Origin: a virus
Length of the DNA: 48,995 nucleotides
Virus record (IMG/VR): IMGVR_UViG_3300030104_004070
Coordinates: 1 to 48,995 of that record
Strand: one strand, 5' to 3'
The notes under the pieces were generated by a model. That model ran no database searches. It had not been told where the DNA came from and saw only the letters and a list, made by a program, of their open reading frames with translations. Below are positions 1 through 48,995 of the stretch, one piece after another. Made by a program: the position numbers and the translations under genes. How positions within the stretch are numbered: position 1 is the stretch's first letter; every line of letters begins with the position of its first letter.

Positions 1-578
1 AGGATATTGTGTTCTGCTTGGAATACAAGCATGAAGTTAAAAGTACCAGAAATACCAAGAGGCATACCATCGCTGAAGCTACCTTGACCGAAAGGATAAA
101 CAAGGAATACTGCGGATGCTGCTGCAACAGGTGCAGAGTATGCTACGCAGATCCAGGGGCGCATGCCCAGTCTGTAGGAAAGTTCCCACTCACGTCCCAT
201 GTAGCAGAAGATGCCAATGAGGAAGTGGAAGACTACCAGCTGGTAAGGACCACCATTGTACAGCCACTCATCGAGTGATGCGGCTTCCCAAATGGGATAG
301 AAGTGAAGACCAATTGCGTTGGAAGAGGGGACAACAGCACCAGAGATGATGTTGTTACCGTAGAGAAGTGAACCAGCGACTGGCTCACGGATTCCGTCGA
401 TGTCCACAGGAGGAGCAGCGACAAACGCAGTGATGAAGCATACGGTTGCTGCCAACAGAGTTGGGATCATCAGCACACCGAACCAACCGACATAGAGGCG
501 GTTATTGGTAGAAGTTACCCACTGGCAAAATTGTTCCCAGATGGATGATTGTGTTTGTTGTCTTGAAAGTGTTGTCAT
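1..578 (-). CDS. psbA: Photosystem II reaction-centre protein D1, 5' part
   Basis: The translated 192 residues are a near-canonical D1 N-terminal half, running off the window edge just after His190. Visible landmarks in D1 numbering are Tyr161 (redox-active TyrZ), Asp170 (manganese ligand) and His190. Residue 130 is Glu (MGRE), the residue associated with high-light D1 forms rather than the low-light Gln. D1 sits in the thylakoid membrane, carries the PSII electron-transfer cofactors and is damaged fast in light. Phage copies are known to replace host D1 during infection. The start is the ATG at 578, giving [10 protein letters not shown]. The gene diverges from the plus-strand gene at 853. 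No intron is seen in the visible part; the 3' half is not in the window. Confidence 0.98.
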
Positions 579-731
579 TTGAAAAAGGGTTAAGTAGTAG
601 TGCGGGGTGGCACTGAGTAAAATATTCCAACTCTACCCTCCAGAGTTGGTATGAAGGACTGTTGTTTAATGACGCTGTTTAGTCCTGGTAAGGCGTCGGA
701 TGAATGGTGAGGAAACCCTCACCCGTCCATG
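579..731 (-). promoter_or_regulatory. Structured psbA 5' leader with three hairpins
   Basis: Between the psbA promoter and its ATG lie about 150 non-coding bases with three inverted repeats. They are CCAACTCT/AGAGTTGG at 627-649 (8 bp stem, 7-base loop), GACGC/GCGTC around 671-697, and GGTGAGG/CCTCACC at 706-723 (7 bp stem, 4-base loop). None is followed by a T tract on the minus strand, so they look like mRNA leader structure rather than terminators. A role in psbA mRNA stability or translation is an inference. Confidence 0.5.
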
Positions 732-765
732 TATTTATATTAAGTCATCTTTGCGAATCCGTCAA
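732..765 (-). promoter_or_regulatory. Overlapping sigma-70-like and late promoter of psbA
   Basis: On the minus strand a -35 TTGACG (760-765) is followed after 17 bases by TAATAT (737-742). The T4-type late motif TATAAATA (732-739) overlaps that -10. Both would drive psbA through the structured leader, so psbA may be transcribed both early by host RNA polymerase and late by the phage-modified polymerase. Confidence 0.6.
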
Positions 766-819
766 CCCCCCGTCGTGTATCATATGAACATGGGAGGGGC
801 ATATGAAAGAAACAAGTCT

Positions 820-830
820 CTAAATAAATA
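820..830 (+). promoter_or_regulatory. Late promoter for the plus-strand gene trio
   Basis: CTAAATAAATA reads on the plus strand 22 bases before the ATG at 853. It contains AATAAATA, matching the NATAAATA late-promoter form of T4-like cyanophages. The spacing to the start codon is close to that of the other late promoters in the window. Confidence 0.6.
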
Positions 831-852
831 CACACCTAACGAGTGATTAGTA

Positions 853-1347
853 ATGCGAAGACTTCTTCCATTAGTAATGATTTTGATGGCAGCCCCTGCG
901 GCACATGCAGGTGGGCTGGTTCATAAAATGAGTTCGAGTGTTCAGTTAACTGTAGATTCCGCAAGAACCACTGCGACTAGACTGGGTTCCCAATACAGTA
1001 TTTCTGGATCAAACGTAAACACTACAGACGGAACCACGGCAGGAACCATCTCTGCTGGAACAATCACCAGCGGCGTCATGGCTCCTGGTACAATTTCCGC
1101 TACTCAAAAAACTGCTGGAGAAGCATTCTCCTTTAGTTCCTCTTACATTCAAGGCGATGCAGTCCCAACTTCAGCTGCTTCTGTAGGTGCTGTTGGTAAC
1201 TTTTCCAGTCAGACTTCTTATGCTGCTGGAGTTGCTGGTGATCTGGCAGGTACTATTGCAACTGACGGTGGTATCGCAATCACGGCTGGTGGAGCTGGTT
1301 CTACTGCCGTCGGCCAATTTGTTTCCGAAATCACGGTTATCGACTAA
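853..1347 (+). CDS. Exported Ser/Thr/Gly/Ala-rich protein, probably virion-related
   Basis: The 164-residue product begins with a clear signal peptide: basic MRR, a hydrophobic stretch to about residue 17, and cleavage likely after AHA near residue 19. The mature part is low complexity, with many GTIS/TAGT-type turns, almost no Lys or Arg, and no cysteine, as in beta-rich extracellular or structural proteins. I do not recognise a domain. It is the first of three coupled plus-strand genes; its TAA overlaps the next ATG by one base (TAATG at 1345-1349). A late promoter just upstream suggests expression with structural genes. A real gene is near certain; the function is unknown. Confidence 0.85.
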   Translation: MRRLLPLVMILMAAPAAHAGGLVHKMSSSVQLTVDSARTTATRLGSQYSISGSNVNTTDGTTAGTISAGTITSGVMAPGTISATQKTAGEAFSFSSSYIQGDAVPTSAASVGAVGNFSSQTSYAAGVAGDLAGTIATDGGIAITAGGAGSTAVGQFVSEITVID

Positions 1348-1817
1348 TGAATAAACTACAAGCACCAATCGGTCTCGGATTGGTTCTTGGAGTTCTTCAC
1401 GCACTGACCCAAAGTGCTTGGTCAGTCCCGGTAGTCCCGAATTTTACTCAGGGCTCAATGACTAGCCACACTGAAACGACTTCAAAACAAACTGAGACAA
1501 TTAACTCTATAGACTATGCAACAGGATGGCAATATTCAGTTTCGGGGACAAACGTTTCCAACAACGGAGCGTCACTGCTTCCCCCAACAGTAACAAACAG
1601 TGTGAACGTGACTCCATTAGGAGGAATCGAAGGACAAGTTACAAGTTCCGCAACTGGAATAGACTTCAGCAATTCCAATTTCACAATCACAAATCCAGGA
1701 GCGGCATTCCAGTTTACAAGCACCTACCAGGGGCCTGGAATGACAAATCAAACTGTGATCCAAAGGGTCACGGAGGTTACCAGCGTAACCGACACAACAA
1801 GTATCTTTACCCAATAA
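1347..1817 (+). CDS. Exported Thr/Ser/Asn-rich protein
   Basis: The 156-residue product has an N-terminal hydrophobic segment (residues about 7-25) that looks like a signal peptide ending near SAWS. The rest is a polar, Thr/Ser/Asn-rich chain without cysteine and with few charges. Composition and style match the product of the gene before it, so the two probably work together, perhaps as a surface or fibre-associated pair. The ATG at 1347 overlaps the preceding stop (TAATG), indicating coupled translation. Its own stop at 1815-1817 overlaps the likely start of the third gene. I do not recognise a family. Confidence 0.82.
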   Translation: MNKLQAPIGLGLVLGVLHALTQSAWSVPVVPNFTQGSMTSHTETTSKQTETINSIDYATGWQYSVSGTNVSNNGASLLPPTVTNSVNVTPLGGIEGQVTSSATGIDFSNSNFTITNPGAAFQFTSTYQGPGMTNQTVIQRVTEVTSVTDTTSIFTQ

Positions 1818-2845
1818 AAGCATTATGCCTAATAAACCTTTTAAACCCTGTGGGTGCGATAGCTGCGGATGTGGGGGGAGTAAGCGCAACAGCAAACCCG
1901 ATAGCAAATAGTTCTGGTTCAGTAACTAACCAGGCCATTCAGGTTCTTCAGGGACCTTACATAACCAACACATATGGAGGAGGTATCAGTTGCCAAGGGC
2001 CTACTGCAAACTTCACTCCATATATTACTCATGCACGTAATGATAAAGATCCCTTTGAAACTCATTACTTTGAACCTCAATATGATAATAGAGACTTTCA
2101 AGGTCGAATGGTAGAGGTTACCAAAAATGTGAAAAACTGGCCATGGGAAACTTGGTATGATAATAGAACTTACACCAATGCAGATGGTGATGAGGTAAGA
2201 GCATATGAAGATGGTCAAGATATGACCATTACTGTCATGGAAATGCAAGGTGATGGTGTTCCTGATAATCCAGGATCACAACTCTGGCAGAAACCAGTGA
2301 GAACTGGAATGACTAGAAACAGCAGCACGAGTGTTGGATTGTCTGCAACACTTTCTTTGCCTCTTGATAATAGTCTACAAGATCAATGTAAAGAAGCAGC
2401 AGCAACACAAATTGCTTTACAGGGTCAGATGCTTGCCAATAAACGATTAGACTTTGAGTTAGCCAGACTCAAGAATTGTGGAGAATTACTGCAAAAGGGA
2501 ATTGCTTTCCATCCACGTAGTCCTTATGCGAAAGTATGTGGCGATGTGGTGGTGATGAATAAAAATGCTATTGCACCACACATTCATTCTATTCCTTCTA
2601 CTTCTCCTGCTCCTGCTCCTGCCCCTACTTCTTCAAAGGTCGAACAGAGCGCAGCGCCTTCACAGCCTGATTCCTCTGCCGCTGTTCAGCAATCCGCTCC
2701 GCCGCCGATTGCGGCGGGATCTTCTTACCCCGTAAGGCGGCAACCTTCTTCAGGACTTTCTTCACAACAGGTTTCACCACTTTTAACAGAAGGTCAGCAA
2801 GAGGTTTTGCGAGCAGTGCCGATGAGGTTGCCACGACAGCGATAG
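1814..2845 (+). CDS. Exported protein with Pro/Ala/Ser-rich tail; start codon unusual
   Basis: The open frame encodes a signal-like stretch (IKALCLINLL, then GAIAAD), a folded-looking middle with YGGG and Tyr/Trp-rich acidic segments and a few cysteines, then from about residue 260 a Pro/Ala/Ser-rich low-complexity tail. No ATG, GTG or TTG precedes the signal-like part: the nearest candidate there is ATA at 1814, which overlaps the previous stop as ATAA. The first normal candidate in frame is GTG at 1850, which would remove most of the hydrophobic segment. From ATA the product is 343 residues. The last 221 bases overlap the minus-strand gene at 2625. The function is unknown, probably exported or virion-associated. 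Confidence 0.75.
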   Translation: MKALCLINLLNPVGAIAADVGGVSATANPIANSSGSVTNQAIQVLQGPYITNTYGGGISCQGPTANFTPYITHARNDKDPFETHYFEPQYDNRDFQGRMVEVTKNVKNWPWETWYDNRTYTNADGDEVRAYEDGQDMTITVMEMQGDGVPDNPGSQLWQKPVRTGMTRNSSTSVGLSATLSLPLDNSLQDQCKEAAATQIALQGQMLANKRLDFELARLKNCGELLQKGIAFHPRSPYAKVCGDVVVMNKNAIAPHIHSIPSTSPAPAPAPTSSKVEQSAAPSQPDSSAAVQQSAPPPIAAGSSYPVRRQPSSGLSSQQVSPLLTEGQQEVLRAVPMRLPRQR

Positions 2846-2945
2846 ACGCAGTTGTAGTTACCATACCTGCTGAAGGTATATTCTGAACAATCTGGTCGGG
2901 AATAGATAACTCCTCAAACACAGGGAGACATTCTTTCCCGACCAT
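2625..2945 (-). CDS. Small basic protein with hydrophobic middle
   Basis: The 106-residue product has a Thr/Ala/Val-rich hydrophobic segment (about residues 28-50) followed by a strongly basic region (VVKPVVKKVLKKVAALRGKK) and an Arg-rich C terminus. This pattern suits a membrane-associated protein with a positive cytoplasmic or lumenal tail. I do not recognise the family. It starts just after the stop of the upstream minus gene (2947) and its 3' end lies antisense to the C-terminal coding part of the plus-strand gene for 221 bases. Both frames look protein-like, so the overlap seems real. Confidence 0.65.
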   Translation of the reverse strand: MVGKECLPVFEELSIPDQIVQNIPSAGMVTTTASIAVVATSSALLAKPLADLLLKVVKPVVKKVLKKVAALRGKKIPPQSAAERIAEQRQRNQAVKALRSVRPLKK

Positions 2946-2946
2946 T

Positions 2947-3261
2947 TCATATGCAGTAATTTTTTTGTGTTATATCTAACTTATTCGCATCATAATCAAT
3001 AGGATAATAAGTGGGTGTTCCTGCATCACACAGGGTCATAGTACCCTTATCATCCTCATTTCTTAAATTTGTATTTTCATTGCTGTCTTTATGTGCAGTA
3101 ACGCAACCAGGAATATTAACAATAGGAGTTCCAATTTGTGTAGTGACTGGCGGCACGGTAGGAAGTGCCATTGGTGGATCTGATGACATCCACTTAGGGA
3201 CTTCTGGAATGTTTACATCACGTATTCTCAAATTATTGAGACGAATTTCAGGGATTGGCAT
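2947..3261 (-). CDS. Small Pro/Asp/Asn-rich protein of unknown function
   Basis: The 104-residue product is rich in Pro, Asp, Asn and Ile, with PIPEIRLNNLRIRDVNIPEV at its start and three cysteines in the C-terminal half. There is no signal peptide or membrane segment. Its start overlaps the stop of the upstream gene by one base (both use 3261), so it is translated in a chain with the 188-residue membrane protein. The repeated PxIxIP-type phrases also occur in that neighbour (VPTINIPHG), which hints at a shared partner. No family recognised. Confidence 0.7.
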   Translation of the reverse strand: MPIPEIRLNNLRIRDVNIPEVPKWMSSDPPMALPTVPPVTTQIGTPIVNIPGCVTAHKDSNENTNLRNEDDKGTMTLCDAGTPTYYPIDYDANKLDITQKNYCI

Positions 3262-3827
3262 TAGCAGTCATTAAATACTTGTCCTACTTGAGAACCTGCT
3301 TCGGATCCGATCTTTTGACCTAAAAGCAGTGCCCATCCACCAGCTAACCAACCGACGTATGGGATACTAGCAACAGCGGGGACAGCAACACCAGCAGCAA
3401 TAGCACTACCGGCCATCGCACCTTGTGATCGTGCGCCAGCGTCCGCCACTATGCACTCTACGCTTACACCTCCGCCCTTTCCCACTTCACCTATTTCACC
3501 TCCCCCTATATTACGGGTTCCTTGTCTAGTGTATTGATCCCGACGATACTCTGATCTTTGCTCCGTTCCACCACCGAACCACCCTCTCCTCTCTTTATCA
3601 AGATCAAGTGATCTTTCTGATTCTAAGACTCTGGGATCATCTGCATGATACTGAATACTATATCCATCTTTTCCTGCTTCTATCTTATAGGAAGAATATG
3701 GACCGTGGGGAATATTAATTGTAGGAACTTCAAGTTTTGGCTGCCTAATCACATATCCTAATAATCCGATATGTGCTACGGCAACTAAACTACCAAGAGA
3801 AATAGCAGCAATTTTAATTTTATCCAT
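3261..3827 (-). CDS. Membrane-anchored Gly-rich protein
   Basis: The 188-residue product has an N-terminal membrane anchor (about residues 5-28), a polar middle with many Arg, Asp and Gly, and a C-terminal Gly/Ala-rich hydrophobic domain (about 130-185) with GSAIAAGVAVPAVASIPYVG, recalling glycine-zipper segments that insert in or span membranes. Cysteines at the Gly-rich boundary and the very C terminus could pair. It follows the small membrane protein at 3830 by two bases. Function unknown; a membrane-active or virion-associated role is only inference. Confidence 0.75.
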   Translation of the reverse strand: MDKIKIAAISLGSLVAVAHIGLLGYVIRQPKLEVPTINIPHGPYSSYKIEAGKDGYSIQYHADDPRVLESERSLDLDKERRGWFGGGTEQRSEYRRDQYTRQGTRNIGGGEIGEVGKGGGVSVECIVADAGARSQGAMAGSAIAAGVAVPAVASIPYVGWLAGGWALLLGQKIGSEAGSQVGQVFNDC

Positions 3828-3829
3828 GG

Positions 3830-4087
3830 TTAGAATGGCATAGCGGGACCTGTTGTCTTAGGCAGGGAAGGAATAGCACCACCAGTAGCACCAGGAAGTT
3901 CTGGCATCGCTGAATCCATCATTCCAGGAAGTGCTCCTGTTACACCATCAAGTGCTGCCTTAGTAACTTGTTGTTTAACACCTTCTATAATCGCATCTTT
4001 TTGGAGATAGGCATACGTTCCACCTCCGATGATGCCCGAGACACCAACAAAAGATAAAATTGATAGTACGTTAATAATTTTTTGCAT
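3830..4087 (-). CDS. Small single-pass membrane protein with Pro/Met-rich tail
   Basis: The 85-residue product has one N-terminal transmembrane helix (about residues 5-27, with GVSGIIGGG) and a periplasm-facing-type tail rich in Pro, Gly, Met and Ala with repeated LPxxTGxA/LPGxTGGA phrases. The start at 4087 follows the nuclease stop by a few bases, within the same chain of minus genes. No family recognised. Confidence 0.7.
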   Translation of the reverse strand: MQKIINVLSILSFVGVSGIIGGGTYAYLQKDAIIEGVKQQVTKAALDGVTGALPGMMDSAMPELPGATGGAIPSLPKTTGPAMPF

Positions 4088-4091
4088 TGGT

Positions 4092-4553
4092 TTACTCCAC
4101 TAATGTTCCGTGTGCTCTACGAATTTCACGAAGTGCTTCAAGGTTCATGTCTTTGGTTCCACCATCATATGCGTGAGCATATCCCTCTGCGATCATTTGC
4201 TCGTTGAGGGACACCTCTGCGTCCCCAATGTATAACCAGCCCAGAAGACGACCATATTTCCCGACGCCACCAACAAGTTCAGTCCTAACAGACAACTCAT
4301 CGTCACCACATATAGCACCTTCCAACTTTTCTTTGAGCCAGTTGGTTGCGTCGATTCCAAGTGCCTTCTCCTCTAAGTTTTTAGTTCTTTTTTCAGGGGT
4401 ATCAACTCCTGCAACTCTAACTCTTTCTTTTTTATATAAATCAAAACCGAGGTCAATGGTGACATCAATTGTGTCGCCATCAAGCACTCGGTTAATTTCA
4501 ACTACTCGGAAGTTGTAACACGACTTCCGACTGGGTGGAACCATAGCGCCCAT
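4092..4553 (-). CDS. Staphylococcal-nuclease-like endonuclease
   Basis: The 153-residue product carries the SNase fold signature. Asp25 and Asp27 (DGDTID), Arg46, Asp51 and Glu54 (RVAGVDTPE) and Arg102 (KYGRLLG) match the calcium-binding and catalytic residues of staphylococcal nuclease, so the enzyme is probably active on DNA or RNA. There is no signal peptide, so it would act in the cytoplasm, for example in host DNA breakdown. The start at 4553 was chosen because AAGGAGAT stands just upstream; an ATG at 4571 is also in frame. Its 5' end overlaps the coiled-coil gene at 4498 by 56 bases. Confidence 0.88.
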   Translation of the reverse strand: MGAMVPPSRKSCYNFRVVEINRVLDGDTIDVTIDLGFDLYKKERVRVAGVDTPEKRTKNLEEKALGIDATNWLKEKLEGAICGDDELSVRTELVGGVGKYGRLLGWLYIGDAEVSLNEQMIAEGYAHAYDGGTKDMNLEALREIRRAHGTLVE

Positions 4554-4764
4554 GATTGATCTCCTTTGCATCTACTGCTGTTGCTATACCGATTAATGTA
4601 ATGGCAGCAGTTATGACGGCACCGGCACCCCATACCCACTTTTCTAATTTACGAATTCTTTCACGAAGTTCTTCTGAAAGTTTTTCAGCATCCTCAATGC
4701 GATGCACCAGGAGTGCTATCTGCTGGTCCTGATCCGCATCCTTTTGGTTGATCTGATCCGCCAT
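4498..4764 (-). CDS. Coiled-coil membrane protein
   Basis: The 88-residue product has an N-terminal coiled coil (about residues 10-45, QQIALLVHRIEDAEKLSEEL) leading into a transmembrane helix (about 47-68) and a short tail. It resembles small phage proteins that place a coiled coil on one side of the inner membrane; a similar architecture appears at 39514. It overlaps the upstream gene by about 70 bases and the nuclease gene by 56 bases, so three genes are packed into shared sequence. Function unknown. Confidence 0.65.
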   Translation of the reverse strand: MADQINQKDADQDQQIALLVHRIEDAEKLSEELRERIRKLEKWVWGAGAVITAAITLIGIATAVDAKEINHGRYGSTQSEVVLQLPSS

Positions 4765-4900
4765 CGTTCAATTCATCAAAAGCCATACGCATTATATAGA
4801 CAATATAGTACGTGACACCAGCTAAAAGTATAATTAGGGCGATAATTACACTCCACACAGGGTCATTTGGATTTTCTAAAGGGCGGAGAAGTAGTTCCAT
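4694..4900 (-). CDS. Small membrane protein after ferredoxin
   Basis: The 68-residue product begins [10 protein letters not shown], has one strong transmembrane helix (about residues 15-38, SVIIALIILLAGVTYYIVYI) and a polar Gly/Ser/Asp-rich tail. The ATG at 4900 overlaps the ferredoxin stop by one base (TAATG), which decides this start against a longer in-frame one at 4939. Translational coupling to ferredoxin suggests related expression. No family recognised. Confidence 0.7.
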   Translation of the reverse strand: MELLLRPLENPNDPVWSVIIALIILLAGVTYYIVYIMRMAFDELNDGGSDQPKGCGSGPADSTPGASH

Positions 4901-5193
4901 TAATAAAGTTCTTCCTCTGCCTCTGCTTGAATTACACAATCACTAGTGGGATAGGACACACACAGTAACGCAAACCCTGCTTCAATTTGATCATCATCCA
5001 GGAATGATTGGTCCTCCTGGTTTAGAGTTCCCTCTAATATCCTACCCGCACAACTTGAGCAGGCTCCAGCACGGCATGAGTAAGGGGCATCAATAAATGC
5101 CTCATCAGCCGCATCTAGTAGATATGTATCCTCTTTACACGGAAAAACATTTTCCGTACCATCAGGAAATTTAAAGGTAATATTGAATGGCAT
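4900..5193 (-). CDS. petF: Plant-type [2Fe-2S] ferredoxin
   Basis: The 97-residue product has the plant and cyanobacterial ferredoxin signature: Cys40, Cys45 and Cys48 (CRAGACSSC) plus Cys78 (LLCVSYP), which hold the [2Fe-2S] cluster. Length equals that of host photosynthetic ferredoxins. It carries electrons from photosystem I to soluble reductases; in a phage setting it could feed ribonucleotide reduction or bilin enzymes, though no bilin reductase gene is in the window. It lies five bases after plastocyanin, so the two electron carriers form an operon. Confidence 0.96.
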
Positions 5194-5198
5194 TCCGT

Positions 5199-5540
5199 TT
5201 ATCTTACATGAATTTTACCCATCATGCCAGCCGCATGATGATGACCACAGAAGAAATCATAATCACCCGTCTCATTAAATTTTATGTCTTGAGTTTGACC
5301 GGGACTAAAAAATAATGCTTCTCTTGATAGATCGGCACGTCCTTCCACAATGATATTGTGGGGTGGGAGCATACCATTAACAAAGTGGACAGTTTCTCCA
5401 GAATCGATTGTAATTTCATTTGGTTCAAATTGAAGATTGCCATCAGAATTCATCGAAACATCTACTGCATATGCCATTCTTGGAAGAAGTAGAATAACAA
5501 ATCCAACGACAAGAAGAATTATTGCTTGAATTATTTTCAT
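5199..5540 (-). CDS. petE: Plastocyanin
   Basis: The 113-residue precursor has a signal peptide (about residues 1-25, ending MAYA) for the thylakoid lumen, then a short mature domain of about 88 residues. The copper ligands are visible: His61 (PPHN), Cys98, His101 and Met106 (CGHHHAAGM), matching the CxxH...M pattern. It shuttles electrons from cytochrome b6f to photosystem I. The domain is somewhat shorter than the usual 97-105 residues and has an unusual HHH where hosts have EPH or similar. It is followed directly by ferredoxin. Confidence 0.95.
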
Positions 5541-5563
5541 TTTGCGGAATGCGATTATCCTAT

Positions 5564-5770
5564 CTATGTCTTTCTCACCGATTTGTAACGAATATTTGTT
5601 TTGACTTCATGACTTACCATTTCCGACATTTCATCACAACATTTACTCCACATATCTCTTGCTCTTTCAGTTTCTTCACTATGCATATCTACGTCCCACA
5701 ATTTCTTCCACGAGTACCAGAGGTAGGTACACTCCTCTGACTTCTTCTGTAAGTGGGGTTCCCGATACAT
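5564..5770 (-). CDS. Small charged protein, unknown
   Basis: The 68-residue product is highly charged, with Trp, Cys and Met unusually frequent (WYSWKKLWDVDMHSEETERA; SKCCDEM). It has no membrane helix. Its ATG overlaps the stop of the nucleotidyltransferase gene by one base at 5770, which supports that it is translated. No family recognised. Confidence 0.65.
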   Translation of the reverse strand: MYREPHLQKKSEECTYLWYSWKKLWDVDMHSEETERARDMWSKCCDEMSEMVSHEVKTNIRYKSVRKT

Positions 5771-6231
5771 CAGATACCAAGCAATTTTCTCTGCCTTTCA
5801 AAGTATCCTTTCAAGATCCAAGAGCTGCTATTCATCTTATCGTCACCACCCACACTGAACTCAAATTGAACTCTGGGATTATTACCATACATGTCTAATT
5901 CTGGTGTGTTACCTTTCTGGCGATCTCCACCATTACAGAATACGACAGTTTCTGCGATCTCTAAGCACTTAGCAATGGCACCACATGCAGATCCTACTTC
6001 ATCATCTGGTACGGTAATCACTGCATCAACCATCTCAAGATGACGTACAATTTCAGCACGTTCAACCCAAGACAGAAAATATTGTCCTTTTTTATCAGTC
6101 AACCATTCATTAGTATTCAGTCCTACCACAAGGTAATCAGAGAAATCTTTTGCTCTCTTAAAATATGAAATATGGCCACTGTGGATAGGATCAAATCCGC
6201 CAGTGACCAAACTAATTTTCTTAAAAAACAT
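5770..6231 (-). CDS. Cytidylyltransferase-like nucleotidyltransferase
   Basis: The 153-residue product opens with the nucleotidyltransferase signature GGFDPIHSGH (His17-x-Gly-His20, the HxGH motif that binds the nucleotide triphosphate). The rest matches the compact Rossmann-like fold of RfaE/TagD-type enzymes, which join CTP or ATP to a phosphorylated sugar or alcohol. Closest in style are the heptose- or glycerol-phosphate enzymes. The canonical second motif (ISSTxxR) is replaced by MNSSSWILKG, so substrate class and activity are uncertain. It could feed the glycan genes further on. Confidence 0.85.
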   Translation of the reverse strand: MFFKKISLVTGGFDPIHSGHISYFKRAKDFSDYLVVGLNTNEWLTDKKGQYFLSWVERAEIVRHLEMVDAVITVPDDEVGSACGAIAKCLEIAETVVFCNGGDRQKGNTPELDMYGNNPRVQFEFSVGGDDKMNSSSWILKGYFERQRKLLGI

Positions 6232-6247
6232 AATGATTAAAGTTAAA

Positions 6248-6685
6248 TCACATCTTATATGTATCGTTTGGTTTATCTACCTTTAAGGTGACTGGTGCTT
6301 GCTCGATTCGGAGAGTCTGATGTGGTGCAGTTTGTGCTGCTGCTTGAATCAAACGCTCCATATCTGCTTTGGAGATACCACCTCCACCACCATTAGCACC
6401 ATTCTTCTTAGCAGTCTGGACGCCGAAGCTTGCTAAAACCCCTGTGAAGACGGAGGCGATGAAGGTGGGGTCCAGTTTCTGTTCTGGGATTCCGAGTGCA
6501 GGAGGTAGTTTAATGTACGCCAACGTGAGGATTCCACCAGACCATACAAGAATACCAAGCCTGACAAAAGTAGACAAAATTGCAAGTTGTTCTTCCTTAT
6601 CATCTGCTGCCTCTTTAATTTTACCGAGGATACCTTTCTTTTTAGGTTTCTTTTCTTCTTCAGCGGGTTTTACTTCTTCGGGCAT
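6248..6685 (-). CDS. Membrane protein with Lys/Glu-rich N terminus
   Basis: The 145-residue product has a charged N terminus (EEVKPAEEEKKPKKKGILGK), two hydrophobic helices (about residues 38-62 and 70-92), then a Gly-rich linker and a polar C-terminal part. Size and topology recall small phage holin-like proteins, but no sequence signature proves that. A late promoter (GATAAATA) lies 23 bases upstream of the ATG. It stands close to an exported HEGWH protein and a tail-lysin-like protein. Confidence 0.7.
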   Translation of the reverse strand: MPEEVKPAEEEKKPKKKGILGKIKEAADDKEEQLAILSTFVRLGILVWSGGILTLAYIKLPPALGIPEQKLDPTFIASVFTGVLASFGVQTAKKNGANGGGGGISKADMERLIQAAAQTAPHQTLRIEQAPVTLKVDKPNDTYKM

Positions 6686-6706
6686 AAGTCACCAGGAAAG
6701 GCAACT

Positions 6707-7381
6707 TTATTTATCAAGATATCCGTTTTTAACCAACCATTCGCGGGTCATGGGAGTAGGTTCATAGTCAGACCACATCGTGCCACGAGCACAGGATTCA
6801 AGTGCTTTAGCAGTCATACCCTCAGTCTTACCTGCCCAGGTTGCCTCTTTCTCCCAAGGGATTGCATGGGGCATGTTCCTATAGGTATCAGTAGCCATAT
6901 CTTGCCAAAGTTGAGGAACTTTTTCCTCATCCATAATGATAGCAATCATACTGTTATCAATAGTGCCTGCCATACAATCTTGTGCGGCATGCCATCCTTC
7001 ATGTCTCATTACACTCATCAGCACTCTAGGGAGACGCATGAATGTTTTATTCAGAAAGAAGTTATTTCCTACTGTATGATACACTCCACGGTGTCCTACA
7101 GGGAAATACTTTTCATCTGCTAGAAACACATTAACTCCGACCCCCTTAAGGGAGACAAGCATGTTGCTGAACTCGTTAGCAATAATACTATAATCACTAT
7201 TGGGATGAGCGTCAGCAATAGTACTGATACTTTCGACTTTAATGATTCCATCGGTGCATTCGCGTAACAGCATACACCCCATAGAATCCATAGTATAGAA
7301 ACCCTTGGTGAGTTTAGAGTCAGCAAGTGCTGGAGAGCAAACAGTCGCTGCTGCCAGCAGGCTCATGATAAGTTTTTTCAT
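6707..7381 (-). CDS. Exported protein with HEGWH zinc-protease-like motif
   Basis: The 224-residue product has a signal peptide (MKKLIMSLLA..., cleavage after ALA near residue 20). An HExxH motif, His127-Glu128-Gly-Trp-His131, lies in a helical segment (SVMRHEGWHAAQDC), as in zincin metallopeptidases. A third zinc ligand is not obvious; Glu or His further on (for example in IPWEKEATWAG, which has an ExxA pattern) may serve. Several cysteines suggest disulphides in the periplasm. Its ATG overlaps the stop of the upstream small gene by four bases (ATGA). Substrate unknown. Confidence 0.75.
   Translation of the reverse strand: MKKLIMSLLAAATVCSPALADSKLTKGFYTMDSMGCMLLRECTDGIIKVESISTIADAHPNSDYSIIANEFSNMLVSLKGVGVNVFLADEKYFPVGHRGVYHTVGNNFFLNKTFMRLPRVLMSVMRHEGWHAAQDCMAGTIDNSMIAIIMDEEKVPQLWQDMATDTYRNMPHAIPWEKEATWAGKTEGMTAKALESCARGTMWSDYEPTPMTREWLVKNGYLDK
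6708..6715 (-). promoter_or_regulatory. Late promoter for the 6248-6685 gene
   Basis: GATAAATA reads on the minus strand, 23 bases before the ATG at 6685, inside the 3' end of the preceding gene. It fits the NATAAATA late motif and the usual spacing. Confidence 0.55.
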
Positions 7382-7590
7382 GTGTAATTTTCCTCAAAAT
7401 ATTTTGTTACTCCATGGGAGTTTCTATTTCCCTGAGAAACCCAATCATGAGCACATTCATAGATTGATTTAGCAGGATACTTAGGTTGATTTCCTTCCAT
7501 CACATGACCATACTTGATCATAAGAGCTTTCAGAACATCTTGTCTCAATTTAGTGTTGAAGTCATTGTACCTCCAATCATCATAAGTCAT
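7378..7590 (-). CDS. Small soluble protein, unknown
   Basis: The 70-residue product has Tyr and Trp scattered through a charged chain (MTYDDWRYND; KYGHVMEGNQ) with no membrane helix. It overlaps its neighbours by four bases on each side (7587-7590 and 7378-7381), so it is clearly part of the coupled chain that includes the HEGWH protein. No family recognised. Confidence 0.7.
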   Translation of the reverse strand: MTYDDWRYNDFNTKLRQDVLKALMIKYGHVMEGNQPKYPAKSIYECAHDWVSQGNRNSHGVTKYFEENYT

Positions 7591-7946
7591 TGGTGAGTGT
7601 TCTCCTGAAAGTTTTCAGATCCCCCTATGTTACCAGCATCAAACCAGGCAGCAGTAGTATGTTTACCACTTTCAGTGGCCATATCATACATCAACTGGTG
7701 TATGTTTTCAGGTTCTTTTGTTCCGTAGAATTTATGTGCTTCTTGTTTAAACGCTTCAAATTCCATTTGCATTTCAGTTTTTGGTGGAGTTTCAAACCAA
7801 TCATCGACTGGACTTTCTATTGGTGCTGGAACCCCAACATAGGAGTCAGCATCAATTTCCTCACAATCAACTACTTGCTCATCAATTACACATTCAATCT
7901 CTGTGGTCTTTTTAGAAAAAAGTTTCTTGATGAGTTTTTTAATCAT
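7587..7946 (-). CDS. Small acidic protein, unknown
   Basis: The 119-residue product starts with a basic stretch (MIKKLIKKLFSKK) and continues as an acidic chain with many Glu, Asp, Val and Pro. The basic amphipathic start could attach it to a membrane surface. It overlaps the lipoprotein-like lysin upstream by four bases and the small gene downstream by four bases. No family recognised. Confidence 0.7.
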   Translation of the reverse strand: MIKKLIKKLFSKKTTEIECVIDEQVVDCEEIDADSYVGVPAPIESPVDDWFETPPKTEMQMEFEAFKQEAHKFYGTKEPENIHQLMYDMATESGKHTTAAWFDAGNIGGSENFQENTHQ

Positions 7947-8539
7947 GCCAGCACCAATTTCTTAGTGTATTCGTATGCGTAGGTTTCACGATTACCTTCA
8001 ATACCCCATCCCAACCAATAGTAAGCAGGGACCATGTATTGACGGACAGTTTGTCCGCTACCCTCAAACATAGGAAGGTAACGTTGGAAGGTGCTCTCGT
8101 TAATCATATAACGAGTCTGACCTTCTAGACTACTTGGATCGCAAACATATTTATCGCAGAACTTACCAAGATTAACGTATCGGCCAACTGATGTCCACTG
8201 AATCAAACCATACCCACCAGTAAGGCAGTTCTCATAATTTACCCGAGCACCACCTTCACAGATGTTTGCTGTGAACATGGACTCTTGTTGAATATTACCC
8301 ATGATAGTGGCAAGTGCATTACGATCAGTAATGCGGGTGTGTTCTTGAAGTTCGCCAAGAACATACTGTTCTTCAGGTGTGCAATCAGGGCACTTCCAAG
8401 AGGGAATATAAGGTTCTACAGGGATTGATACAACATCTTCTTGTACTGGTGCATCTTTAATTTCCTTTGGCTGCTCTGCGCTCACACAAGATCCCGTGAG
8501 AGCACCGAGTAGAGCAAAGGCAGTAACGTTTTTAAGCAT
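7943..8539 (-). CDS. Tail-lysin/lysozyme-like lipoprotein
   Basis: The 198-residue product starts with a lipoprotein-type signal: hydrophobic residues 5-17 then LTGSC with Cys18. The body resembles the lysozyme-like phage tail-lysin family: helix with catalytic-type Glu86 (GNIQQESMF), then CEGGARVNYE, GYGLIQWTS and Tyr-rich helices near the C terminus. Such enzymes cut peptidoglycan. Lipoprotein signals are unusual for a tail-borne lysin; it might instead act at the host envelope late in infection. A near-perfect sigma-70 promoter lies just upstream, so it can be transcribed by unmodified host polymerase. Confidence 0.8.
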   Translation of the reverse strand: MLKNVTAFALLGALTGSCVSAEQPKEIKDAPVQEDVVSIPVEPYIPSWKCPDCTPEEQYVLGELQEHTRITDRNALATIMGNIQQESMFTANICEGGARVNYENCLTGGYGLIQWTSVGRYVNLGKFCDKYVCDPSSLEGQTRYMINESTFQRYLPMFEGSGQTVRQYMVPAYYWLGWGIEGNRETYAYEYTKKLVLA

Positions 8540-8540
8540 T

Positions 8541-8564
8541 AAAAAAGGAGCGGTTTAGTGCTCC
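8541..8564 (-). terminator. Rho-independent terminator at the end of the hli cluster
   Basis: On the minus strand GGAGC/GCTCC (8560-8564 with 8547-8551, 8-base loop) is followed by six Ts (8541-8546), just before the ATG at 8539. It would end transcripts coming from the hli genes. It shares bases with the start region of the downstream promoter. Confidence 0.7.
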
Positions 8565-8567
8565 CCA

Positions 8568-8596
8568 ATTATAGATTATTCAATTGTCTGTGTCAA
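8568..8596 (-). promoter_or_regulatory. Consensus sigma-70 promoter before the tail-lysin gene
   Basis: TTGACA (8591-8596), a 17-base spacer and TATAAT (8568-8573) form a perfect consensus promoter on the minus strand. Transcription would begin near 8561, inside the 5' arm of the terminator, so the new mRNA lacks the hairpin and has a leader of only about 20 bases. The -35 overlaps the stop codon of the 48-residue gene. Confidence 0.75.
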
Positions 8597-8739
8597 GAGG
8601 GTGACGGTGCATAAAGTGGTTGCATTAGACCACCATCGGAACCATCATCGTCTTCGTCTTTACTTGCTAAGGCAAGCATAAGAAAATAAGGTGTAATGAT
8701 AAAGACAAGTGTTTGAAGTAATGTCCAGTCATACGTCAT
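8593..8739 (-). CDS. 48-residue membrane protein of the hli cluster
   Basis: The product starts MTYDWTLLQT, has one transmembrane helix (about residues 6-25) and an acidic Asp-rich tail (KDEDDDGSDG). The ATG at 8737-8739 overlaps the stop of the upstream 21-residue gene (ATGA), so it is part of a coupled chain. It resembles small thylakoid photosystem subunits in size and layout, but I cannot assign it. Confidence 0.65.
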   Translation of the reverse strand: MTYDWTLLQTLVFIITPYFLMLALASKDEDDDGSDGGLMQPLYAPSPS

Positions 8740-8801
8740 GAGTTTTTCGCCACTGCGGCAATGGGAATTAACATCAGCACTGCTGCTACTATGAATCCCA
8801 T
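8736..8801 (-). CDS. 21-residue membrane peptide
   Basis: The frame encodes MGFIVAAVLM followed by a second hydrophobic half and KNS, a single membrane helix. Its ATG overlaps the stop of the hli gene by one base (TGATG at 8799-8803), and its own stop overlaps the next ATG (ATGA). This double coupling argues for translation despite the tiny size. Function unknown. Confidence 0.5.
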   Translation of the reverse strand: MGFIVAAVLMLIPIAAVAKNS

Positions 8802-8923
8802 CACACTACTCCAGGAATAATTTGGCCGGTGACTGCATAGACCATACAGATTGTAATGAAACCCATCATAGCAGCACGTCCTTGTGCTCTCACGAAGATG
8901 TCAGCGTTACTAGAATTTTCCAT
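8801..8923 (-). CDS. hli: High-light-inducible protein (40 residues)
   Basis: The product carries the Hli/LHC helix signature: RAQGRAAMMGF, then a hydrophobic run and GQIIPG. Hli proteins are single-helix, chlorophyll-binding thylakoid proteins that protect photosystems under excess light. Its ATG overlaps the stop of the preceding hli by one base (TGATG). The ExxNGR core appears here as RAQGR, so the chlorophyll-ligand pattern is slightly changed. A longer in-frame start at 9001 would overlap the other hli and is less likely. Confidence 0.88.
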   Translation of the reverse strand: MENSSNADIFVRAQGRAAMMGFITICMVYAVTGQIIPGVV

Positions 8924-9030
8924 CACCAGATACCAGGAATGATTTGACCGGATACTGCGTAGGATCCCATAGCTGCAATGACTCCAATCATTGCTGCCCA
9001 ACCGTTAATGCGTTCTGCCTTTTCGTTCAT
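8923..9030 (-). CDS. hli: High-light-inducible protein (35 residues)
   Basis: The product, MNEKAERINGWAAMIG followed by a hydrophobic helix and GQIIPGIW, is a minimal Hli protein. The ExxNGxxAMIG core (residues 6-16) is the chlorophyll-binding motif, with Trp replacing the usual Arg after NG. Its 5' end lies inside the 3' end of the 56-residue gene, in another frame, and its stop is shared with the next hli start. It is shorter than 60 codons but unmistakable. Confidence 0.9.
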   Translation of the reverse strand: MNEKAERINGWAAMIGVIAAMGSYAVSGQIIPGIW

Positions 9031-9175
9031 TTTTTTGCTCCAGTGTTTTGTTTGTGATTATGATTTTAGTCCCATCATGAGTAAATTGTAACTCATCGTC
9101 TGGGTGCCATAGAAGTTCTTCATACATATCGTCTAACTTCTGCATGTCCTCGTAGAGCTGTTCAGGGTTTGGCAT
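9005..9175 (-). CDS. 56-residue acidic protein upstream of hli
   Basis: The product starts MPNPEQLYED and is an acidic helical chain (MQKLDDMYEELL), followed by a beta-like basic end (GTKIIITNKTLEQK). Its last 26 bases overlap the first hli gene in a different frame, a typical tight phage junction. No family recognised. Confidence 0.65.
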   Translation of the reverse strand: MPNPEQLYEDMQKLDDMYEELLWHPDDELQFTHDGTKIIITNKTLEQKNERKGRTH

Positions 9176-9211
9176 ATTAGAACCTTACATTCATTTCGTA
9201 TATATTAACTG

Positions 9212-9484
9212 TCATTGGACAGCGGCACGGATGTAATGTGTATAGGGTTTTTGATCACTCATCTTTCCATTTTCATAGGTGGATGAATAACCATAATCCT
9301 TGTGGTCCTTGTATCCAATCTGTGCTCCCTTAGTTCTCTGCAATGCTGGCATAAAAGCAATAAAGAAAAATACACCAGGTGCTCCGATGATAAGTGCCCC
9401 ACCAAAGACATATCCTGCAAGGAATTCAGCGATGGTGTGGTTGGCAGCCCAAGAGAATTCGGTCTGCGTCAAGAGTTCAATCAT
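9212..9484 (-). CDS. Small membrane protein of the hli cluster
   Basis: The 90-residue product has a helix pair-like hydrophobic centre (about residues 18-50, with AGYVFGGALIIGAPGVFFFIAF) and a polar, Tyr/Lys-rich C-terminal tail. The position between two hli loci and the likely thylakoid-style topology suggest a photosystem- or pigment-associated role, but this is only context. No family recognised. Confidence 0.7.
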   Translation of the reverse strand: MIELLTQTEFSWAANHTIAEFLAGYVFGGALIIGAPGVFFFIAFMPALQRTKGAQIGYKDHKDYGYSSTYENGKMSDQKPYTHYIRAAVQ

Positions 9485-9500
9485 TAGGATTCAAAGAGTT

Positions 9501-9516
9501 GTCCTAAGCATAGGAC
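9501..9516 (-). terminator. Small hairpin after the 9539 hli gene
   Basis: GTCCTA/TAGGAC with a 4-base loop lies between the hli gene and the next gene. On the minus strand no long T tract follows, so it may be a processing or weak stop signal rather than a full terminator. Confidence 0.35.
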
Positions 9517-9538
9517 AGGAGGACAAGAAATGCAACTA

Positions 9539-9748
9539 TTAGACGAGACCGAAGAAGAAGTTGCCGGTGACTGCATAAGAGAGGATCCCGAAGACGAATC
9601 CAATCATTGCAGCGCGACCATTTAACTTCTCCGCTTTCTCGGCGTGGGTTTCATAACCATAACGCTCTGCAGCGGTCGGGTCGATGTACATGCGCGGCTC
9701 TTTTGCCCACATGTTTTGTTGTCCAAGATCGTTGCTCGTTACAGTCAT
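9539..9748 (-). CDS. hli: High-light-inducible protein (69 residues)
   Basis: The product has a 38-residue polar N-terminal extension and then the Hli core AEKLNGRAAMIGFVFGILSY with a single transmembrane helix. The ExxNGRxAMIG motif gives the chlorophyll-binding Glu, Asn and Arg. This longer form is like the canonical cyanobacterial Hli/Scp proteins, whereas the two others here are minimal. It has its own sigma-70 promoter just upstream (9775-9804). Confidence 0.95.
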   Translation of the reverse strand: MTVTSNDLGQQNMWAKEPRMYIDPTAAERYGYETHAEKAEKLNGRAAMIGFVFGILSYAVTGNFFFGLV

Positions 9749-9774
9749 TTACCTTTTGTTTCATAACTTTACAT

Positions 9775-9804
9775 ATTATATAGTAATATTAAGATTTCTG
9801 TCAA
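9775..9804 (-). promoter_or_regulatory. Sigma-70 promoter of the hli operon
   Basis: TTGACA (9799-9804), an 18-base spacer and TATAAT (9775-9780) read on the minus strand, 26 bases before the hli ATG. Both hexamers match consensus. This would start the hli run (9748 to 8593) with host polymerase. Confidence 0.75.
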
Positions 9805-9833
9805 CCCCTTTTTCTTAAGATTTCCAGTTTTCT

Positions 9834-10811
9834 TTAGATTTCAGAGATTGTTTCCACAACAGCAAGGGACTTCTGTCTCAGATCCTCAGGCAGGGGAACG
9901 AATCCGAGACTGTCTGAAATGGCTTGTGACTCCTCACTCAACATATACCGAAGCATATCCTTGATACCAGTCCTAGACTCAGGATACGCAAGAACCCATG
10001 TCAGAGAGACGATAGGATAACTGTTGGAACCACCAGGATTAGCATTAGTCCCACGAAGCTTATCGTCCAACTTGATTCTTGATAGACCTTCTGAAGAAGT
10101 TGTAGCATTTGCTGTGACAAAATTACCTGCCTTGTTCTGTAGTTTTACTTGAGTAAGTTTGGGATTCCTAGAGTAGTCATAATTCATATATCCAATGGCA
10201 CCATCCTGTTGGATTACTTGAGCAGCGACACCGGAGTTGCCCTTGGCACCCACACCAACAGGCCACTTGACCGATTTAGCGGTGCCCAGTTTTTCATTCC
10301 ACTCAGGGGAGAATGCTGCCAGGGAGTTCGTGAATCCCTTTGTGGTTCCTGAACCATCAGCACGATAGACCACCAGGATTTTTTTATCCTCACAACCAAA
10401 CTCTGACCAGTTAGTAATATTACCCAGGAAGACATCAGCAAGTTGAGTCTGTGTCATCTTGGCAACACATCCTTTATTATTGTAAGCAGGAACGATTGCC
10501 CCACCAGTCATCGGAATTTGTACCACAGGAACCTTTGGTTTTTTGATAGCGGCATCACTAGCACCAAAGTCAATAGTATTTTGATAATATTGTCTTACAC
10601 CAGCACCACTGCCAACAGGTTGATAGTTAACCCTATTATCTGTTGCCTGTGACCATCTAGCAAACCATGCTTGATACAGGGCAGCAGGGAATGTAGCACC
10701 CGCACCATTGAGTCTTACACCAGTATCCGATCCCCCTCCACATGATACCAACAAAGGAGCTGCTATCGTAGCAGCGGCAATTGCTTTGAGTTTCATTTTA
10801 ATTCTTGTCAT
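9834..10811 (-). CDS. pstS: Phosphate-binding protein of the Pst ABC transporter
   Basis: The 325-residue precursor has a lipoprotein-type signal with LVSC at residues 21-24, then a PstS fold: GAGATFPAALYQAW, FGASDA, DGSGTTKGFTN and GNSGVAAQVI are the phosphate-binding segments of the family. It would bind phosphate in the periplasm for the host PstABC transporter; no pstABC genes are here. Cyanophage pstS is known to be induced under phosphate starvation. An in-frame ATG at 10796 is an alternative start; 10811 has AGAGG eight bases upstream. One CTTAACCT Pho-box-like half-site lies in the promoter. Confidence 0.95.
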   Translation of the reverse strand: MTRIKMKLKAIAAATIAAPLLVSCGGGSDTGVRLNGAGATFPAALYQAWFARWSQATDNRVNYQPVGSGAGVRQYYQNTIDFGASDAAIKKPKVPVVQIPMTGGAIVPAYNNKGCVAKMTQTQLADVFLGNITNWSEFGCEDKKILVVYRADGSGTTKGFTNSLAAFSPEWNEKLGTAKSVKWPVGVGAKGNSGVAAQVIQQDGAIGYMNYDYSRNPKLTQVKLQNKAGNFVTANATTSSEGLSRIKLDDKLRGTNANPGGSNSYPIVSLTWVLAYPESRTGIKDMLRYMLSEESQAISDSLGFVPLPEDLRQKSLAVVETISEI

Positions 10812-10841
10812 AAAAAAGACCTCTACATTATAGCAGAGGTC
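10812..10841 (-). terminator. Hairpin and T tract just before pstS
   Basis: GACCTCT/AGAGGTC (10818-10841; 7 bp stem, 10-base loop) is followed on the minus strand by six Ts (10812-10817), then at once by the pstS ATG. It can end transcripts from the 10874 gene. The loop contains the pstS -10 TATAAT, and the 3' arm contains the AGAGG that would serve as pstS ribosome site. Confidence 0.65.
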
Positions 10842-10865
10842 AGTGTGTTTGTCGTTAAGGTTAAG
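10827..10865 (-). promoter_or_regulatory. pstS promoter with Pho-box-like half-site
   Basis: TATAAT (10827-10832) lies 17 bases from ACGACA (10850-10855, four of six -35 matches). CTTAACCT (10858-10865) just upstream matches the cyanobacterial Pho-box repeat unit. Only one good copy is visible, whereas host Pho boxes have two or three, so PhoB control is likely but not shown. Confidence 0.5.
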
Positions 10866-10873
10866 TTATCAGT

Positions 10874-11038
10874 TTAGTCAGAGGCGCATACAACTGTACT
10901 AAATCCGGTGATTTCACATTCAAATTTTGGGTTGGACTGTTGGAGCTGAATGAAAATGATAGCGAAGAGTTGAGCAATCAACATGGCATGGATGGCATAG
11001 TTGCCCAGTTGGTTACCGTTTAAATTTCTTATTTTCAT
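10874..11038 (-). CDS. Small membrane protein, 54 residues
   Basis: The product starts MKIRNLNGNQ and has one membrane helix (about residues 13-34, with IHAMLIAQLFAIIFIQL), then a short tail with two cysteines. The ATG at 11038 is 20 bases from a TATAAATA late promoter, which supports this start over a longer one at 11074 that would include the promoter. No family recognised. Confidence 0.65.
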   Translation of the reverse strand: MKIRNLNGNQLGNYAIHAMLIAQLFAIIFIQLQQSNPKFECEITGFSTVVCASD

Positions 11039-11057
11039 GAGAATTTTCTGAGTAATG

Positions 11058-11065
11058 TATTTATA
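11058..11065 (-). promoter_or_regulatory. Late promoter of the 10874 gene
   Basis: A perfect TATAAATA on the minus strand, 20 bases before the ATG at 11038 and directly after the terminator of the preceding gene. A TATAAT overlaps a few bases upstream, but no -35 is clear. Confidence 0.7.
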
Positions 11066-11075
11066 ATTATACAAT

Positions 11076-11100
11076 AAAAAAGGGGTGCCGTCGCACCCCT
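11076..11100 (-). terminator. Terminator of the outer-membrane-like gene
   Basis: AGGGGTGC/GCACCCCT (8 bp stem, 4-base loop) followed by a run of Ts on the minus strand, 32 bases after the stop of the gene at 11133. A classic rho-independent terminator. Confidence 0.85.
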
Positions 11101-11132
11101 ATTCTAGTATCTAGATATATGTATGTCTACGA

Positions 11133-11504
11133 TCAGAAGTTGTACTTCAGACCCAGCTTAGCACCGTATCCACGGTCGATGTCATCATCGCCGGAACCAA
11201 GGAAGGAGACCTCACCATATGCACCCAGTGCATCGGTCAGTCCAAGACCCAGACCTGCCTTACCGGAAGGAACGGTGTCGCTTTCGCCACCGTCAGGACT
11301 TACCAGACTAGCACCGCCCTGAACGTAGTAGGAAGCAGAATCACCAAGAGCACCTTCATAGCCAACGTGAAGATCGGTCACGGCACCGTTATACTCGGAA
11401 CCGGTCCAACCAGCATTGGCTTCTACGTTAACGTAGGGACCTGCAAGGGCAGCGCCTGCGAAAAGAGGAGCAGCAGCGACAGCTGCGAATACAGATTTAA
11501 TCAT
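11133..11504 (-). CDS. Small outer-membrane beta-barrel-like protein
   Basis: The 123-residue product has a signal peptide (to about residue 21, ALA-G) and then alternating polar and hydrophobic strands separated by Gly/Asp/Ser turns, ending in KYNF with a terminal Phe. A C-terminal aromatic residue is the usual signal for outer-membrane insertion. The size suits a four- to six-strand barrel. Its gene has its own consensus-like promoter, a long structured leader and a strong terminator, so it is a stand-alone unit. A second possible barrel protein is at 30046. Confidence 0.75.
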   Translation of the reverse strand: MIKSVFAAVAAAPLFAGAALAGPYVNVEANAGWTGSEYNGAVTDLHVGYEGALGDSASYYVQGGASLVSPDGGESDTVPSGKAGLGLGLTDALGAYGEVSFLGSGDDDIDRGYGAKLGLKYNF

Positions 11505-11525
11505 TTGAATTACCTTTTAGTTACT

Positions 11526-11615
11526 TGCGGAATGAGTACCCGCAGATGGAAAGTACCTCGACATGGTACTGTTTGTAAACTGGCACAATGTAATAAGTAT
11601 TAATACGGTGTGCCA
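11526..11615 (-). promoter_or_regulatory. Three-hairpin 5' leader of the barrel-protein gene
   Basis: The leader of about 115 bases contains TGGCACA/TGTGCCA (11581-11615, 21-base spacer), AGTACC/GGTACT (11552-11570) and TGCGG/CCGCA (11526-11544), all perfect stems. None is followed by a T tract. The pattern suggests regulated stability or translation of this mRNA; a ligand or small-RNA partner is not evident. Confidence 0.5.
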
Positions 11616-11625
11616 ATTGTTATTT

Positions 11626-11654
11626 ATTGTAATCGATTTTTCGGATCTTGTCAA
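11626..11654 (-). promoter_or_regulatory. Sigma-70 promoter of the barrel-protein gene
   Basis: TTGACA (11649-11654), a 17-base spacer and TACAAT (11626-11631) on the minus strand. AATAAATA (11621-11628), a late-promoter-like sequence, overlaps the -10, so early and late transcription may both start here. Confidence 0.75.
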
Positions 11655-11663
11655 GGGGTTGGG

Positions 11664-12485
11664 TTATCCCACCTCTTGTGCTGCTTTCGCAGCAGAGTTC
11701 TCGGTAATTCGACCGAGATATGGATCATAGTTCATATAATCAGCGATGTCAATACTGGCACCGTTTTGAGCCCAGAAATTAGTAAGAGCATTAAAGTTAC
11801 CTTGATGGAAGACTCCAACATGTTCTGGATGAATGGATGATCCAAGTTCCGTCTTGTAAATCAAGAGCGGAATAGAATACGTGTTACCTGAATTGTAAAT
11901 TAAATCGTCAGCAACAGCCCGTGGTTTAGAACCATTGTCCAATTTATACTTGTTTTTTCTACAATGAAAATGGACTAACTTTTCTGCATGGCGACGATTG
12001 ATCAAATAACATGCGGTGGAGAAATCATTAACAAACCTCTTATGAAGTTTCACATGGATATCTCCAGTGCAGATAATTGCAATTTGAACAACATCCCAAT
12101 CATATGGGATGTGTGCATAAAAATCTTTCCAAGTAAAATTCCAATACCTGACAAGATCAAGATTGCAATCATCTTCCATCATTATAGCATAAGGACTATC
12201 AGATGTGGCAAGCCAATGTTTAATTGCTTTAAGATGTGAAGTAGTGCAACCAATTTCTCCACTAGTCATATTGTTGGGATATTGTCCCACAAGAATATCA
12301 CTGAGATCATCCTCTCTGCCATCATAGGCAGAAATGCGTGTAACACTATCCTCTATCTCCCAATACTTAAATTGGTTTTCCATATACTCCCAACGGTCAG
12401 TTTGACCATCAAGATTGATACAGTAAATTGGACCGATTCCTTTTAGTTTAAAAGTAGATTTGTTCTTATCAATAACTTCAGTCAT
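11664..12485 (-). CDS. Family 25 glycosyltransferase
   Basis: The 273-residue product opens with the GT25 phrase IYCINLDGQTDRWEYM, followed by a GEIGCTTSHLKAIKHW segment and the metal-binding acidic cluster MMEDDC (residues about 102-107). Members add galactose or similar sugars from nucleotide sugars in lipooligosaccharide synthesis. It is the last gene of the 15-gene glycan chain, overlapping UDP-glucose dehydrogenase by four bases. The target is unknown. Confidence 0.85.
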   Translation of the reverse strand: MTEVIDKNKSTFKLKGIGPIYCINLDGQTDRWEYMENQFKYWEIEDSVTRISAYDGREDDLSDILVGQYPNNMTSGEIGCTTSHLKAIKHWLATSDSPYAIMMEDDCNLDLVRYWNFTWKDFYAHIPYDWDVVQIAIICTGDIHVKLHKRFVNDFSTACYLINRRHAEKLVHFHCRKNKYKLDNGSKPRAVADDLIYNSGNTYSIPLLIYKTELGSSIHPEHVGVFHQGNFNALTNFWAQNGASIDIADYMNYDPYLGRITENSAAKAAQEVG

Positions 12486-13597
12486 AAATCAATCCAATAT
12501 ACAGCCTCTTTAGGTGTTTCAAAACTAATTCTCTCATCAACCTGAGACTTGATCTGATCTTCCATCACATAGATTTTATAACCAAGATCTAAAAGATCTT
12601 TACAGAGACGATACTGTTGACTCTCTGTGAGAATATCTGTCCCTTTCTTATATGCTACCGACTGAAAACTAAATGGCAACTTCTCTACATTCTTAGATAC
12701 AAAATAATTTACCAAGAACCTAGCATGCTCATCATTAAAGTTATCTGTCGTCGCACCTAGATTATATTCAAGTCCAAGTTTTTCTGCATAGGCAGCAAAG
12801 GCACGATTGTCTCTTGGTAGACAAGGACCACCATACCCATACCCATACTTCAGATACTTACCACCAACTCTAGTGTCTGCACCAATTGCTTGTAATGCCA
12901 AATCAATCTCATCACCAAGGCCTGCAAGAGTCATAACCTCACCGACCATATTTGCATAACTGATCTTTGTAGTTAAGAAACAGTTGACTGCCAATTTGAC
13001 CATCTCAGCTGAGGTGGTAGACATGAAACTAATCTTTGGTTCTGTCTCTTGAATCTTATGATATATTTCACATAGATCTGCATAGATCAGACTATTATTA
13101 CCACCAATCAGAACCATATCTGCTCGTCTCAAATCACGCACAATCGATCCCTGAGCAATAAACTCTGGATTGTAGAATACCTCCACACCAAAGTGACCCA
13201 GTTGATCTGCAATCTCTTTACAGTCTCCCGGATTTGTTGTACAACCAACCACTAGTGATTTGCCGTTTAATTTTGAAGTTGACTTCTTAAAGTCATCAAC
13301 AACTTGCCAAACAGATCTTACATCATAAGAACCATCTGGAAGCGATGGTGTGGCAACAAGAGTGTAAATGATGTCACACGCTTCAATAACTTCTTGATTA
13401 CTAGTCGTAGCAGTTAGATTTGTTGACTCAAGCAACATCCGTTGAACTTCAGGTTCATTAGTTTGAATTGTATTATTCTGAAGACCCTTTACATAGTCCT
13501 CTCTACAATCAGAGACTACAACTTCATATCCTGCTTGTTCACAGAGAAGGGCGAAACAAATGCCAAGCCTCCCTGCACCAATTACTCCAATCTTCAT
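12482..13597 (-). CDS. UDP-glucose 6-dehydrogenase family enzyme
   Basis: The 371-residue product has the NAD-binding GAGRLG (residues 7-12) and the catalytic set of the UDP-glucose/GDP-mannose dehydrogenase family: Lys201, Asn205 and Cys259 (GYGGPCLPRD, with Asp263). The enzyme oxidises a nucleotide sugar to the uronic acid, using two NAD+ per molecule. UDP-glucose is the likeliest substrate, though the sequence alone does not exclude other nucleotide sugars. It sits four bases into the NAD synthetase gene, which could supply its cofactor. Confidence 0.92.
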   Translation of the reverse strand: MKIGVIGAGRLGICFALLCEQAGYEVVVSDCREDYVKGLQNNTIQTNEPEVQRMLLESTNLTATTSNQEVIEACDIIYTLVATPSLPDGSYDVRSVWQVVDDFKKSTSKLNGKSLVVGCTTNPGDCKEIADQLGHFGVEVFYNPEFIAQGSIVRDLRRADMVLIGGNNSLIYADLCEIYHKIQETEPKISFMSTTSAEMVKLAVNCFLTTKISYANMVGEVMTLAGLGDEIDLALQAIGADTRVGGKYLKYGYGYGGPCLPRDNRAFAAYAEKLGLEYNLGATTDNFNDEHARFLVNYFVSKNVEKLPFSFQSVAYKKGTDILTESQQYRLCKDLLDLGYKIYVMEDQIKSQVDERISFETPKEAVYWIDL

Positions 13598-14352
13598 AGT
13601 TTAAACGTCGGGATAGGTTCCATCTTATGCTTATTCTTTGTGTTAAAATCGTGCAAGATTCTAACAGCAGGGCCAGTGCCGTGCTCCATCGCGTATTCTA
13701 AATCTGCGTATGAGGCACCGATTTGTGTTTCATCAGTCCTTGAATCATCCCACAGACCGTCTGTAGGTGGTGCATCAATAATGCGTTGATCTACGCCAAG
13801 ATGCTTTCCAAGTTCCCATACTTCAGTTTTATATAGATCAGCAATAGGAGCGATGTCAACACCGCCATCACCATATTTAGTATAGAATCCTACACCATAA
13901 TCCTCAACTTTATTGCCAGTTCCTACAACAATACCACCAGTAGATCCTGCGACTTGATACAGAGTTACCATACGCATACGAGACTTGGTATTTGCATTTG
14001 CAAGACCGCTACCAGTATATTCATCTTTACTTGTCCAGAGATCAAAAGTTGTGATGAATGTTGTATAGACAGCTCCAAGATCAATTCGGATCTTGGTTAC
14101 ATTCTCATAGTTGTTTTCAAGATAAGTTGTATATGAATCAGAAAGATTATCATTCTTAGTACTTGATTTCAAAGGCATGGACAAAACATACGTAGGCATA
14201 CCAGTTTCAGCACAGAGAGTGGCAACCACAGCGGAATCAATGCCGCCTGATACACCAACAACTAGTGATTTAATTTTGTACTTTTTTGCATACTCGCTGA
14301 TCCACTCAACGATATTCAGTTTTAGTTTAGAGTAATCTTCGATTCTATTCAT
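13594..14352 (-). CDS. nadE: NH3-dependent NAD synthetase
   Basis: The 252-residue product has the PP-loop SGGIDS (residues 35-40) that binds ATP pyrophosphate and the NadE signature GTGNKVEDYGVGFYTKYGDG, followed by LYKTEVWELGKHLGV. It has no glutaminase domain, so it would take ammonia directly to amidate deamido-NAD. The start at 14352 was chosen because its ATG overlaps the preceding stop (ATGA); an in-frame ATG at 14364 is an alternative. It lies between a fucosyltransferase and UDP-glucose dehydrogenase inside the glycan block. Confidence 0.92.
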   Translation of the reverse strand: MNRIEDYSKLKLNIVEWISEYAKKYKIKSLVVGVSGGIDSAVVATLCAETGMPTYVLSMPLKSSTKNDNLSDSYTTYLENNYENVTKIRIDLGAVYTTFITTFDLWTSKDEYTGSGLANANTKSRMRMVTLYQVAGSTGGIVVGTGNKVEDYGVGFYTKYGDGGVDIAPIADLYKTEVWELGKHLGVDQRIIDAPPTDGLWDDSRTDETQIGASYADLEYAMEHGTGPAVRILHDFNTKNKHKMEPIPTFKL

Positions 14353-15200
14353 AGGACAATCCAATCAGGGCAATAAAGGTCTTTGGTATCTTTGTCTGCA
14401 TATGCAGGTCCAAACCACATCTTTGGTGCAATGACTTTCTTATCAGGATTAGAGATAAGCCAGGCACCCCACCAACTCATAGAACTATTAGCAATAATAG
14501 CATGAGAACATAAAGACATCAAGCACAAATCAGCATATGGTGTGAATGATCCGTCAGCATACTTATCTTCTGGTTCTGAAATTAAAAATCTGTCGCCTGA
14601 GAAAAACTCTTGTTCTTTAACCCAATCGACAGAATCGGAGAAAACAACCACAGGTTGTTCTGGGTCAAACATTGCAAGTGCTTTCTCATAGTATTCAATA
14701 GGTTGCACTGGATGCATTGAACCACATTGAGTATAAGACCACTTAAATCCACGAACATCTGTAAGATTAGGATCTCCTCTACGGACATGGAGCATGATGG
14801 GCTCTTGACCTTCAAGTTCTTGCATCATTTTTTGACAAGGAATCAAATGCTCATCATGAAAGGTAAAATCTTCACGAATGATGTCTACAATGTTACTAAA
14901 ATATCTCCAAGATTGAAAGAATCCATAGAGACTTATATTGTCTGGACATTGTTCAAACAATTCATTAGAGAAATGAAAGTGTGGTTCTTGAGCATATTGA
15001 AACTCTTCAATAACACCCTCTCTTCTTTCCATTGATAGTTTAAAACATTCATGGAGACTATAGTTTTCAATTCCTTTTCTATTTGGTGGAGGAATGCACC
15101 AGTCATATCCATGATGAGCAGCAATACCACGAAGAGCAGCATACTCAAACATTTGATTTCCGAGTCTCCCAAGACTCCCTATATGATTAAAGGCTAGCAT
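14349..15200 (-). CDS. Alpha-1,2-fucosyltransferase (GT11), copy A
   Basis: The 283-residue product has the GT11 start LGNQMFEYAALRGIA, the donor-binding HVRRGD at residues 138-143 and the SSMSWWGAWL motif near the C terminus. The family transfers fucose from GDP-fucose to galactose in O-antigen or related glycans. It is closely related to the GT11 gene at 16734 (NHIG..GR.GNQMF.YAALRGIA in both), so the pair looks like an old duplication. No GDP-fucose synthase is obvious here, so the host may supply the donor. Confidence 0.9.
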   Translation of the reverse strand: MLAFNHIGSLGRLGNQMFEYAALRGIAAHHGYDWCIPPPNRKGIENYSLHECFKLSMERREGVIEEFQYAQEPHFHFSNELFEQCPDNISLYGFFQSWRYFSNIVDIIREDFTFHDEHLIPCQKMMQELEGQEPIMLHVRRGDPNLTDVRGFKWSYTQCGSMHPVQPIEYYEKALAMFDPEQPVVVFSDSVDWVKEQEFFSGDRFLISEPEDKYADGSFTPYADLCLMSLCSHAIIANSSMSWWGAWLISNPDKKVIAPKMWFGPAYADKDTKDLYCPDWIVL

Positions 15201-16002
15201 ATTTTTTAAGATAATCTTGTTGCGAATAATACTCTAGTAATTGCTCACGATTCATATTTTGAATCTTATCCCATTCTGAATTATTAGATTCCATGTGTGG
15301 ATTAGAGAACCAAGAGTTCTCTCCTCGTGCATGTTCTAAATGATAGACTGGTTTACCAAGTCTACCAATCTTGTACCCAAGTTTAACAAACCTGAAATAT
15401 CTTTCTTTGTCTTCTGGTGCATATGCTTTGAAGTTTTCATTTTCCATACCACCATCAATATAAACTTTACGACTAAAGAACTGAGCCCATCCAAAATCAG
15501 ATGTAGATTCTTCAGAGACTGCATCTAAAAACGTATAGTCACCAGTCTCCAAAAACTTAGATACCGTAATATCAGTTGCTGCAACTTTCTTTTGGAAGAG
15601 TCCAGCACCATATGGATAGACTATATCATATATTCCTTCCACAATTCCAGTGTATGCTAATACATAGGATTCAATCGGCAAAATAACATCGCAATCATAG
15701 TTAACTACAATTTCAGTCTTCGCCTCCATGATCATTTCATTGAGAACTCTCTGTCTATGAAAAAGTGGTTCATGACTTTCCTCAAAGATATGATGAACAT
15801 TCACAGGAACATCACAAATATCTTTCAGAATTGGCATTGCCTCTTCTTGAAAAATTGATCTAGAATCCACTTCTTTGACAATAATATTTGTTTCAAAGTT
15901 TTCCAATAGGAAAGCTATAGTGGTAATGACATTTCGCATTCTATCAGCAGATTCAATCCTGATAGGAATAATGAATGTTGCTTTAGATAAATCAGTTCTC
16001 AT
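15187..16002 (-). CDS. GT-A-type glycosyltransferase, galactosyltransferase-like
   Basis: The 271-residue product starts with a family-2-like strand (ATFIIPIRIES), has a DCDVILP acidic motif (about residue 103) that fits the metal- and nucleotide-binding DxD of GT-A enzymes, and a C-terminal region (FGWAQFFSRKVYIDGGMENENF then APEDKE) that resembles the acceptor-side domain of beta-galactosyltransferases. Sugar and acceptor are unknown. It overlaps the fucosyltransferase by 14 bases and the next glycosyltransferase by 11. Confidence 0.8.
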   Translation of the reverse strand: MRTDLSKATFIIPIRIESADRMRNVITTIAFLLENFETNIIVKEVDSRSIFQEEAMPILKDICDVPVNVHHIFEESHEPLFHRQRVLNEMIMEAKTEIVVNYDCDVILPIESYVLAYTGIVEGIYDIVYPYGAGLFQKKVAATDITVSKFLETGDYTFLDAVSEESTSDFGWAQFFSRKVYIDGGMENENFKAYAPEDKERYFRFVKLGYKIGRLGKPVYHLEHARGENSWFSNPHMESNNSEWDKIQNMNREQLLEYYSQQDYLKKYASL

Positions 16003-16747
16003 CTGGATACTTTCTGTTTCTTATGAACTCTGGATATTTTTCTTGAACATAATGATACTCACCTCTGTTCATCATCCAGTTTCCCTCTGGATGCTCAATC
16101 ACACAATCATACTGTGATGTTGCCTGACTACTTACTCTATCATCGTGCTCACGGTTTGCAACCAATACACTAGAAATAAATTTGGGCATTCCATTGTTCC
16201 ACCTCATTCTATGATAGAAATCAGTGTCAAGCAAGAGTTTGAGATTAGTGTCAAACTCCACCTTACAATCATTTAGGAAGGAAACAACGGAAGGACTGCT
16301 AAGAAGATTTCTACCCTCCAAAGTTTGATCTGCCCACACGGGCATTTTATAATTCACATACCTACCGTTTCTTAATTCACAAAAACCACTGAAAGCCCAT
16401 TTACACTCAGGGTCCTGATACTGTTCATTAATTTTCTCAAGAGCAGTATCATCTACAAATACATCATCCGAGAACATAACTTTGACAATCTTACCTTCAC
16501 AATTATCAAGGGCAATGTTTATGTTCTCACAAGGAACATTCCCCTCATATCTAATGAAAGTAAACTCAAAGTCGTCAGAGTATTCTTTACAGACATCTAA
16601 GATATTGTCATTCTTACTTTGATCAGAAACAACAATATCAATATCCTGAAAGGTCTGACTCTTAATTGAGTCAAAGAGTTCTCTCAACCACTTAGGGCCA
16701 TTCTCACCGCGATCATGACACGGGATAGCAATACTAATTTGCGACAT
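15992..16747 (-). CDS. Family 2 glycosyltransferase
   Basis: The 251-residue product has the GT2 opening ISIAIPCHDRGENGPKWLRE, then DIVVSDQSKND, and the acidic SDDVFVD motif (about residues 93-99) for nucleotide-sugar and metal binding. Such enzymes add one sugar from a UDP or GDP donor during polysaccharide assembly in the cytoplasm. It sits in the chain of glycan genes, overlapping both neighbours. Confidence 0.85.
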   Translation of the reverse strand: MSQISIAIPCHDRGENGPKWLRELFDSIKSQTFQDIDIVVSDQSKNDNILDVCKEYSDDFEFTFIRYEGNVPCENINIALDNCEGKIVKVMFSDDVFVDDTALEKINEQYQDPECKWAFSGFCELRNGRYVNYKMPVWADQTLEGRNLLSSPSVVSFLNDCKVEFDTNLKLLLDTDFYHRMRWNNGMPKFISSVLVANREHDDRVSSQATSQYDCVIEHPEGNWMMNRGEYHYVQEKYPEFIRNRKYPDEN

Positions 16748-17549
16748 CTAGATACTCCCAATCTTGCTGGTAAATGTCCTCAGGATCCTCTCCATCAGGT
16801 CCAAACCATAGTTTAGGACCAATCACCCTATTATGTCCTGCCAACCATGCTCCCCACCAAGAGAAGGTAGAGTTAGCAATGATGCAGTAATTACACATGG
16901 ACATCAAACACATGTCATGTACATTGTCGCTTTCAGAGACAAAGAATCTATCAGAAGCAAAAAACTCATGACCGAAGGCCCATGGAGGATCATCAGTAAA
17001 AACAAAGACAGGAATATCCTCAGGTAGTTTAGACAGTGCTTCTTCATAGTAACTAATAGGAAGCACAGGATGATATGTTGGTTTGATTAGGTGATCTGTG
17101 CGACGAACATGTAAAGAGATTGCTTCTGTGTGTCCTTCAACGGTGACAATCTCTTTCCAAATATCATTACACAGTTTTTTCACATCATCCCTAAACTCAA
17201 AGTCTTCACGAACTTCCTCTTCTGCATTCTTAAAATACTTTTCAGATTGAAAGTATCCATACAGATTTGTATCATCAGGACACGTCTTTACAAGAGCATC
17301 ATTATATCTAAAAGTTTCCTCTTGAGTATAACCTGCATTCAACAATCCGATATTCTTAGCACCTGACATCTTGAATGCCATGAAAAGTTTATGCTGTTCT
17401 TCTTCGTCAGTAAACTCATCATCAGTTCTAGGCCCATCAGGAATAGTAAAGTCATATCCTCTTGCCTTTGCTATGCCTCTCAGAGCAGCATACTGAAACA
17501 TCTGGTTGCCAAAGCGACCATTCTTTCCAATGTGATTATGTCCGATCAT
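16734..17549 (-). CDS. Alpha-1,2-fucosyltransferase (GT11), copy B
   Basis: The 271-residue product has GRFGNQMFQYAALRGIA at the start, HVRRTD at residues 147-152 (the donor-binding motif, with Asp in place of the final Gly-Asp) and NSTFSWWGAWLAG near the end. It is the closest paralogue of the enzyme at 14349. Two GT-A enzymes separate the copies, so the four genes may form a duplicated transferase module. Confidence 0.9.
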   Translation of the reverse strand: MIGHNHIGKNGRFGNQMFQYAALRGIAKARGYDFTIPDGPRTDDEFTDEEEQHKLFMAFKMSGAKNIGLLNAGYTQEETFRYNDALVKTCPDDTNLYGYFQSEKYFKNAEEEVREDFEFRDDVKKLCNDIWKEIVTVEGHTEAISLHVRRTDHLIKPTYHPVLPISYYEEALSKLPEDIPVFVFTDDPPWAFGHEFFASDRFFVSESDNVHDMCLMSMCNYCIIANSTFSWWGAWLAGHNRVIGPKLWFGPDGEDPEDIYQQDWEYLDVAN

Positions 17550-18256
17550 GATAATTCAACTCCTGGTGGCAAGCGATAGTGGAAACCAAATGGGGTGATA
17601 CCCTCTGCTTCAGGCACTCTGGTTTCCTGAGAGAACCTGACGGCAACATCTACGGGAGCATATTGACATCCCTCAGATTGGAAGATGTGACGATTGTGAA
17701 CACAGACGTTTCCATCCTCGTGATAGTTTACCACACCTTCAGGCATCCAGTAAAAATCACTATTGTTTGTTTCCCAAGGAACTTCTACTTTGGTAGGAAC
17801 CTCAAGAAATTTTTTACTCCTTAGAGAAAACCCACCGTTACCCACACGCCAGTGTCTACCAAAGGGGTCAATGTATGCATCTTCTTTATACTCCCAAGGA
17901 GCACCAATATAATCATACTTCAACCATTCATCATCCCATTTATCGGGGAACAATACAAAGCCATCTGGTTGAACTAGAAGACAATGTGAGGTATCAATGT
18001 GATTGTGGAGATCATATACAACATAGTGGTTGTAATCATTATAGTTTTTGATCTCAGTAACTGGTTCTTCTAGAGTAATATCTTCAGATTCAAGAGAACG
18101 ATTTTTTTCTATCTGTTCTTTGGTGGTGATAATTTTAACCTTACCGAAGTTAATTCCACTCATACTCGTATAGACACCATTCAGAGTTCCAGAGAGGTCA
18201 TCTGTGGTGTCTATAGAGACTAGGGTTACATCAGGCAGATTTTGCATAGTAATCAT
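17546..18256 (-). CDS. DUF5672-like putative glycosyltransferase
   Basis: The 236-residue product resembles DUF5672 proteins found in glycan clusters: LPDVTLVSIDTTD at the start, FVLFPDKWDDEW, YIGAPWEY and the strong GNGGFSLRSKKF segment near residue 165. These proteins are thought to be glycosyltransferases, but the reaction is not established. Its 5' end overlaps the next upstream gene; ATGs at 18280, 18256 and 18247 are in frame and none has a clear ribosome site. I chose 18256. Confidence 0.7.
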   Translation of the reverse strand: MITMQNLPDVTLVSIDTTDDLSGTLNGVYTSMSGINFGKVKIITTKEQIEKNRSLESEDITLEEPVTEIKNYNDYNHYVVYDLHNHIDTSHCLLVQPDGFVLFPDKWDDEWLKYDYIGAPWEYKEDAYIDPFGRHWRVGNGGFSLRSKKFLEVPTKVEVPWETNNSDFYWMPEGVVNYHEDGNVCVHNRHIFQSEGCQYAPVDVAVRFSQETRVPEAEGITPFGFHYRLPPGVELS

Positions 18257-19169
18257 GAGCAAACTGTTTGCAAGATTCACTTTGATAAAGATATCCGTTT
18301 TTATCTAACCACAACCACCGTTCATCATCAACAATGCCATCTTTCATTCTCCACCAACCATTAGATCGACTCCAGTCAAACCAATACATTGGCGCAATCA
18401 CATTGCATAGTTGATTACTAGTCCAGATAGGCCAGAAAGCAAACGTAGATGCAGAGATGATAGCATACTTAGCATTGTTTAGGATGCTGTAATCCATCGA
18501 GACAGGACCACCAGGATACTGATACCAAGAAATGTTTCTTTGGTATTGATCTTTCTCTTCTGACACAGCAGAACCGACTATAGACACTCCAGGTAACATC
18601 TTTCCTGCAGTGTTAGGATCATCAGTAACAATCACAAACTGAATGTCAGGATTGTTTTCACGCATCCTCTCCATGGCATTATAGTAATACTCAGGGGGAA
18701 GCATAGAGTGTCCTGTGGTGTAATCTCCACCACGAAGTTGAATCACGCAAATATCATCAGACGAATAGTCAGTGATATTATACTTCTCATCATAGGTCAA
18801 CCAACTACAGATCTTATCTCTATGCGGTTCAATATAACTCATTCTCTGGAATGTGCCATTAATATAAGTTCTATCTTCTAAGTTCCAGAAGTTCTTATCC
18901 TCATCTCCAATCTCACCAGGAGCTGATGCATGATGAATCCACTCCTCTTTGTAGTAATGATCGAAGTCTTCATTAGGCGAGAAGTCATCATCTTGTTCTA
19001 CATTAAGACTGACTTCTTTTCCCCAGTCTATATTTAAGAACGGACCTCTCCAACCAGGATGACTCACACCCCACTCATACCCTTTGTGCTCTGCAAAAAC
19101 TCTACAAGACACATAACGCCAAATCTGATTACCAAGACCGGCATGTTCATGAATACTCGCTGCTAACAT
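18231..19169 (-). CDS. Divergent GT11-like fucosyltransferase
   Basis: The 312-residue product keeps the GT11 layout: GLGNQIWRYVSCRVFAEHKG at the start, LRGGD at residues 145-149 where others have HVRRGD, then VIVTDDPN and an ISASTFAFWPIW segment corresponding to the C-terminal motif. The missing His and first Arg of HVRRGD make the donor uncertain. The C terminus is longer than in the two other GT11 genes. Confidence 0.78.
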   Translation of the reverse strand: MLAASIHEHAGLGNQIWRYVSCRVFAEHKGYEWGVSHPGWRGPFLNIDWGKEVSLNVEQDDDFSPNEDFDHYYKEEWIHHASAPGEIGDEDKNFWNLEDRTYINGTFQRMSYIEPHRDKICSWLTYDEKYNITDYSSDDICVIQLRGGDYTTGHSMLPPEYYYNAMERMRENNPDIQFVIVTDDPNTAGKMLPGVSIVGSAVSEEKDQYQRNISWYQYPGGPVSMDYSILNNAKYAIISASTFAFWPIWTSNQLCNVIAPMYWFDWSRSNGWWRMKDGIVDDERWLWLDKNGYLYQSESCKQFAHDYYAKSA

Positions 19170-19171
19170 TA

Positions 19172-19777
19172 TTATCTCCTATGATATAGATTACTGTACT
19201 TTTTTCGCAGAATGGTAAGACCATTGTGCCAAGGCAAAGTAGACCATTCCCAGAATTGTGGATTGAGTTCTGCTACTGCACGATAGGGACCTCCACCATC
19301 CCACTGAGGACCACCATGAGCCATATCACAATGATAGAAGGGTTCAGTATTCCCATACATCAAATCATGAAGAAGAATGATGCTAGTAGGACCAACCAAT
19401 TCATCTAACAATTCAAGTTGTCGTTTTACATGAGGGTAGGAGTGCCAGTCATCAACAAAGATAACATCAATTTTGTGATCTTTAGGCCAATCCTCTAGAA
19501 ACTTAATGCTATCACTTTGAACAAACTCATAGTGTTTGATATCATCAAACCCATTCACAATTGGAGTATATTCAGATGGTTGATTAAGGTCTACAGACCA
19601 TAACTTACCACCATTTGCCCTTGCTGCTTTATACAAAGGTTCTGAGGTATGTCCCTCTCTTACACCAAGTTCAACATAGGTCTTACCTCTGGACGCAAGT
19701 GCCATTGCATAGATGGAGATAAGATGACGATCAGAGTCCATCTCACCATGCAAGGCTTTCTCAACAAATTTATCCAT
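19172..19777 (-). CDS. Class I SAM-dependent methyltransferase
   Basis: The 201-residue product has a SAM-binding motif I (YVELGVREGHTSEPLYKAA), an acidic SVDLNQP after strand 2 and IDVIFVDDWHSY, fitting the Methyltransf_24 type. It probably methylates a sugar or surface glycan given its neighbours. It follows the GT11-like gene upstream by two bases. Confidence 0.82.
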   Translation of the reverse strand: MDKFVEKALHGEMDSDRHLISIYAMALASRGKTYVELGVREGHTSEPLYKAARANGGKLWSVDLNQPSEYTPIVNGFDDIKHYEFVQSDSIKFLEDWPKDHKIDVIFVDDWHSYPHVKRQLELLDELVGPTSIILLHDLMYGNTEPFYHCDMAHGGPQWDGGGPYRAVAELNPQFWEWSTLPWHNGLTILRKKYSNLYHRR

Positions 19778-20711
19778 TTACAGGGGCGAATCCATTTACA
19801 ATGTTATCAAAGAAACCTGGGAGAGTCAATCCTTCAAGACTCATCTCCTGGGCTTGCTGAAACAAATGATCATTCTCAATCAGAAGATCTTCTGTGACTT
19901 CGGAATATTTATCTACGAATAAGACTGGATAATCTTTAAGCAATTCTTCTAAGTATGGATGTCTCTTTATGACTGGAACTCTTCTCATGTAGATGACTTC
20001 CCAATTACGATGACAATCAATGGCATTTCCTCTGGGACAAATCATAAACTTAGACTGACTCAAATTATAGAGAAAGACTGAGAAAGGAACTCTATCCATA
20101 TGAACTTCTGCCCAAGGTTTATCATTAAAATAATCCTTGATACCCACTCTCTCGCTATGAGAACTTTCATTATGACTCACATACAGAAGTCCTGGTGGAT
20201 TCTTTGGCAGTGTTTTCATGTAACTTTTAATGTCTTCATTCCTATTGTCATTAGGATTCATCTTTCTTTGTAATCCATATGGTGCAGGAATTACTTTTCC
20301 ACCAAAGGTAGCAGCGTTAACTGCAGAGATACACAATACATTCTTGGGAATCGCATCATAAATGTACTCATCGATAGAAGTATCTTCTAAGTTAGTGAAG
20401 ATGATGAACTTCATATCGGGGAAGTTTCTACACAAACTAAGAAGATCACTCTTTTGCATCATTGCCCTTACAACAGGCCAATCTTCGGGTTTAACCTCTT
20501 TAATCTCTCTTTTATATAAACGAATATTATCAATAAACAAGGTCATATAATTTCTGCTTTTCTTAATCTCAAAGAGTTTGTTGACAAACTCAAGGTTCAT
20601 AAGACTTGCATCTTTCATAAAATGGGTGTAGATATTTCCCCACTGACCAGCTTGATCTCCAAAAGAATAATCACACAGTTGAGATAGTGCTACACCTTCA
20701 ATCAATTCCAT
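19770..20711 (-). CDS. Exostosin-like glycosyltransferase
   Basis: The 313-residue product has a C-terminal domain with the pattern of exostosin/GT47-type enzymes: KFMICPRGNAIDCHRNWEV, then RRVPVIKRHPYLEELL and a glycine-poor helix. In that family this part binds the nucleotide sugar. The N-terminal half is less clear. It overlaps the methyltransferase by eight bases and the GT17-like gene by ten. Confidence 0.7.
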   Translation of the reverse strand: MELIEGVALSQLCDYSFGDQAGQWGNIYTHFMKDASLMNLEFVNKLFEIKKSRNYMTLFIDNIRLYKREIKEVKPEDWPVVRAMMQKSDLLSLCRNFPDMKFIIFTNLEDTSIDEYIYDAIPKNVLCISAVNAATFGGKVIPAPYGLQRKMNPNDNRNEDIKSYMKTLPKNPPGLLYVSHNESSHSERVGIKDYFNDKPWAEVHMDRVPFSVFLYNLSQSKFMICPRGNAIDCHRNWEVIYMRRVPVIKRHPYLEELLKDYPVLFVDKYSEVTEDLLIENDHLFQQAQEMSLEGLTLPGFFDNIVNGFAPVNG

Positions 20712-21559
20712 GGTTTAATAAATTCAGAGTACTTCTCTTGATTGTTTACAATGTATTCTGGATAGGTATCATCAATTGGAACAGCAGTGTAAGTCATTCC
20801 ACGATTCAATGGATCAAGTCCCTGAGCCACCTTCTCCTCTGCATTAGAGATGTTAGCATCGGTATTGTTTTCTGTGTGTTCATATGATGCTAATTTCAGT
20901 TTGAAATTTTCAGCATTGCCAAGGAAACTAAAGTGCCAACCTCCCTGCTCAATGCGATGTGCATTGGCATGGTCCTGACGATGTTGATCAACCGTAGTGG
21001 ACTTTAAGTGTTTCCAGGTGCAGATCCTAGAACCCATCCAGTCATCCTGATACAAGAAGTTTAATTTATAGTAATAGGCATTGCAGAGAGTCACATAGTG
21101 ATTGTTAGGATCAAACCAAGAAAGATCCTCTAAGACATATGGATTAATGATCTCATCAGCATCACTAGTAATCACCATGTCCTCATCGGATGCTCCTGCT
21201 TTCTCAATACCAAAAGCACTATTATTTCTATTGAAGATAGCACGTTGGAAGCGAATAGGAATATCAATGAACTTAGTTCCGTATGGATCTTTATCATTAT
21301 AGGCCACATGATACTTAGTTTTTTCAAGCATGTGACTAAAATCATTAGGAATCTCTTCGGTCACATAATGAATAATCTTATCATTCAACTTTCCAAAAAG
21401 ATCTTTATTCTCTTGATAGTAGAGAGGTTTCTCATTACCACTTACGGTAAAAGGAGACTCAGTGAGAACAAAGTAATCGACAACATCATTAAGAATATTC
21501 AGTCGCATCTCCAATAATTCTAGTTCGTTGAAGAAGATAAAGGAATCAAAGACTTTCAT
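20702..21559 (-). CDS. Family 17 glycosyltransferase
   Basis: The 285-residue product starts with the typical GT17 phrase VFDSFIFFNELELLEMRLN, followed by VVDYFVLTESPFTVSG and an acidic VITSDADEI motif (about residues 130-138). The family is known as beta-1,4-N-acetylglucosaminyltransferase in animals and is common in bacteria and large viruses with unknown acceptors. The late part with WHFSFLG also matches. It overlaps its neighbours by four and ten bases. Confidence 0.88.
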   Translation of the reverse strand: MKVFDSFIFFNELELLEMRLNILNDVVDYFVLTESPFTVSGNEKPLYYQENKDLFGKLNDKIIHYVTEEIPNDFSHMLEKTKYHVAYNDKDPYGTKFIDIPIRFQRAIFNRNNSAFGIEKAGASDEDMVITSDADEIINPYVLEDLSWFDPNNHYVTLCNAYYYKLNFLYQDDWMGSRICTWKHLKSTTVDQHRQDHANAHRIEQGGWHFSFLGNAENFKLKLASYEHTENNTDANISNAEEKVAQGLDPLNRGMTYTAVPIDDTYPEYIVNNQEKYSEFIKPWN

Positions 21560-22311
21560 TTAATAGTACCGTACATTACCTTTGGATTTGATTCTACACC
21601 ATGTTCGCCATAAAAATCAATATCATGAGTATCTGACATGATTTCTACAAACTCTTGATGAGACATATTTCCATGATCAACATGAAAATCGTTGTGCATT
21701 AGATAAAAATTATTTGATTTCTTTACAAACTTATCAATATATTCCATCTGAGTTTCACGATCACATTCAGACAAAGCATAGTTGCTAATGAGGAGATCGA
21801 AGTTTTCCTCTACATCAATCTCCTCACTACGATGAGATAAAGAAGGAAGATTAAACCAAGCAAGATATTTACGAGAGAGTTCATTACACTCTTCTAAGTC
21901 AATTAAAAGATAACTTTCAAAATCAATAAAGGAGCTCAAAACTTTACAGAGACCACCATAACCACCACCAATTTCAACAATAGACTTTATGTCTGTGCCA
22001 AATTTATTAACAATGTCAGATGAATTTTTAATGTATCTAATGGTGGTAGGTGACATTGAACCTACATTAGGATAATCAAACATGACTGGATTGCCAACGG
22101 TGTCATTCTTTTTGATTTCATCTAATTTATCTTGATAGTCAATTTCTATCTCGTCAAGATAAAGTTGACCTTCTTCTCTAGATACATGCTCTAATACATG
22201 ACGATATGCTTCATCACGTTTAAAATTATTATACTTATTAGTATTCACTGCTGCTGCATGACATACCTGTAGATATGGCACTACTGCAGAATCTTGTAGA
22301 GTCCAACTCAT
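21556..22311 (-). CDS. Putative sugar O-methyltransferase
   Basis: The 251-residue product has the SAM-binding IVEIGGGYGGLCKVL segment and LLIDLEECNELSRKYL, typical of the putative sugar O-methyltransferases found in O-antigen clusters. The N-terminal part (about 110 residues) is helical and probably shapes the acceptor site. The ATG at 22311 overlaps the previous stop (ATGA); a TTG at 22317 is also in frame. It would cap or modify a sugar made by the surrounding enzymes. Confidence 0.82.
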   Translation of the reverse strand: MSWTLQDSAVVPYLQVCHAAAVNTNKYNNFKRDEAYRHVLEHVSREEGQLYLDEIEIDYQDKLDEIKKNDTVGNPVMFDYPNVGSMSPTTIRYIKNSSDIVNKFGTDIKSIVEIGGGYGGLCKVLSSFIDFESYLLIDLEECNELSRKYLAWFNLPSLSHRSEEIDVEENFDLLISNYALSECDRETQMEYIDKFVKKSNNFYLMHNDFHVDHGNMSHQEFVEIMSDTHDIDFYGEHGVESNPKVMYGTIK

Positions 22312-22988
22312 TTGCAAATAACCTCCTTACAATCCAAACCTAACATGGTTTTATATGGTTTCCATCTTTCCTCTGGGACGACTGTAGGATCGATCCACCA
22401 GTCCTCATAAGGATTCCCCTCATTCATTACATTCTTAGCAACCAATTGATATCCGTGTGATTTCAGAATACGTATCTGTTCATCCTGAGTGTCAGGCCCA
22501 TCAGCATAGACATCGGTTTCATATGTAATGACAGAATATCTATATTCATCTAAAGGAAGTGCCTTGAGAGCATTTAGAGTTTGTTCAGCAGGTTCAATAT
22601 CAAGTTGAAGATAATCAATTTGTTTGGGATAGTTTCTCTGTTTAAATAGAAGTTCGTAATCAAAGTCTGTTGCATCTGCACAGACACATTGATTTCTTCG
22701 CATCGTGTTGAAAAACAGAACCTTATCACCATCTAGTTCAAAGGATACACCCATCCAATCAAACTCAGTTTCTAGGAGATAGGTATTGCTGATAACTCTT
22801 GGTTGGTCTGCACCAATCTCAACATACACTCCATTCTTCTTACCATCAAGCATAGACAAAACAAACATGTCTTGCATTGATTGTGACCAGTTGTTTTCCA
22901 CATTTTCAGATCCAGGAAACTGATACTTCAGACTATCAAAGTCAGATTTAAAATACCTGGGGCAATTTGGCCAATTAGATTCTTGCAT
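22308..22988 (-). CDS. FkbM-like methyltransferase
   Basis: The 226-residue product has YVEIGADQPRVISNTYLLE, then SFELDGDK and IDYLQLDIEPAEQTLNAL, the pattern of FkbM-family SAM methyltransferases. Related enzymes methylate sugars or polyketide groups. I chose the ATG at 22988 because GGAAGA lies upstream at good spacing; an in-frame ATG at 23003 is inside the preceding gene. Confidence 0.8.
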   Translation of the reverse strand: MQESNWPNCPRYFKSDFDSLKYQFPGSENVENNWSQSMQDMFVLSMLDGKKNGVYVEIGADQPRVISNTYLLETEFDWMGVSFELDGDKVLFFNTMRRNQCVCADATDFDYELLFKQRNYPKQIDYLQLDIEPAEQTLNALKALPLDEYRYSVITYETDVYADGPDTQDEQIRILKSHGYQLVAKNVMNEGNPYEDWWIDPTVVPEERWKPYKTMLGLDCKEVICK

Positions 22989-22990
22989 AA

Positions 22991-23983
22991 TCAGTTCTTC
23001 CAATATTCGTAGATTCCCTCTGTAACTTCATACTCCATATTTTTTACTTTTCTGTTTGGTTGCTTCATTGCCCAAACAAACATGTCTTCAATCAACTCTT
23101 CTAGTTTAGTATTGTCCTTAAACTTGAGTAGGCTTTTTGCTTTATCATGATTACAATATGCATGCTTTGCTTCATGTCGTGGTGGAGCATGTTCGATAGG
23201 AACATCATACCCATACTTCTTACCAATGGATTGAACTGTCTCGGCAACTTGATTCAGACTAAAGTATTTGTCTGCACCAATGTTAAAGATTTCACCATTA
23301 AATTCAGACAAGAGAATATCAAATGGTTCCATATAGTATCGGATATCAGAGAATGCACGAGTCTGTTCCCCATCACCGTAAACAAGAATGGGTTGACCAT
23401 TCAAAGTCTTACGAATAAAGATACCAATCACATTACGATACCGATCCCAAATGTTCTGGTAGATGCCTAATACATTATGAGGACGGACAATATTATATCG
23501 CAATCCAAACTGTTGATGAGCCATCTTCAGATCACACTCTACAGCATACTTTGCCATGCCATAGGGATCAATCGGTTGTGGTTGTTTATCCTCTGTGAAA
23601 GGAGGTTCTTGTGCTCCATATACTGCCATACTAGAAGTAAAGATCATCTTTGCACCATAAGTGATACATGGATTGATCAAGTTAGCAGAACAGAGAAGAT
23701 TGTTTCGATAATTATAGTTTCTAATGAAAGGAGACAATCCTTCTGCAGCGTAAGCAGCAAAGTGCAGTAGAACATCAGGGCGATGCTCTTCAAAGAGTTC
23801 CTCTACTTTTTTACGTCTTTCTAGATTGAGTTTTACAAATTGAAAGTTTTCACCCTTTGGGATAAATGCTTTATGACCACCAGATAAGTCATCAATACCG
23901 ATGACCTGGTGGCCGTTTGCCATCAAGTGGCGACTATAGTTTGCACCGAGCAATCCAGCACAACCTGTAACAAAGATTTTCAT
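22991..23983 (-). CDS. NAD-dependent sugar epimerase/dehydratase (GalE-like)
   Basis: The 330-residue product has the NAD-binding GCAGLLGANY (residues 7-16), the SSMAVYG catalytic Ser/Thr strand and Tyr-x3-Lys (YGMAKY) of the short-chain dehydrogenase fold. The phrase DDLSGGHKAF fits GalE-like 4-epimerases. It would convert one nucleotide sugar to another for the transferases in the block. NAD+ is a tightly bound cofactor here. Confidence 0.87.
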   Translation of the reverse strand: MKIFVTGCAGLLGANYSRHLMANGHQVIGIDDLSGGHKAFIPKGENFQFVKLNLERRKKVEELFEEHRPDVLLHFAAYAAEGLSPFIRNYNYRNNLLCSANLINPCITYGAKMIFTSSMAVYGAQEPPFTEDKQPQPIDPYGMAKYAVECDLKMAHQQFGLRYNIVRPHNVLGIYQNIWDRYRNVIGIFIRKTLNGQPILVYGDGEQTRAFSDIRYYMEPFDILLSEFNGEIFNIGADKYFSLNQVAETVQSIGKKYGYDVPIEHAPPRHEAKHAYCNHDKAKSLLKFKDNTKLEELIEDMFVWAMKQPNRKVKNMEYEVTEGIYEYWKN

Positions 23984-24795
23984 CTATATTCTAGAATAAA
24001 TTTACGTTGCTCTTCTGTGTTTTTCCAACTGCAAGGTAAAACAGGAAGATAATTTTCCAATTCCATCACATGCACATTGACACTAGTATTAAATAGCATA
24101 CTATAATTTAGATGCTCTGTCAATAATAGATCTGTAGTATAAAGATTCTCAAGCACTGAAGAACATAGAGCTGCTGCCATAGCAAATGTCCCTACTCCAG
24201 ACAATGCCACATTCTTGGCATTTTTTAATGTTGCAAAGTCATCCGCAACTGTGGATGATTGAATCTGAACCTTACCAATTTTCTTAAGTTCATGAACAAT
24301 AGGATTCTTATCATCTGGTTCTGTGATAAGAATAACTTTCTCAAAAGAATCAATGAGATTGAGGTAATAAATTAAGGGGTTTGGAATATAGTTTGTCGGA
24401 GGATCAAAAATTCTATGATAGTTATCGCCGCTACGGAGATGCATCACGATTGTTTCATCACCGATAACTTCTTTTTTAGGGAGCGCAAGAAAAGGAGATA
24501 CAAACTTTTTACAAACCTCATGCATATTTTCATAGACATGCTCTTTGCTTATACCAATTTCATTACCACCTTCAAGGCAACCTTTTTCACAGTGGACTAA
24601 TGGCTCCCATGCGTAAAATCTACCAGATGCATTAGCATTACCATCCCCAAAAGATATTGCAAACTTAGAAATAATATTATGATCTAAAGTTTGAACAAAC
24701 TCTTGATTATTAAATTTTGCCGACATGATACAGTTGGCAACCTGTTGGATATTATTACCCAACCGGCCTGACCAATGAGAAACAGAGTAACTCAT
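23980..24795 (-). CDS. GT11-like glycosyltransferase, divergent
   Basis: The 271-residue product has GRLGNNIQQVANCI at the start and HLRSGD at residues 119-124, the counterpart of HVRRGD in fucosyltransferases. The C-terminal SGVGTFAMAAALCS replaces the usual SSFSWW motif. It may use a donor other than GDP-fucose. It is the fourth GT11-related gene in the block and overlaps both neighbours by four bases. Confidence 0.75.
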   Translation of the reverse strand: MSYSVSHWSGRLGNNIQQVANCIMSAKFNNQEFVQTLDHNIISKFAISFGDGNANASGRFYAWEPLVHCEKGCLEGGNEIGISKEHVYENMHEVCKKFVSPFLALPKKEVIGDETIVMHLRSGDNYHRIFDPPTNYIPNPLIYYLNLIDSFEKVILITEPDDKNPIVHELKKIGKVQIQSSTVADDFATLKNAKNVALSGVGTFAMAAALCSSVLENLYTTDLLLTEHLNYSMLFNTSVNVHVMELENYLPVLPCSWKNTEEQRKFILEYR

Positions 24796-25640
24796 GAATA
24801 GATTTTTTTCATATCATTGAATACGTTAGCAACTCCATCTTGAATAGATGTCTTTGGTTTCCACCACTGTGTGATATAGGTATCTGCTTCGTTCCTCTTA
24901 TCTTTCTGAACTTCGTCTTTAGATTTTGCTGGGGAAACAGTAACATCTTTCCCAATGTCCTTGAATAGAGATCGAATGATTTCACCAATCTCTAAGATAG
25001 ACGTTTGTTTAAATGAAGTGATGTGGAGATTATCATCGGAACTAAACTCATCATAGTTATTCATAACTGCCTCAAGAGCTTCACAACAATCTTCTGCATA
25101 CAGAAACTCACGTTGTTCAGTTCCATCAGTGAGCATTGAAATGTCACCGGTTTCAAATCCTTTTTTGATAAAGTCAGTAATGACATGTGCCTTTTCCATG
25201 TCATTCTCAATACCATAAACATTCCAGAAATGAACAATCTTACCACCAAGTGATTTGGTATAGAGTTCACCCACACGCTTCATCACACCATAGGGAGAGT
25301 AAGACATGTTACTCATTTGCGATGAGGCGAAGACAAATGGTTTGCCATGCTTTTCAATAAGTCCAAACACATTGGCCATCATACGGGTGTTGTTATCAAG
25401 GAACCCAAATGTATGTTGATACTTCTGAAGATAGCGGGAACCACCAACATCAAACGCAAGGAAGAATACAAAGTCAGATTCTTTGATACAATGTTCCAAC
25501 CATGTACTAGGAATTGCACAGAGATTATACTGTGGTCCTAGATTCTTATCATACTCGGTAACTTCATGCCCTTTTCCACGAAGGTATTCAGTCAAGTAAG
25601 CACCAATTTGACCACTTGATCCAAGATTTAAAATTTTCAT
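24792..25640 (-). CDS. NAD-dependent epimerase/dehydratase
   Basis: The 282-residue product has the NAD-binding GSSGQIGAYL (residues 7-16), a FASSQMSNM strand and Tyr-x3-Lys (YGVMK). It is shorter than most sugar epimerases and lacks part of the substrate domain, so its substrate is not clear; sugar-nucleotide reductase or epimerase activity is possible. It sits between the GDP-mannose-epimerase-like gene and a glycosyltransferase. Confidence 0.82.
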   Translation of the reverse strand: MKILNLGSSGQIGAYLTEYLRGKGHEVTEYDKNLGPQYNLCAIPSTWLEHCIKESDFVFFLAFDVGGSRYLQKYQHTFGFLDNNTRMMANVFGLIEKHGKPFVFASSQMSNMSYSPYGVMKRVGELYTKSLGGKIVHFWNVYGIENDMEKAHVITDFIKKGFETGDISMLTDGTEQREFLYAEDCCEALEAVMNNYDEFSSDDNLHITSFKQTSILEIGEIIRSLFKDIGKDVTVSPAKSKDEVQKDKRNEADTYITQWWKPKTSIQDGVANVFNDMKKIYS

Positions 25641-26680
25641 GAGTTTTCGATTTGTTCAGAGATCCATGTGTATGTTTTACGAATTCCCTCTTCAAGAGTT
25701 TGAGAATAATCCCATCCCAGATTTTCTCTAATCAGATCATTATTAGAGTTACGTCCACGAACACCAAGAGGGCCATCAATGTGCATCTTCCGCACTTCCT
25801 TACCAGATACTTTAGCAGCAGTATCTACCAATTGATTGATTGTCACCATCTCCTCAGAACCAATGTTCACAGGTCCCATGAAGTCTGAGTCCATCATTCT
25901 TCTGGTTGCTTCGATGCATTCGTCAACGTACAAGAAGGAACGAGTTTGCAAACCGTCACCCCATACTTCAATTGCTCCGCCCTCTTCTGGGAGGTGGGCG
26001 ACTTTACGGCAGATTGCTGCTGGTGCCTTTTCTCTTCCTCCTTCCCAGGTTCCTTCCGGTCCAAAAATATTATGATAACGGGCAACGCGAACAGGAATAT
26101 CGTGATTACGATTGTAAGCAAAGTAAAGACGCTCTGAGAAAAGTTTCTCCCATCCATATTCGGAGTCTGGGTTTGCGGGATACGCTGATTCTTCACGGCA
26201 GTCTGGGTTATCTGGATCTAATTGATTGTGCTCTGGGTACATGCAAGCAGAACCAGAATAGAAAATCTTAGTTTCATTTCCTACGGTTTCATTAAACTTA
26301 CGCTGCTCTTCAAGGACATTCAGGTTGATAGACACTGAGTTGTGCATGATGTCTGCATCGTTCTCACCAGTGAAAACAAAGCCTGCTCCACCCATATCAG
26401 CAGCAAACTGATAGATCTCATTAAAAGGAAGATGATACCTATCGGGAACACTAGCATAAAAGTTGCCTCGATATCCTTTAAATCGGATAACACGACTAAC
26501 AAAATCTACATTACGCAGATCTCCCTGAACGAATTCATTTGCTTCCGTATCAGAAAATTCAGGATACTTGAGGTCTACACCGCGAACCCAGTATCCCTCT
26601 GCCCTGAGTCGCTTGACCATATGACTTCCAATGAAACCACCAGCACCTAGCACCAGTGCTGTCCTTGTATATTCAGACAT
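25637..26680 (-). CDS. GDP-mannose 3,5-epimerase-like enzyme
   Basis: The 347-residue product has GAGGFIGSHM (NAD binding), Tyr-x3-Lys (YGWEKL), then GTWEGGREKAPAA, WGDGLQTRSFLYVDEC and GVRGRNSNND, which closely follow plant GDP-mannose 3,5-epimerase. That enzyme makes GDP-L-galactose (and L-gulose) from GDP-mannose. This would give the phage an unusual L-sugar donor. It is the first gene of the glycan chain and is preceded by a terminator of the upstream group. Confidence 0.9.
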   Translation of the reverse strand: MSEYTRTALVLGAGGFIGSHMVKRLRAEGYWVRGVDLKYPEFSDTEANEFVQGDLRNVDFVSRVIRFKGYRGNFYASVPDRYHLPFNEIYQFAADMGGAGFVFTGENDADIMHNSVSINLNVLEEQRKFNETVGNETKIFYSGSACMYPEHNQLDPDNPDCREESAYPANPDSEYGWEKLFSERLYFAYNRNHDIPVRVARYHNIFGPEGTWEGGREKAPAAICRKVAHLPEEGGAIEVWGDGLQTRSFLYVDECIEATRRMMDSDFMGPVNIGSEEMVTINQLVDTAAKVSGKEVRKMHIDGPLGVRGRNSNNDLIRENLGWDYSQTLEEGIRKTYTWISEQIENS

Positions 26681-26710
26681 TATTAAAAAAGTTTCTCCTT
26701 ATATATGATA

Positions 26711-26851
26711 CTAAAAAAGACGGTTGAAGTCAACCGTCTTCATAAGGTCTTCGCATGCACGCCACTTACTCTTTAACCAGAAGCAAGAAACTGGGCGGGA
26801 GTAACCCCATCCGCACCACTTTGTTTTATTTAAACAAAGAAAATCATACAT
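26711..26851 (-). CDS. Possible 46-residue Trp/Cys-rich protein
   Basis: The frame starts with the ATG at 26851, eight bases inside the upstream gene, and encodes MYDFLCLNKTKWCGWGYSRP and a Lys/Trp/Cys-rich remainder. Four Cys and four Trp in 46 residues suggest a metal-binding or DNA-binding peptide, if real. The last codons form the terminator hairpin, which is unusual for a coding sequence. Translational coupling with the gene before it is the main support. Confidence 0.4.
   Translation of the reverse strand: MYDFLCLNKTKWCGWGYSRPVSCFWLKSKWRACEDLMKTVDFNRLF
26712..26740 (-). terminator. Terminator upstream of the glycan block
   Basis: AGACGGTTG/CAACCGTCT (9 bp stem, 4-base loop) followed by five to six Ts on the minus strand. 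It closes the small-gene group and separates it from the glycan genes. If the 46-residue frame at 26711 is translated, its last codons lie within this hairpin. Confidence 0.8.
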
Positions 26852-27062
26852 GTTTTTTTGCTTCTTGATACCACTGCCATAGTTCTTCAACTTTTTCACC
26901 ACCACCGCCACCACTGTGAGAGGTATTGGAGTGTGCATCACACTGGGTTCTGAGTGATTTGAGTTCAGCCTCAATTACCTTGAGTCTTGCTTCAACTTCA
27001 ACATCATATTTTGACATTGCTGCACCACTTGCAGACTTTGCTGCAGATCCTTTTGCTGACAT
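26844..27062 (-). CDS. Small coiled-coil protein
   Basis: The 72-residue product has an Ala/Ser/Lys-rich start, a helical heptad-like region (YDVEVEARLKVIEAELKSLR), a poly-Gly linker (SHSGGGGGEK) and a second short helix (VEELWQWYQEAKKHV). It is a plausible oligomerising protein. No family recognised. Confidence 0.65.
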   Translation of the reverse strand: MSAKGSAAKSASGAAMSKYDVEVEARLKVIEAELKSLRTQCDAHSNTSHSGGGGGEKVEELWQWYQEAKKHV

Positions 27063-27083
27063 AATAGTAAATTAACTCTTGGA

Positions 27084-27176
27084 TTATTTAGTTTTTAAGG
27101 GGTCCATTGACTCCACCAGTTCTGTTATAGTCCATCCGTGACTGAAGGGGATCGTCCCGACCAGGGCTAGTTTAAA
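27084..27176 (-). other. Candidate frameshift heptamer and read-on frames
   Basis: TTTAAAC at 27176-27170 is in the X XXY YYZ register of the gene at 27167-27406 and is followed at once by TAG. After a -1 shift the frame stays open to 27084 (28 codons); after a +1 step it stays open to 27088 (26 codons). No strong downstream pseudoknot is obvious; a short GGGA/TCCC stem lies within 25 bases. Confidence 0.4.
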
Positions 27177-27406
27177 CGACTTACCGAGTCTTTTGCATAA
27201 GCAGGAACACCTTCTGGATCAAGCCATTTGGTGTACTCAAAATCTTCCATCGCAGTCAGAAGTTGCATCTGATTATCAAGAAGATACATGTCAGAATAAA
27301 GTTTGGTCCAACTATCTGCTTTTTGAATGCGATAGTCAGGGAACCCGTTATCTAGGGTTCCACATTCAACATAACGATAAGGGAAGCGTTCTAGAAGAAT
27401 CTTCAC
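27167..27406 (-). CDS. Small protein ending at a possible frameshift site
   Basis: The 79-residue product starts MKILLERFPY and contains YSDMYLLDNQMQLLTAMEDF and EGVPAYAKDS. It overlaps the upstream gene by four bases. The zero frame ends with CGT TTA AAC TAG, so a U_UUA_AAC-type heptamer (27170-27176) directly precedes the stop, and both shifted frames stay open for 26-28 codons. The +1 frame reads SPGRDDPLQS and onward and looks more protein-like than a random frame. A sequencing error or mutation can not be excluded. Confidence 0.7.
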   Translation of the reverse strand: MKILLERFPYRYVECGTLDNGFPDYRIQKADSWTKLYSDMYLLDNQMQLLTAMEDFEYTKWLDPEGVPAYAKDSVSRLN

Positions 27407-27618
27407 TTTGCCTCCACTGTTTCAAGATCGATAGCAACCTGCTCCATCAGAATATCATAATCATCGAGCGGGTCACCTGAGAAGACGACTCCATTGTTTT
27501 CATAGTAACGACGAACTTTTTTGAGAAGTTTCGGATTCTTCACATCTAGGAAGAAGTCACCATTTACAGCACCACGAAGGGTTTGAATGTCTTTCTTGAA
27601 CTTGCTAGTGAGTGTCAT
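27403..27618 (-). CDS. Small basic protein, unknown
   Basis: The 71-residue product starts MTLTSKFKKDIQTLRGAVNG. It is basic at first and acidic at the end (LDDYDILMEQVAIDLETVEAK). I chose the ATG at 27618, downstream of a good promoter and of the tRNA group; a longer in-frame start would overlap the promoter. It overlaps the next gene by four bases. No family recognised. Confidence 0.65.
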   Translation of the reverse strand: MTLTSKFKKDIQTLRGAVNGDFFLDVKNPKLLKKVRRYYENNGVVFSGDPLDDYDILMEQVAIDLETVEAK

Positions 27619-27640
27619 TGTCTTGTGTGTTGACCTTAGT

Positions 27641-27669
27641 ATTATAAAGGTTTGACGGTGATCCGTCAA
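27641..27669 (-). promoter_or_regulatory. Sigma-70-like promoter with inverted repeat at the -35
   Basis: TTGACG (27664-27669), 17 bases and TATAAT (27641-27646) on the minus strand. The -35 is part of a perfect inverted repeat TTGACGG/CCGTCAA (27652-27669, 4-base centre). The repeat also lies just after the 3' end of a tRNA gene, so it could be a hairpin for tRNA processing or termination, or an operator. Confidence 0.65.
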
Positions 27670-27742
27670 TGGGGGATGAGGGGATCGAACCCACCTTAGC
27701 CGAATTATGAGTTCGGTGCATTCACCAGATTGCTAATCCCCC
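27670..27742 (-). tRNA. tRNA with CAT anticodon (Met or Ile2)
   Basis: A 73-base cloverleaf with acceptor GGGGGAT/ATCCCCC, anticodon stem CCGAA/TTCGG and loop CTCATAA, giving anticodon CAT. One T-stem pair is mismatched. The normal G-C first pair speaks against initiator tRNA. Elongator Met or lysidine-type Ile cannot be separated from the sequence. CCA is not encoded. Confidence 0.9.
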
Positions 27743-27744
27743 GG

Positions 27745-27816
27745 TAGGACTGCTGGGAGTTGAACCCAGGTCACACCGTTATAAGCAGTGGGCCTTGACC
27801 GTTAGGCGACAGTCCC
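27745..27816 (-). tRNA. tRNA-Ile with TAT anticodon
   Basis: A 72-base cloverleaf with acceptor GGGACTG/CAGTCCT (G-U first pair), D arm with GCC/GGC, anticodon stem CACTG/CGGTG, loop CTTATAA and T arm CTGGG-TTCAACT-CCCAG. The anticodon is TAT, which reads AUA. Bacteria and their phages usually read AUA with a lysidine-modified CAT tRNA, so a TAT anticodon is rare. Its 5' end touches the stop codon of the antitoxin-like gene. CCA is not encoded. Confidence 0.88.
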
Positions 27817-27987
27817 TCAAGAGGCTTCGTTGTGTTCTGTGTATATGCGTATGAGTTCCTCATCCGCCACTGTCATCACTGCTCTGTTTCCATTCTCGTT
27901 CTCAACACCTATTTTCTCACCCTTCTCCACTCTCTCAATCAGAGTTTCCCAATTCTTCTGCCAGTATTCCACGGAATAAAAATGCAT
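27817..27987 (-). CDS. Phd/YefM-like antitoxin, orphan
   Basis: The 56-residue product starts MHFYSVEYWQ and has the pattern of prevent-host-death antitoxins: a strand, a helix (KNWETLIERVEKGEKIG), then NRAVMTVADEEL. Such proteins bind their own promoter and neutralise a toxin. No toxin gene follows; the stop is directly followed by the tRNA-Ile 5' end. A longer in-frame start lies inside tRNA-Pro and is rejected. It might neutralise a host toxin or act as a small regulator. Confidence 0.7.
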   Translation of the reverse strand: MHFYSVEYWQKNWETLIERVEKGEKIGVENENGNRAVMTVADEELIRIYTEHNEAS

Positions 27988-28009
27988 CTTGTCATTATGT
28001 ATAATGCAA

Positions 28010-28083
28010 TCGGAATGACAGGATTTGAACCTGCGGCCACCAGCTCCCAAAGCAGGTGCTCTACCAAACTGAGCTACATTCCG
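28010..28083 (-). tRNA. tRNA-Pro with TGG anticodon
   Basis: A 74-base cloverleaf with acceptor CGGAATG/CATTCCG, D arm GTAGCTCAGTTTGGTAGAGC, anticodon loop TTTGGGA and T arm with GTTCAAAT. The anticodon TGG and the G at position 37 fit proline. One anticodon-stem pair is mismatched. It directly follows a perfect sigma-70 promoter. CCA is not encoded. Confidence 0.95.
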
Positions 28084-28092
28084 GATGCCAAA

Positions 28093-28121
28093 ATTATAAC
28101 TTTATTTGTGGCGTTTGTCAA
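28093..28121 (-). promoter_or_regulatory. Consensus sigma-70 promoter of the tRNA-Pro group
   Basis: TTGACA (28116-28121), 17 bases and TATAAT (28093-28098), a perfect consensus on the minus strand. The predicted start is within a few bases of the tRNA-Pro 5' end. It lies at the 3' end of the 53-residue gene. Confidence 0.85.
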
Positions 28122-28263
28122 ATGGTTCCCAATGCTGCCAATTGTTTTTGTGAACCAAATCCATACCTATAATTGGGATAGTCACTAACATAAATCCCAA
28201 TGTACCAATTCCAAATGGATTATTAAGTGTTGCTGCTGCCAGGTGGCTTAATTGATGCATCAT
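28102..28263 (-). CDS. 53-residue membrane protein
   Basis: The product starts MMHQLSHLAA and has one hydrophobic helix (GIGTLGFMLVTIPIIGMDLV) and a basic, Trp-rich end (NNWQHWEPFDKRHK). Its ATG overlaps the stop of the previous gene (ATGA). The -35 of the tRNA promoter lies within its last codons. No family recognised. Confidence 0.65.
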   Translation of the reverse strand: MMHQLSHLAAATLNNPFGIGTLGFMLVTIPIIGMDLVHKNNWQHWEPFDKRHK

Positions 28264-28421
28264 GGATTTCTTCTATCAATGCCCATGTCATCAAGATACT
28301 CTAACCACCAATCTGCGTCCTTAATGTGTCTCCAATTGGGAACGGGAAGACCCCTTTCCAAAGTATAGTATTGAAAGAGGGATTCATCTATAATCTGTGC
28401 GATCTGTAAATTCCTCTTCAT
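28260..28421 (-). CDS. 53-residue soluble protein
   Basis: The product starts MKRNLQIAQI and ends with WWLEYLDDMGIDRRNP; it is rich in Trp, Asp and Tyr. In-frame ATGs at 28490 and further upstream are possible but would overlap the membrane-protein gene by 100 bases or more; 28421 keeps the overlap to 38 bases. No family recognised. Confidence 0.55.
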   Translation of the reverse strand: MKRNLQIAQIIDESLFQYYTLERGLPVPNWRHIKDADWWLEYLDDMGIDRRNP

Positions 28422-28593
28422 CTTCGTCAACGTCTGCATATGGGTTTTCCACATATGGTCCGTGTGGTTTTCTGGATTCTGCTCCGACATACTCTTTTTC
28501 CTCCTTAGTTGCGTACAACCATATTGCAAGTTTCATTACAATCCAAATGATTAGAATAGGAGTCAAACATGCGACTAAAATAGCAGACTTCAT
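28384..28593 (-). CDS. Small single-pass membrane protein
   Basis: The 69-residue product has one strong N-terminal helix (about residues 3-26, ILVACLTPILIIWIVMKLAI) and an acidic tail (DVDEDEEEF). It begins six bases after the zwf stop, so it is transcribed with zwf. No family recognised. Confidence 0.65.
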   Translation of the reverse strand: MKSAILVACLTPILIIWIVMKLAIWLYATKEEKEYVGAESRKPHGPYVENPYADVDEDEEEFTDRTDYR

Positions 28594-28599
28594 TAGAAT

Positions 28600-29967
28600 T
28601 TATGCAGGGTAATCCCAGTCAGTGATAAAACTAGTTTTGTGCATTGGCCCCCAAATGCCTTCAGAGTATATGTAAGGTGCCGTTCTTACAGGGCAATCTT
28701 CTCCAGTACAGAGAAGATCATCAACGATTCTCCATGCTTCAATCACTTCTTCAGAGTGAACAAAGTGTGATTGATCAGCATTAATAGCATCATATAAAAG
28801 TTTTTCATAACCATCTACACCCAACCAATCAGGGTATCTGTGAGTAAGTGTTGCAAGTTCAACTTCCTCACTCATTCCAGGAGACTTGACATCAATCTGA
28901 ATATCAAGGTGAGCATGTGGTTGTAGACGCATCACAATACGTCCGGGTGTTTCACCCTCAAACAATCCAACAGGTGGTGCTTTGAGTTTAACAACAACCT
29001 CAACACACTGATATGGCATTTTCTTACCAGTCATGAAGTAGAAAGGAACACCTTGCCATCTCCAGTTATCAACATATAAATCACCAGCAACAAAAGTCTG
29101 AGTCATAGACTCTGGACCTACACCTTGTTCTTCACGATACCCTTCATACTGACCAGTAATAAACTTTTCTCCTAGCCTGGTGGCAGCAAGAACTTTTGTT
29201 TTCTCTCTACGAATCTCTGTTGCATTCATCCTACAAGGTGCTTCCATTGCAATCAACGAAAGAATCTGCAGCATGTGATTCTGCAACATATCTCTTACAA
29301 CACCAGAACCATCATAGTATTGGGAACGTCCTTCACAACCAATAGTTTCGGTTGCATAGATTTGAACCTCACTTATGTATTCCCGGTTCCAAAGAGGTTC
29401 CAATAGAATATTGCCAAAGCGGGTGGCAAGGATGTTATTAACAGTATCTTTGCCGAGATAATGGTCAATGCGATAGACTTGTTTTTCGCGTAAATATCTG
29501 CCCACCACTGACTGTAAATGATTAGCAGATTCAAGGTTGTGTCCAAAGGGTTTTTCGATAACCACTCTGGAGACTTCAGGATCGTCGAGAAACCCTGTTT
29601 CTTTGAGGTTGATGATTGCATTTTCGTACCTCTCTGGTGGAACTGATAGAAAATATGTTGTATCTGCACTCTTATCGTGCAGCTTCATTAGACTTTCTTT
29701 GCAACCTAGATCACAAGATACAAAATCTAACCAGTCGGTGAATCCCTCTGGATATTCACCAAGATCATTTAACCAGCACTCACGACTAAGTTCTCTGCGA
29801 GACGCACCAACAATTAAAAGATTAGGCGGAAGAAGTTTCTTCTTCCATAATTCAAATAGTGCCGGGATTAGTTTTCTTCTACACAGATCTCCGGTGGCAC
29901 CAAAGATCACTATGCGTTTAGTGAGCGGTTCCGTTTCCATTGTATTTGTCTGATTCGTAGTAAACAT
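28600..29967 (-). CDS. zwf: Glucose-6-phosphate dehydrogenase
   Basis: The 455-residue product has GATGDLCRRKLIPAL (NADP binding), EKPFGHN and the catalytic RIDHYLGK motif. The length is close to that of host enzymes. It makes NADPH and 6-phosphogluconolactone at the entry of the oxidative pentose phosphate path. I chose ATG at 29967 because AAAAGGTGA stands just before it; an upstream ATG at 30036 and a downstream one at about 29940 are in frame. gnd lies nearby, separated by a barrel-like protein gene. Confidence 0.95.
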   Translation of the reverse strand: MFTTNQTNTMETEPLTKRIVIFGATGDLCRRKLIPALFELWKKKLLPPNLLIVGASRRELSRECWLNDLGEYPEGFTDWLDFVSCDLGCKESLMKLHDKSADTTYFLSVPPERYENAIINLKETGFLDDPEVSRVVIEKPFGHNLESANHLQSVVGRYLREKQVYRIDHYLGKDTVNNILATRFGNILLEPLWNREYISEVQIYATETIGCEGRSQYYDGSGVVRDMLQNHMLQILSLIAMEAPCRMNATEIRREKTKVLAATRLGEKFITGQYEGYREEQGVGPESMTQTFVAGDLYVDNWRWQGVPFYFMTGKKMPYQCVEVVVKLKAPPVGLFEGETPGRIVMRLQPHAHLDIQIDVKSPGMSEEVELATLTHRYPDWLGVDGYEKLLYDAINADQSHFVHSEEVIEAWRIVDDLLCTGEDCPVRTAPYIYSEGIWGPMHKTSFITDWDYPA

Positions 29968-30045
29968 TTTCACCTTTTCGTAACCCGAAATATAATGTGG
30001 ATAGAACAAAGGGCATTGCTTCCCAAAGTAAGACATCAGCGAACG

Positions 30046-30519
30046 TCATTTGAAGAATACCTTGAATCCAAAAGATGTTCTACCATCTTCTATTTTCTTT
30101 ATGGATGCAAGGTGTTCTGCGTAAATTTTAAAGTCATCACCATATTCAACACCTACCGACCCCAGAGGTCCATCAAAATTATCGTTACTATCGAAAGAGG
30201 AATTATTGATGCTGATGCCTGAGTATACAGTAAGGTCATTAGTAATAGGGGCAAGAAGTTTTATTCCGGCATGATTAATGCCTGGGTGATCAGTACACTG
30301 CATAGGTGATGAAATATGCTCAGCAAATAATCTCAGATGTTTATGAATGTCAAATTCAATGCCAAACCCTCCCATGGGTTCTTCAAGATCTATTTGAGTA
30401 TTATTATCCCATGGATCTGCATTTATAGAAACATAGGTTCTAACTGATTCTGGAGTTATCGATCCAGCGAGTGCAGTAAGAACAGTAGCCACTGCAGTGT
30501 ATTCTCCAATACAAATCAT
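30046..30519 (-). CDS. Possible outer-membrane beta-barrel protein
   Basis: The 157-residue product has alternating strands with aromatic residues (GFGIEFDIHKHLRLFAEHIS; YGDDFKIYAEHL) and ends FGFKVFFK, a pattern near that of small barrel proteins, though the final residue is Lys. The N terminus is hydrophobic but is not a clean signal peptide. The ATG overlaps the gnd stop by four bases (ATGA), so it is produced with the pentose-phosphate enzymes. Confidence 0.6.
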   Translation of the reverse strand: MICIGEYTAVATVLTALAGSITPESVRTYVSINADPWDNNTQIDLEEPMGGFGIEFDIHKHLRLFAEHISSPMQCTDHPGINHAGIKLLAPITNDLTVYSGISINNSSFDSNDNFDGPLGSVGVEYGDDFKIYAEHLASIKKIEDGRTSFGFKVFFK

Positions 30520-31553
30520 CTTACGTTGTGTCCTCCAAACATGTAACGCATACCATTCAAGATTTTGTTTCCGAATTCCCCCAGTCTGCGAGAATTAAAG
30601 CGTTCAAATAATGCGGCAGAGATAACAGGTGTGGGTACACCAAGATCCACAGCAGCGTGAAGAGTCCAACGACCTTCACCAGAGTCTGATACTCCTCCAT
30701 CGAATTTGCTAAGGTCATGATCGCTCCGAAGAACATCAGCGGTAAGATCAAGTAACCAGCTACCAACAACGCTACCACGACGCCATAACTCAGCAACTTC
30801 AGCACAGTCAATATCATACTGATAGTCTCTTGGGTTTTCCATTGGAGCGACTTCAGCATCGCCCTCTTTGACGTATTGAGTTCCAAGATCACCATGATAC
30901 AGGATGTTAAATCCCTCTGCGTATGCTTGCATTATACCATATTCTATGCCATTGTGAACCATTTTCACAAAGTGACCTGCGCCAGGTCCACCACAGTGGA
31001 GCCAACCGTACTCAGCACTTGTTGAAGTGCTGTATGGATCTGTGCGGGTTGCAGCGGTAATACCAGGTGCCAGGGCACGGAAAATGGGGGCACAGACAGA
31101 TACTGCGCCAGTTGCACCACCAACCATGAGACAGTATCCACGCTCCAAACCGTAAACTCCACCACTAGTACCACAGTCAATAAATTGGATGCCATACTTA
31201 GAAAGCCTTTCTGCCCTCCGTCTAGAATCCTTAAAGTTGCTATTGCCATGATCAATAATAATATCCCCGTCGCCAAGTAATGGTAGTAACTCATCTAATG
31301 TGTCCTCCACTAATTCTGCAGGAATAACAAGTTGAAAGATGCCGGGTGCTTTACCAACATGTCTATCTTGTCGATGAACAATTTTAACTAGGTTTTCTAG
31401 ATCAGTGGCAACTCCACTGACATAACCATTTTCATATGCCTCTTCTGCTTTTTTGTAGTTACGTCTGTAACCCCAAACTTCAATACCTTCTTTCATCATA
31501 CGGCGAGACATACCCTCACCCATTCGACCTAAACCGATTAATCCAACTTTCAT
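30516..31553 (-). CDS. gnd: 6-phosphogluconate dehydrogenase
   Basis: The 345-residue product has GLGRMGEGMSRRM (NADP or NAD binding), IIDHGNSNFKDS, the catalytic DCGTSGGVYGLERG loop and GAGHFVKMVHNGIEYGIMQ with catalytic Lys and Asn. It is the shorter GntZ-like type, without the longer C-terminal domain of the 470-residue enzymes. It oxidises 6-phosphogluconate to ribulose-5-phosphate, giving pentose for nucleotides and more NAD(P)H. Together with zwf and nrdAB it forms the usual cyanophage supply line. Confidence 0.94.
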   Translation of the reverse strand: MKVGLIGLGRMGEGMSRRMMKEGIEVWGYRRNYKKAEEAYENGYVSGVATDLENLVKIVHRQDRHVGKAPGIFQLVIPAELVEDTLDELLPLLGDGDIIIDHGNSNFKDSRRRAERLSKYGIQFIDCGTSGGVYGLERGYCLMVGGATGAVSVCAPIFRALAPGITAATRTDPYSTSTSAEYGWLHCGGPGAGHFVKMVHNGIEYGIMQAYAEGFNILYHGDLGTQYVKEGDAEVAPMENPRDYQYDIDCAEVAELWRRGSVVGSWLLDLTADVLRSDHDLSKFDGGVSDSGEGRWTLHAAVDLGVPTPVISAALFERFNSRRLGEFGNKILNGMRYMFGGHNVR

Positions 31554-31813
31554 GTTATCACCTTAATTACTTCATCTTTTACTCGATCAATCACCTGATT
31601 CATTAGGTTGATATCAATATTCAGGAATGGTGGTATAATTCCAATTGCTCTCAGGAACCCGTCCACGAAAGCAGCAAGAAATAGAATGCCTAGGCACATA
31701 CTGATAATAGATGCATTACGGTTGTGTTTCCGAATTGCTTCATCAATAGCATCCTTAACTAAATTATCAACCTCTGCTTTAGTATAGCAGTGTTCAGGTT
31801 TCAGTTGTGTCAT
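31550..31813 (-). CDS. Small membrane protein upstream of gnd
   Basis: The 87-residue product starts MTQLKPEHCYTKAEVDNLVK, has a transmembrane helix (about residues 38-60, IISMCLGILFLAAFVDGF) and an amphipathic end. Two in-frame ATGs at 31825 and 31813 are possible; neither has a good ribosome site. It overlaps gnd by four bases. No family recognised. Confidence 0.65.
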   Translation of the reverse strand: MTQLKPEHCYTKAEVDNLVKDAIDEAIRKHNRNASIISMCLGILFLAAFVDGFLRAIGIIPPFLNIDINLMNQVIDRVKDEVIKVIT

Positions 31814-31961
31814 CCTGTGCGACATTTTTTAGATTACTCATAGGATCAGGTTCGCCGTTTACAATAGCGCAGGCTCTTTTATAATAAAAGTTTTCCGTGT
31901 TGCCGCTTTCTTCAAACGTTTCTTTGATTTTCGTCCAGTTAGATAATTCGTCGGGATGCAT
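31794..31961 (-). CDS. 55-residue protein
   Basis: The product starts MHPDELSNWTKIKETFEESG and is acidic with several Asn and Thr. It is too short for common ORF cutoffs, but it has a promoter upstream and overlaps the next gene in another frame, as usual here. No family recognised. Confidence 0.6.
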   Translation of the reverse strand: MHPDELSNWTKIKETFEESGNTENFYYKRACAIVNGEPDPMSNLKNVAQDDTTET

Positions 31962-31994
31962 GGTTGGTAGAAAAATTGTCTACAATACTATTTA

Positions 31995-32022
31995 ATCCTA
32001 GGTGATGATCCCAGCATGTCAA
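31995..32022 (-). promoter_or_regulatory. Putative sigma-70 promoter before the gnd group
   Basis: TTGACA (32017-32022), 16 bases and TAGGAT (31995-32000; four of six -10 matches) on the minus strand, 33 bases before the ATG at 31961. Confidence 0.45.
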
Positions 32023-32037
32023 GTGTGTGTTGAATCC

Positions 32038-32286
32038 CTAACGAACTTCAAAGTCCATCTTACGAACTTTGCGTTTACGTCTTGCTTCCTGGTACGCAAG
32101 TTCTTGAGCAGAAAAGTGGCTATTAATTTTTTCTTCTCTGTCGTATGATACCATAACGACATTGTTTAAGTCAACAGCGCCGATCTTATCGTCAATAAGT
32201 TTCATCTGATTTGAACATCCGCAATATTGAACTTTTGAGGTACTAGTTAGTTCGGTGCGGCATTGCTTGCATCTTACTGTGATCAT
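32038..32286 (-). CDS. Small zinc-ribbon-like protein
   Basis: The 82-residue product has Cys-x2-Cys (VRCKQCRTEL) and Cys-x-Cys (YCGCSNQ) near the start, a probable zinc site, then a basic C-terminal region (EARRKRKVRKMDF). It could bind nucleic acid. It overlaps the cupin gene by four bases. No known family assigned. Confidence 0.65.
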   Translation of the reverse strand: MITVRCKQCRTELTSTSKVQYCGCSNQMKLIDDKIGAVDLNNVVMVSYDREEKINSHFSAQELAYQEARRKRKVRKMDFEVR

Positions 32287-32618
32287 TTTACTCTACCATA
32301 AATGTCATCTAATCTAACAATATCTTCCTCTCTACAATCTCCAATCTGAGTTTCAATAAAAACTAATTCATCCTCCCCAGCAATCGCACGATGAATTGCG
32401 TTACGTGGGATATACCAAAAAGTGCCTGGTGTTGCTGGAGCAGCTGTATCATCTAGTATGACCGTTCCAAATCCACTAACAACAGTCCAGAATTCTGACC
32501 TATGTTCATGGTACTGTAATGAGAATTTCTGGTTAGGGTTAACTACGATTCTCTTCACTTTATAATTAGGTTCGTCAAGGAGAACTTCATAAGTGCCCCA
32601 AGGCCTTTCAGATATCAT
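32283..32618 (-). CDS. Cupin, mannose-6-phosphate isomerase type II domain
   Basis: The 111-residue product has the start RPWGTYEVLL and the cupin motifs KFSLQYHEHRSEFWTVVSG and GTFWYIPRNAIHRA with metal-binding His. It matches the isomerase domain of bifunctional phosphomannose isomerase/GDP-mannose pyrophosphorylase but stands alone. It would turn fructose-6-phosphate into mannose-6-phosphate, feeding GDP-mannose for the 3,5-epimerase and the fucosyltransferases. It overlaps the unknown gene upstream by 11 bases. Confidence 0.88.
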   Translation of the reverse strand: MISERPWGTYEVLLDEPNYKVKRIVVNPNQKFSLQYHEHRSEFWTVVSGFGTVILDDTAAPATPGTFWYIPRNAIHRAIAGEDELVFIETQIGDCREEDIVRLDDIYGRVK

Positions 32619-33555
32619 GATTAAATTTTTTAGAATACTCTCTCATTATATATTCACCATAAGATAGGTTTTCATCTTCACGTCTTTTACAACTACCAAC
32701 ACCACAGAATCCGCAGTTTTTTCCTGGAATAATGTAGTTTTTTACAATACTTTTGTATGTATCCTTGGGAGTTTCTTTATACAAGTCCCTAACATCAACT
32801 TTATTATATGCTAATAAGGTCAAAGTATTGATGATAAAACTTATATTACCATAATGAGGGATTTTATTGACATTGCAAAAATTAAGATATAAAGATTTAT
32901 TAGTATGGTATAAACTGTATAGAACAGAGTAAACACTACCGATCTTATGCTTCAACTCACTAGATTTAAATAAATCTGCGACATCAGTGATTTTAGATTT
33001 TGAATTAATATCAGATATTGAGTCTTTATCCCAAGGGAAGTTCCAATCATCTTGAATCATATAATCCAAAAGGTTTCTCAATTCTATTGCATTTGGCTCA
33101 TTGACATAGTTTATCCTCCCATCAGGATAATCAACTTTTAGATAGTATTGCTGATTGTCTTTATCAATTGTTTCATAACCAAATACTTCAATGGCAGACA
33201 TCTCAAATCTACCTTCATCATATAAGTTCTCAAGAATATTGAGTTCCTTTACTCCACATGCACCAATCCAATCAGTGAAGTGTGATTGATATTTTTCTTG
33301 GAAAATTCCTGTCTTTCCAGAAAAAACTTTTTTGGATACACAGTTTCCAATATAAAATACGTCAGATTTTTCTAACAGGTTGTACTCATCTGACATTTCT
33401 TCTGGTTGTATGTGATGATATTTGTATGGTATTCCTATGCCTTTGTAATAAGACTTACTACCTTTACAAACTCTGCCATCAACATATTCAATATTATCGT
33501 CTAACTCAATAGAGTTAACGACTTCCCCAGATTTATCGTAAACTAGTATATTCAT
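32608..33555 (-). CDS. AT-rich protein of unknown function beginning next to tRNA-Val
   Basis: The 315-residue product is rich in Asn, Lys, Tyr, Ile and Asp and has AT-rich codon use unlike most neighbours, which suggests recent arrival. No membrane segment or signal peptide is present. The C terminus has Cys-x2-Cys-x4-Cys (NCGFCGVGSCKRRE), a possible metal site. The ATG is only one base after the tRNA-Val discriminator, so no ribosome site can be outside the tRNA. Because it lies between tRNAs and the cupin, it may have entered at a tRNA site. No family recognised. Confidence 0.75.
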   Translation of the reverse strand: MNILVYDKSGEVVNSIELDDNIEYVDGRVCKGSKSYYKGIGIPYKYHHIQPEEMSDEYNLLEKSDVFYIGNCVSKKVFSGKTGIFQEKYQSHFTDWIGACGVKELNILENLYDEGRFEMSAIEVFGYETIDKDNQQYYLKVDYPDGRINYVNEPNAIELRNLLDYMIQDDWNFPWDKDSISDINSKSKITDVADLFKSSELKHKIGSVYSVLYSLYHTNKSLYLNFCNVNKIPHYGNISFIINTLTLLAYNKVDVRDLYKETPKDTYKSIVKNYIIPGKNCGFCGVGSCKRREDENLSYGEYIMREYSKKFNHDI

Positions 33556-33556
33556 A

Positions 33557-33628
33557 TGGGAGATACAAGGATCGAACTTGTGACAAATACGGTGTAAACG
33601 TACTGCTCTACCGCTGAGCTAATCTCCC
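33557..33628 (-). tRNA. tRNA-Val with TAC anticodon
   Basis: A 72-base cloverleaf: acceptor GGGAGAT/ATCTCCC, D arm with GCTCAGCGGTAGAGC, anticodon stem GTACG/CGTAT, loop TTTACAC (anticodon TAC) and T arm with GTTCGATC. It directly abuts tRNA-Gly with no spacer, and its 3' end is next to an ATG. CCA is not encoded. Confidence 0.95.
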
Positions 33629-33702
33629 TGGAGCGGGTGACGGGAATCGAACCCGTGACATTTGCTTGGAAGGCAGAGATTTTACCTCTAAACTACACCC
33701 GC
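33629..33702 (-). tRNA. tRNA-Gly with TCC anticodon, CCA encoded
   Basis: A cloverleaf with acceptor GCGGGTG/CACCCGC, anticodon loop CTTCCAA (anticodon TCC) and T arm GTTCGATT. The discriminator T73, usual for Gly, is followed by genomic CCA (33629-33631), the only one of the seven tRNAs that encodes CCA. One anticodon-stem pair is mismatched. Confidence 0.94.
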
Positions 33703-33774
33703 ATGTTGGAACACCATCCGATTAAAAAACCTAATGGTGAATTAGAGGGCACAGAAAACCCCAACCAACAGAAT

Positions 33775-33796
33775 GACAATTACCGAAATAATTGTC
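33775..33796. other. Perfect 8-bp hairpin between tRNA genes
   Basis: GACAATTA and TAATTGTC (33775-33796) with a 6-base loop lie between tRNA-Asn and tRNA-Gly, three bases after the tRNA-Asn 3' end. A second weaker pairing (CACCAT/ATGGTG) spans the rest of the gap. Possible processing or stability element of the tRNA precursor. Confidence 0.5.
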
Positions 33797-33798
33797 AA

Positions 33799-33870
33799 CT
33801 CCCCTTCCTGGGATCGAACCAGGGACCAAACGATTAACAGTCGTTAGCTCTACCGCTGAGCTAAAGAGGA
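33799..33870 (-). tRNA. tRNA-Asn with GTT anticodon
   Basis: A 72-base cloverleaf: acceptor TCCTCTT/AAGGGGA (one T-G pair), D arm with GCTCAGCGGTAGAGC, anticodon loop CTGTTAA (anticodon GTT) and T arm CCTGG-TTCGATC-CCAGG. The discriminator is G. CCA is not encoded. Confidence 0.95.
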
Positions 33871-34068
33871 ATGGTGGGGAGAGAGGAATACATTATACCT
33901 CTACTGAGTGGGAATCACTGATGTGATAATAGGTCACCCAGACTTTCGGACCTCCTGGTAAGAGTTCTGTGCGAACACAGCGGGCACCACCCCTGTCCTA
34001 ATATACATTACCCCGTGCCTCCACAAGGGTTGTTCTGTCACTCCCAAGGGAACTGATCAGGTTCCCAA
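33871..34068. other. Structured gap between tRNA-Asn and tRNA-Arg, no gene assigned
   Basis: About 200 bases with no convincing gene. On the minus strand it contains CTGTG-TTCG-CACAG, a small hairpin with a TTCG loop, and a GGGAAC/GTTCCC hairpin next to the tRNA-Arg 3' end. A TATAAT (33892-33897) lies 22 bases before tRNA-Asn but without a good -35. It may hold a small RNA or be a degraded tRNA region. Confidence 0.4.
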
Positions 34069-34140
34069 CAGGCCTACTAGGAATCGAACCTAGGATAACC
34101 GCTTAGAAGGCGGTGGTTATATCCGCTTAACTATAGGCCC
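34069..34140 (-). tRNA. tRNA-Arg with TCT anticodon
   Basis: A 72-base cloverleaf: acceptor GGGCCTA/TAGGCCT (G-U first pair), anticodon stem ACCGC/GCGGT, loop CTTCTAA (anticodon TCT) and T arm CTAGG-TTCGATT-CCTAG. It reads AGA and AGG, codons that phages use more than their hosts. CCA is not encoded. Confidence 0.96.
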
Positions 34141-34157
34141 AGTAAACTGAAGAAGGA

Positions 34158-34379
34158 TTAACTTCTCTCTACTCCTTCAGTAAATTCATCATACTCGTCC
34201 TCAGAGATTTCGTCAAGTGAAATGACTTCTAAATCATCTTTTGGTTCAAACCATTCATCAAATTCTTCCATGATTGCAGATGAATCCATGATTCTACCCA
34301 CGCCTTTGCCGTTATACTCTTGGACTTTATCGATGGCCCATTGACGAATGTGCATAACAACCTGTTCAGTCTCCATCAT
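34158..34379 (-). CDS. Small acidic protein
   Basis: The 73-residue product starts MMETEQVVMHIRQWAIDKVQ and ends with a strongly acidic tail (ISLDEISEDEYDEFTEG). It starts within the 3' end of the GIY-YIG-like gene; AAAGGA five bases before the ATG at 34379 supports this start over a longer reading. It ends 17 bases before tRNA-Arg. No family recognised. Confidence 0.65.
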   Translation of the reverse strand: MMETEQVVMHIRQWAIDKVQEYNGKGVGRIMDSSAIMEEFDEWFEPKDDLEVISLDEISEDEYDEFTEGVERS

Positions 34380-34809
34380 AGTAGTCCTTTCTGAAGTATC
34401 TGCTGAGGATGTTACTATTGTAGTATGCTGGTCCTCCCGTGTCAAGGGATTCAGTGAGAACCCCATGGGCGAAGAGTTGTCTTGTTTCTTCAAAGTTTGT
34501 TTTGCCAGGTGTTTTATGTAATGACAGGATAGTTCTACTAAAATTTTGTCGCCCCAGGCGCTCAATGTCTTCTTTAAGTTCTGGACAAGACCCATAATAT
34601 TTTTTCCAATCAGATTCGGATTTTACTTTTCGCTTCTTCCCCTTAGGCGTTCGATGCTGCCAAAAATATTTTCTCCCAATGTACTGTCGTTGGTTTGTGA
34701 GATTGGTAATGTTATAAACAAAACCGTAGTTATCCCGAATAAGGCTCCCATCAAAAGGGACGCCCATGTAGATCCATGGGTTTTCATAATCAGTATCTAT
34801 ATTCTTCAA
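34366..34809 (-). CDS. GIY-YIG-like endonuclease
   Basis: The 147-residue product has GFVYNITNLTNQRQYIGRKY, a GIY-YIG-type core (FVY then YIG with a nearby Arg), followed by basic KGKKRKVKSESDWKKYYGSC and LGRQNFSRTIL, as in phage Seg-like and related nucleases. Such enzymes cut DNA and may be mobile or serve in recombination. The first codon in frame is TTG at 34809; an ATG at 34767 would cut off the conserved-looking start. A CATAAATA late-type motif lies 24 bases upstream of the TTG. Confidence 0.8.
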   Translation of the reverse strand: MKNIDTDYENPWIYMGVPFDGSLIRDNYGFVYNITNLTNQRQYIGRKYFWQHRTPKGKKRKVKSESDWKKYYGSCPELKEDIERLGRQNFSRTILSLHKTPGKTNFEETRQLFAHGVLTESLDTGGPAYYNSNILSRYFRKDYYDGD

Positions 34810-35104
34810 TGATGTTTAATACCTTGTCGAGATATTTATGTGCCATATCTCGATCTCCCTGCCATATAGTTTCAGGTTCTTCGTATACTTCATTTTTTAA
34901 TTTGAGTATACGATTTTTTAATTCATCTTTCTTTATTTGGTTTTTAGGCATAGGGGAAGAGATACTCCCCCTATTTAAGCATTTTAACTCAGGTTTGTCA
35001 TCATCGAAGTCACGATTCTCAAACATAAAATCATCGCATTTCTTTGCTTCGATGTATTTTTCTAACTCAGAGTTGGAAACCAGAGAATGTGTCTTTTTTG
35101 ACAT
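34790..35104 (-). CDS. Small protein after nrdB
   Basis: The 104-residue product starts MSKKTHSLVSNSELEKYIEA and contains a helical basic/acidic region (KKDELKNRILKLKNEVYEEP). It overlaps the nrdB end by 38 bases and the next gene by 20. No family recognised. Confidence 0.65.
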   Translation of the reverse strand: MSKKTHSLVSNSELEKYIEAKKCDDFMFENRDFDDDKPELKCLNRGSISSPMPKNQIKKDELKNRILKLKNEVYEEPETIWQGDRDMAHKYLDKVLNIIEEYRY

Positions 35105-36215
35105 CCTGCTTAATACCTCCGACGACATAACTTTCGACCTCTGTTTCCTGAGGTGCTACCTGAAGACCCTTAGAGGAGATCCAATGTTGTGTCCAGGGCA
35201 ATGGATTAGCAGATGCCGCAATATCATATTGTGGTTTCAGACCAATTGCCTTTAGACGACGATTAGCAATCCATTCAACATATTGCTGAAGGAGTTTGTC
35301 ATTCAGACCAATCATTGATCCATCCTTAAACAGATAATCTGCCCAACGCTTCTCTTCATTGACGGCAAGATCGAACTGTTTATAGGTCCACTCCTCCTCT
35401 TCCTTCATAATCTGCTTCATCTCTGGATCATCACCATTCTTCCACTTGGTCAGGATGTTCTGAGTAATTGCCAGGTGTTGGTTCTCGTCTCTTGCAATAA
35501 GGGAGATAATCTTTGCTGATCCTTCCATAAGCTTAAGTTCACCAAAGGCAAAACTACAAGCAAAAGAAACGTAAAACCTAATACCTTCCAGTATGTTGAC
35601 ATTAGCAACAGCCCTGTAAAGTTTTCTCTTGACCTCTTTCATCTCCCATGTTGCAGATGGGGAACCTCTAAAATCATCGGTCCACATGTTCCCAGTGTCC
35701 CACTGGTGAGCATGGTTCAGGAAGTCGTCATATGCCCCTGTGACGCTAGCAGCACGTTCTAGGATGCGTTCATCAGTGACAATCTTATCAAAGACCTCTG
35801 AGGGGTCTGCGTAGACGTTCTTGATGATGTATGTGTATGAGCGACTATGGATCATCTCCATGAATCCCCAGACCTCCATACATGCCTCCAGTTCAGGCAG
35901 GGAGCAGTATGGAATGAATGCCATACCAGGACCACGACCCTGAATAGAATCGAGCATGATCTGATACTTCAGGTTAGAAGTATAGATGTGCTTTTGTTCT
36001 GGACGGAGTAATTGATAGTCACCACGATCCTTCTGTAAGGAGACCTCCTCAGGTCTCCAGAAGTATCCTAGTTGCTGTGTGGTGAGTTTATCAAAGATAG
36101 GATACTTGTATGAATCGTATCTTTGGACTCCCAGAGGTTTACCGAAAAACATTGGTTGCTTTTTAGTATTGACTTGTTCGGTATTAAATACCGTCATACC
36201 CTTCACTTGATTCAT
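35067..36215 (-). CDS. nrdB: Ribonucleotide reductase class Ia, small subunit
   Basis: The product matches T4-type NrdB: MTVFNTEQV and PMFFGKPLGVQRYD near the start, FWRPEEVSL, FMEMIHSRSY and IARDENQHLA, which carry the iron ligands and surround the radical tyrosine. With NrdA it reduces ribonucleotides to deoxynucleotides. I chose the ATG at 36215 because GGGAAGGA lies upstream; a GTG at 36266 overlapping nrdA and an ATG at 36197 are alternatives. Length is about 382 residues. Confidence 0.95.
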   Translation of the reverse strand: MNQVKGMTVFNTEQVNTKKQPMFFGKPLGVQRYDSYKYPIFDKLTTQQLGYFWRPEEVSLQKDRGDYQLLRPEQKHIYTSNLKYQIMLDSIQGRGPGMAFIPYCSLPELEACMEVWGFMEMIHSRSYTYIIKNVYADPSEVFDKIVTDERILERAASVTGAYDDFLNHAHQWDTGNMWTDDFRGSPSATWEMKEVKRKLYRAVANVNILEGIRFYVSFACSFAFGELKLMEGSAKIISLIARDENQHLAITQNILTKWKNGDDPEMKQIMKEEEEWTYKQFDLAVNEEKRWADYLFKDGSMIGLNDKLLQQYVEWIANRRLKAIGLKPQYDIAASANPLPWTQHWISSKGLQVAPQETEVESYVVGGIKQDVKKDTFSGFQL

Positions 36216-36255
36216 TACATCCTTCCCATTAACGGGTGAAACCTTGAAATCGTAA

Positions 36256-38562
36256 TCAGACTGCACAGGACTCGCACTCCCCCTCTTCGGCTTGTTCTAG
36301 TTGGTTTAGTATATTTTGTAATTCGGATTTCTCTTCAACAATTTCATCATTCTTCATATCATGAGTATTCTGATAATAAGAAGTCTTCCATCCGTACTTA
36401 TATGTAGTTAAAAAGTCTTGTGCCATAACTGATACCGGAACTTCATTGTCTGGATAGTTCTCAGGGTTGTAACTCCAGTTACCAGAAATGCCTTGATCAA
36501 AGAATTTCTGCATGACAGCAACCACATTAATATAACCACGATTGGATTCCATTTCCCAAAGGAGGGTATAGTTATTCTTCAGTGAATTATATTGCGGAAC
36601 AATCTGCTTAAGAGGTCCCTTCTTGGACTTCTTGATTGAGAGGTAGTCCCTTGGGGGTTCAATTCCATTGGTGGCGTTTGAGACGACACTGCTGCTCTCT
36701 GACGGCATTTGTGCGGATAGGGTGGAGTGCCGAAGACCGTACTGGTTGATAGAATCACGTAGGCCATCCCAATCATGTTGTAACTCCTGTGTGCTAATTT
36801 CATCAACATCCTGCTTGTATGTATCAATTGGAAGGATACCATCAGCATACTTGGTGCGACCAAAGTCCTCACACCATCCTTTCTCCTTGGCAATCTGATT
36901 AGAAGATTTCAGTAGGTAGTATTGGAAAGATTCAGCAAGTCCATGAACCGCATCCCATGCCTCTTGGGAATCGTATTTGAATCCCAACCTGGCAAGATAA
37001 TGAGCTAGACCAATAAACCCTACTCCAAGCGATCTACGTGCCTTTGTAGCACGTTCAGCGGCAACGATGGGATAGTGCTGATAGTCAATCAGTTCCTCAA
37101 GTCCACGAACTGAAAGATCACAAAGATCCTCAAGTTCTTTATCTCCACCTGACGCAGTAATCTTGCCTACATTGATAGCAGACAGAATACACAGGGCAAT
37201 CTCACCATGCTCATCATCAATATGCTGTAGGGGATATGTGGGAAGGGTGATCTCCTGGCACAGATTACTCATCTCAACCTTATCCTTGAAGGAGGAGTGA
37301 GTATTACAGTGGTCGATATTCATGATATAGATACGACCAGTTTCTGCTCTCTCTTTCAGTAGATTGAGAATGAGTTCCTGAGCTCCCATAGTTTTTCTTG
37401 GTACAGATTGATCTGCTTCGTAACTTGTATAAAGCTCATCGAACCTATCAGTACCAAAAGCATCATAGAGCCCAGGCACATCATGAGGACTGAATAGGGA
37501 TACTTCTCCGTTTTGGATGAATCGTTCGTAGAAGAGTTTGGAGAGTTGAATTGAGTAGTCAAGTTTCCTTACCCTGTTATCTTCTGTGCCTTTGTTGTTC
37601 TTAAGAACAAGAATATCTTCTATCTCTTGGTGCCAGATTGGGAAGTGGACTGTTGCTGATCCTCCACGGATTCCGTTTTGAGTGCAGCATCGTACAGTAG
37701 ATTCAAACTTCTTAAGGAATGGAACAACGCCAGTGTGTTGAACCTCTCCTCCACGGATTTTGCTGTTGATCCCACGGATACGCCCAGCGTTGATGCCAAT
37801 TCCAGCCCTTTGTGCAACATAACGGCCGATGGCCATATCAGAACTAAAAATACTATCCAGTGTATCATCAACATCAACGAGAACGCAACTCGCAAATTGT
37901 CTAAGGGGTGTTCTAACCCCGGCCATGATTGGGGTTGGGATGTTGAGTTTGTGCTTACTGATTGCGTCATAGTACCTCTTTACGTATGACATGCGGGTGT
38001 CTTTAGGATATTCCCTAAAGATGGTAAGAGCGATCATGATGTACATGAACTGTGGCGTTTCATACACGCCGCCACCACTCCTATCCTGTACTAGGTATTT
38101 ATCTACAACCTGCCTTAAACCAGCATATGTGAACAGGAAATCACGATCATGATCTATGAATGTATTTGCTTTAGCAATCTCCTCCTTGGAGTATTTGTCA
38201 AAGATATCCTTATCGTAAACATCCTTGGCAGTACAATCCATAATATGGTTCTCAAGATGAGGCATTTCTTTCATCTTTCCATATAAACTCTTTCTCAGGG
38301 AGAACAGGAGAAGACGTGCCGCAACGAATTGGTAATTAGGATGTTCCAAATCAATCAAATCACTTGCGGATCTAATTAAAATCTCTTGGATTTCTCCTGT
38401 AGTAATACCATCATAAAACTGAATGCCAGATTTCATCTCAACCTGACTAGCAGAAATCCCTGCAAGACCTTGACATGCCTCATCAACCATCAGATGCATC
38501 TTATCAAGGTCAAGGGGTTCAATTCTCCCATCCCTTTTTTTAACTTTAGTGCCGTTGCTCAT
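36256..38562 (-). CDS. nrdA: Ribonucleotide reductase class Ia, large subunit
   Basis: The 768-residue product has an ATP-cone start (VKKRDGRIEPLDLDKMHLM) and the catalytic set: Cys226 and Cys458 as the redox pair, Cys435 as the thiyl radical with Asn433 and Glu437 (SNLCQEI), and a C-terminal CESC shuttle. It binds nucleotides and works with NrdB, with electrons from thioredoxin or glutaredoxin. It overlaps the primase gene by four bases. The intact catalytic residues indicate an active enzyme. Confidence 0.97.
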   Translation of the reverse strand: MSNGTKVKKRDGRIEPLDLDKMHLMVDEACQGLAGISASQVEMKSGIQFYDGITTGEIQEILIRSASDLIDLEHPNYQFVAARLLLFSLRKSLYGKMKEMPHLENHIMDCTAKDVYDKDIFDKYSKEEIAKANTFIDHDRDFLFTYAGLRQVVDKYLVQDRSGGGVYETPQFMYIMIALTIFREYPKDTRMSYVKRYYDAISKHKLNIPTPIMAGVRTPLRQFASCVLVDVDDTLDSIFSSDMAIGRYVAQRAGIGINAGRIRGINSKIRGGEVQHTGVVPFLKKFESTVRCCTQNGIRGGSATVHFPIWHQEIEDILVLKNNKGTEDNRVRKLDYSIQLSKLFYERFIQNGEVSLFSPHDVPGLYDAFGTDRFDELYTSYEADQSVPRKTMGAQELILNLLKERAETGRIYIMNIDHCNTHSSFKDKVEMSNLCQEITLPTYPLQHIDDEHGEIALCILSAINVGKITASGGDKELEDLCDLSVRGLEELIDYQHYPIVAAERATKARRSLGVGFIGLAHYLARLGFKYDSQEAWDAVHGLAESFQYYLLKSSNQIAKEKGWCEDFGRTKYADGILPIDTYKQDVDEISTQELQHDWDGLRDSINQYGLRHSTLSAQMPSESSSVVSNATNGIEPPRDYLSIKKSKKGPLKQIVPQYNSLKNNYTLLWEMESNRGYINVVAVMQKFFDQGISGNWSYNPENYPDNEVPVSVMAQDFLTTYKYGWKTSYYQNTHDMKNDEIVEEKSELQNILNQLEQAEEGECESCAV

Positions 38563-39527
38563 ATTTTCTTCCAGGTGGTAAACTTAAGTTTTGCTTGTAA
38601 ACCGGAGTATGTATTTGATTCTATCACGGACTGAACGTCCAGTCCAGACATCACCATATCATTTATATCCTTATCCTCAATATTGTCAGGCCAGATAACT
38701 ATTCGTTCACCATCAGAGATGGTGCGTTCGATTCTAGAGAGGATTTCTCTATTACGTGGTTCGTTATCATAGATCCACACAGGATTGCTAATGCCCCAGT
38801 TACTAACATTAGCGTCAGCTCCACACATAGCAACTGAGTTGCAAACGAATGTGCTGTCGAAAGGACCTTCTGTGACATAAACGGTTTTGTCCGTTTGTAT
38901 TTCATCGAGACCATAGATTTTTGGTGCGTCATCATCAAGCATCACGGTAATATATTTAATAGGGCTAGGATCTATAGATCTGCCCTGAAAACCAATAAGG
39001 TTCTTTTTGTAATATAAGGGAATTATAATCCTTCCCTCCTCATAATTAGTATCATCAAAAGTATGTTTGATACTATTTGTAAACTCCTTGAACCGTTCCG
39101 CGTAATAAAATTTAGTTGGATCAAGTTTTCTAGCGACTAAGTATCCTGCTGCCTTGGGAATTTCAGATGCCCTTGGTAGGTCCATCTTTTTCCGAAACTT
39201 AGGTGCTTCAAACTTAAATACTGGTTCTTCTGTAACAAAATTCCTACCAGTATGACCACTCTTAAACTTCTCCATGGCATATTGCTTTTGGAGAGTAGGG
39301 TCAATCTCTTTTAAAAAATTGTTAAAGGACATCGAAGCACCACAGTTATGGCACTTGAAGTTTGTGTTTGCCTTTACGGCATAAAGATATCCTCGCGTCT
39401 TACTCTTATTCTTCTTAGAATCGCCACAGATAGGGCACCTGAAGTTATACAGGTTTGATTTTACCCTTTTAAATTTCTGAAGACGCGAGGATACGAGACC
39501 AATAAATTTGGAATCAATATGATCCAT
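38559..39527 (-). CDS. T4 gp61-type DNA primase
   Basis: The 322-residue product has a zinc ribbon (Cys31, Cys34, Cys59 and Cys62 in CPIC...CHNC) and a Toprim-type segment VYVTEGPFDS (Glu220, Asp224) followed by WIYDNEP. It would make RNA primers for lagging-strand synthesis with the helicase at 46899. Its ATG region overlaps the coiled-coil gene by 14 bases; its stop overlaps nrdA by four. Confidence 0.9.
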   Translation of the reverse strand: MDHIDSKFIGLVSSRLQKFKRVKSNLYNFRCPICGDSKKNKSKTRGYLYAVKANTNFKCHNCGASMSFNNFLKEIDPTLQKQYAMEKFKSGHTGRNFVTEEPVFKFEAPKFRKKMDLPRASEIPKAAGYLVARKLDPTKFYYAERFKEFTNSIKHTFDDTNYEEGRIIIPLYYKKNLIGFQGRSIDPSPIKYITVMLDDDAPKIYGLDEIQTDKTVYVTEGPFDSTFVCNSVAMCGADANVSNWGISNPVWIYDNEPRNREILSRIERTISDGERIVIWPDNIEDKDINDMVMSGLDVQSVIESNTYSGLQAKLKFTTWKKI

Positions 39528-39918
39528 TCATGTTGGTGGCAACTGCTGGTGCTACTATAGCACTATCAGCAGAGGATAACAAGGGCCTGAGGGTCTTGAT
39601 TGCCTGAGGATTGGTCAGTATCAGAACTGCTCCCAATGCTCCGATGCCAATCCAAAGTTTCCGTTCCAATAATGATAATCGTTTAGTAGTGCTGTCATGA
39701 TCGCTGTCCATTTTATCACGGAGTTTGTCGATCTTATCAAACAGCACCGAGTCGATTTCTTCTTGCTTCGATATTCTTTCTTCATGGACGGCAAGCATCC
39801 TAGACACATTGTTATTTACCTCAGCAAGTTTTTCAATTGCTGAATCTAACCTTGATACAAATGTCTCAAAGTATTCAAGTCTTTCTTCCAAAACCGCAAC
39901 CCTTACTGTCTCAGCCAT
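39514..39918 (-). CDS. Coiled-coil membrane-tail protein
   Basis: The 134-residue product has a long helical region (about residues 8-90) with heptad-like spacing and a C-terminal hydrophobic helix (about 92-105). It resembles the smaller protein at 4498. Function unknown; tail-anchored coiled coils of phages often act in the envelope or bind other phage proteins. Confidence 0.7.
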   Translation of the reverse strand: MAETVRVAVLEERLEYFETFVSRLDSAIEKLAEVNNNVSRMLAVHEERISKQEEIDSVLFDKIDKLRDKMDSDHDSTTKRLSLLERKLWIGIGALGAVLILTNPQAIKTLRPLLSSADSAIVAPAVATNMNGSY

Positions 39919-40114
39919 CTTCTGGTTTCCATGTTTTTCTTACCCCCTTCATGTAGATATACTTTTTCTTCTTTCTCTTCACAGGGGGGTCATCACCAGC
40001 CTCGACCGTGCCAGCAATGTTTCCACTACCCACATTATTAGTAGGAGGTGCGGCGGGAGATACTACCTGCTCACGGATGAAGTTGATTATCTTATCAAGA
40101 GTCTTCTTTTCCAT
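39911..40114 (-). CDS. Small basic protein
   Basis: The 67-residue product starts MEKKTLDKIINFIREQVVSP, passes a Pro/Gly/Asn linker and ends with a basic region (PVKRKKKKYIYMKGVRKTW). A helix plus a positive tail suggests nucleic acid binding or an internal virion protein. It overlaps the gene at 39514 by eight bases. Confidence 0.65.
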   Translation of the reverse strand: MEKKTLDKIINFIREQVVSPAAPPTNNVGSGNIAGTVEAGDDPPVKRKKKKYIYMKGVRKTWKPEDG

Positions 40115-40487
40115 TGTAGATTTTATAGAGTTCGGACAAACAGTAGATATCTACTTGAACATCATGAATATAAGTCTTGGGGTGTTCTGGTAGTTTTCCT
40201 AAGAAGATAATAAAAGTTTTCATACAGGACCATAAGTCCTGCTCTATCTTATAGAAAAGCATCGGTGTTGCTGCCTCACCAAAGATATTATATAGAATAA
40301 TAAAATGATTCAAAAGAAGATGAGTCTTAAGTTGACCCGTATTTTTATATCGTTTTAATAAACGTTTTATATACTTGAAGTGATTTAAGTCACGATCAAA
40401 GTCTTCTCTTGTGACGGCCTGGGGATTAGAATAATTTTTAATAGCGAACAGAAGAAAATTATCCTCATTCAATTCATGAAAAATCAT
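40095..40487 (-). CDS. Small Tyr/Phe-rich soluble protein
   Basis: The 130-residue product is helical with many Tyr, Phe, Leu and Lys (YIKRLLKRYKN; LWSCMKTFIIFLGK). Its layout, next to a small basic protein in the structural stretch, is typical of a conserved cyanophage gene, but I do not assign a function. It overlaps the gene downstream by 20 bases. Confidence 0.65.
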   Translation of the reverse strand: MIFHELNEDNFLLFAIKNYSNPQAVTREDFDRDLNHFKYIKRLLKRYKNTGQLKTHLLLNHFIILYNIFGEAATPMLFYKIEQDLWSCMKTFIIFLGKLPEHPKTYIHDVQVDIYCLSELYKIYNGKEDS

Positions 40488-40504
40488 ATATCATTACATA
40501 TCAA

Positions 40505-41065
40505 TTACTTCTGGTCAGGGAACTTAGGTACGTTGCCAGTGGAGATACCGGACATCGCAACTAGAATTTCCTTCTTGACTCTCAGATTGCCCTCATTATC
40601 CTTGTAAGTTTGAATACCAACCCAACCTACGCCAGTTTCAAAAGCAGTTCCTGCTGCATTTTGCGATCCAGAGGTGGAAATACCATAGACAAATTTATCA
40701 GTGGTTCCTCCAACACCGGGATTACGACTATAAGATGGGTCCGTAATAAGATACTTAGGACATTGACTGATGGTATACGATGTCGCACCAATAGCACCAC
40801 CCGACAAGTTCGCGGTAGATCCAATAGTCAACGAAGTCGTGCTGGCAATACTAACAATAACTGCGTCACCAAAATATGTAGAAATACCACCAAAGTCATC
40901 ACCATTTCTGATACCAAATCTGATGATATCACCGACCCGCGCACAAGTGTGTCCGCCACCAGCCGCACCAAAAGTTGTTCCCGAACCAGTAACTACACCT
41001 GTACTATAATTAACCGTTACGATACCAGTAGAGGTAATGTTATCATTATCGCCCCAGAGTGCCAT
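40505..41065 (-). CDS. Probable virion structural protein, Gly/Ser/Thr-rich
   Basis: The 186-residue product starts MALWGDNDNITSTGIVTVNY and consists of short beta-strands with Gly, Ser and Thr turns, much as phage structural or fibre proteins do. It has a late promoter (TATAAATA) 34 bases upstream. No signal peptide. Function in the virion is inferred from context and composition. Confidence 0.7.
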   Translation of the reverse strand: MALWGDNDNITSTGIVTVNYSTGVVTGSGTTFGAAGGGHTCARVGDIIRFGIRNGDDFGGISTYFGDAVIVSIASTTSLTIGSTANLSGGAIGATSYTISQCPKYLITDPSYSRNPGVGGTTDKFVYGISTSGSQNAAGTAFETGVGWVGIQTYKDNEGNLRVKKEILVAMSGISTGNVPKFPDQK

Positions 41066-41098
41066 GTTCTCTTCCCGCTAAATTTATTTGCTATAAGA

Positions 41099-41106
41099 TA
41101 TTTATA
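41099..41106 (-). promoter_or_regulatory. Late promoter of the Gly-rich protein gene
   Basis: A perfect TATAAATA on the minus strand, 34 bases before the ATG at 41065. Confidence 0.7.
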
Positions 41107-41119
41107 AAAAAGAAAACCC

Positions 41120-41329
41120 CTATTCGGATGCCTCTTCTCTATTTTTAATTGCCTTGGTTACAACTTCTAAGAGTTGATCATCCATATCAGTCTTGGTCAA
41201 CTTGACCGCTTTGCCCAGGATTACCAGACAAATGTCAATCAGTTTTTCGCCAAGTTCCTCATTCTCAGGAATCTTGGAAACAGCATCAGAAATAACCTTC
41301 GATGCCAAAGGAAGGAGAAATGATAGCAT
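41120..41329 (-). CDS. Small helical protein
   Basis: The 69-residue product starts MLSFLLPLASKVISDAVSKI and is helical with acidic and hydrophobic stretches. It lies between two probable structural genes. No family recognised. Confidence 0.6.
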   Translation of the reverse strand: MLSFLLPLASKVISDAVSKIPENEELGEKLIDICLVILGKAVKLTKTDMDDQLLEVVTKAIKNREEASE

Positions 41330-41350
41330 AATAACCTCTTGGTATATACT

Positions 41351-41911
41351 CTATATATTCCCTAAAAACTCTTTAAAGGTTTTTCCCCTTGACTCGTTTA
41401 CATCTCCCTTAGTATCTCCCTTGTGAAGATTTTTATAGAGATGCTTGTGAAGGGGTTTTGCTTTCTTCAGAATCTTGTCCTTCTGAGAGTAACTATCTTC
41501 CTCCGCTATTTGATGAGGAATCTTAGCATTGAATACCTGTCTAAAGAAATCATCCATCGATCTCTTTACTTTAGGGTCAAGTTTTCCTTCCTTTAGTTTA
41601 CCAGTGCGACGGTCAGTTTCCCTACCCATCTGATCAAAGGTGCGCTTTGGCATTGCCTTATCCATGAAGGCATCAATCTTTTTCTTTTTCTCGTCTTTCT
41701 TTCTTTGTTCCTCACCACCATAATATGCTTCTTTTGCCACCTTCTTATCAGGGAGACCCTTGTGCTTAGTTGAGGCAAAGTCCTTCACATCTTTCTTTTT
41801 CATATCAGCAGCTGCCTTAGCAGTCTCAGGAGTAGTTGGTGCCATCTCACCTTTTTGGATGGCACGAACTATCCCAAAGAACTTCTGCTGTGCTTTAGAT
41901 ACGGCAGGCAT
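41351..41911 (-). CDS. Lys-rich protein of the structural region
   Basis: The 186-residue product starts MPAVSKAQQKFFGIVRAIQK, recalling DUF3008-like phage proteins, and is very rich in Lys, Glu, Asp and Ala. Its lysine content suggests DNA contact or an internal head protein. Its start shares a base with the stop of the next upstream gene. Confidence 0.7.
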   Translation of the reverse strand: MPAVSKAQQKFFGIVRAIQKGEMAPTTPETAKAAADMKKKDVKDFASTKHKGLPDKKVAKEAYYGGEEQRKKDEKKKKIDAFMDKAMPKRTFDQMGRETDRRTGKLKEGKLDPKVKRSMDDFFRQVFNAKIPHQIAEEDSYSQKDKILKKAKPLHKHLYKNLHKGDTKGDVNESRGKTFKEFLGNI

Positions 41912-43134
41912 TACTTTTTCTTAGGAGAAAAGATAGCACCCTTACCATACTTGGCAGTGATGGAGTCCTTCACAGCTTTCATTGCTTTACTCTTAGCATC
42001 GGGATCAGGTTTCTTTTTACCAAATGTATTGGGTTTACCTGGTGCTTTGCTGTAATCAACATTACCGCCAACACCACCACGCTCCATGCGGCGATCCTTC
42101 ATCGCATCTGATGCCTCTTCACCCATTGCTTTGGTGGGAGTTTCAACTTGTTTTGCGAGATCCTGCTTACGTCTCTTAGCAATCGCCAGATCAACCATCA
42201 GTTTTTTCTTCTGAAGTGCTGTTTCTTGAGGAGACATCGATGCATCCTCAGAAGTAAATTCTTCGTTTCTAGGATCCCTGTCACCTCTCATGGGTTTTTC
42301 TCCCATCCTACGACGTGCCTTGTTTCCGGCACCCTGATCGCCATATCCTGCGTATCTGGCACCCTTTCCACCAGTTGATTTCTTCTCATAACCAGGAGTT
42401 CCAGGTCCATCATTACGGACTGCCACATTATGTGCAGTTGCTTTATCTCTTGATGAATAAGTTCCACCACCTTTCTTGTATGGTTGGTATTGTTTTGCTG
42501 CCATTGCTTTCTGGCGAGGACCAGGGCGCATTGCCTCATCAACTTCTACTTCTACTTCCTCATTCTTGGGTACACAGTTGGGAACCATTCTATTACCCTT
42601 CTTTTTCATTCCAACTTGCTTATGACTATCCCAGCAGGGGTCGCCCTTTCCCTCAATCACTTCTGCCTCAAGCAGTTCTCCACCAAGTTCCTCAACTGCC
42701 TCACCCAACTTAGGGTTGATCTTAATAGTATTTTTTACGCTCTTCTCCTTGATGGGTTTTTCATCCAGAGAATCAGTCATGACCTCAGAAAGATCAGTTC
42801 TCCAATCAGAAAAACTCTCCTTCATGCCCTTCTTTTTGGACATTGCCTTACCAATAGCCTTACGACGCTTCAGAAGGTACTTATCAGACGAATCAGTATC
42901 ACCATCGTTATCAACGTCAGAATCTTCCTTGCCGACAGGATCAAGTCCTTCCTTATTGAGTTGTGCTCGTTTTGCCTTTGCCTTTGCCAATAATCGTTTT
43001 CTAGCAGCATCTTGCTCATCCTTAGGAATAGAAGTTACAGCACCAACTTTCTGGTCAACCTCACCCATTCCATAACCCTCAGCAATGGACTCTCTATAGA
43101 CTTTTGAGAGTTCATTCAAATGAATTTGAGACAT
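41911..43134 (-). CDS. Large charged protein of the structural region
   Basis: The 407-residue product begins MSQIHLNELSKVYRESIAEG and is rich in Lys, Glu, Gly and Asp, with long stretches that look disordered (for example DVDNDGDTDSSDKYLLKRRK). A late promoter lies 27-38 bases before the ATG. Such a composition fits a scaffold, internal head or DNA-associated protein. No family recognised. Confidence 0.7.
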   Translation of the reverse strand: MSQIHLNELSKVYRESIAEGYGMGEVDQKVGAVTSIPKDEQDAARKRLLAKAKAKRAQLNKEGLDPVGKEDSDVDNDGDTDSSDKYLLKRRKAIGKAMSKKKGMKESFSDWRTDLSEVMTDSLDEKPIKEKSVKNTIKINPKLGEAVEELGGELLEAEVIEGKGDPCWDSHKQVGMKKKGNRMVPNCVPKNEEVEVEVDEAMRPGPRQKAMAAKQYQPYKKGGGTYSSRDKATAHNVAVRNDGPGTPGYEKKSTGGKGARYAGYGDQGAGNKARRRMGEKPMRGDRDPRNEEFTSEDASMSPQETALQKKKLMVDLAIAKRRKQDLAKQVETPTKAMGEEASDAMKDRRMERGGVGGNVDYSKAPGKPNTFGKKKPDPDAKSKAMKAVKDSITAKYGKGAIFSPKKK

Positions 43135-43144
43135 GGTAATTCTA

Positions 43145-44395
43145 CTACTTTTTTTTCTTATATTTATTTATGAATTCCTCGATATTAAAGTTTCTAATTT
43201 TACCCGATCCAGGGGTCATTGCCTGAACATATTTCCTATACCCACCAGTGCCCACAAGAGTATTTGGATGTTTCTTATCTCTCATCTTACGTTCCATCTT
43301 CTTCTCAGTGTATTCCATCACATCATGTATCCAGGATTTAAACATATAGTTCTCTTTCGTCACACAGATAAGATGATTGGTTCCTCTACGAATAATTTCT
43401 CCAATCAGTCCAGTATTTAAATTCTCTATGATATCACCAATTCTAAAAATATTTTCATTTACATACTGCTCACGAAGTCCTCTGGTATCATACTTAGGTG
43501 CTATCTCCCACATCTCAGCAACTTCTTTCTTTTTCTTTTTAGCACCCATACCCTGACGGACGGCATCAAACATTGCTTGGGTATCACCATCATCCAATTC
43601 TTTTGGTGTCCCTTTACGGAATGATTCAAAGTCATCATCAACAACTGCCTTTCTCATCTTGGATGCTGACATACCCTCTACACCCTCAGCATCCGCATCT
43701 CTTACACCAGCGGAGATGACACGAATTAATTCAAAGTCATACAACTCACCATTATATTTCTGTGCCAGGTTTTCAAATTCTGCTTGACGATCAGATCCAA
43801 CAACAATATTCACATTGCGATATCCTTGCTCATTTGCTAGCACCAGGACATTAAAGATTGATTTCATCTCATCATCATTTATAATGTTCTCCGCATAATC
43901 AGGGAACATCTTCTTCATGAATGAAATCTTCATGTCAGGATCCAGTGGATTTTTCTTAGGATCCTGTGAACGTGATGGATATACTTTTAGGTCTTCACCC
44001 TGTGCTGCTTTCTTAGCAGCAGAAAGTAATTTACCGTGACCAACTGTAGGAGGATTAAATCTACCAAAAGTGACAGTTAGTGTTTCTGTGGATTCCTTAG
44101 AATCTTGAGCATCCCCTTCGCCTGGTTTTGCTCTTTTCGCCGCTGTCTCTTTAGGCGCAGCTTTCTTAGTTTTTGCTTCAGGTTGTGGTTTTGCTTTTCC
44201 CTTTGCAGGTGTCTCATCTTCTGCTTTTGCTTTCTTCTTATCAACAAACTTTAGTTTCCCATCCTCAGTAGTCGCAACAAATTTGCCACGGTTATCTAAC
44301 CAACCACCATGGCCGTCACTCTTCAAGTTCAGTTTTTTCGCCTGCATTGATGCCTGCGATTGTGCCTCTGTAAGGAACTGAAAGAAACTTTTCAT
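43145..44395 (-). CDS. Nucleotidyltransferase-domain protein of the structural region
   Basis: The 416-residue product starts MKSFFQFLTEAQSQASMQAK, an N-terminal style seen in several virion-region phage proteins, then a Lys/Ala/Pro linker. From about residue 105 a nucleotidyltransferase domain appears: TFGRFNPPTVGHGKLL (the HxGH region, here Thr-x-Gly-His), then VGSDRQ and MSASKMRKAV, matching the second motif. The C-terminal third differs. It may be an enzyme packaged with, or made alongside, the structural proteins. Confidence 0.8.
   Translation of the reverse strand: MKSFFQFLTEAQSQASMQAKKLNLKSDGHGGWLDNRGKFVATTEDGKLKFVDKKKAKAEDETPAKGKAKPQPEAKTKKAAPKETAAKRAKPGEGDAQDSKESTETLTVTFGRFNPPTVGHGKLLSAAKKAAQGEDLKVYPSRSQDPKKNPLDPDMKISFMKKMFPDYAENIINDDEMKSIFNVLVLANEQGYRNVNIVVGSDRQAEFENLAQKYNGELYDFELIRVISAGVRDADAEGVEGMSASKMRKAVVDDDFESFRKGTPKELDDGDTQAMFDAVRQGMGAKKKKKEVAEMWEIAPKYDTRGLREQYVNENIFRIGDIIENLNTGLIGEIIRRGTNHLICVTKENYMFKSWIHDVMEYTEKKMERKMRDKKHPNTLVGTGGYRKYVQAMTPGSGKIRNFNIEEFINKYKKKK
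43161..43172 (-). promoter_or_regulatory. Late promoter pair for the 41911-43134 gene
   Basis: CATAAATA (43165-43172) and AATAAATA (43161-43168) overlap on the minus strand, 27-38 bases before the ATG at 43134. Both fit NATAAATA. Confidence 0.6.
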
Positions 44396-44418
44396 TGATA
44401 TTGATTTTCCTTATAATA

Positions 44419-44425
44419 TATTTAG
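44419..44425 (-). promoter_or_regulatory. Weak late-type promoter
   Basis: CTAAATA on the minus strand, 24 bases before the ATG at 44395. It fits the spacing of the other late promoters but lacks the first A of NATAAATA. Confidence 0.4.
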
Positions 44426-44429
44426 TGTA

Positions 44430-45824
44430 TCAAAATACCTTAACATAAACACTCGCATTAAAATTAGTTCTTCTTGGAGAAGGATCCATACTAACTTCCT
44501 TTTCCAGCTCCATTTCTTCTTTATTTAATCCAGTTACATAACTGATTGATGCTGCCGCTTCAAACAAATTTTGAATAACTCTTTTCTTTACTTGTTCATT
44601 TGGTATCGCATGTATTGCTAACCCCAATTCACCAGCTCTTGCTTTACTCCAAACTGCATCTGGTTCTTTCATTTTTCCAGAATCAAAATTCATATTATTA
44701 ATTTCTTTCCAAATATCTCCAACATATTCCGCAATTCTATCATAATGAGGTTCTATTTTTTTAACTTCTTTCCTTGCTTTAGTAACTCCAAGTTGTCTAC
44801 CATTGAACCAGGGAGAAGTTTTGATATCAATATCATCATAGTTTTTTTGAATGGTATTTAACTTAGTAACTCCACTTTTTGAGGTTTGATTAATTATCTT
44901 TTGAAAATTATCCGCACCAAGATTTCCCATCTTTGCTGCAGCATAATTCATACCTTTTCCGGTTTGAGAATATTCTAGTTCTACTTTTTTGTTATCAACG
45001 TGGTATTTTAATCTAATATGTTTTACTGAACCAGCAACAACTGTTCCCCTAATTGAATTTGGATTCCTTCTAGCAGTAGCTGCTTTCTGCCCTTTTGCAA
45101 GTTCAACGGTTTCTATTGTAAAATTTATTTTTACATCCTTATTCCCATAATCATATTCAATAGTGGGGTTAGGAGAATTTCCTAAACTAATTCTAGTAAC
45201 AAACTCATTACTATTAACAATGTCGATATGGGGGGTTTTCTGAGGTTTCTTCAAAGAAACTGGTATTATATTTCTTTGCGAAAATTGATCTGCTAAAAAT
45301 TGATTACAATACTCAAGAGATATTTTTGTTCTAGATTGAACTCTTCTGTTCAATCTTTTTAAGGCTTGACGACCTTTAAGGTTCATCACCCATATATCTG
45401 CTGGATTCCATTTATCTGTTTTTGCTCCAGTTTTTGCTTTTAAAAATGCAGTATATGGATTATTATCTGATGCTCCTCCCTCAAAAAGTTTATCATTATA
45501 TACTTTATGACCACTTCCAATCTTAAATCTTTTTTTAACTTCCATCATATTTCTACCTTGGGCGTCAACCCAATTTAATCCCTTACTAACATCGCCTTTG
45601 ATATATTCGACAAATCCAGAAGTAAAAGATTTATTAGTCAAATTTACACTTGACTGTGTAATCATATATCTTTTTACAGAAGCAACTATCTTTGGATTCA
45701 AATCAGATCCAGATATTAATGTTTCTTTGGTTAATGCTTTATTGGTGGCAATAGAATATGAAAGGCATACTTGCGCTAGAATTTCGGTATAAGTTTCTGT
45801 ATCCTTTCCAGAAAATCTTGCCAT
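44430..45824 (-). CDS. Large AT-rich protein of unknown function
   Basis: The 464-residue product starts MARFSGKDTETYTEILAQVC and is rich in Lys, Asn and Ile with AT-ending codons, clearly unlike the GC-richer neighbours. No membrane helix or signal peptide. It is a single long open frame without repeats, probably folded throughout. A GATAAATA late promoter stands 20 bases upstream. It could be a structural protein or a recently acquired enzyme; no motif I know is visible. Confidence 0.7.
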   Translation of the reverse strand: MARFSGKDTETYTEILAQVCLSYSIATNKALTKETLISGSDLNPKIVASVKRYMITQSSVNLTNKSFTSGFVEYIKGDVSKGLNWVDAQGRNMMEVKKRFKIGSGHKVYNDKLFEGGASDNNPYTAFLKAKTGAKTDKWNPADIWVMNLKGRQALKRLNRRVQSRTKISLEYCNQFLADQFSQRNIIPVSLKKPQKTPHIDIVNSNEFVTRISLGNSPNPTIEYDYGNKDVKINFTIETVELAKGQKAATARRNPNSIRGTVVAGSVKHIRLKYHVDNKKVELEYSQTGKGMNYAAAKMGNLGADNFQKIINQTSKSGVTKLNTIQKNYDDIDIKTSPWFNGRQLGVTKARKEVKKIEPHYDRIAEYVGDIWKEINNMNFDSGKMKEPDAVWSKARAGELGLAIHAIPNEQVKKRVIQNLFEAAASISYVTGLNKEEMELEKEVSMDPSPRRTNFNASVYVKVF

Positions 45825-45838
45825 CTACTTATCGCTTT

Positions 45839-46036
45839 CTAATTATTTATCTCCTTCAATATATCTTTCTCGTTTTGGTATGGAACTATCTCTCCGCTTC
45901 TTAGTTTCCAACCATGTATAATTTCAGGCACTAACCACTGATCAACCCGATAACAATATTGCCAGTTAACGGGTTGAACGCAATTCATTATTACAACAGA
46001 CCAAAATGCTGTTATGTAATTAATGATCGTGGTCAT
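45839..46036 (-). CDS. Small Trp/Tyr-rich protein
   Basis: The 65-residue product starts MTTIINYITAFWSVVIMNCV with a hydrophobic first third, then WQYCYRVDQWLVPEIIHGWK. It may be membrane-associated. An upstream in-frame ATG at 46054 is possible; I chose 46036, which leaves a 17-base overlap with the gene before it. No family recognised. Confidence 0.6.
   Translation of the reverse strand: MTTIINYITAFWSVVIMNCVQPVNWQYCYRVDQWLVPEIIHGWKLRSGEIVPYQNEKDILKEINN
45844..45851 (-). promoter_or_regulatory. Late promoter of the 44430-45824 gene
   Basis: GATAAATA on the minus strand, 20 bases before the ATG at 45824, within the 3' end of the small gene at 45839. Confidence 0.6.
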
Positions 46037-46211
46037 CAGGCAGATTTGCCTCAATCTGTTCGTCTAGTTGCCGAATAAAACTTCGGATGGCAATCACCCT
46101 CTCTCCAGGAAATTCATAACTATCCTGTTTAGTATATTGGAATAGTGCTGCTCTAACGGCAGCTGCTACATGAAGATCTACTTTAAGATCAATGTTAACG
46201 TCGCAACTCAT
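46020..46211 (-). CDS. Small protein of the mazG group
   Basis: The 63-residue product starts MSCDVNIDLKVDLHVAAAVR and is helical with a His/Asp-rich end (LPDDHDH). It overlaps mazG by four bases, so it is part of the same operon. No family recognised. Confidence 0.65.
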   Translation of the reverse strand: MSCDVNIDLKVDLHVAAAVRAALFQYTKQDSYEFPGERVIAIRSFIRQLDEQIEANLPDDHDH

Positions 46212-46615
46212 AGGTCTCCTTCTTTACGGTTTTCTGATTTATGCACATCAAACTCCCCACCAGGATAACGTGCCTTGAGTTTCTCCACATTCATTTCAAT
46301 GACCTCATCAAATGAGGTATCAAGTGCCATACATGCCTGAGCAAGATACCAACAGATATCACCCAGTTCACGTTTCATATGAAAGACATTCTCTTCGGTA
46401 TATGGTTTACCCTGAAGGAAAATCTTTTTCACAACCTCAGTAAACTCACCGGACTCAGCAGTAAGACCAAGAGCAGCAGTCATAAGCTGTGGGACATTAC
46501 AATCCTGACTAACCTCAAGTTCACTAAGTCGTGCTGCCAGAACAGGCCAGTCAAGACTGGGATCACTGGTCACTCCTTTTACAAATTCAAGATACTTTAC
46601 GGTGTCTACAGTCAT
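46208..46615 (-). CDS. mazG: MazG-like nucleotide pyrophosphohydrolase
   Basis: The 135-residue product has the metal-binding pattern of the MazG fold: Glu54 and Glu57 (TAESGEFTEVVKK), then Glu83 and Asp86 (RELGDICWYL). It hydrolyses nucleoside triphosphates to monophosphates; in cyanophages it is thought to adjust the nucleotide pool or an alarmone, though the in vivo substrate is debated. It has a single MazG domain. Confidence 0.9.
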   Translation of the reverse strand: MTVDTVKYLEFVKGVTSDPSLDWPVLAARLSELEVSQDCNVPQLMTAALGLTAESGEFTEVVKKIFLQGKPYTEENVFHMKRELGDICWYLAQACMALDTSFDEVIEMNVEKLKARYPGGEFDVHKSENRKEGDL

Positions 46616-46899
46616 GTTAAATCAATAGGTTTTGTTTCAGATTCGGGAAGTTGTTCAAGTTGATCTTCAAAGTGCCAACTTCCGCCAACTCCACCATCCA
46701 TATTGATAACGATATCTCTGGTAGGGAGTTGATTATTGGGAGTCACATCAATAATATATCCGGGTAAGGGATTGTATTGATAGTAGTGTCCATCCCATCT
46801 AGCATTTCTAGTATGGAGAAGAGTGAGAGCATCTTTTTCAGCACCACAGTCAGCAATCTTTTCGCCTCTGGGATTGAATACTGAGTAGAATCCTTTCAT
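46612..46899 (-). CDS. Small protein between helicase and mazG
   Basis: The 95-residue product starts MKGFYSVFNPRGEKIADCGA and has beta-strand-like stretches (GHYYQYNPLPGYIIDV; DIVINMDGGVGG). Its ATG overlaps the helicase stop by one base (TGATG). No family recognised. Confidence 0.65.
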   Translation of the reverse strand: MKGFYSVFNPRGEKIADCGAEKDALTLLHTRNARWDGHYYQYNPLPGYIIDVTPNNQLPTRDIVINMDGGVGGSWHFEDQLEQLPESETKPIDLT

Positions 46900-48275
46900 C
46901 AAAACTTGAACCCCTCAAATGATTTTTTTGGTTTTGGCTCCTCATTAGTATACTCCTCATCCTGTCCACTGTCAAGAATATCACCCTGTGCTGACTGTTC
47001 ACAATCATACAGACGCATCTTGGCACGGTCAATACCGACTACAAAACGTTTAAACACAGTGGGATCATTATATCTATTCTTCAATTGCTTCACCATAATC
47101 TGTCCAAGCCCCTCAAGGTCATCAGTTGAAATAAGGGCAAACATAAGATCAGCAGTAGCAGGCAACCCAAAGGACTCACTTGTATCAGTAAGCTCCACAT
47201 CAGAGCTGCCATAACCAGAACGAGTGGTCTGAGTGGCAGATACGATAGGGACGTTTGCTTCGCAAGCAAGTCCTCTAAGCTCCTCAGCAATCGCTTTGAC
47301 AACTGTATATGAATTGACATTACTACCTGCGCGATACCTTTCGGAAGCGCATATATTAAGGTAATCAATGAAAATAATATCAGGTCTAAATGACTTCTTA
47401 AGTGCGAGTTCATTAAGAAGTGCCCTAAAGTGTCCTGCATGAGCAGTCGCTGTTGGATACTCTTTAATAATTAGGGACCCTTGAGTTTTTTGTGACAGTT
47501 TTGTTACCTTTTCCTTAAACATCACCTTAGGCAGATCTGTTAGTTCCTGAATCGGTACATTAAGAAGGTTTGCATCAATTCGCTCCGCAATCTTTTCTTC
47601 AGCCATTTCAGCCGTAATATATAACACGTTCTTTCCATCAAGGAGTGCCGCAGAAGCGACATGACACATAAACAAAGATTTACCAACACCAGTGCCAGCG
47701 AGAGCAATATTAAGCGTTTTGTTAGGCAAACCACCTTTTGTAATCTTGTTGAAATATTCCAGGTCGAATGGGATGAGGTCTTCCTTGCGATGGTATGATT
47801 CATATCTTTCCTCATAATCAAGTAAGTAATCATGTCCTACATGTGCGTCGAAAGAAACTGCTAAAGCATCTGACAGAATACTAGGAATCGCATCACGATC
47901 TTTGTCTTTGTCCTTTCCATCAGCGAGTGCGATGGACTCCATGAGTGCCAAATAAATGGCACGATCACGACACCACTTCTCTGTAGTATCTACCAACCAA
48001 TCATAATCAGTGGGTACATCCTCTAGATAACTGATCAGTTTTGTAATCTCAGTAAAGGAGGTATCATTAATATCCTTACGTTTCTCTACTTCAATACAGA
48101 GAACTTCCTTTGTCGCAGGTTGATTATACTCCCGAACAAAACTATCAATCTCCTCAAATACAATCCTTTGATGAGGATCTTCATAGTAATCAGATTTAAT
48201 GAAAGGTATTACCTTACGAAGATAGTCCTCATTAAAAAGTAGATTTCTTAGAATTAAGATTTCAACCCGGTCCAT
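46899..48275 (-). CDS. Replicative DNA helicase, T4 gp41/DnaB type
   Basis: The 458-residue product has an N-terminal helical domain, then the RecA-like ATPase core with Walker A GTGVGKS (residues 194-200), DIIFIDYLN with Asp303 as Walker B, and the H4-type sequence SATQTTRSGY. As hexamer it unwinds DNA ahead of the fork and works with the primase at 38559. The ATG at 48275 is within the upstream gene; a TTG at 48287 is also in frame. Confidence 0.93.
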   Translation of the reverse strand: MDRVEILILRNLLFNEDYLRKVIPFIKSDYYEDPHQRIVFEEIDSFVREYNQPATKEVLCIEVEKRKDINDTSFTEITKLISYLEDVPTDYDWLVDTTEKWCRDRAIYLALMESIALADGKDKDKDRDAIPSILSDALAVSFDAHVGHDYLLDYEERYESYHRKEDLIPFDLEYFNKITKGGLPNKTLNIALAGTGVGKSLFMCHVASAALLDGKNVLYITAEMAEEKIAERIDANLLNVPIQELTDLPKVMFKEKVTKLSQKTQGSLIIKEYPTATAHAGHFRALLNELALKKSFRPDIIFIDYLNICASERYRAGSNVNSYTVVKAIAEELRGLACEANVPIVSATQTTRSGYGSSDVELTDTSESFGLPATADLMFALISTDDLEGLGQIMVKQLKNRYNDPTVFKRFVVGIDRAKMRLYDCEQSAQGDILDSGQDEEYTNEEPKPKKSFEGFKF

Positions 48276-48804
48276 GTGGTATATCAAAAACGAATGTTAT
48301 CCTTGTCTCATCACCGACGTTAACGGTTCCATGAGGTAGTTTATTGTTAAACCAAAGAAGAGTTCCTGGTTCAACGATGACGGTTTCTTCGCCGCAGAAA
48401 TATTGATACCTTCCAAGAATTGAAAGATGATACCTGTTCCTGCTCAGATAATATGTACCTTCATCAATATGAGATCCAACTACACCATCTACAGGAAGTG
48501 AAAGAAAACCGCATCTGTGAATATCTGCGTTCTTAAATTGCTTGCGTATGATCTTTCGGATCTCACTGTGATGTGCGTAAGCTGGTGTCTTAATATTGAT
48601 CTCAGAGTCTCCAACAAAATCTTTATTGTCTTTGACCCCACCCATTATAAGTTGAAGTGCCCCAATAGGCAAGTCATCAAATCCCCTATCCAATAAGGAT
48701 TGGGCATCCTTCAGATTTTTCTGATGGTCCCAATCCTGTGGAAATTTCTTTAGTTGTTGTATAACCTTAGATACGTTGATTCCTTTTTTTAGAACTTTGA
48801 TCAT
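48262..48804 (-). CDS. Aspartyl/asparaginyl beta-hydroxylase-like oxygenase
   Basis: The 180-residue product has the 2-oxoglutarate/iron oxygenase pattern: GSHIDEGTYYLSRNRYHL (His-x-Asp and an Arg) and LPHGTVNVGDETRITFVFD with the second His and a 2-oxoglutarate-binding Arg. It resembles the family that hydroxylates Asp or Asn in proteins. In T4 a gene 40 head-vertex assembly protein lies between uvsX and 41; here an oxygenase does. Substrate unknown; it could modify a host or phage protein. Confidence 0.82.
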   Translation of the reverse strand: MIKVLKKGINVSKVIQQLKKFPQDWDHQKNLKDAQSLLDRGFDDLPIGALQLIMGGVKDNKDFVGDSEINIKTPAYAHHSEIRKIIRKQFKNADIHRCGFLSLPVDGVVGSHIDEGTYYLSRNRYHLSILGRYQYFCGEETVIVEPGTLLWFNNKLPHGTVNVGDETRITFVFDIPHGPG

Positions 48805-48995
48805 GATCCATAACTAAACTCTTCTCTTGCGATTTCATCCAGTTTCTCCATCACCTCAGGGGTGAAGTATGTCTCTGGATCCTTGTAGATTGCCTTGGCA
48901 TAGATTTTCTTGCCATCAATCTCATAGCGTCCTGCTACGTTCTTCCATAAACCTCCTAATTCGCCCAACTCCAGGAGACCATAATACCTATCAAG
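48801..48995 (-). CDS. uvsX: UvsX recombinase, 3' end
   Basis: The last 64 codons of a gene running off the window: ending LWKNVAGRYEIDGKKIYAKA and PETYFTPEVMEKLDEIAREE, as in the C terminus of T4-type UvsX. UvsX is the phage RecA-like strand-exchange protein, needed for recombination-dependent replication. Its stop overlaps the next ATG by four bases (ATGA). The ATPase core is outside the window, so this call rests on the C-terminal part and gene order before gp41. Confidence 0.8.
   Translation of the reverse strand, partial: LDRYYGLLELGELGGLWKNVAGRYEIDGKKIYAKAIYKDPETYFTPEVMEKLDEIAREEFSYGS

Follow-up and report, generated by a model that had tools for sequence, protein, structure and literature searches.

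A conserved NAD synthetase-dehydrogenase gene pair is probably a working module of the sugar-coat machinery of marine phages

Single-domain, NH3-dependent NAD(+) synthetases (NadE) constitute the 'type N' enzymes of De Ingeniis 2012 (PMC3376133). A review lists 'NAD synthetase' for 24 of 153 cyanophages, placing it in its photosynthesis group (PMC10452541), and one study grouped it with photosynthetic electron transport (PMC7238727). Other described systems include NARP1, which comprises Adps and Namat (PMC12774641), and the WbpS and WbqG enzymes, which make uronamides in O-antigen pathways and have a fold unrelated to that of NadE (PMC7468200). In the open-licence literature, searches on NadE together with a UDP-glucose/GDP-mannose dehydrogenase family enzyme (UGD) in phages, on the amidation of uronates by NadE and on cyanophage nadE turned up no paper that describes this pair.

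The labels themselves deserve attention, as the 'putative NAD synthetase' of the isolate P-TIM68 (AIR93507.1, 144 aa; L004:650-1084) is a SegE GIY-YIG endonuclease (PF19835, 185 bits), while the same phage encodes a true NadE as well. Relatives of the 144-aa protein occur in 754 phage records, where they are often labelled NAD synthetase. Many of the 'NAD synthetase' auxiliary genes reported in cyanophages appear, from these domain matches, to be misannotated SegE-type GIY-YIG nucleases.

The window analyzed here, a viral contig of 48,995 bases representing a fragment of a phage genome, harbors genes for plastocyanin, ferredoxin, PstS, glucose-6-phosphate and 6-phosphogluconate dehydrogenases and ribonucleotide reductase in addition to seven tRNAs, a combination that identifies it as a T4-like cyanophage, with a presumably cyanobacterial host. 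On its minus strand, positions 13594..14352 encode a NadE of 252 aa that begins with ATG, scores well above the family cut-offs (TIGR00552, 184 bits against 63.65; PF02540, 164 bits against 21; also phrog_11189) and preserves the SGGIDS ATP loop at residues 35-40, as the initial annotation had proposed. The stop of this gene (13594) and the start of the UGD gene (13597) share four nucleotides, ATGA (13594..13597), so that the coupling anticipated from the sequence is confirmed by the ORF coordinates. The UGD (12482..13597, minus strand, 371 aa) belongs to a CxPRDN subtype and matches PF03721, PF00984, phrog_9148 and TIGR03026 (213 bits; cut-off 189.8), with the catalytic Cys, Lys, Asn and Asp intact. 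Judged by these features, both enzymes are complete and typical of their families.

The pair is embedded in a glycan block located entirely on the minus strand. Upstream, a GT11 family glycosyltransferase gene (14349..15200; PF01531) overlaps the NadE start by 4 nt and, downstream, the end of the UGD gene overlaps a GT25 family glycosyltransferase gene (11664..12485; PF01755). The remaining block (15187..23003) contains, according to Pfam, GT2, two further GT11-like, GT17, DUF5672, RXYLT1-like and methyltransferase genes interspersed with genes without assignment. Three NAD(P)-binding epimerases/dehydratases of the SDR type (PF01370; 22991..23983, 24792..25640 and 25637..26680) correspond to the three additional NAD-binding enzymes that had been expected in the block. 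Elsewhere in the window, two nucleotidyltransferase-like proteins of the RfaE/cytidylyltransferase type are encoded at 5770-6231 and 43145-44395, and two small ORFs with signal-peptide-like starts lie at 853-1817 on the plus strand, opposite to most genes.

Close relatives of this NadE were identified in the isolate phages Bellamy, Sf-FS3, S-SSM7, P-TIM68, S-SCSM2R and HTVC008M, in which a nucleotide-sugar dehydrogenase adjoins NadE or lies one methyltransferase away and the pair stands among glycan-modifying genes. A scan of viral NadE, queried with two conserved peptides (GTGNKVE and TKYGDGG) and limited to the best 80 matches, extended the comparison. A UGD was located within two genes of NadE in 88 of 90 viral loci, the other two contigs stopping 746 and 203 bases past NadE, which amounts to 88/88 of the loci with enough downstream DNA; the same 4-nt overlap was observed in 67 viral loci. 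When at least 2.5 kb of downstream DNA was available, UGD was present in 72 of 72 loci, with immediate adjacency in 60 of them against 6.1 expected and a maximum of 16 in 2000 gene-order shuffles, and dereplication at 85% identity left 43 of 43 loci with UGD. In the reverse direction, NadE was found in all 63 UGD loci with upstream DNA, some of these contigs being shared with the NadE-based set. Such recurrence across relatives, together with the excess of immediate neighbors, indicates that the adjacency is not due to chance. The co-occurrence of an NAD maker and an NAD user in one phage therefore holds, the two being tied both physically and evolutionarily, but its description as unusual does not, since phages of this group regularly have the two genes together. 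Conversely, no UGD was detected near the cellular relatives of NadE (0/80 loci from SAR11, marine archaea, Bacteroidota and Chloroflexota), and several other phages encode a UGD without NadE beside it.

Viral NadE also occurs in a second setting. The NadE genes of L286 and L303 neighbor nicotinate phosphoribosyltransferase or nucleotidyltransferase genes and those of phage G and Xanthomonas phage X1 likewise reside in an NAD-salvage context, in each case without UGD, so that phage NadE is found in at least two settings, salvage operons and glycan loci. In five further contigs (L267, L268, L270, L275 and L277), NadE lies directly 3' of a 551-aa ORF, which in L267 is a Cpn60/TCP-1 chaperonin, and UGD is not nearby.

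These settings bear on the suggestion, raised in the initial annotation, that NadE replenishes NAD+ after bacterial NADase defences have depleted it. There are phages that rebuild NAD+, and salvage operons can include a phage NadE, as described above; NARP1, however, relies on Adps and Namat rather than on NadE (PMC12774641). A phosphoribosyltransferase of the NadV/PncB (NAPRTase) family (PF04095), as expected for NARP2-like NAD salvage, was present in none of the six isolate cyanophages and pelagiphages carrying the pair, whereas both salvage phages, G and X1, were positive (2/2). NadE by itself cannot reuse ADP-ribose, according to established biochemistry, and the NadE considered here keeps company with UGD and genes for glycans instead of those for salvage or defence, while the salvage-operon NadE of phage G, X1 and L286 lacks UGD. 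In view of this evidence we consider a counter-defence role most improbable, and the two enzymes probably work together as a module of the machinery for the phage sugar coat, not as protection from bacteria that deplete NAD.

Concerning the origin of the pair, each of 17 genomes of cellular relatives contains one strong NadE match, and the search for a second, sugar-linked NadE in cells returned no genome with two matches among 198 Bacteroidota genomes at a 1e-30 cut-off. With no second strong NadE in the same genome, these relatives resemble housekeeping enzymes, which makes the use of deamido-NAD (NaAD) the inherited function. Phylogenetic trees, which were built quickly and without bootstrap and contain some long branches, recovered a cyanophage NadE clade (SH-aLRT 98), while the HTVC008M-type NadE fell outside it and grouped, with a support of 97, with NadE from SAR11 and Chloroflexota and with viral NadE unaccompanied by UGD. 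The well-supported branches require the UGD link to have been gained or lost at least twice; the parsimony count is six. The pelagiphage HTVC008M lineage has thus apparently joined NadE and UGD independently, near the SAR11 NadE, and evolution has apparently brought the pair together more than once. Some members of the cyanophage clade have a dehydrogenase of another type, which is only 23-28% identical to the window UGD and is scattered over the tree.

Two metagenomic loci present unusual NadE architectures next to UGD. In L261 (4026-5792), NadE is fused to an N-terminal RXYLT1-like glycosyltransferase homologous to the window ORF at 19770-20711, and in L262 (4121-5674) it carries a 271-aa C-terminal extension. 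Each is a single metagenomic case, and both point to glycan work; further searches for such fusions led back to these contigs and, for the L262 extension, to a single 45% relative.

The dehydrogenase partner exhibits a distinctive signature. Residues C259, D263, K211 and N216, the GxGxxG motif and the NAD-type D30 are kept in 117/117 NadE-linked UGDs, and all of them (the window UGD at 12482-13597 and 116 others) display CxPRDN and NPxxIAxG; at these positions CFPKD or CLPKD and mostly NPEFLREG are found in the cellular UGDs sampled and in UGDs from phages that lack NadE. The best PDB matches are UDP-glucose dehydrogenases (including 3vtf), although the active-site signature differs. The phage signature was also observed in rare cellular UGDs from Chloroflexota-related genomes and one Pseudomonadota genome. 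No NadE homolog was detected in the flanking DNA read around these cellular genes; the neighbors scanned encode epimerases, glycosyltransferases and radical SAM proteins, and an amidotransferase was sought in three of the six loci and was absent among the neighbors scanned.

Turning to NadE itself, the ATP-loop residues S35, G36, G37, D39 and S40 are identical across the UGD-linked, housekeeping and salvage groups. The same holds for R125, E150, K159, D166, H242 and K243, which by the positions of the HAMAP rule form the sites for deamido-NAD and Mg. As GTGNKVE and TKYGDGG served as queries in the viral scan, conservation of those two motifs is biased, which does not apply to the other site residues. 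A search for convergent pocket changes, defined as residues present in at least three UGD-linked groups and rare in housekeeping groups, returned none, and the residues fixed in the cyanophage clade are Y152, A168, L173, T249 and F250. The AlphaFold model (pLDDT 85.3) matched NAD/NMN synthetases in all of the 50 best PDB matches listed. As for a clustered glutaminase partner, the candidate considered was a 'CN hydrolase' annotated near the UGD of Sf-FS3, which has no Pfam match and was discarded. Mainly because the site residues are the same in all three groups, the best reading is that NadE has been kept as a true NAD synthetase that would support the dehydrogenase.

The closest solved structure both by sequence and by fold is the Francisella NMN synthetase (3fiu), which raises the alternative that nicotinate mononucleotide (NaMN) is the preferred substrate of the phage enzyme, as it is for Francisella NadE*, and that NAD+ is then formed through a NadM-type adenylyltransferase. 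The identity to 3fiu is only about 30%, the relatives come from ordinary genomes with no other strong NadE, and a NadM role of the phage nucleotidyltransferase-like genes is putative, so that we regard this preference as very unlikely.

A different reading takes the linkage itself as the clue and supposes that NadE has been repurposed to adenylate the carboxylate made by UGD, with subsequent attack by NH3 converting a nucleotide-uronic acid or glycan uronic acid into a uronamide. The two chemistries would fit in series, from alcohol to carboxylate (UGD) and from carboxylate to amide (NadE); the pairing with a carboxylate-forming enzyme is obligate in both directions (88/88 and 63/63), persists with two UGD types 23-28% identical and was apparently assembled independently, and the glycosyltransferase-NadE fusion of L261, the abundance of UGDs without NadE elsewhere and the precedent of WbpS next to uronate genes (PMC7468200) agree with such a role. 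If true, the phages would make an uncharged sugar with a cassette of two genes, through glycan amidation of a kind unrelated to WbpS. Against it, the deamido-NAD site residues are unchanged in all UGD-linked lineages, without convergent substitution, and neither NadE nor, among the neighbors scanned, an amidotransferase accompanies the rare cellular UGDs that belong to this subtype. The unchanged pocket weakens this reading, which would account for the NadE-UGD linkage, and we hold uronamide formation to be unlikely.

We therefore lean, from sequence comparisons, towards NadE and UGD being a phage cassette for sugar-acid synthesis in which NadE acts as an NAD synthetase supplying NAD+. In this cassette NadE would convert NaAD into NAD+ using ATP and free ammonia, and the translationally coupled UGD would spend two NAD+, the number used per turnover in this family, on oxidizing a nucleotide sugar (UDP-glucose being the likeliest) to the uronic acid, which the surrounding glycosyltransferases would incorporate into a glycan of the surface or the virion. 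By carrying the final step of NAD synthesis itself, the phage may keep glycan synthesis from being limited by the NAD pool of a dying host. We infer from the locus the catalytic activities, which sugar is used, where the glycan ends up and that NAD supply is the selective reason. NAD supply is the plainest link for the pair, yet an incomplete one, since NAD+ is recycled by the reaction partners of UGD and not consumed, so that UGD could strictly do without a synthetase of its own, and since in several phages UGD stands without a neighboring NadE. It also fails to explain why UGD, of all NAD users, is the partner of NadE, and it leaves the L261 fusion unaccounted for. Marine phages have seemingly built the same two-gene module more than once, inside glycan islands whose other genes shuffle, which would mean either that NAD+ supply limits phage glycan synthesis in infected cyanobacteria and SAR11 cells or that NadE has a second substrate.

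Compared with known systems, the phage NadE resembles the NH3-dependent NadE (TIGR00552, PF02540) in family score, ATP loop, site residues and fold, with no glutaminase partner detected, but it is phage-borne, locked to a nucleotide-sugar dehydrogenase and, in the cyanophage clade, marked by its own fixed residues. Francisella NadE* (3fiu) is its top PDB match in sequence and fold, at roughly 30% identity, and the phage gene differs in being set in a glycan locus. Phage G, Xanthomonas phage X1 and NARP1 share phage-encoded NAD metabolism, including NadE in the salvage phages, although their partners are phosphoribosyltransferase/adenylyltransferase or Adps/Namat and no UGD link exists. The phage UGD shares domains, catalytic residues and the NAD-type Asp with the UDP-glucose 6-dehydrogenase family (TIGR03026; PDB 3vtf), but carries CxPRDN and NPxxIAxG in place of the usual CFPKD and NPEFLREG. 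Finally, WbpS/WbqG (PMC7468200) offer a parallel in that an enzyme that amidates is encoded close to sugar enzymes producing uronates; WbpS is an AsnB-type glutamine amidotransferase, whereas the phage protein falls outside that family, being a PF02540 NadE for which an amidase role is putative.
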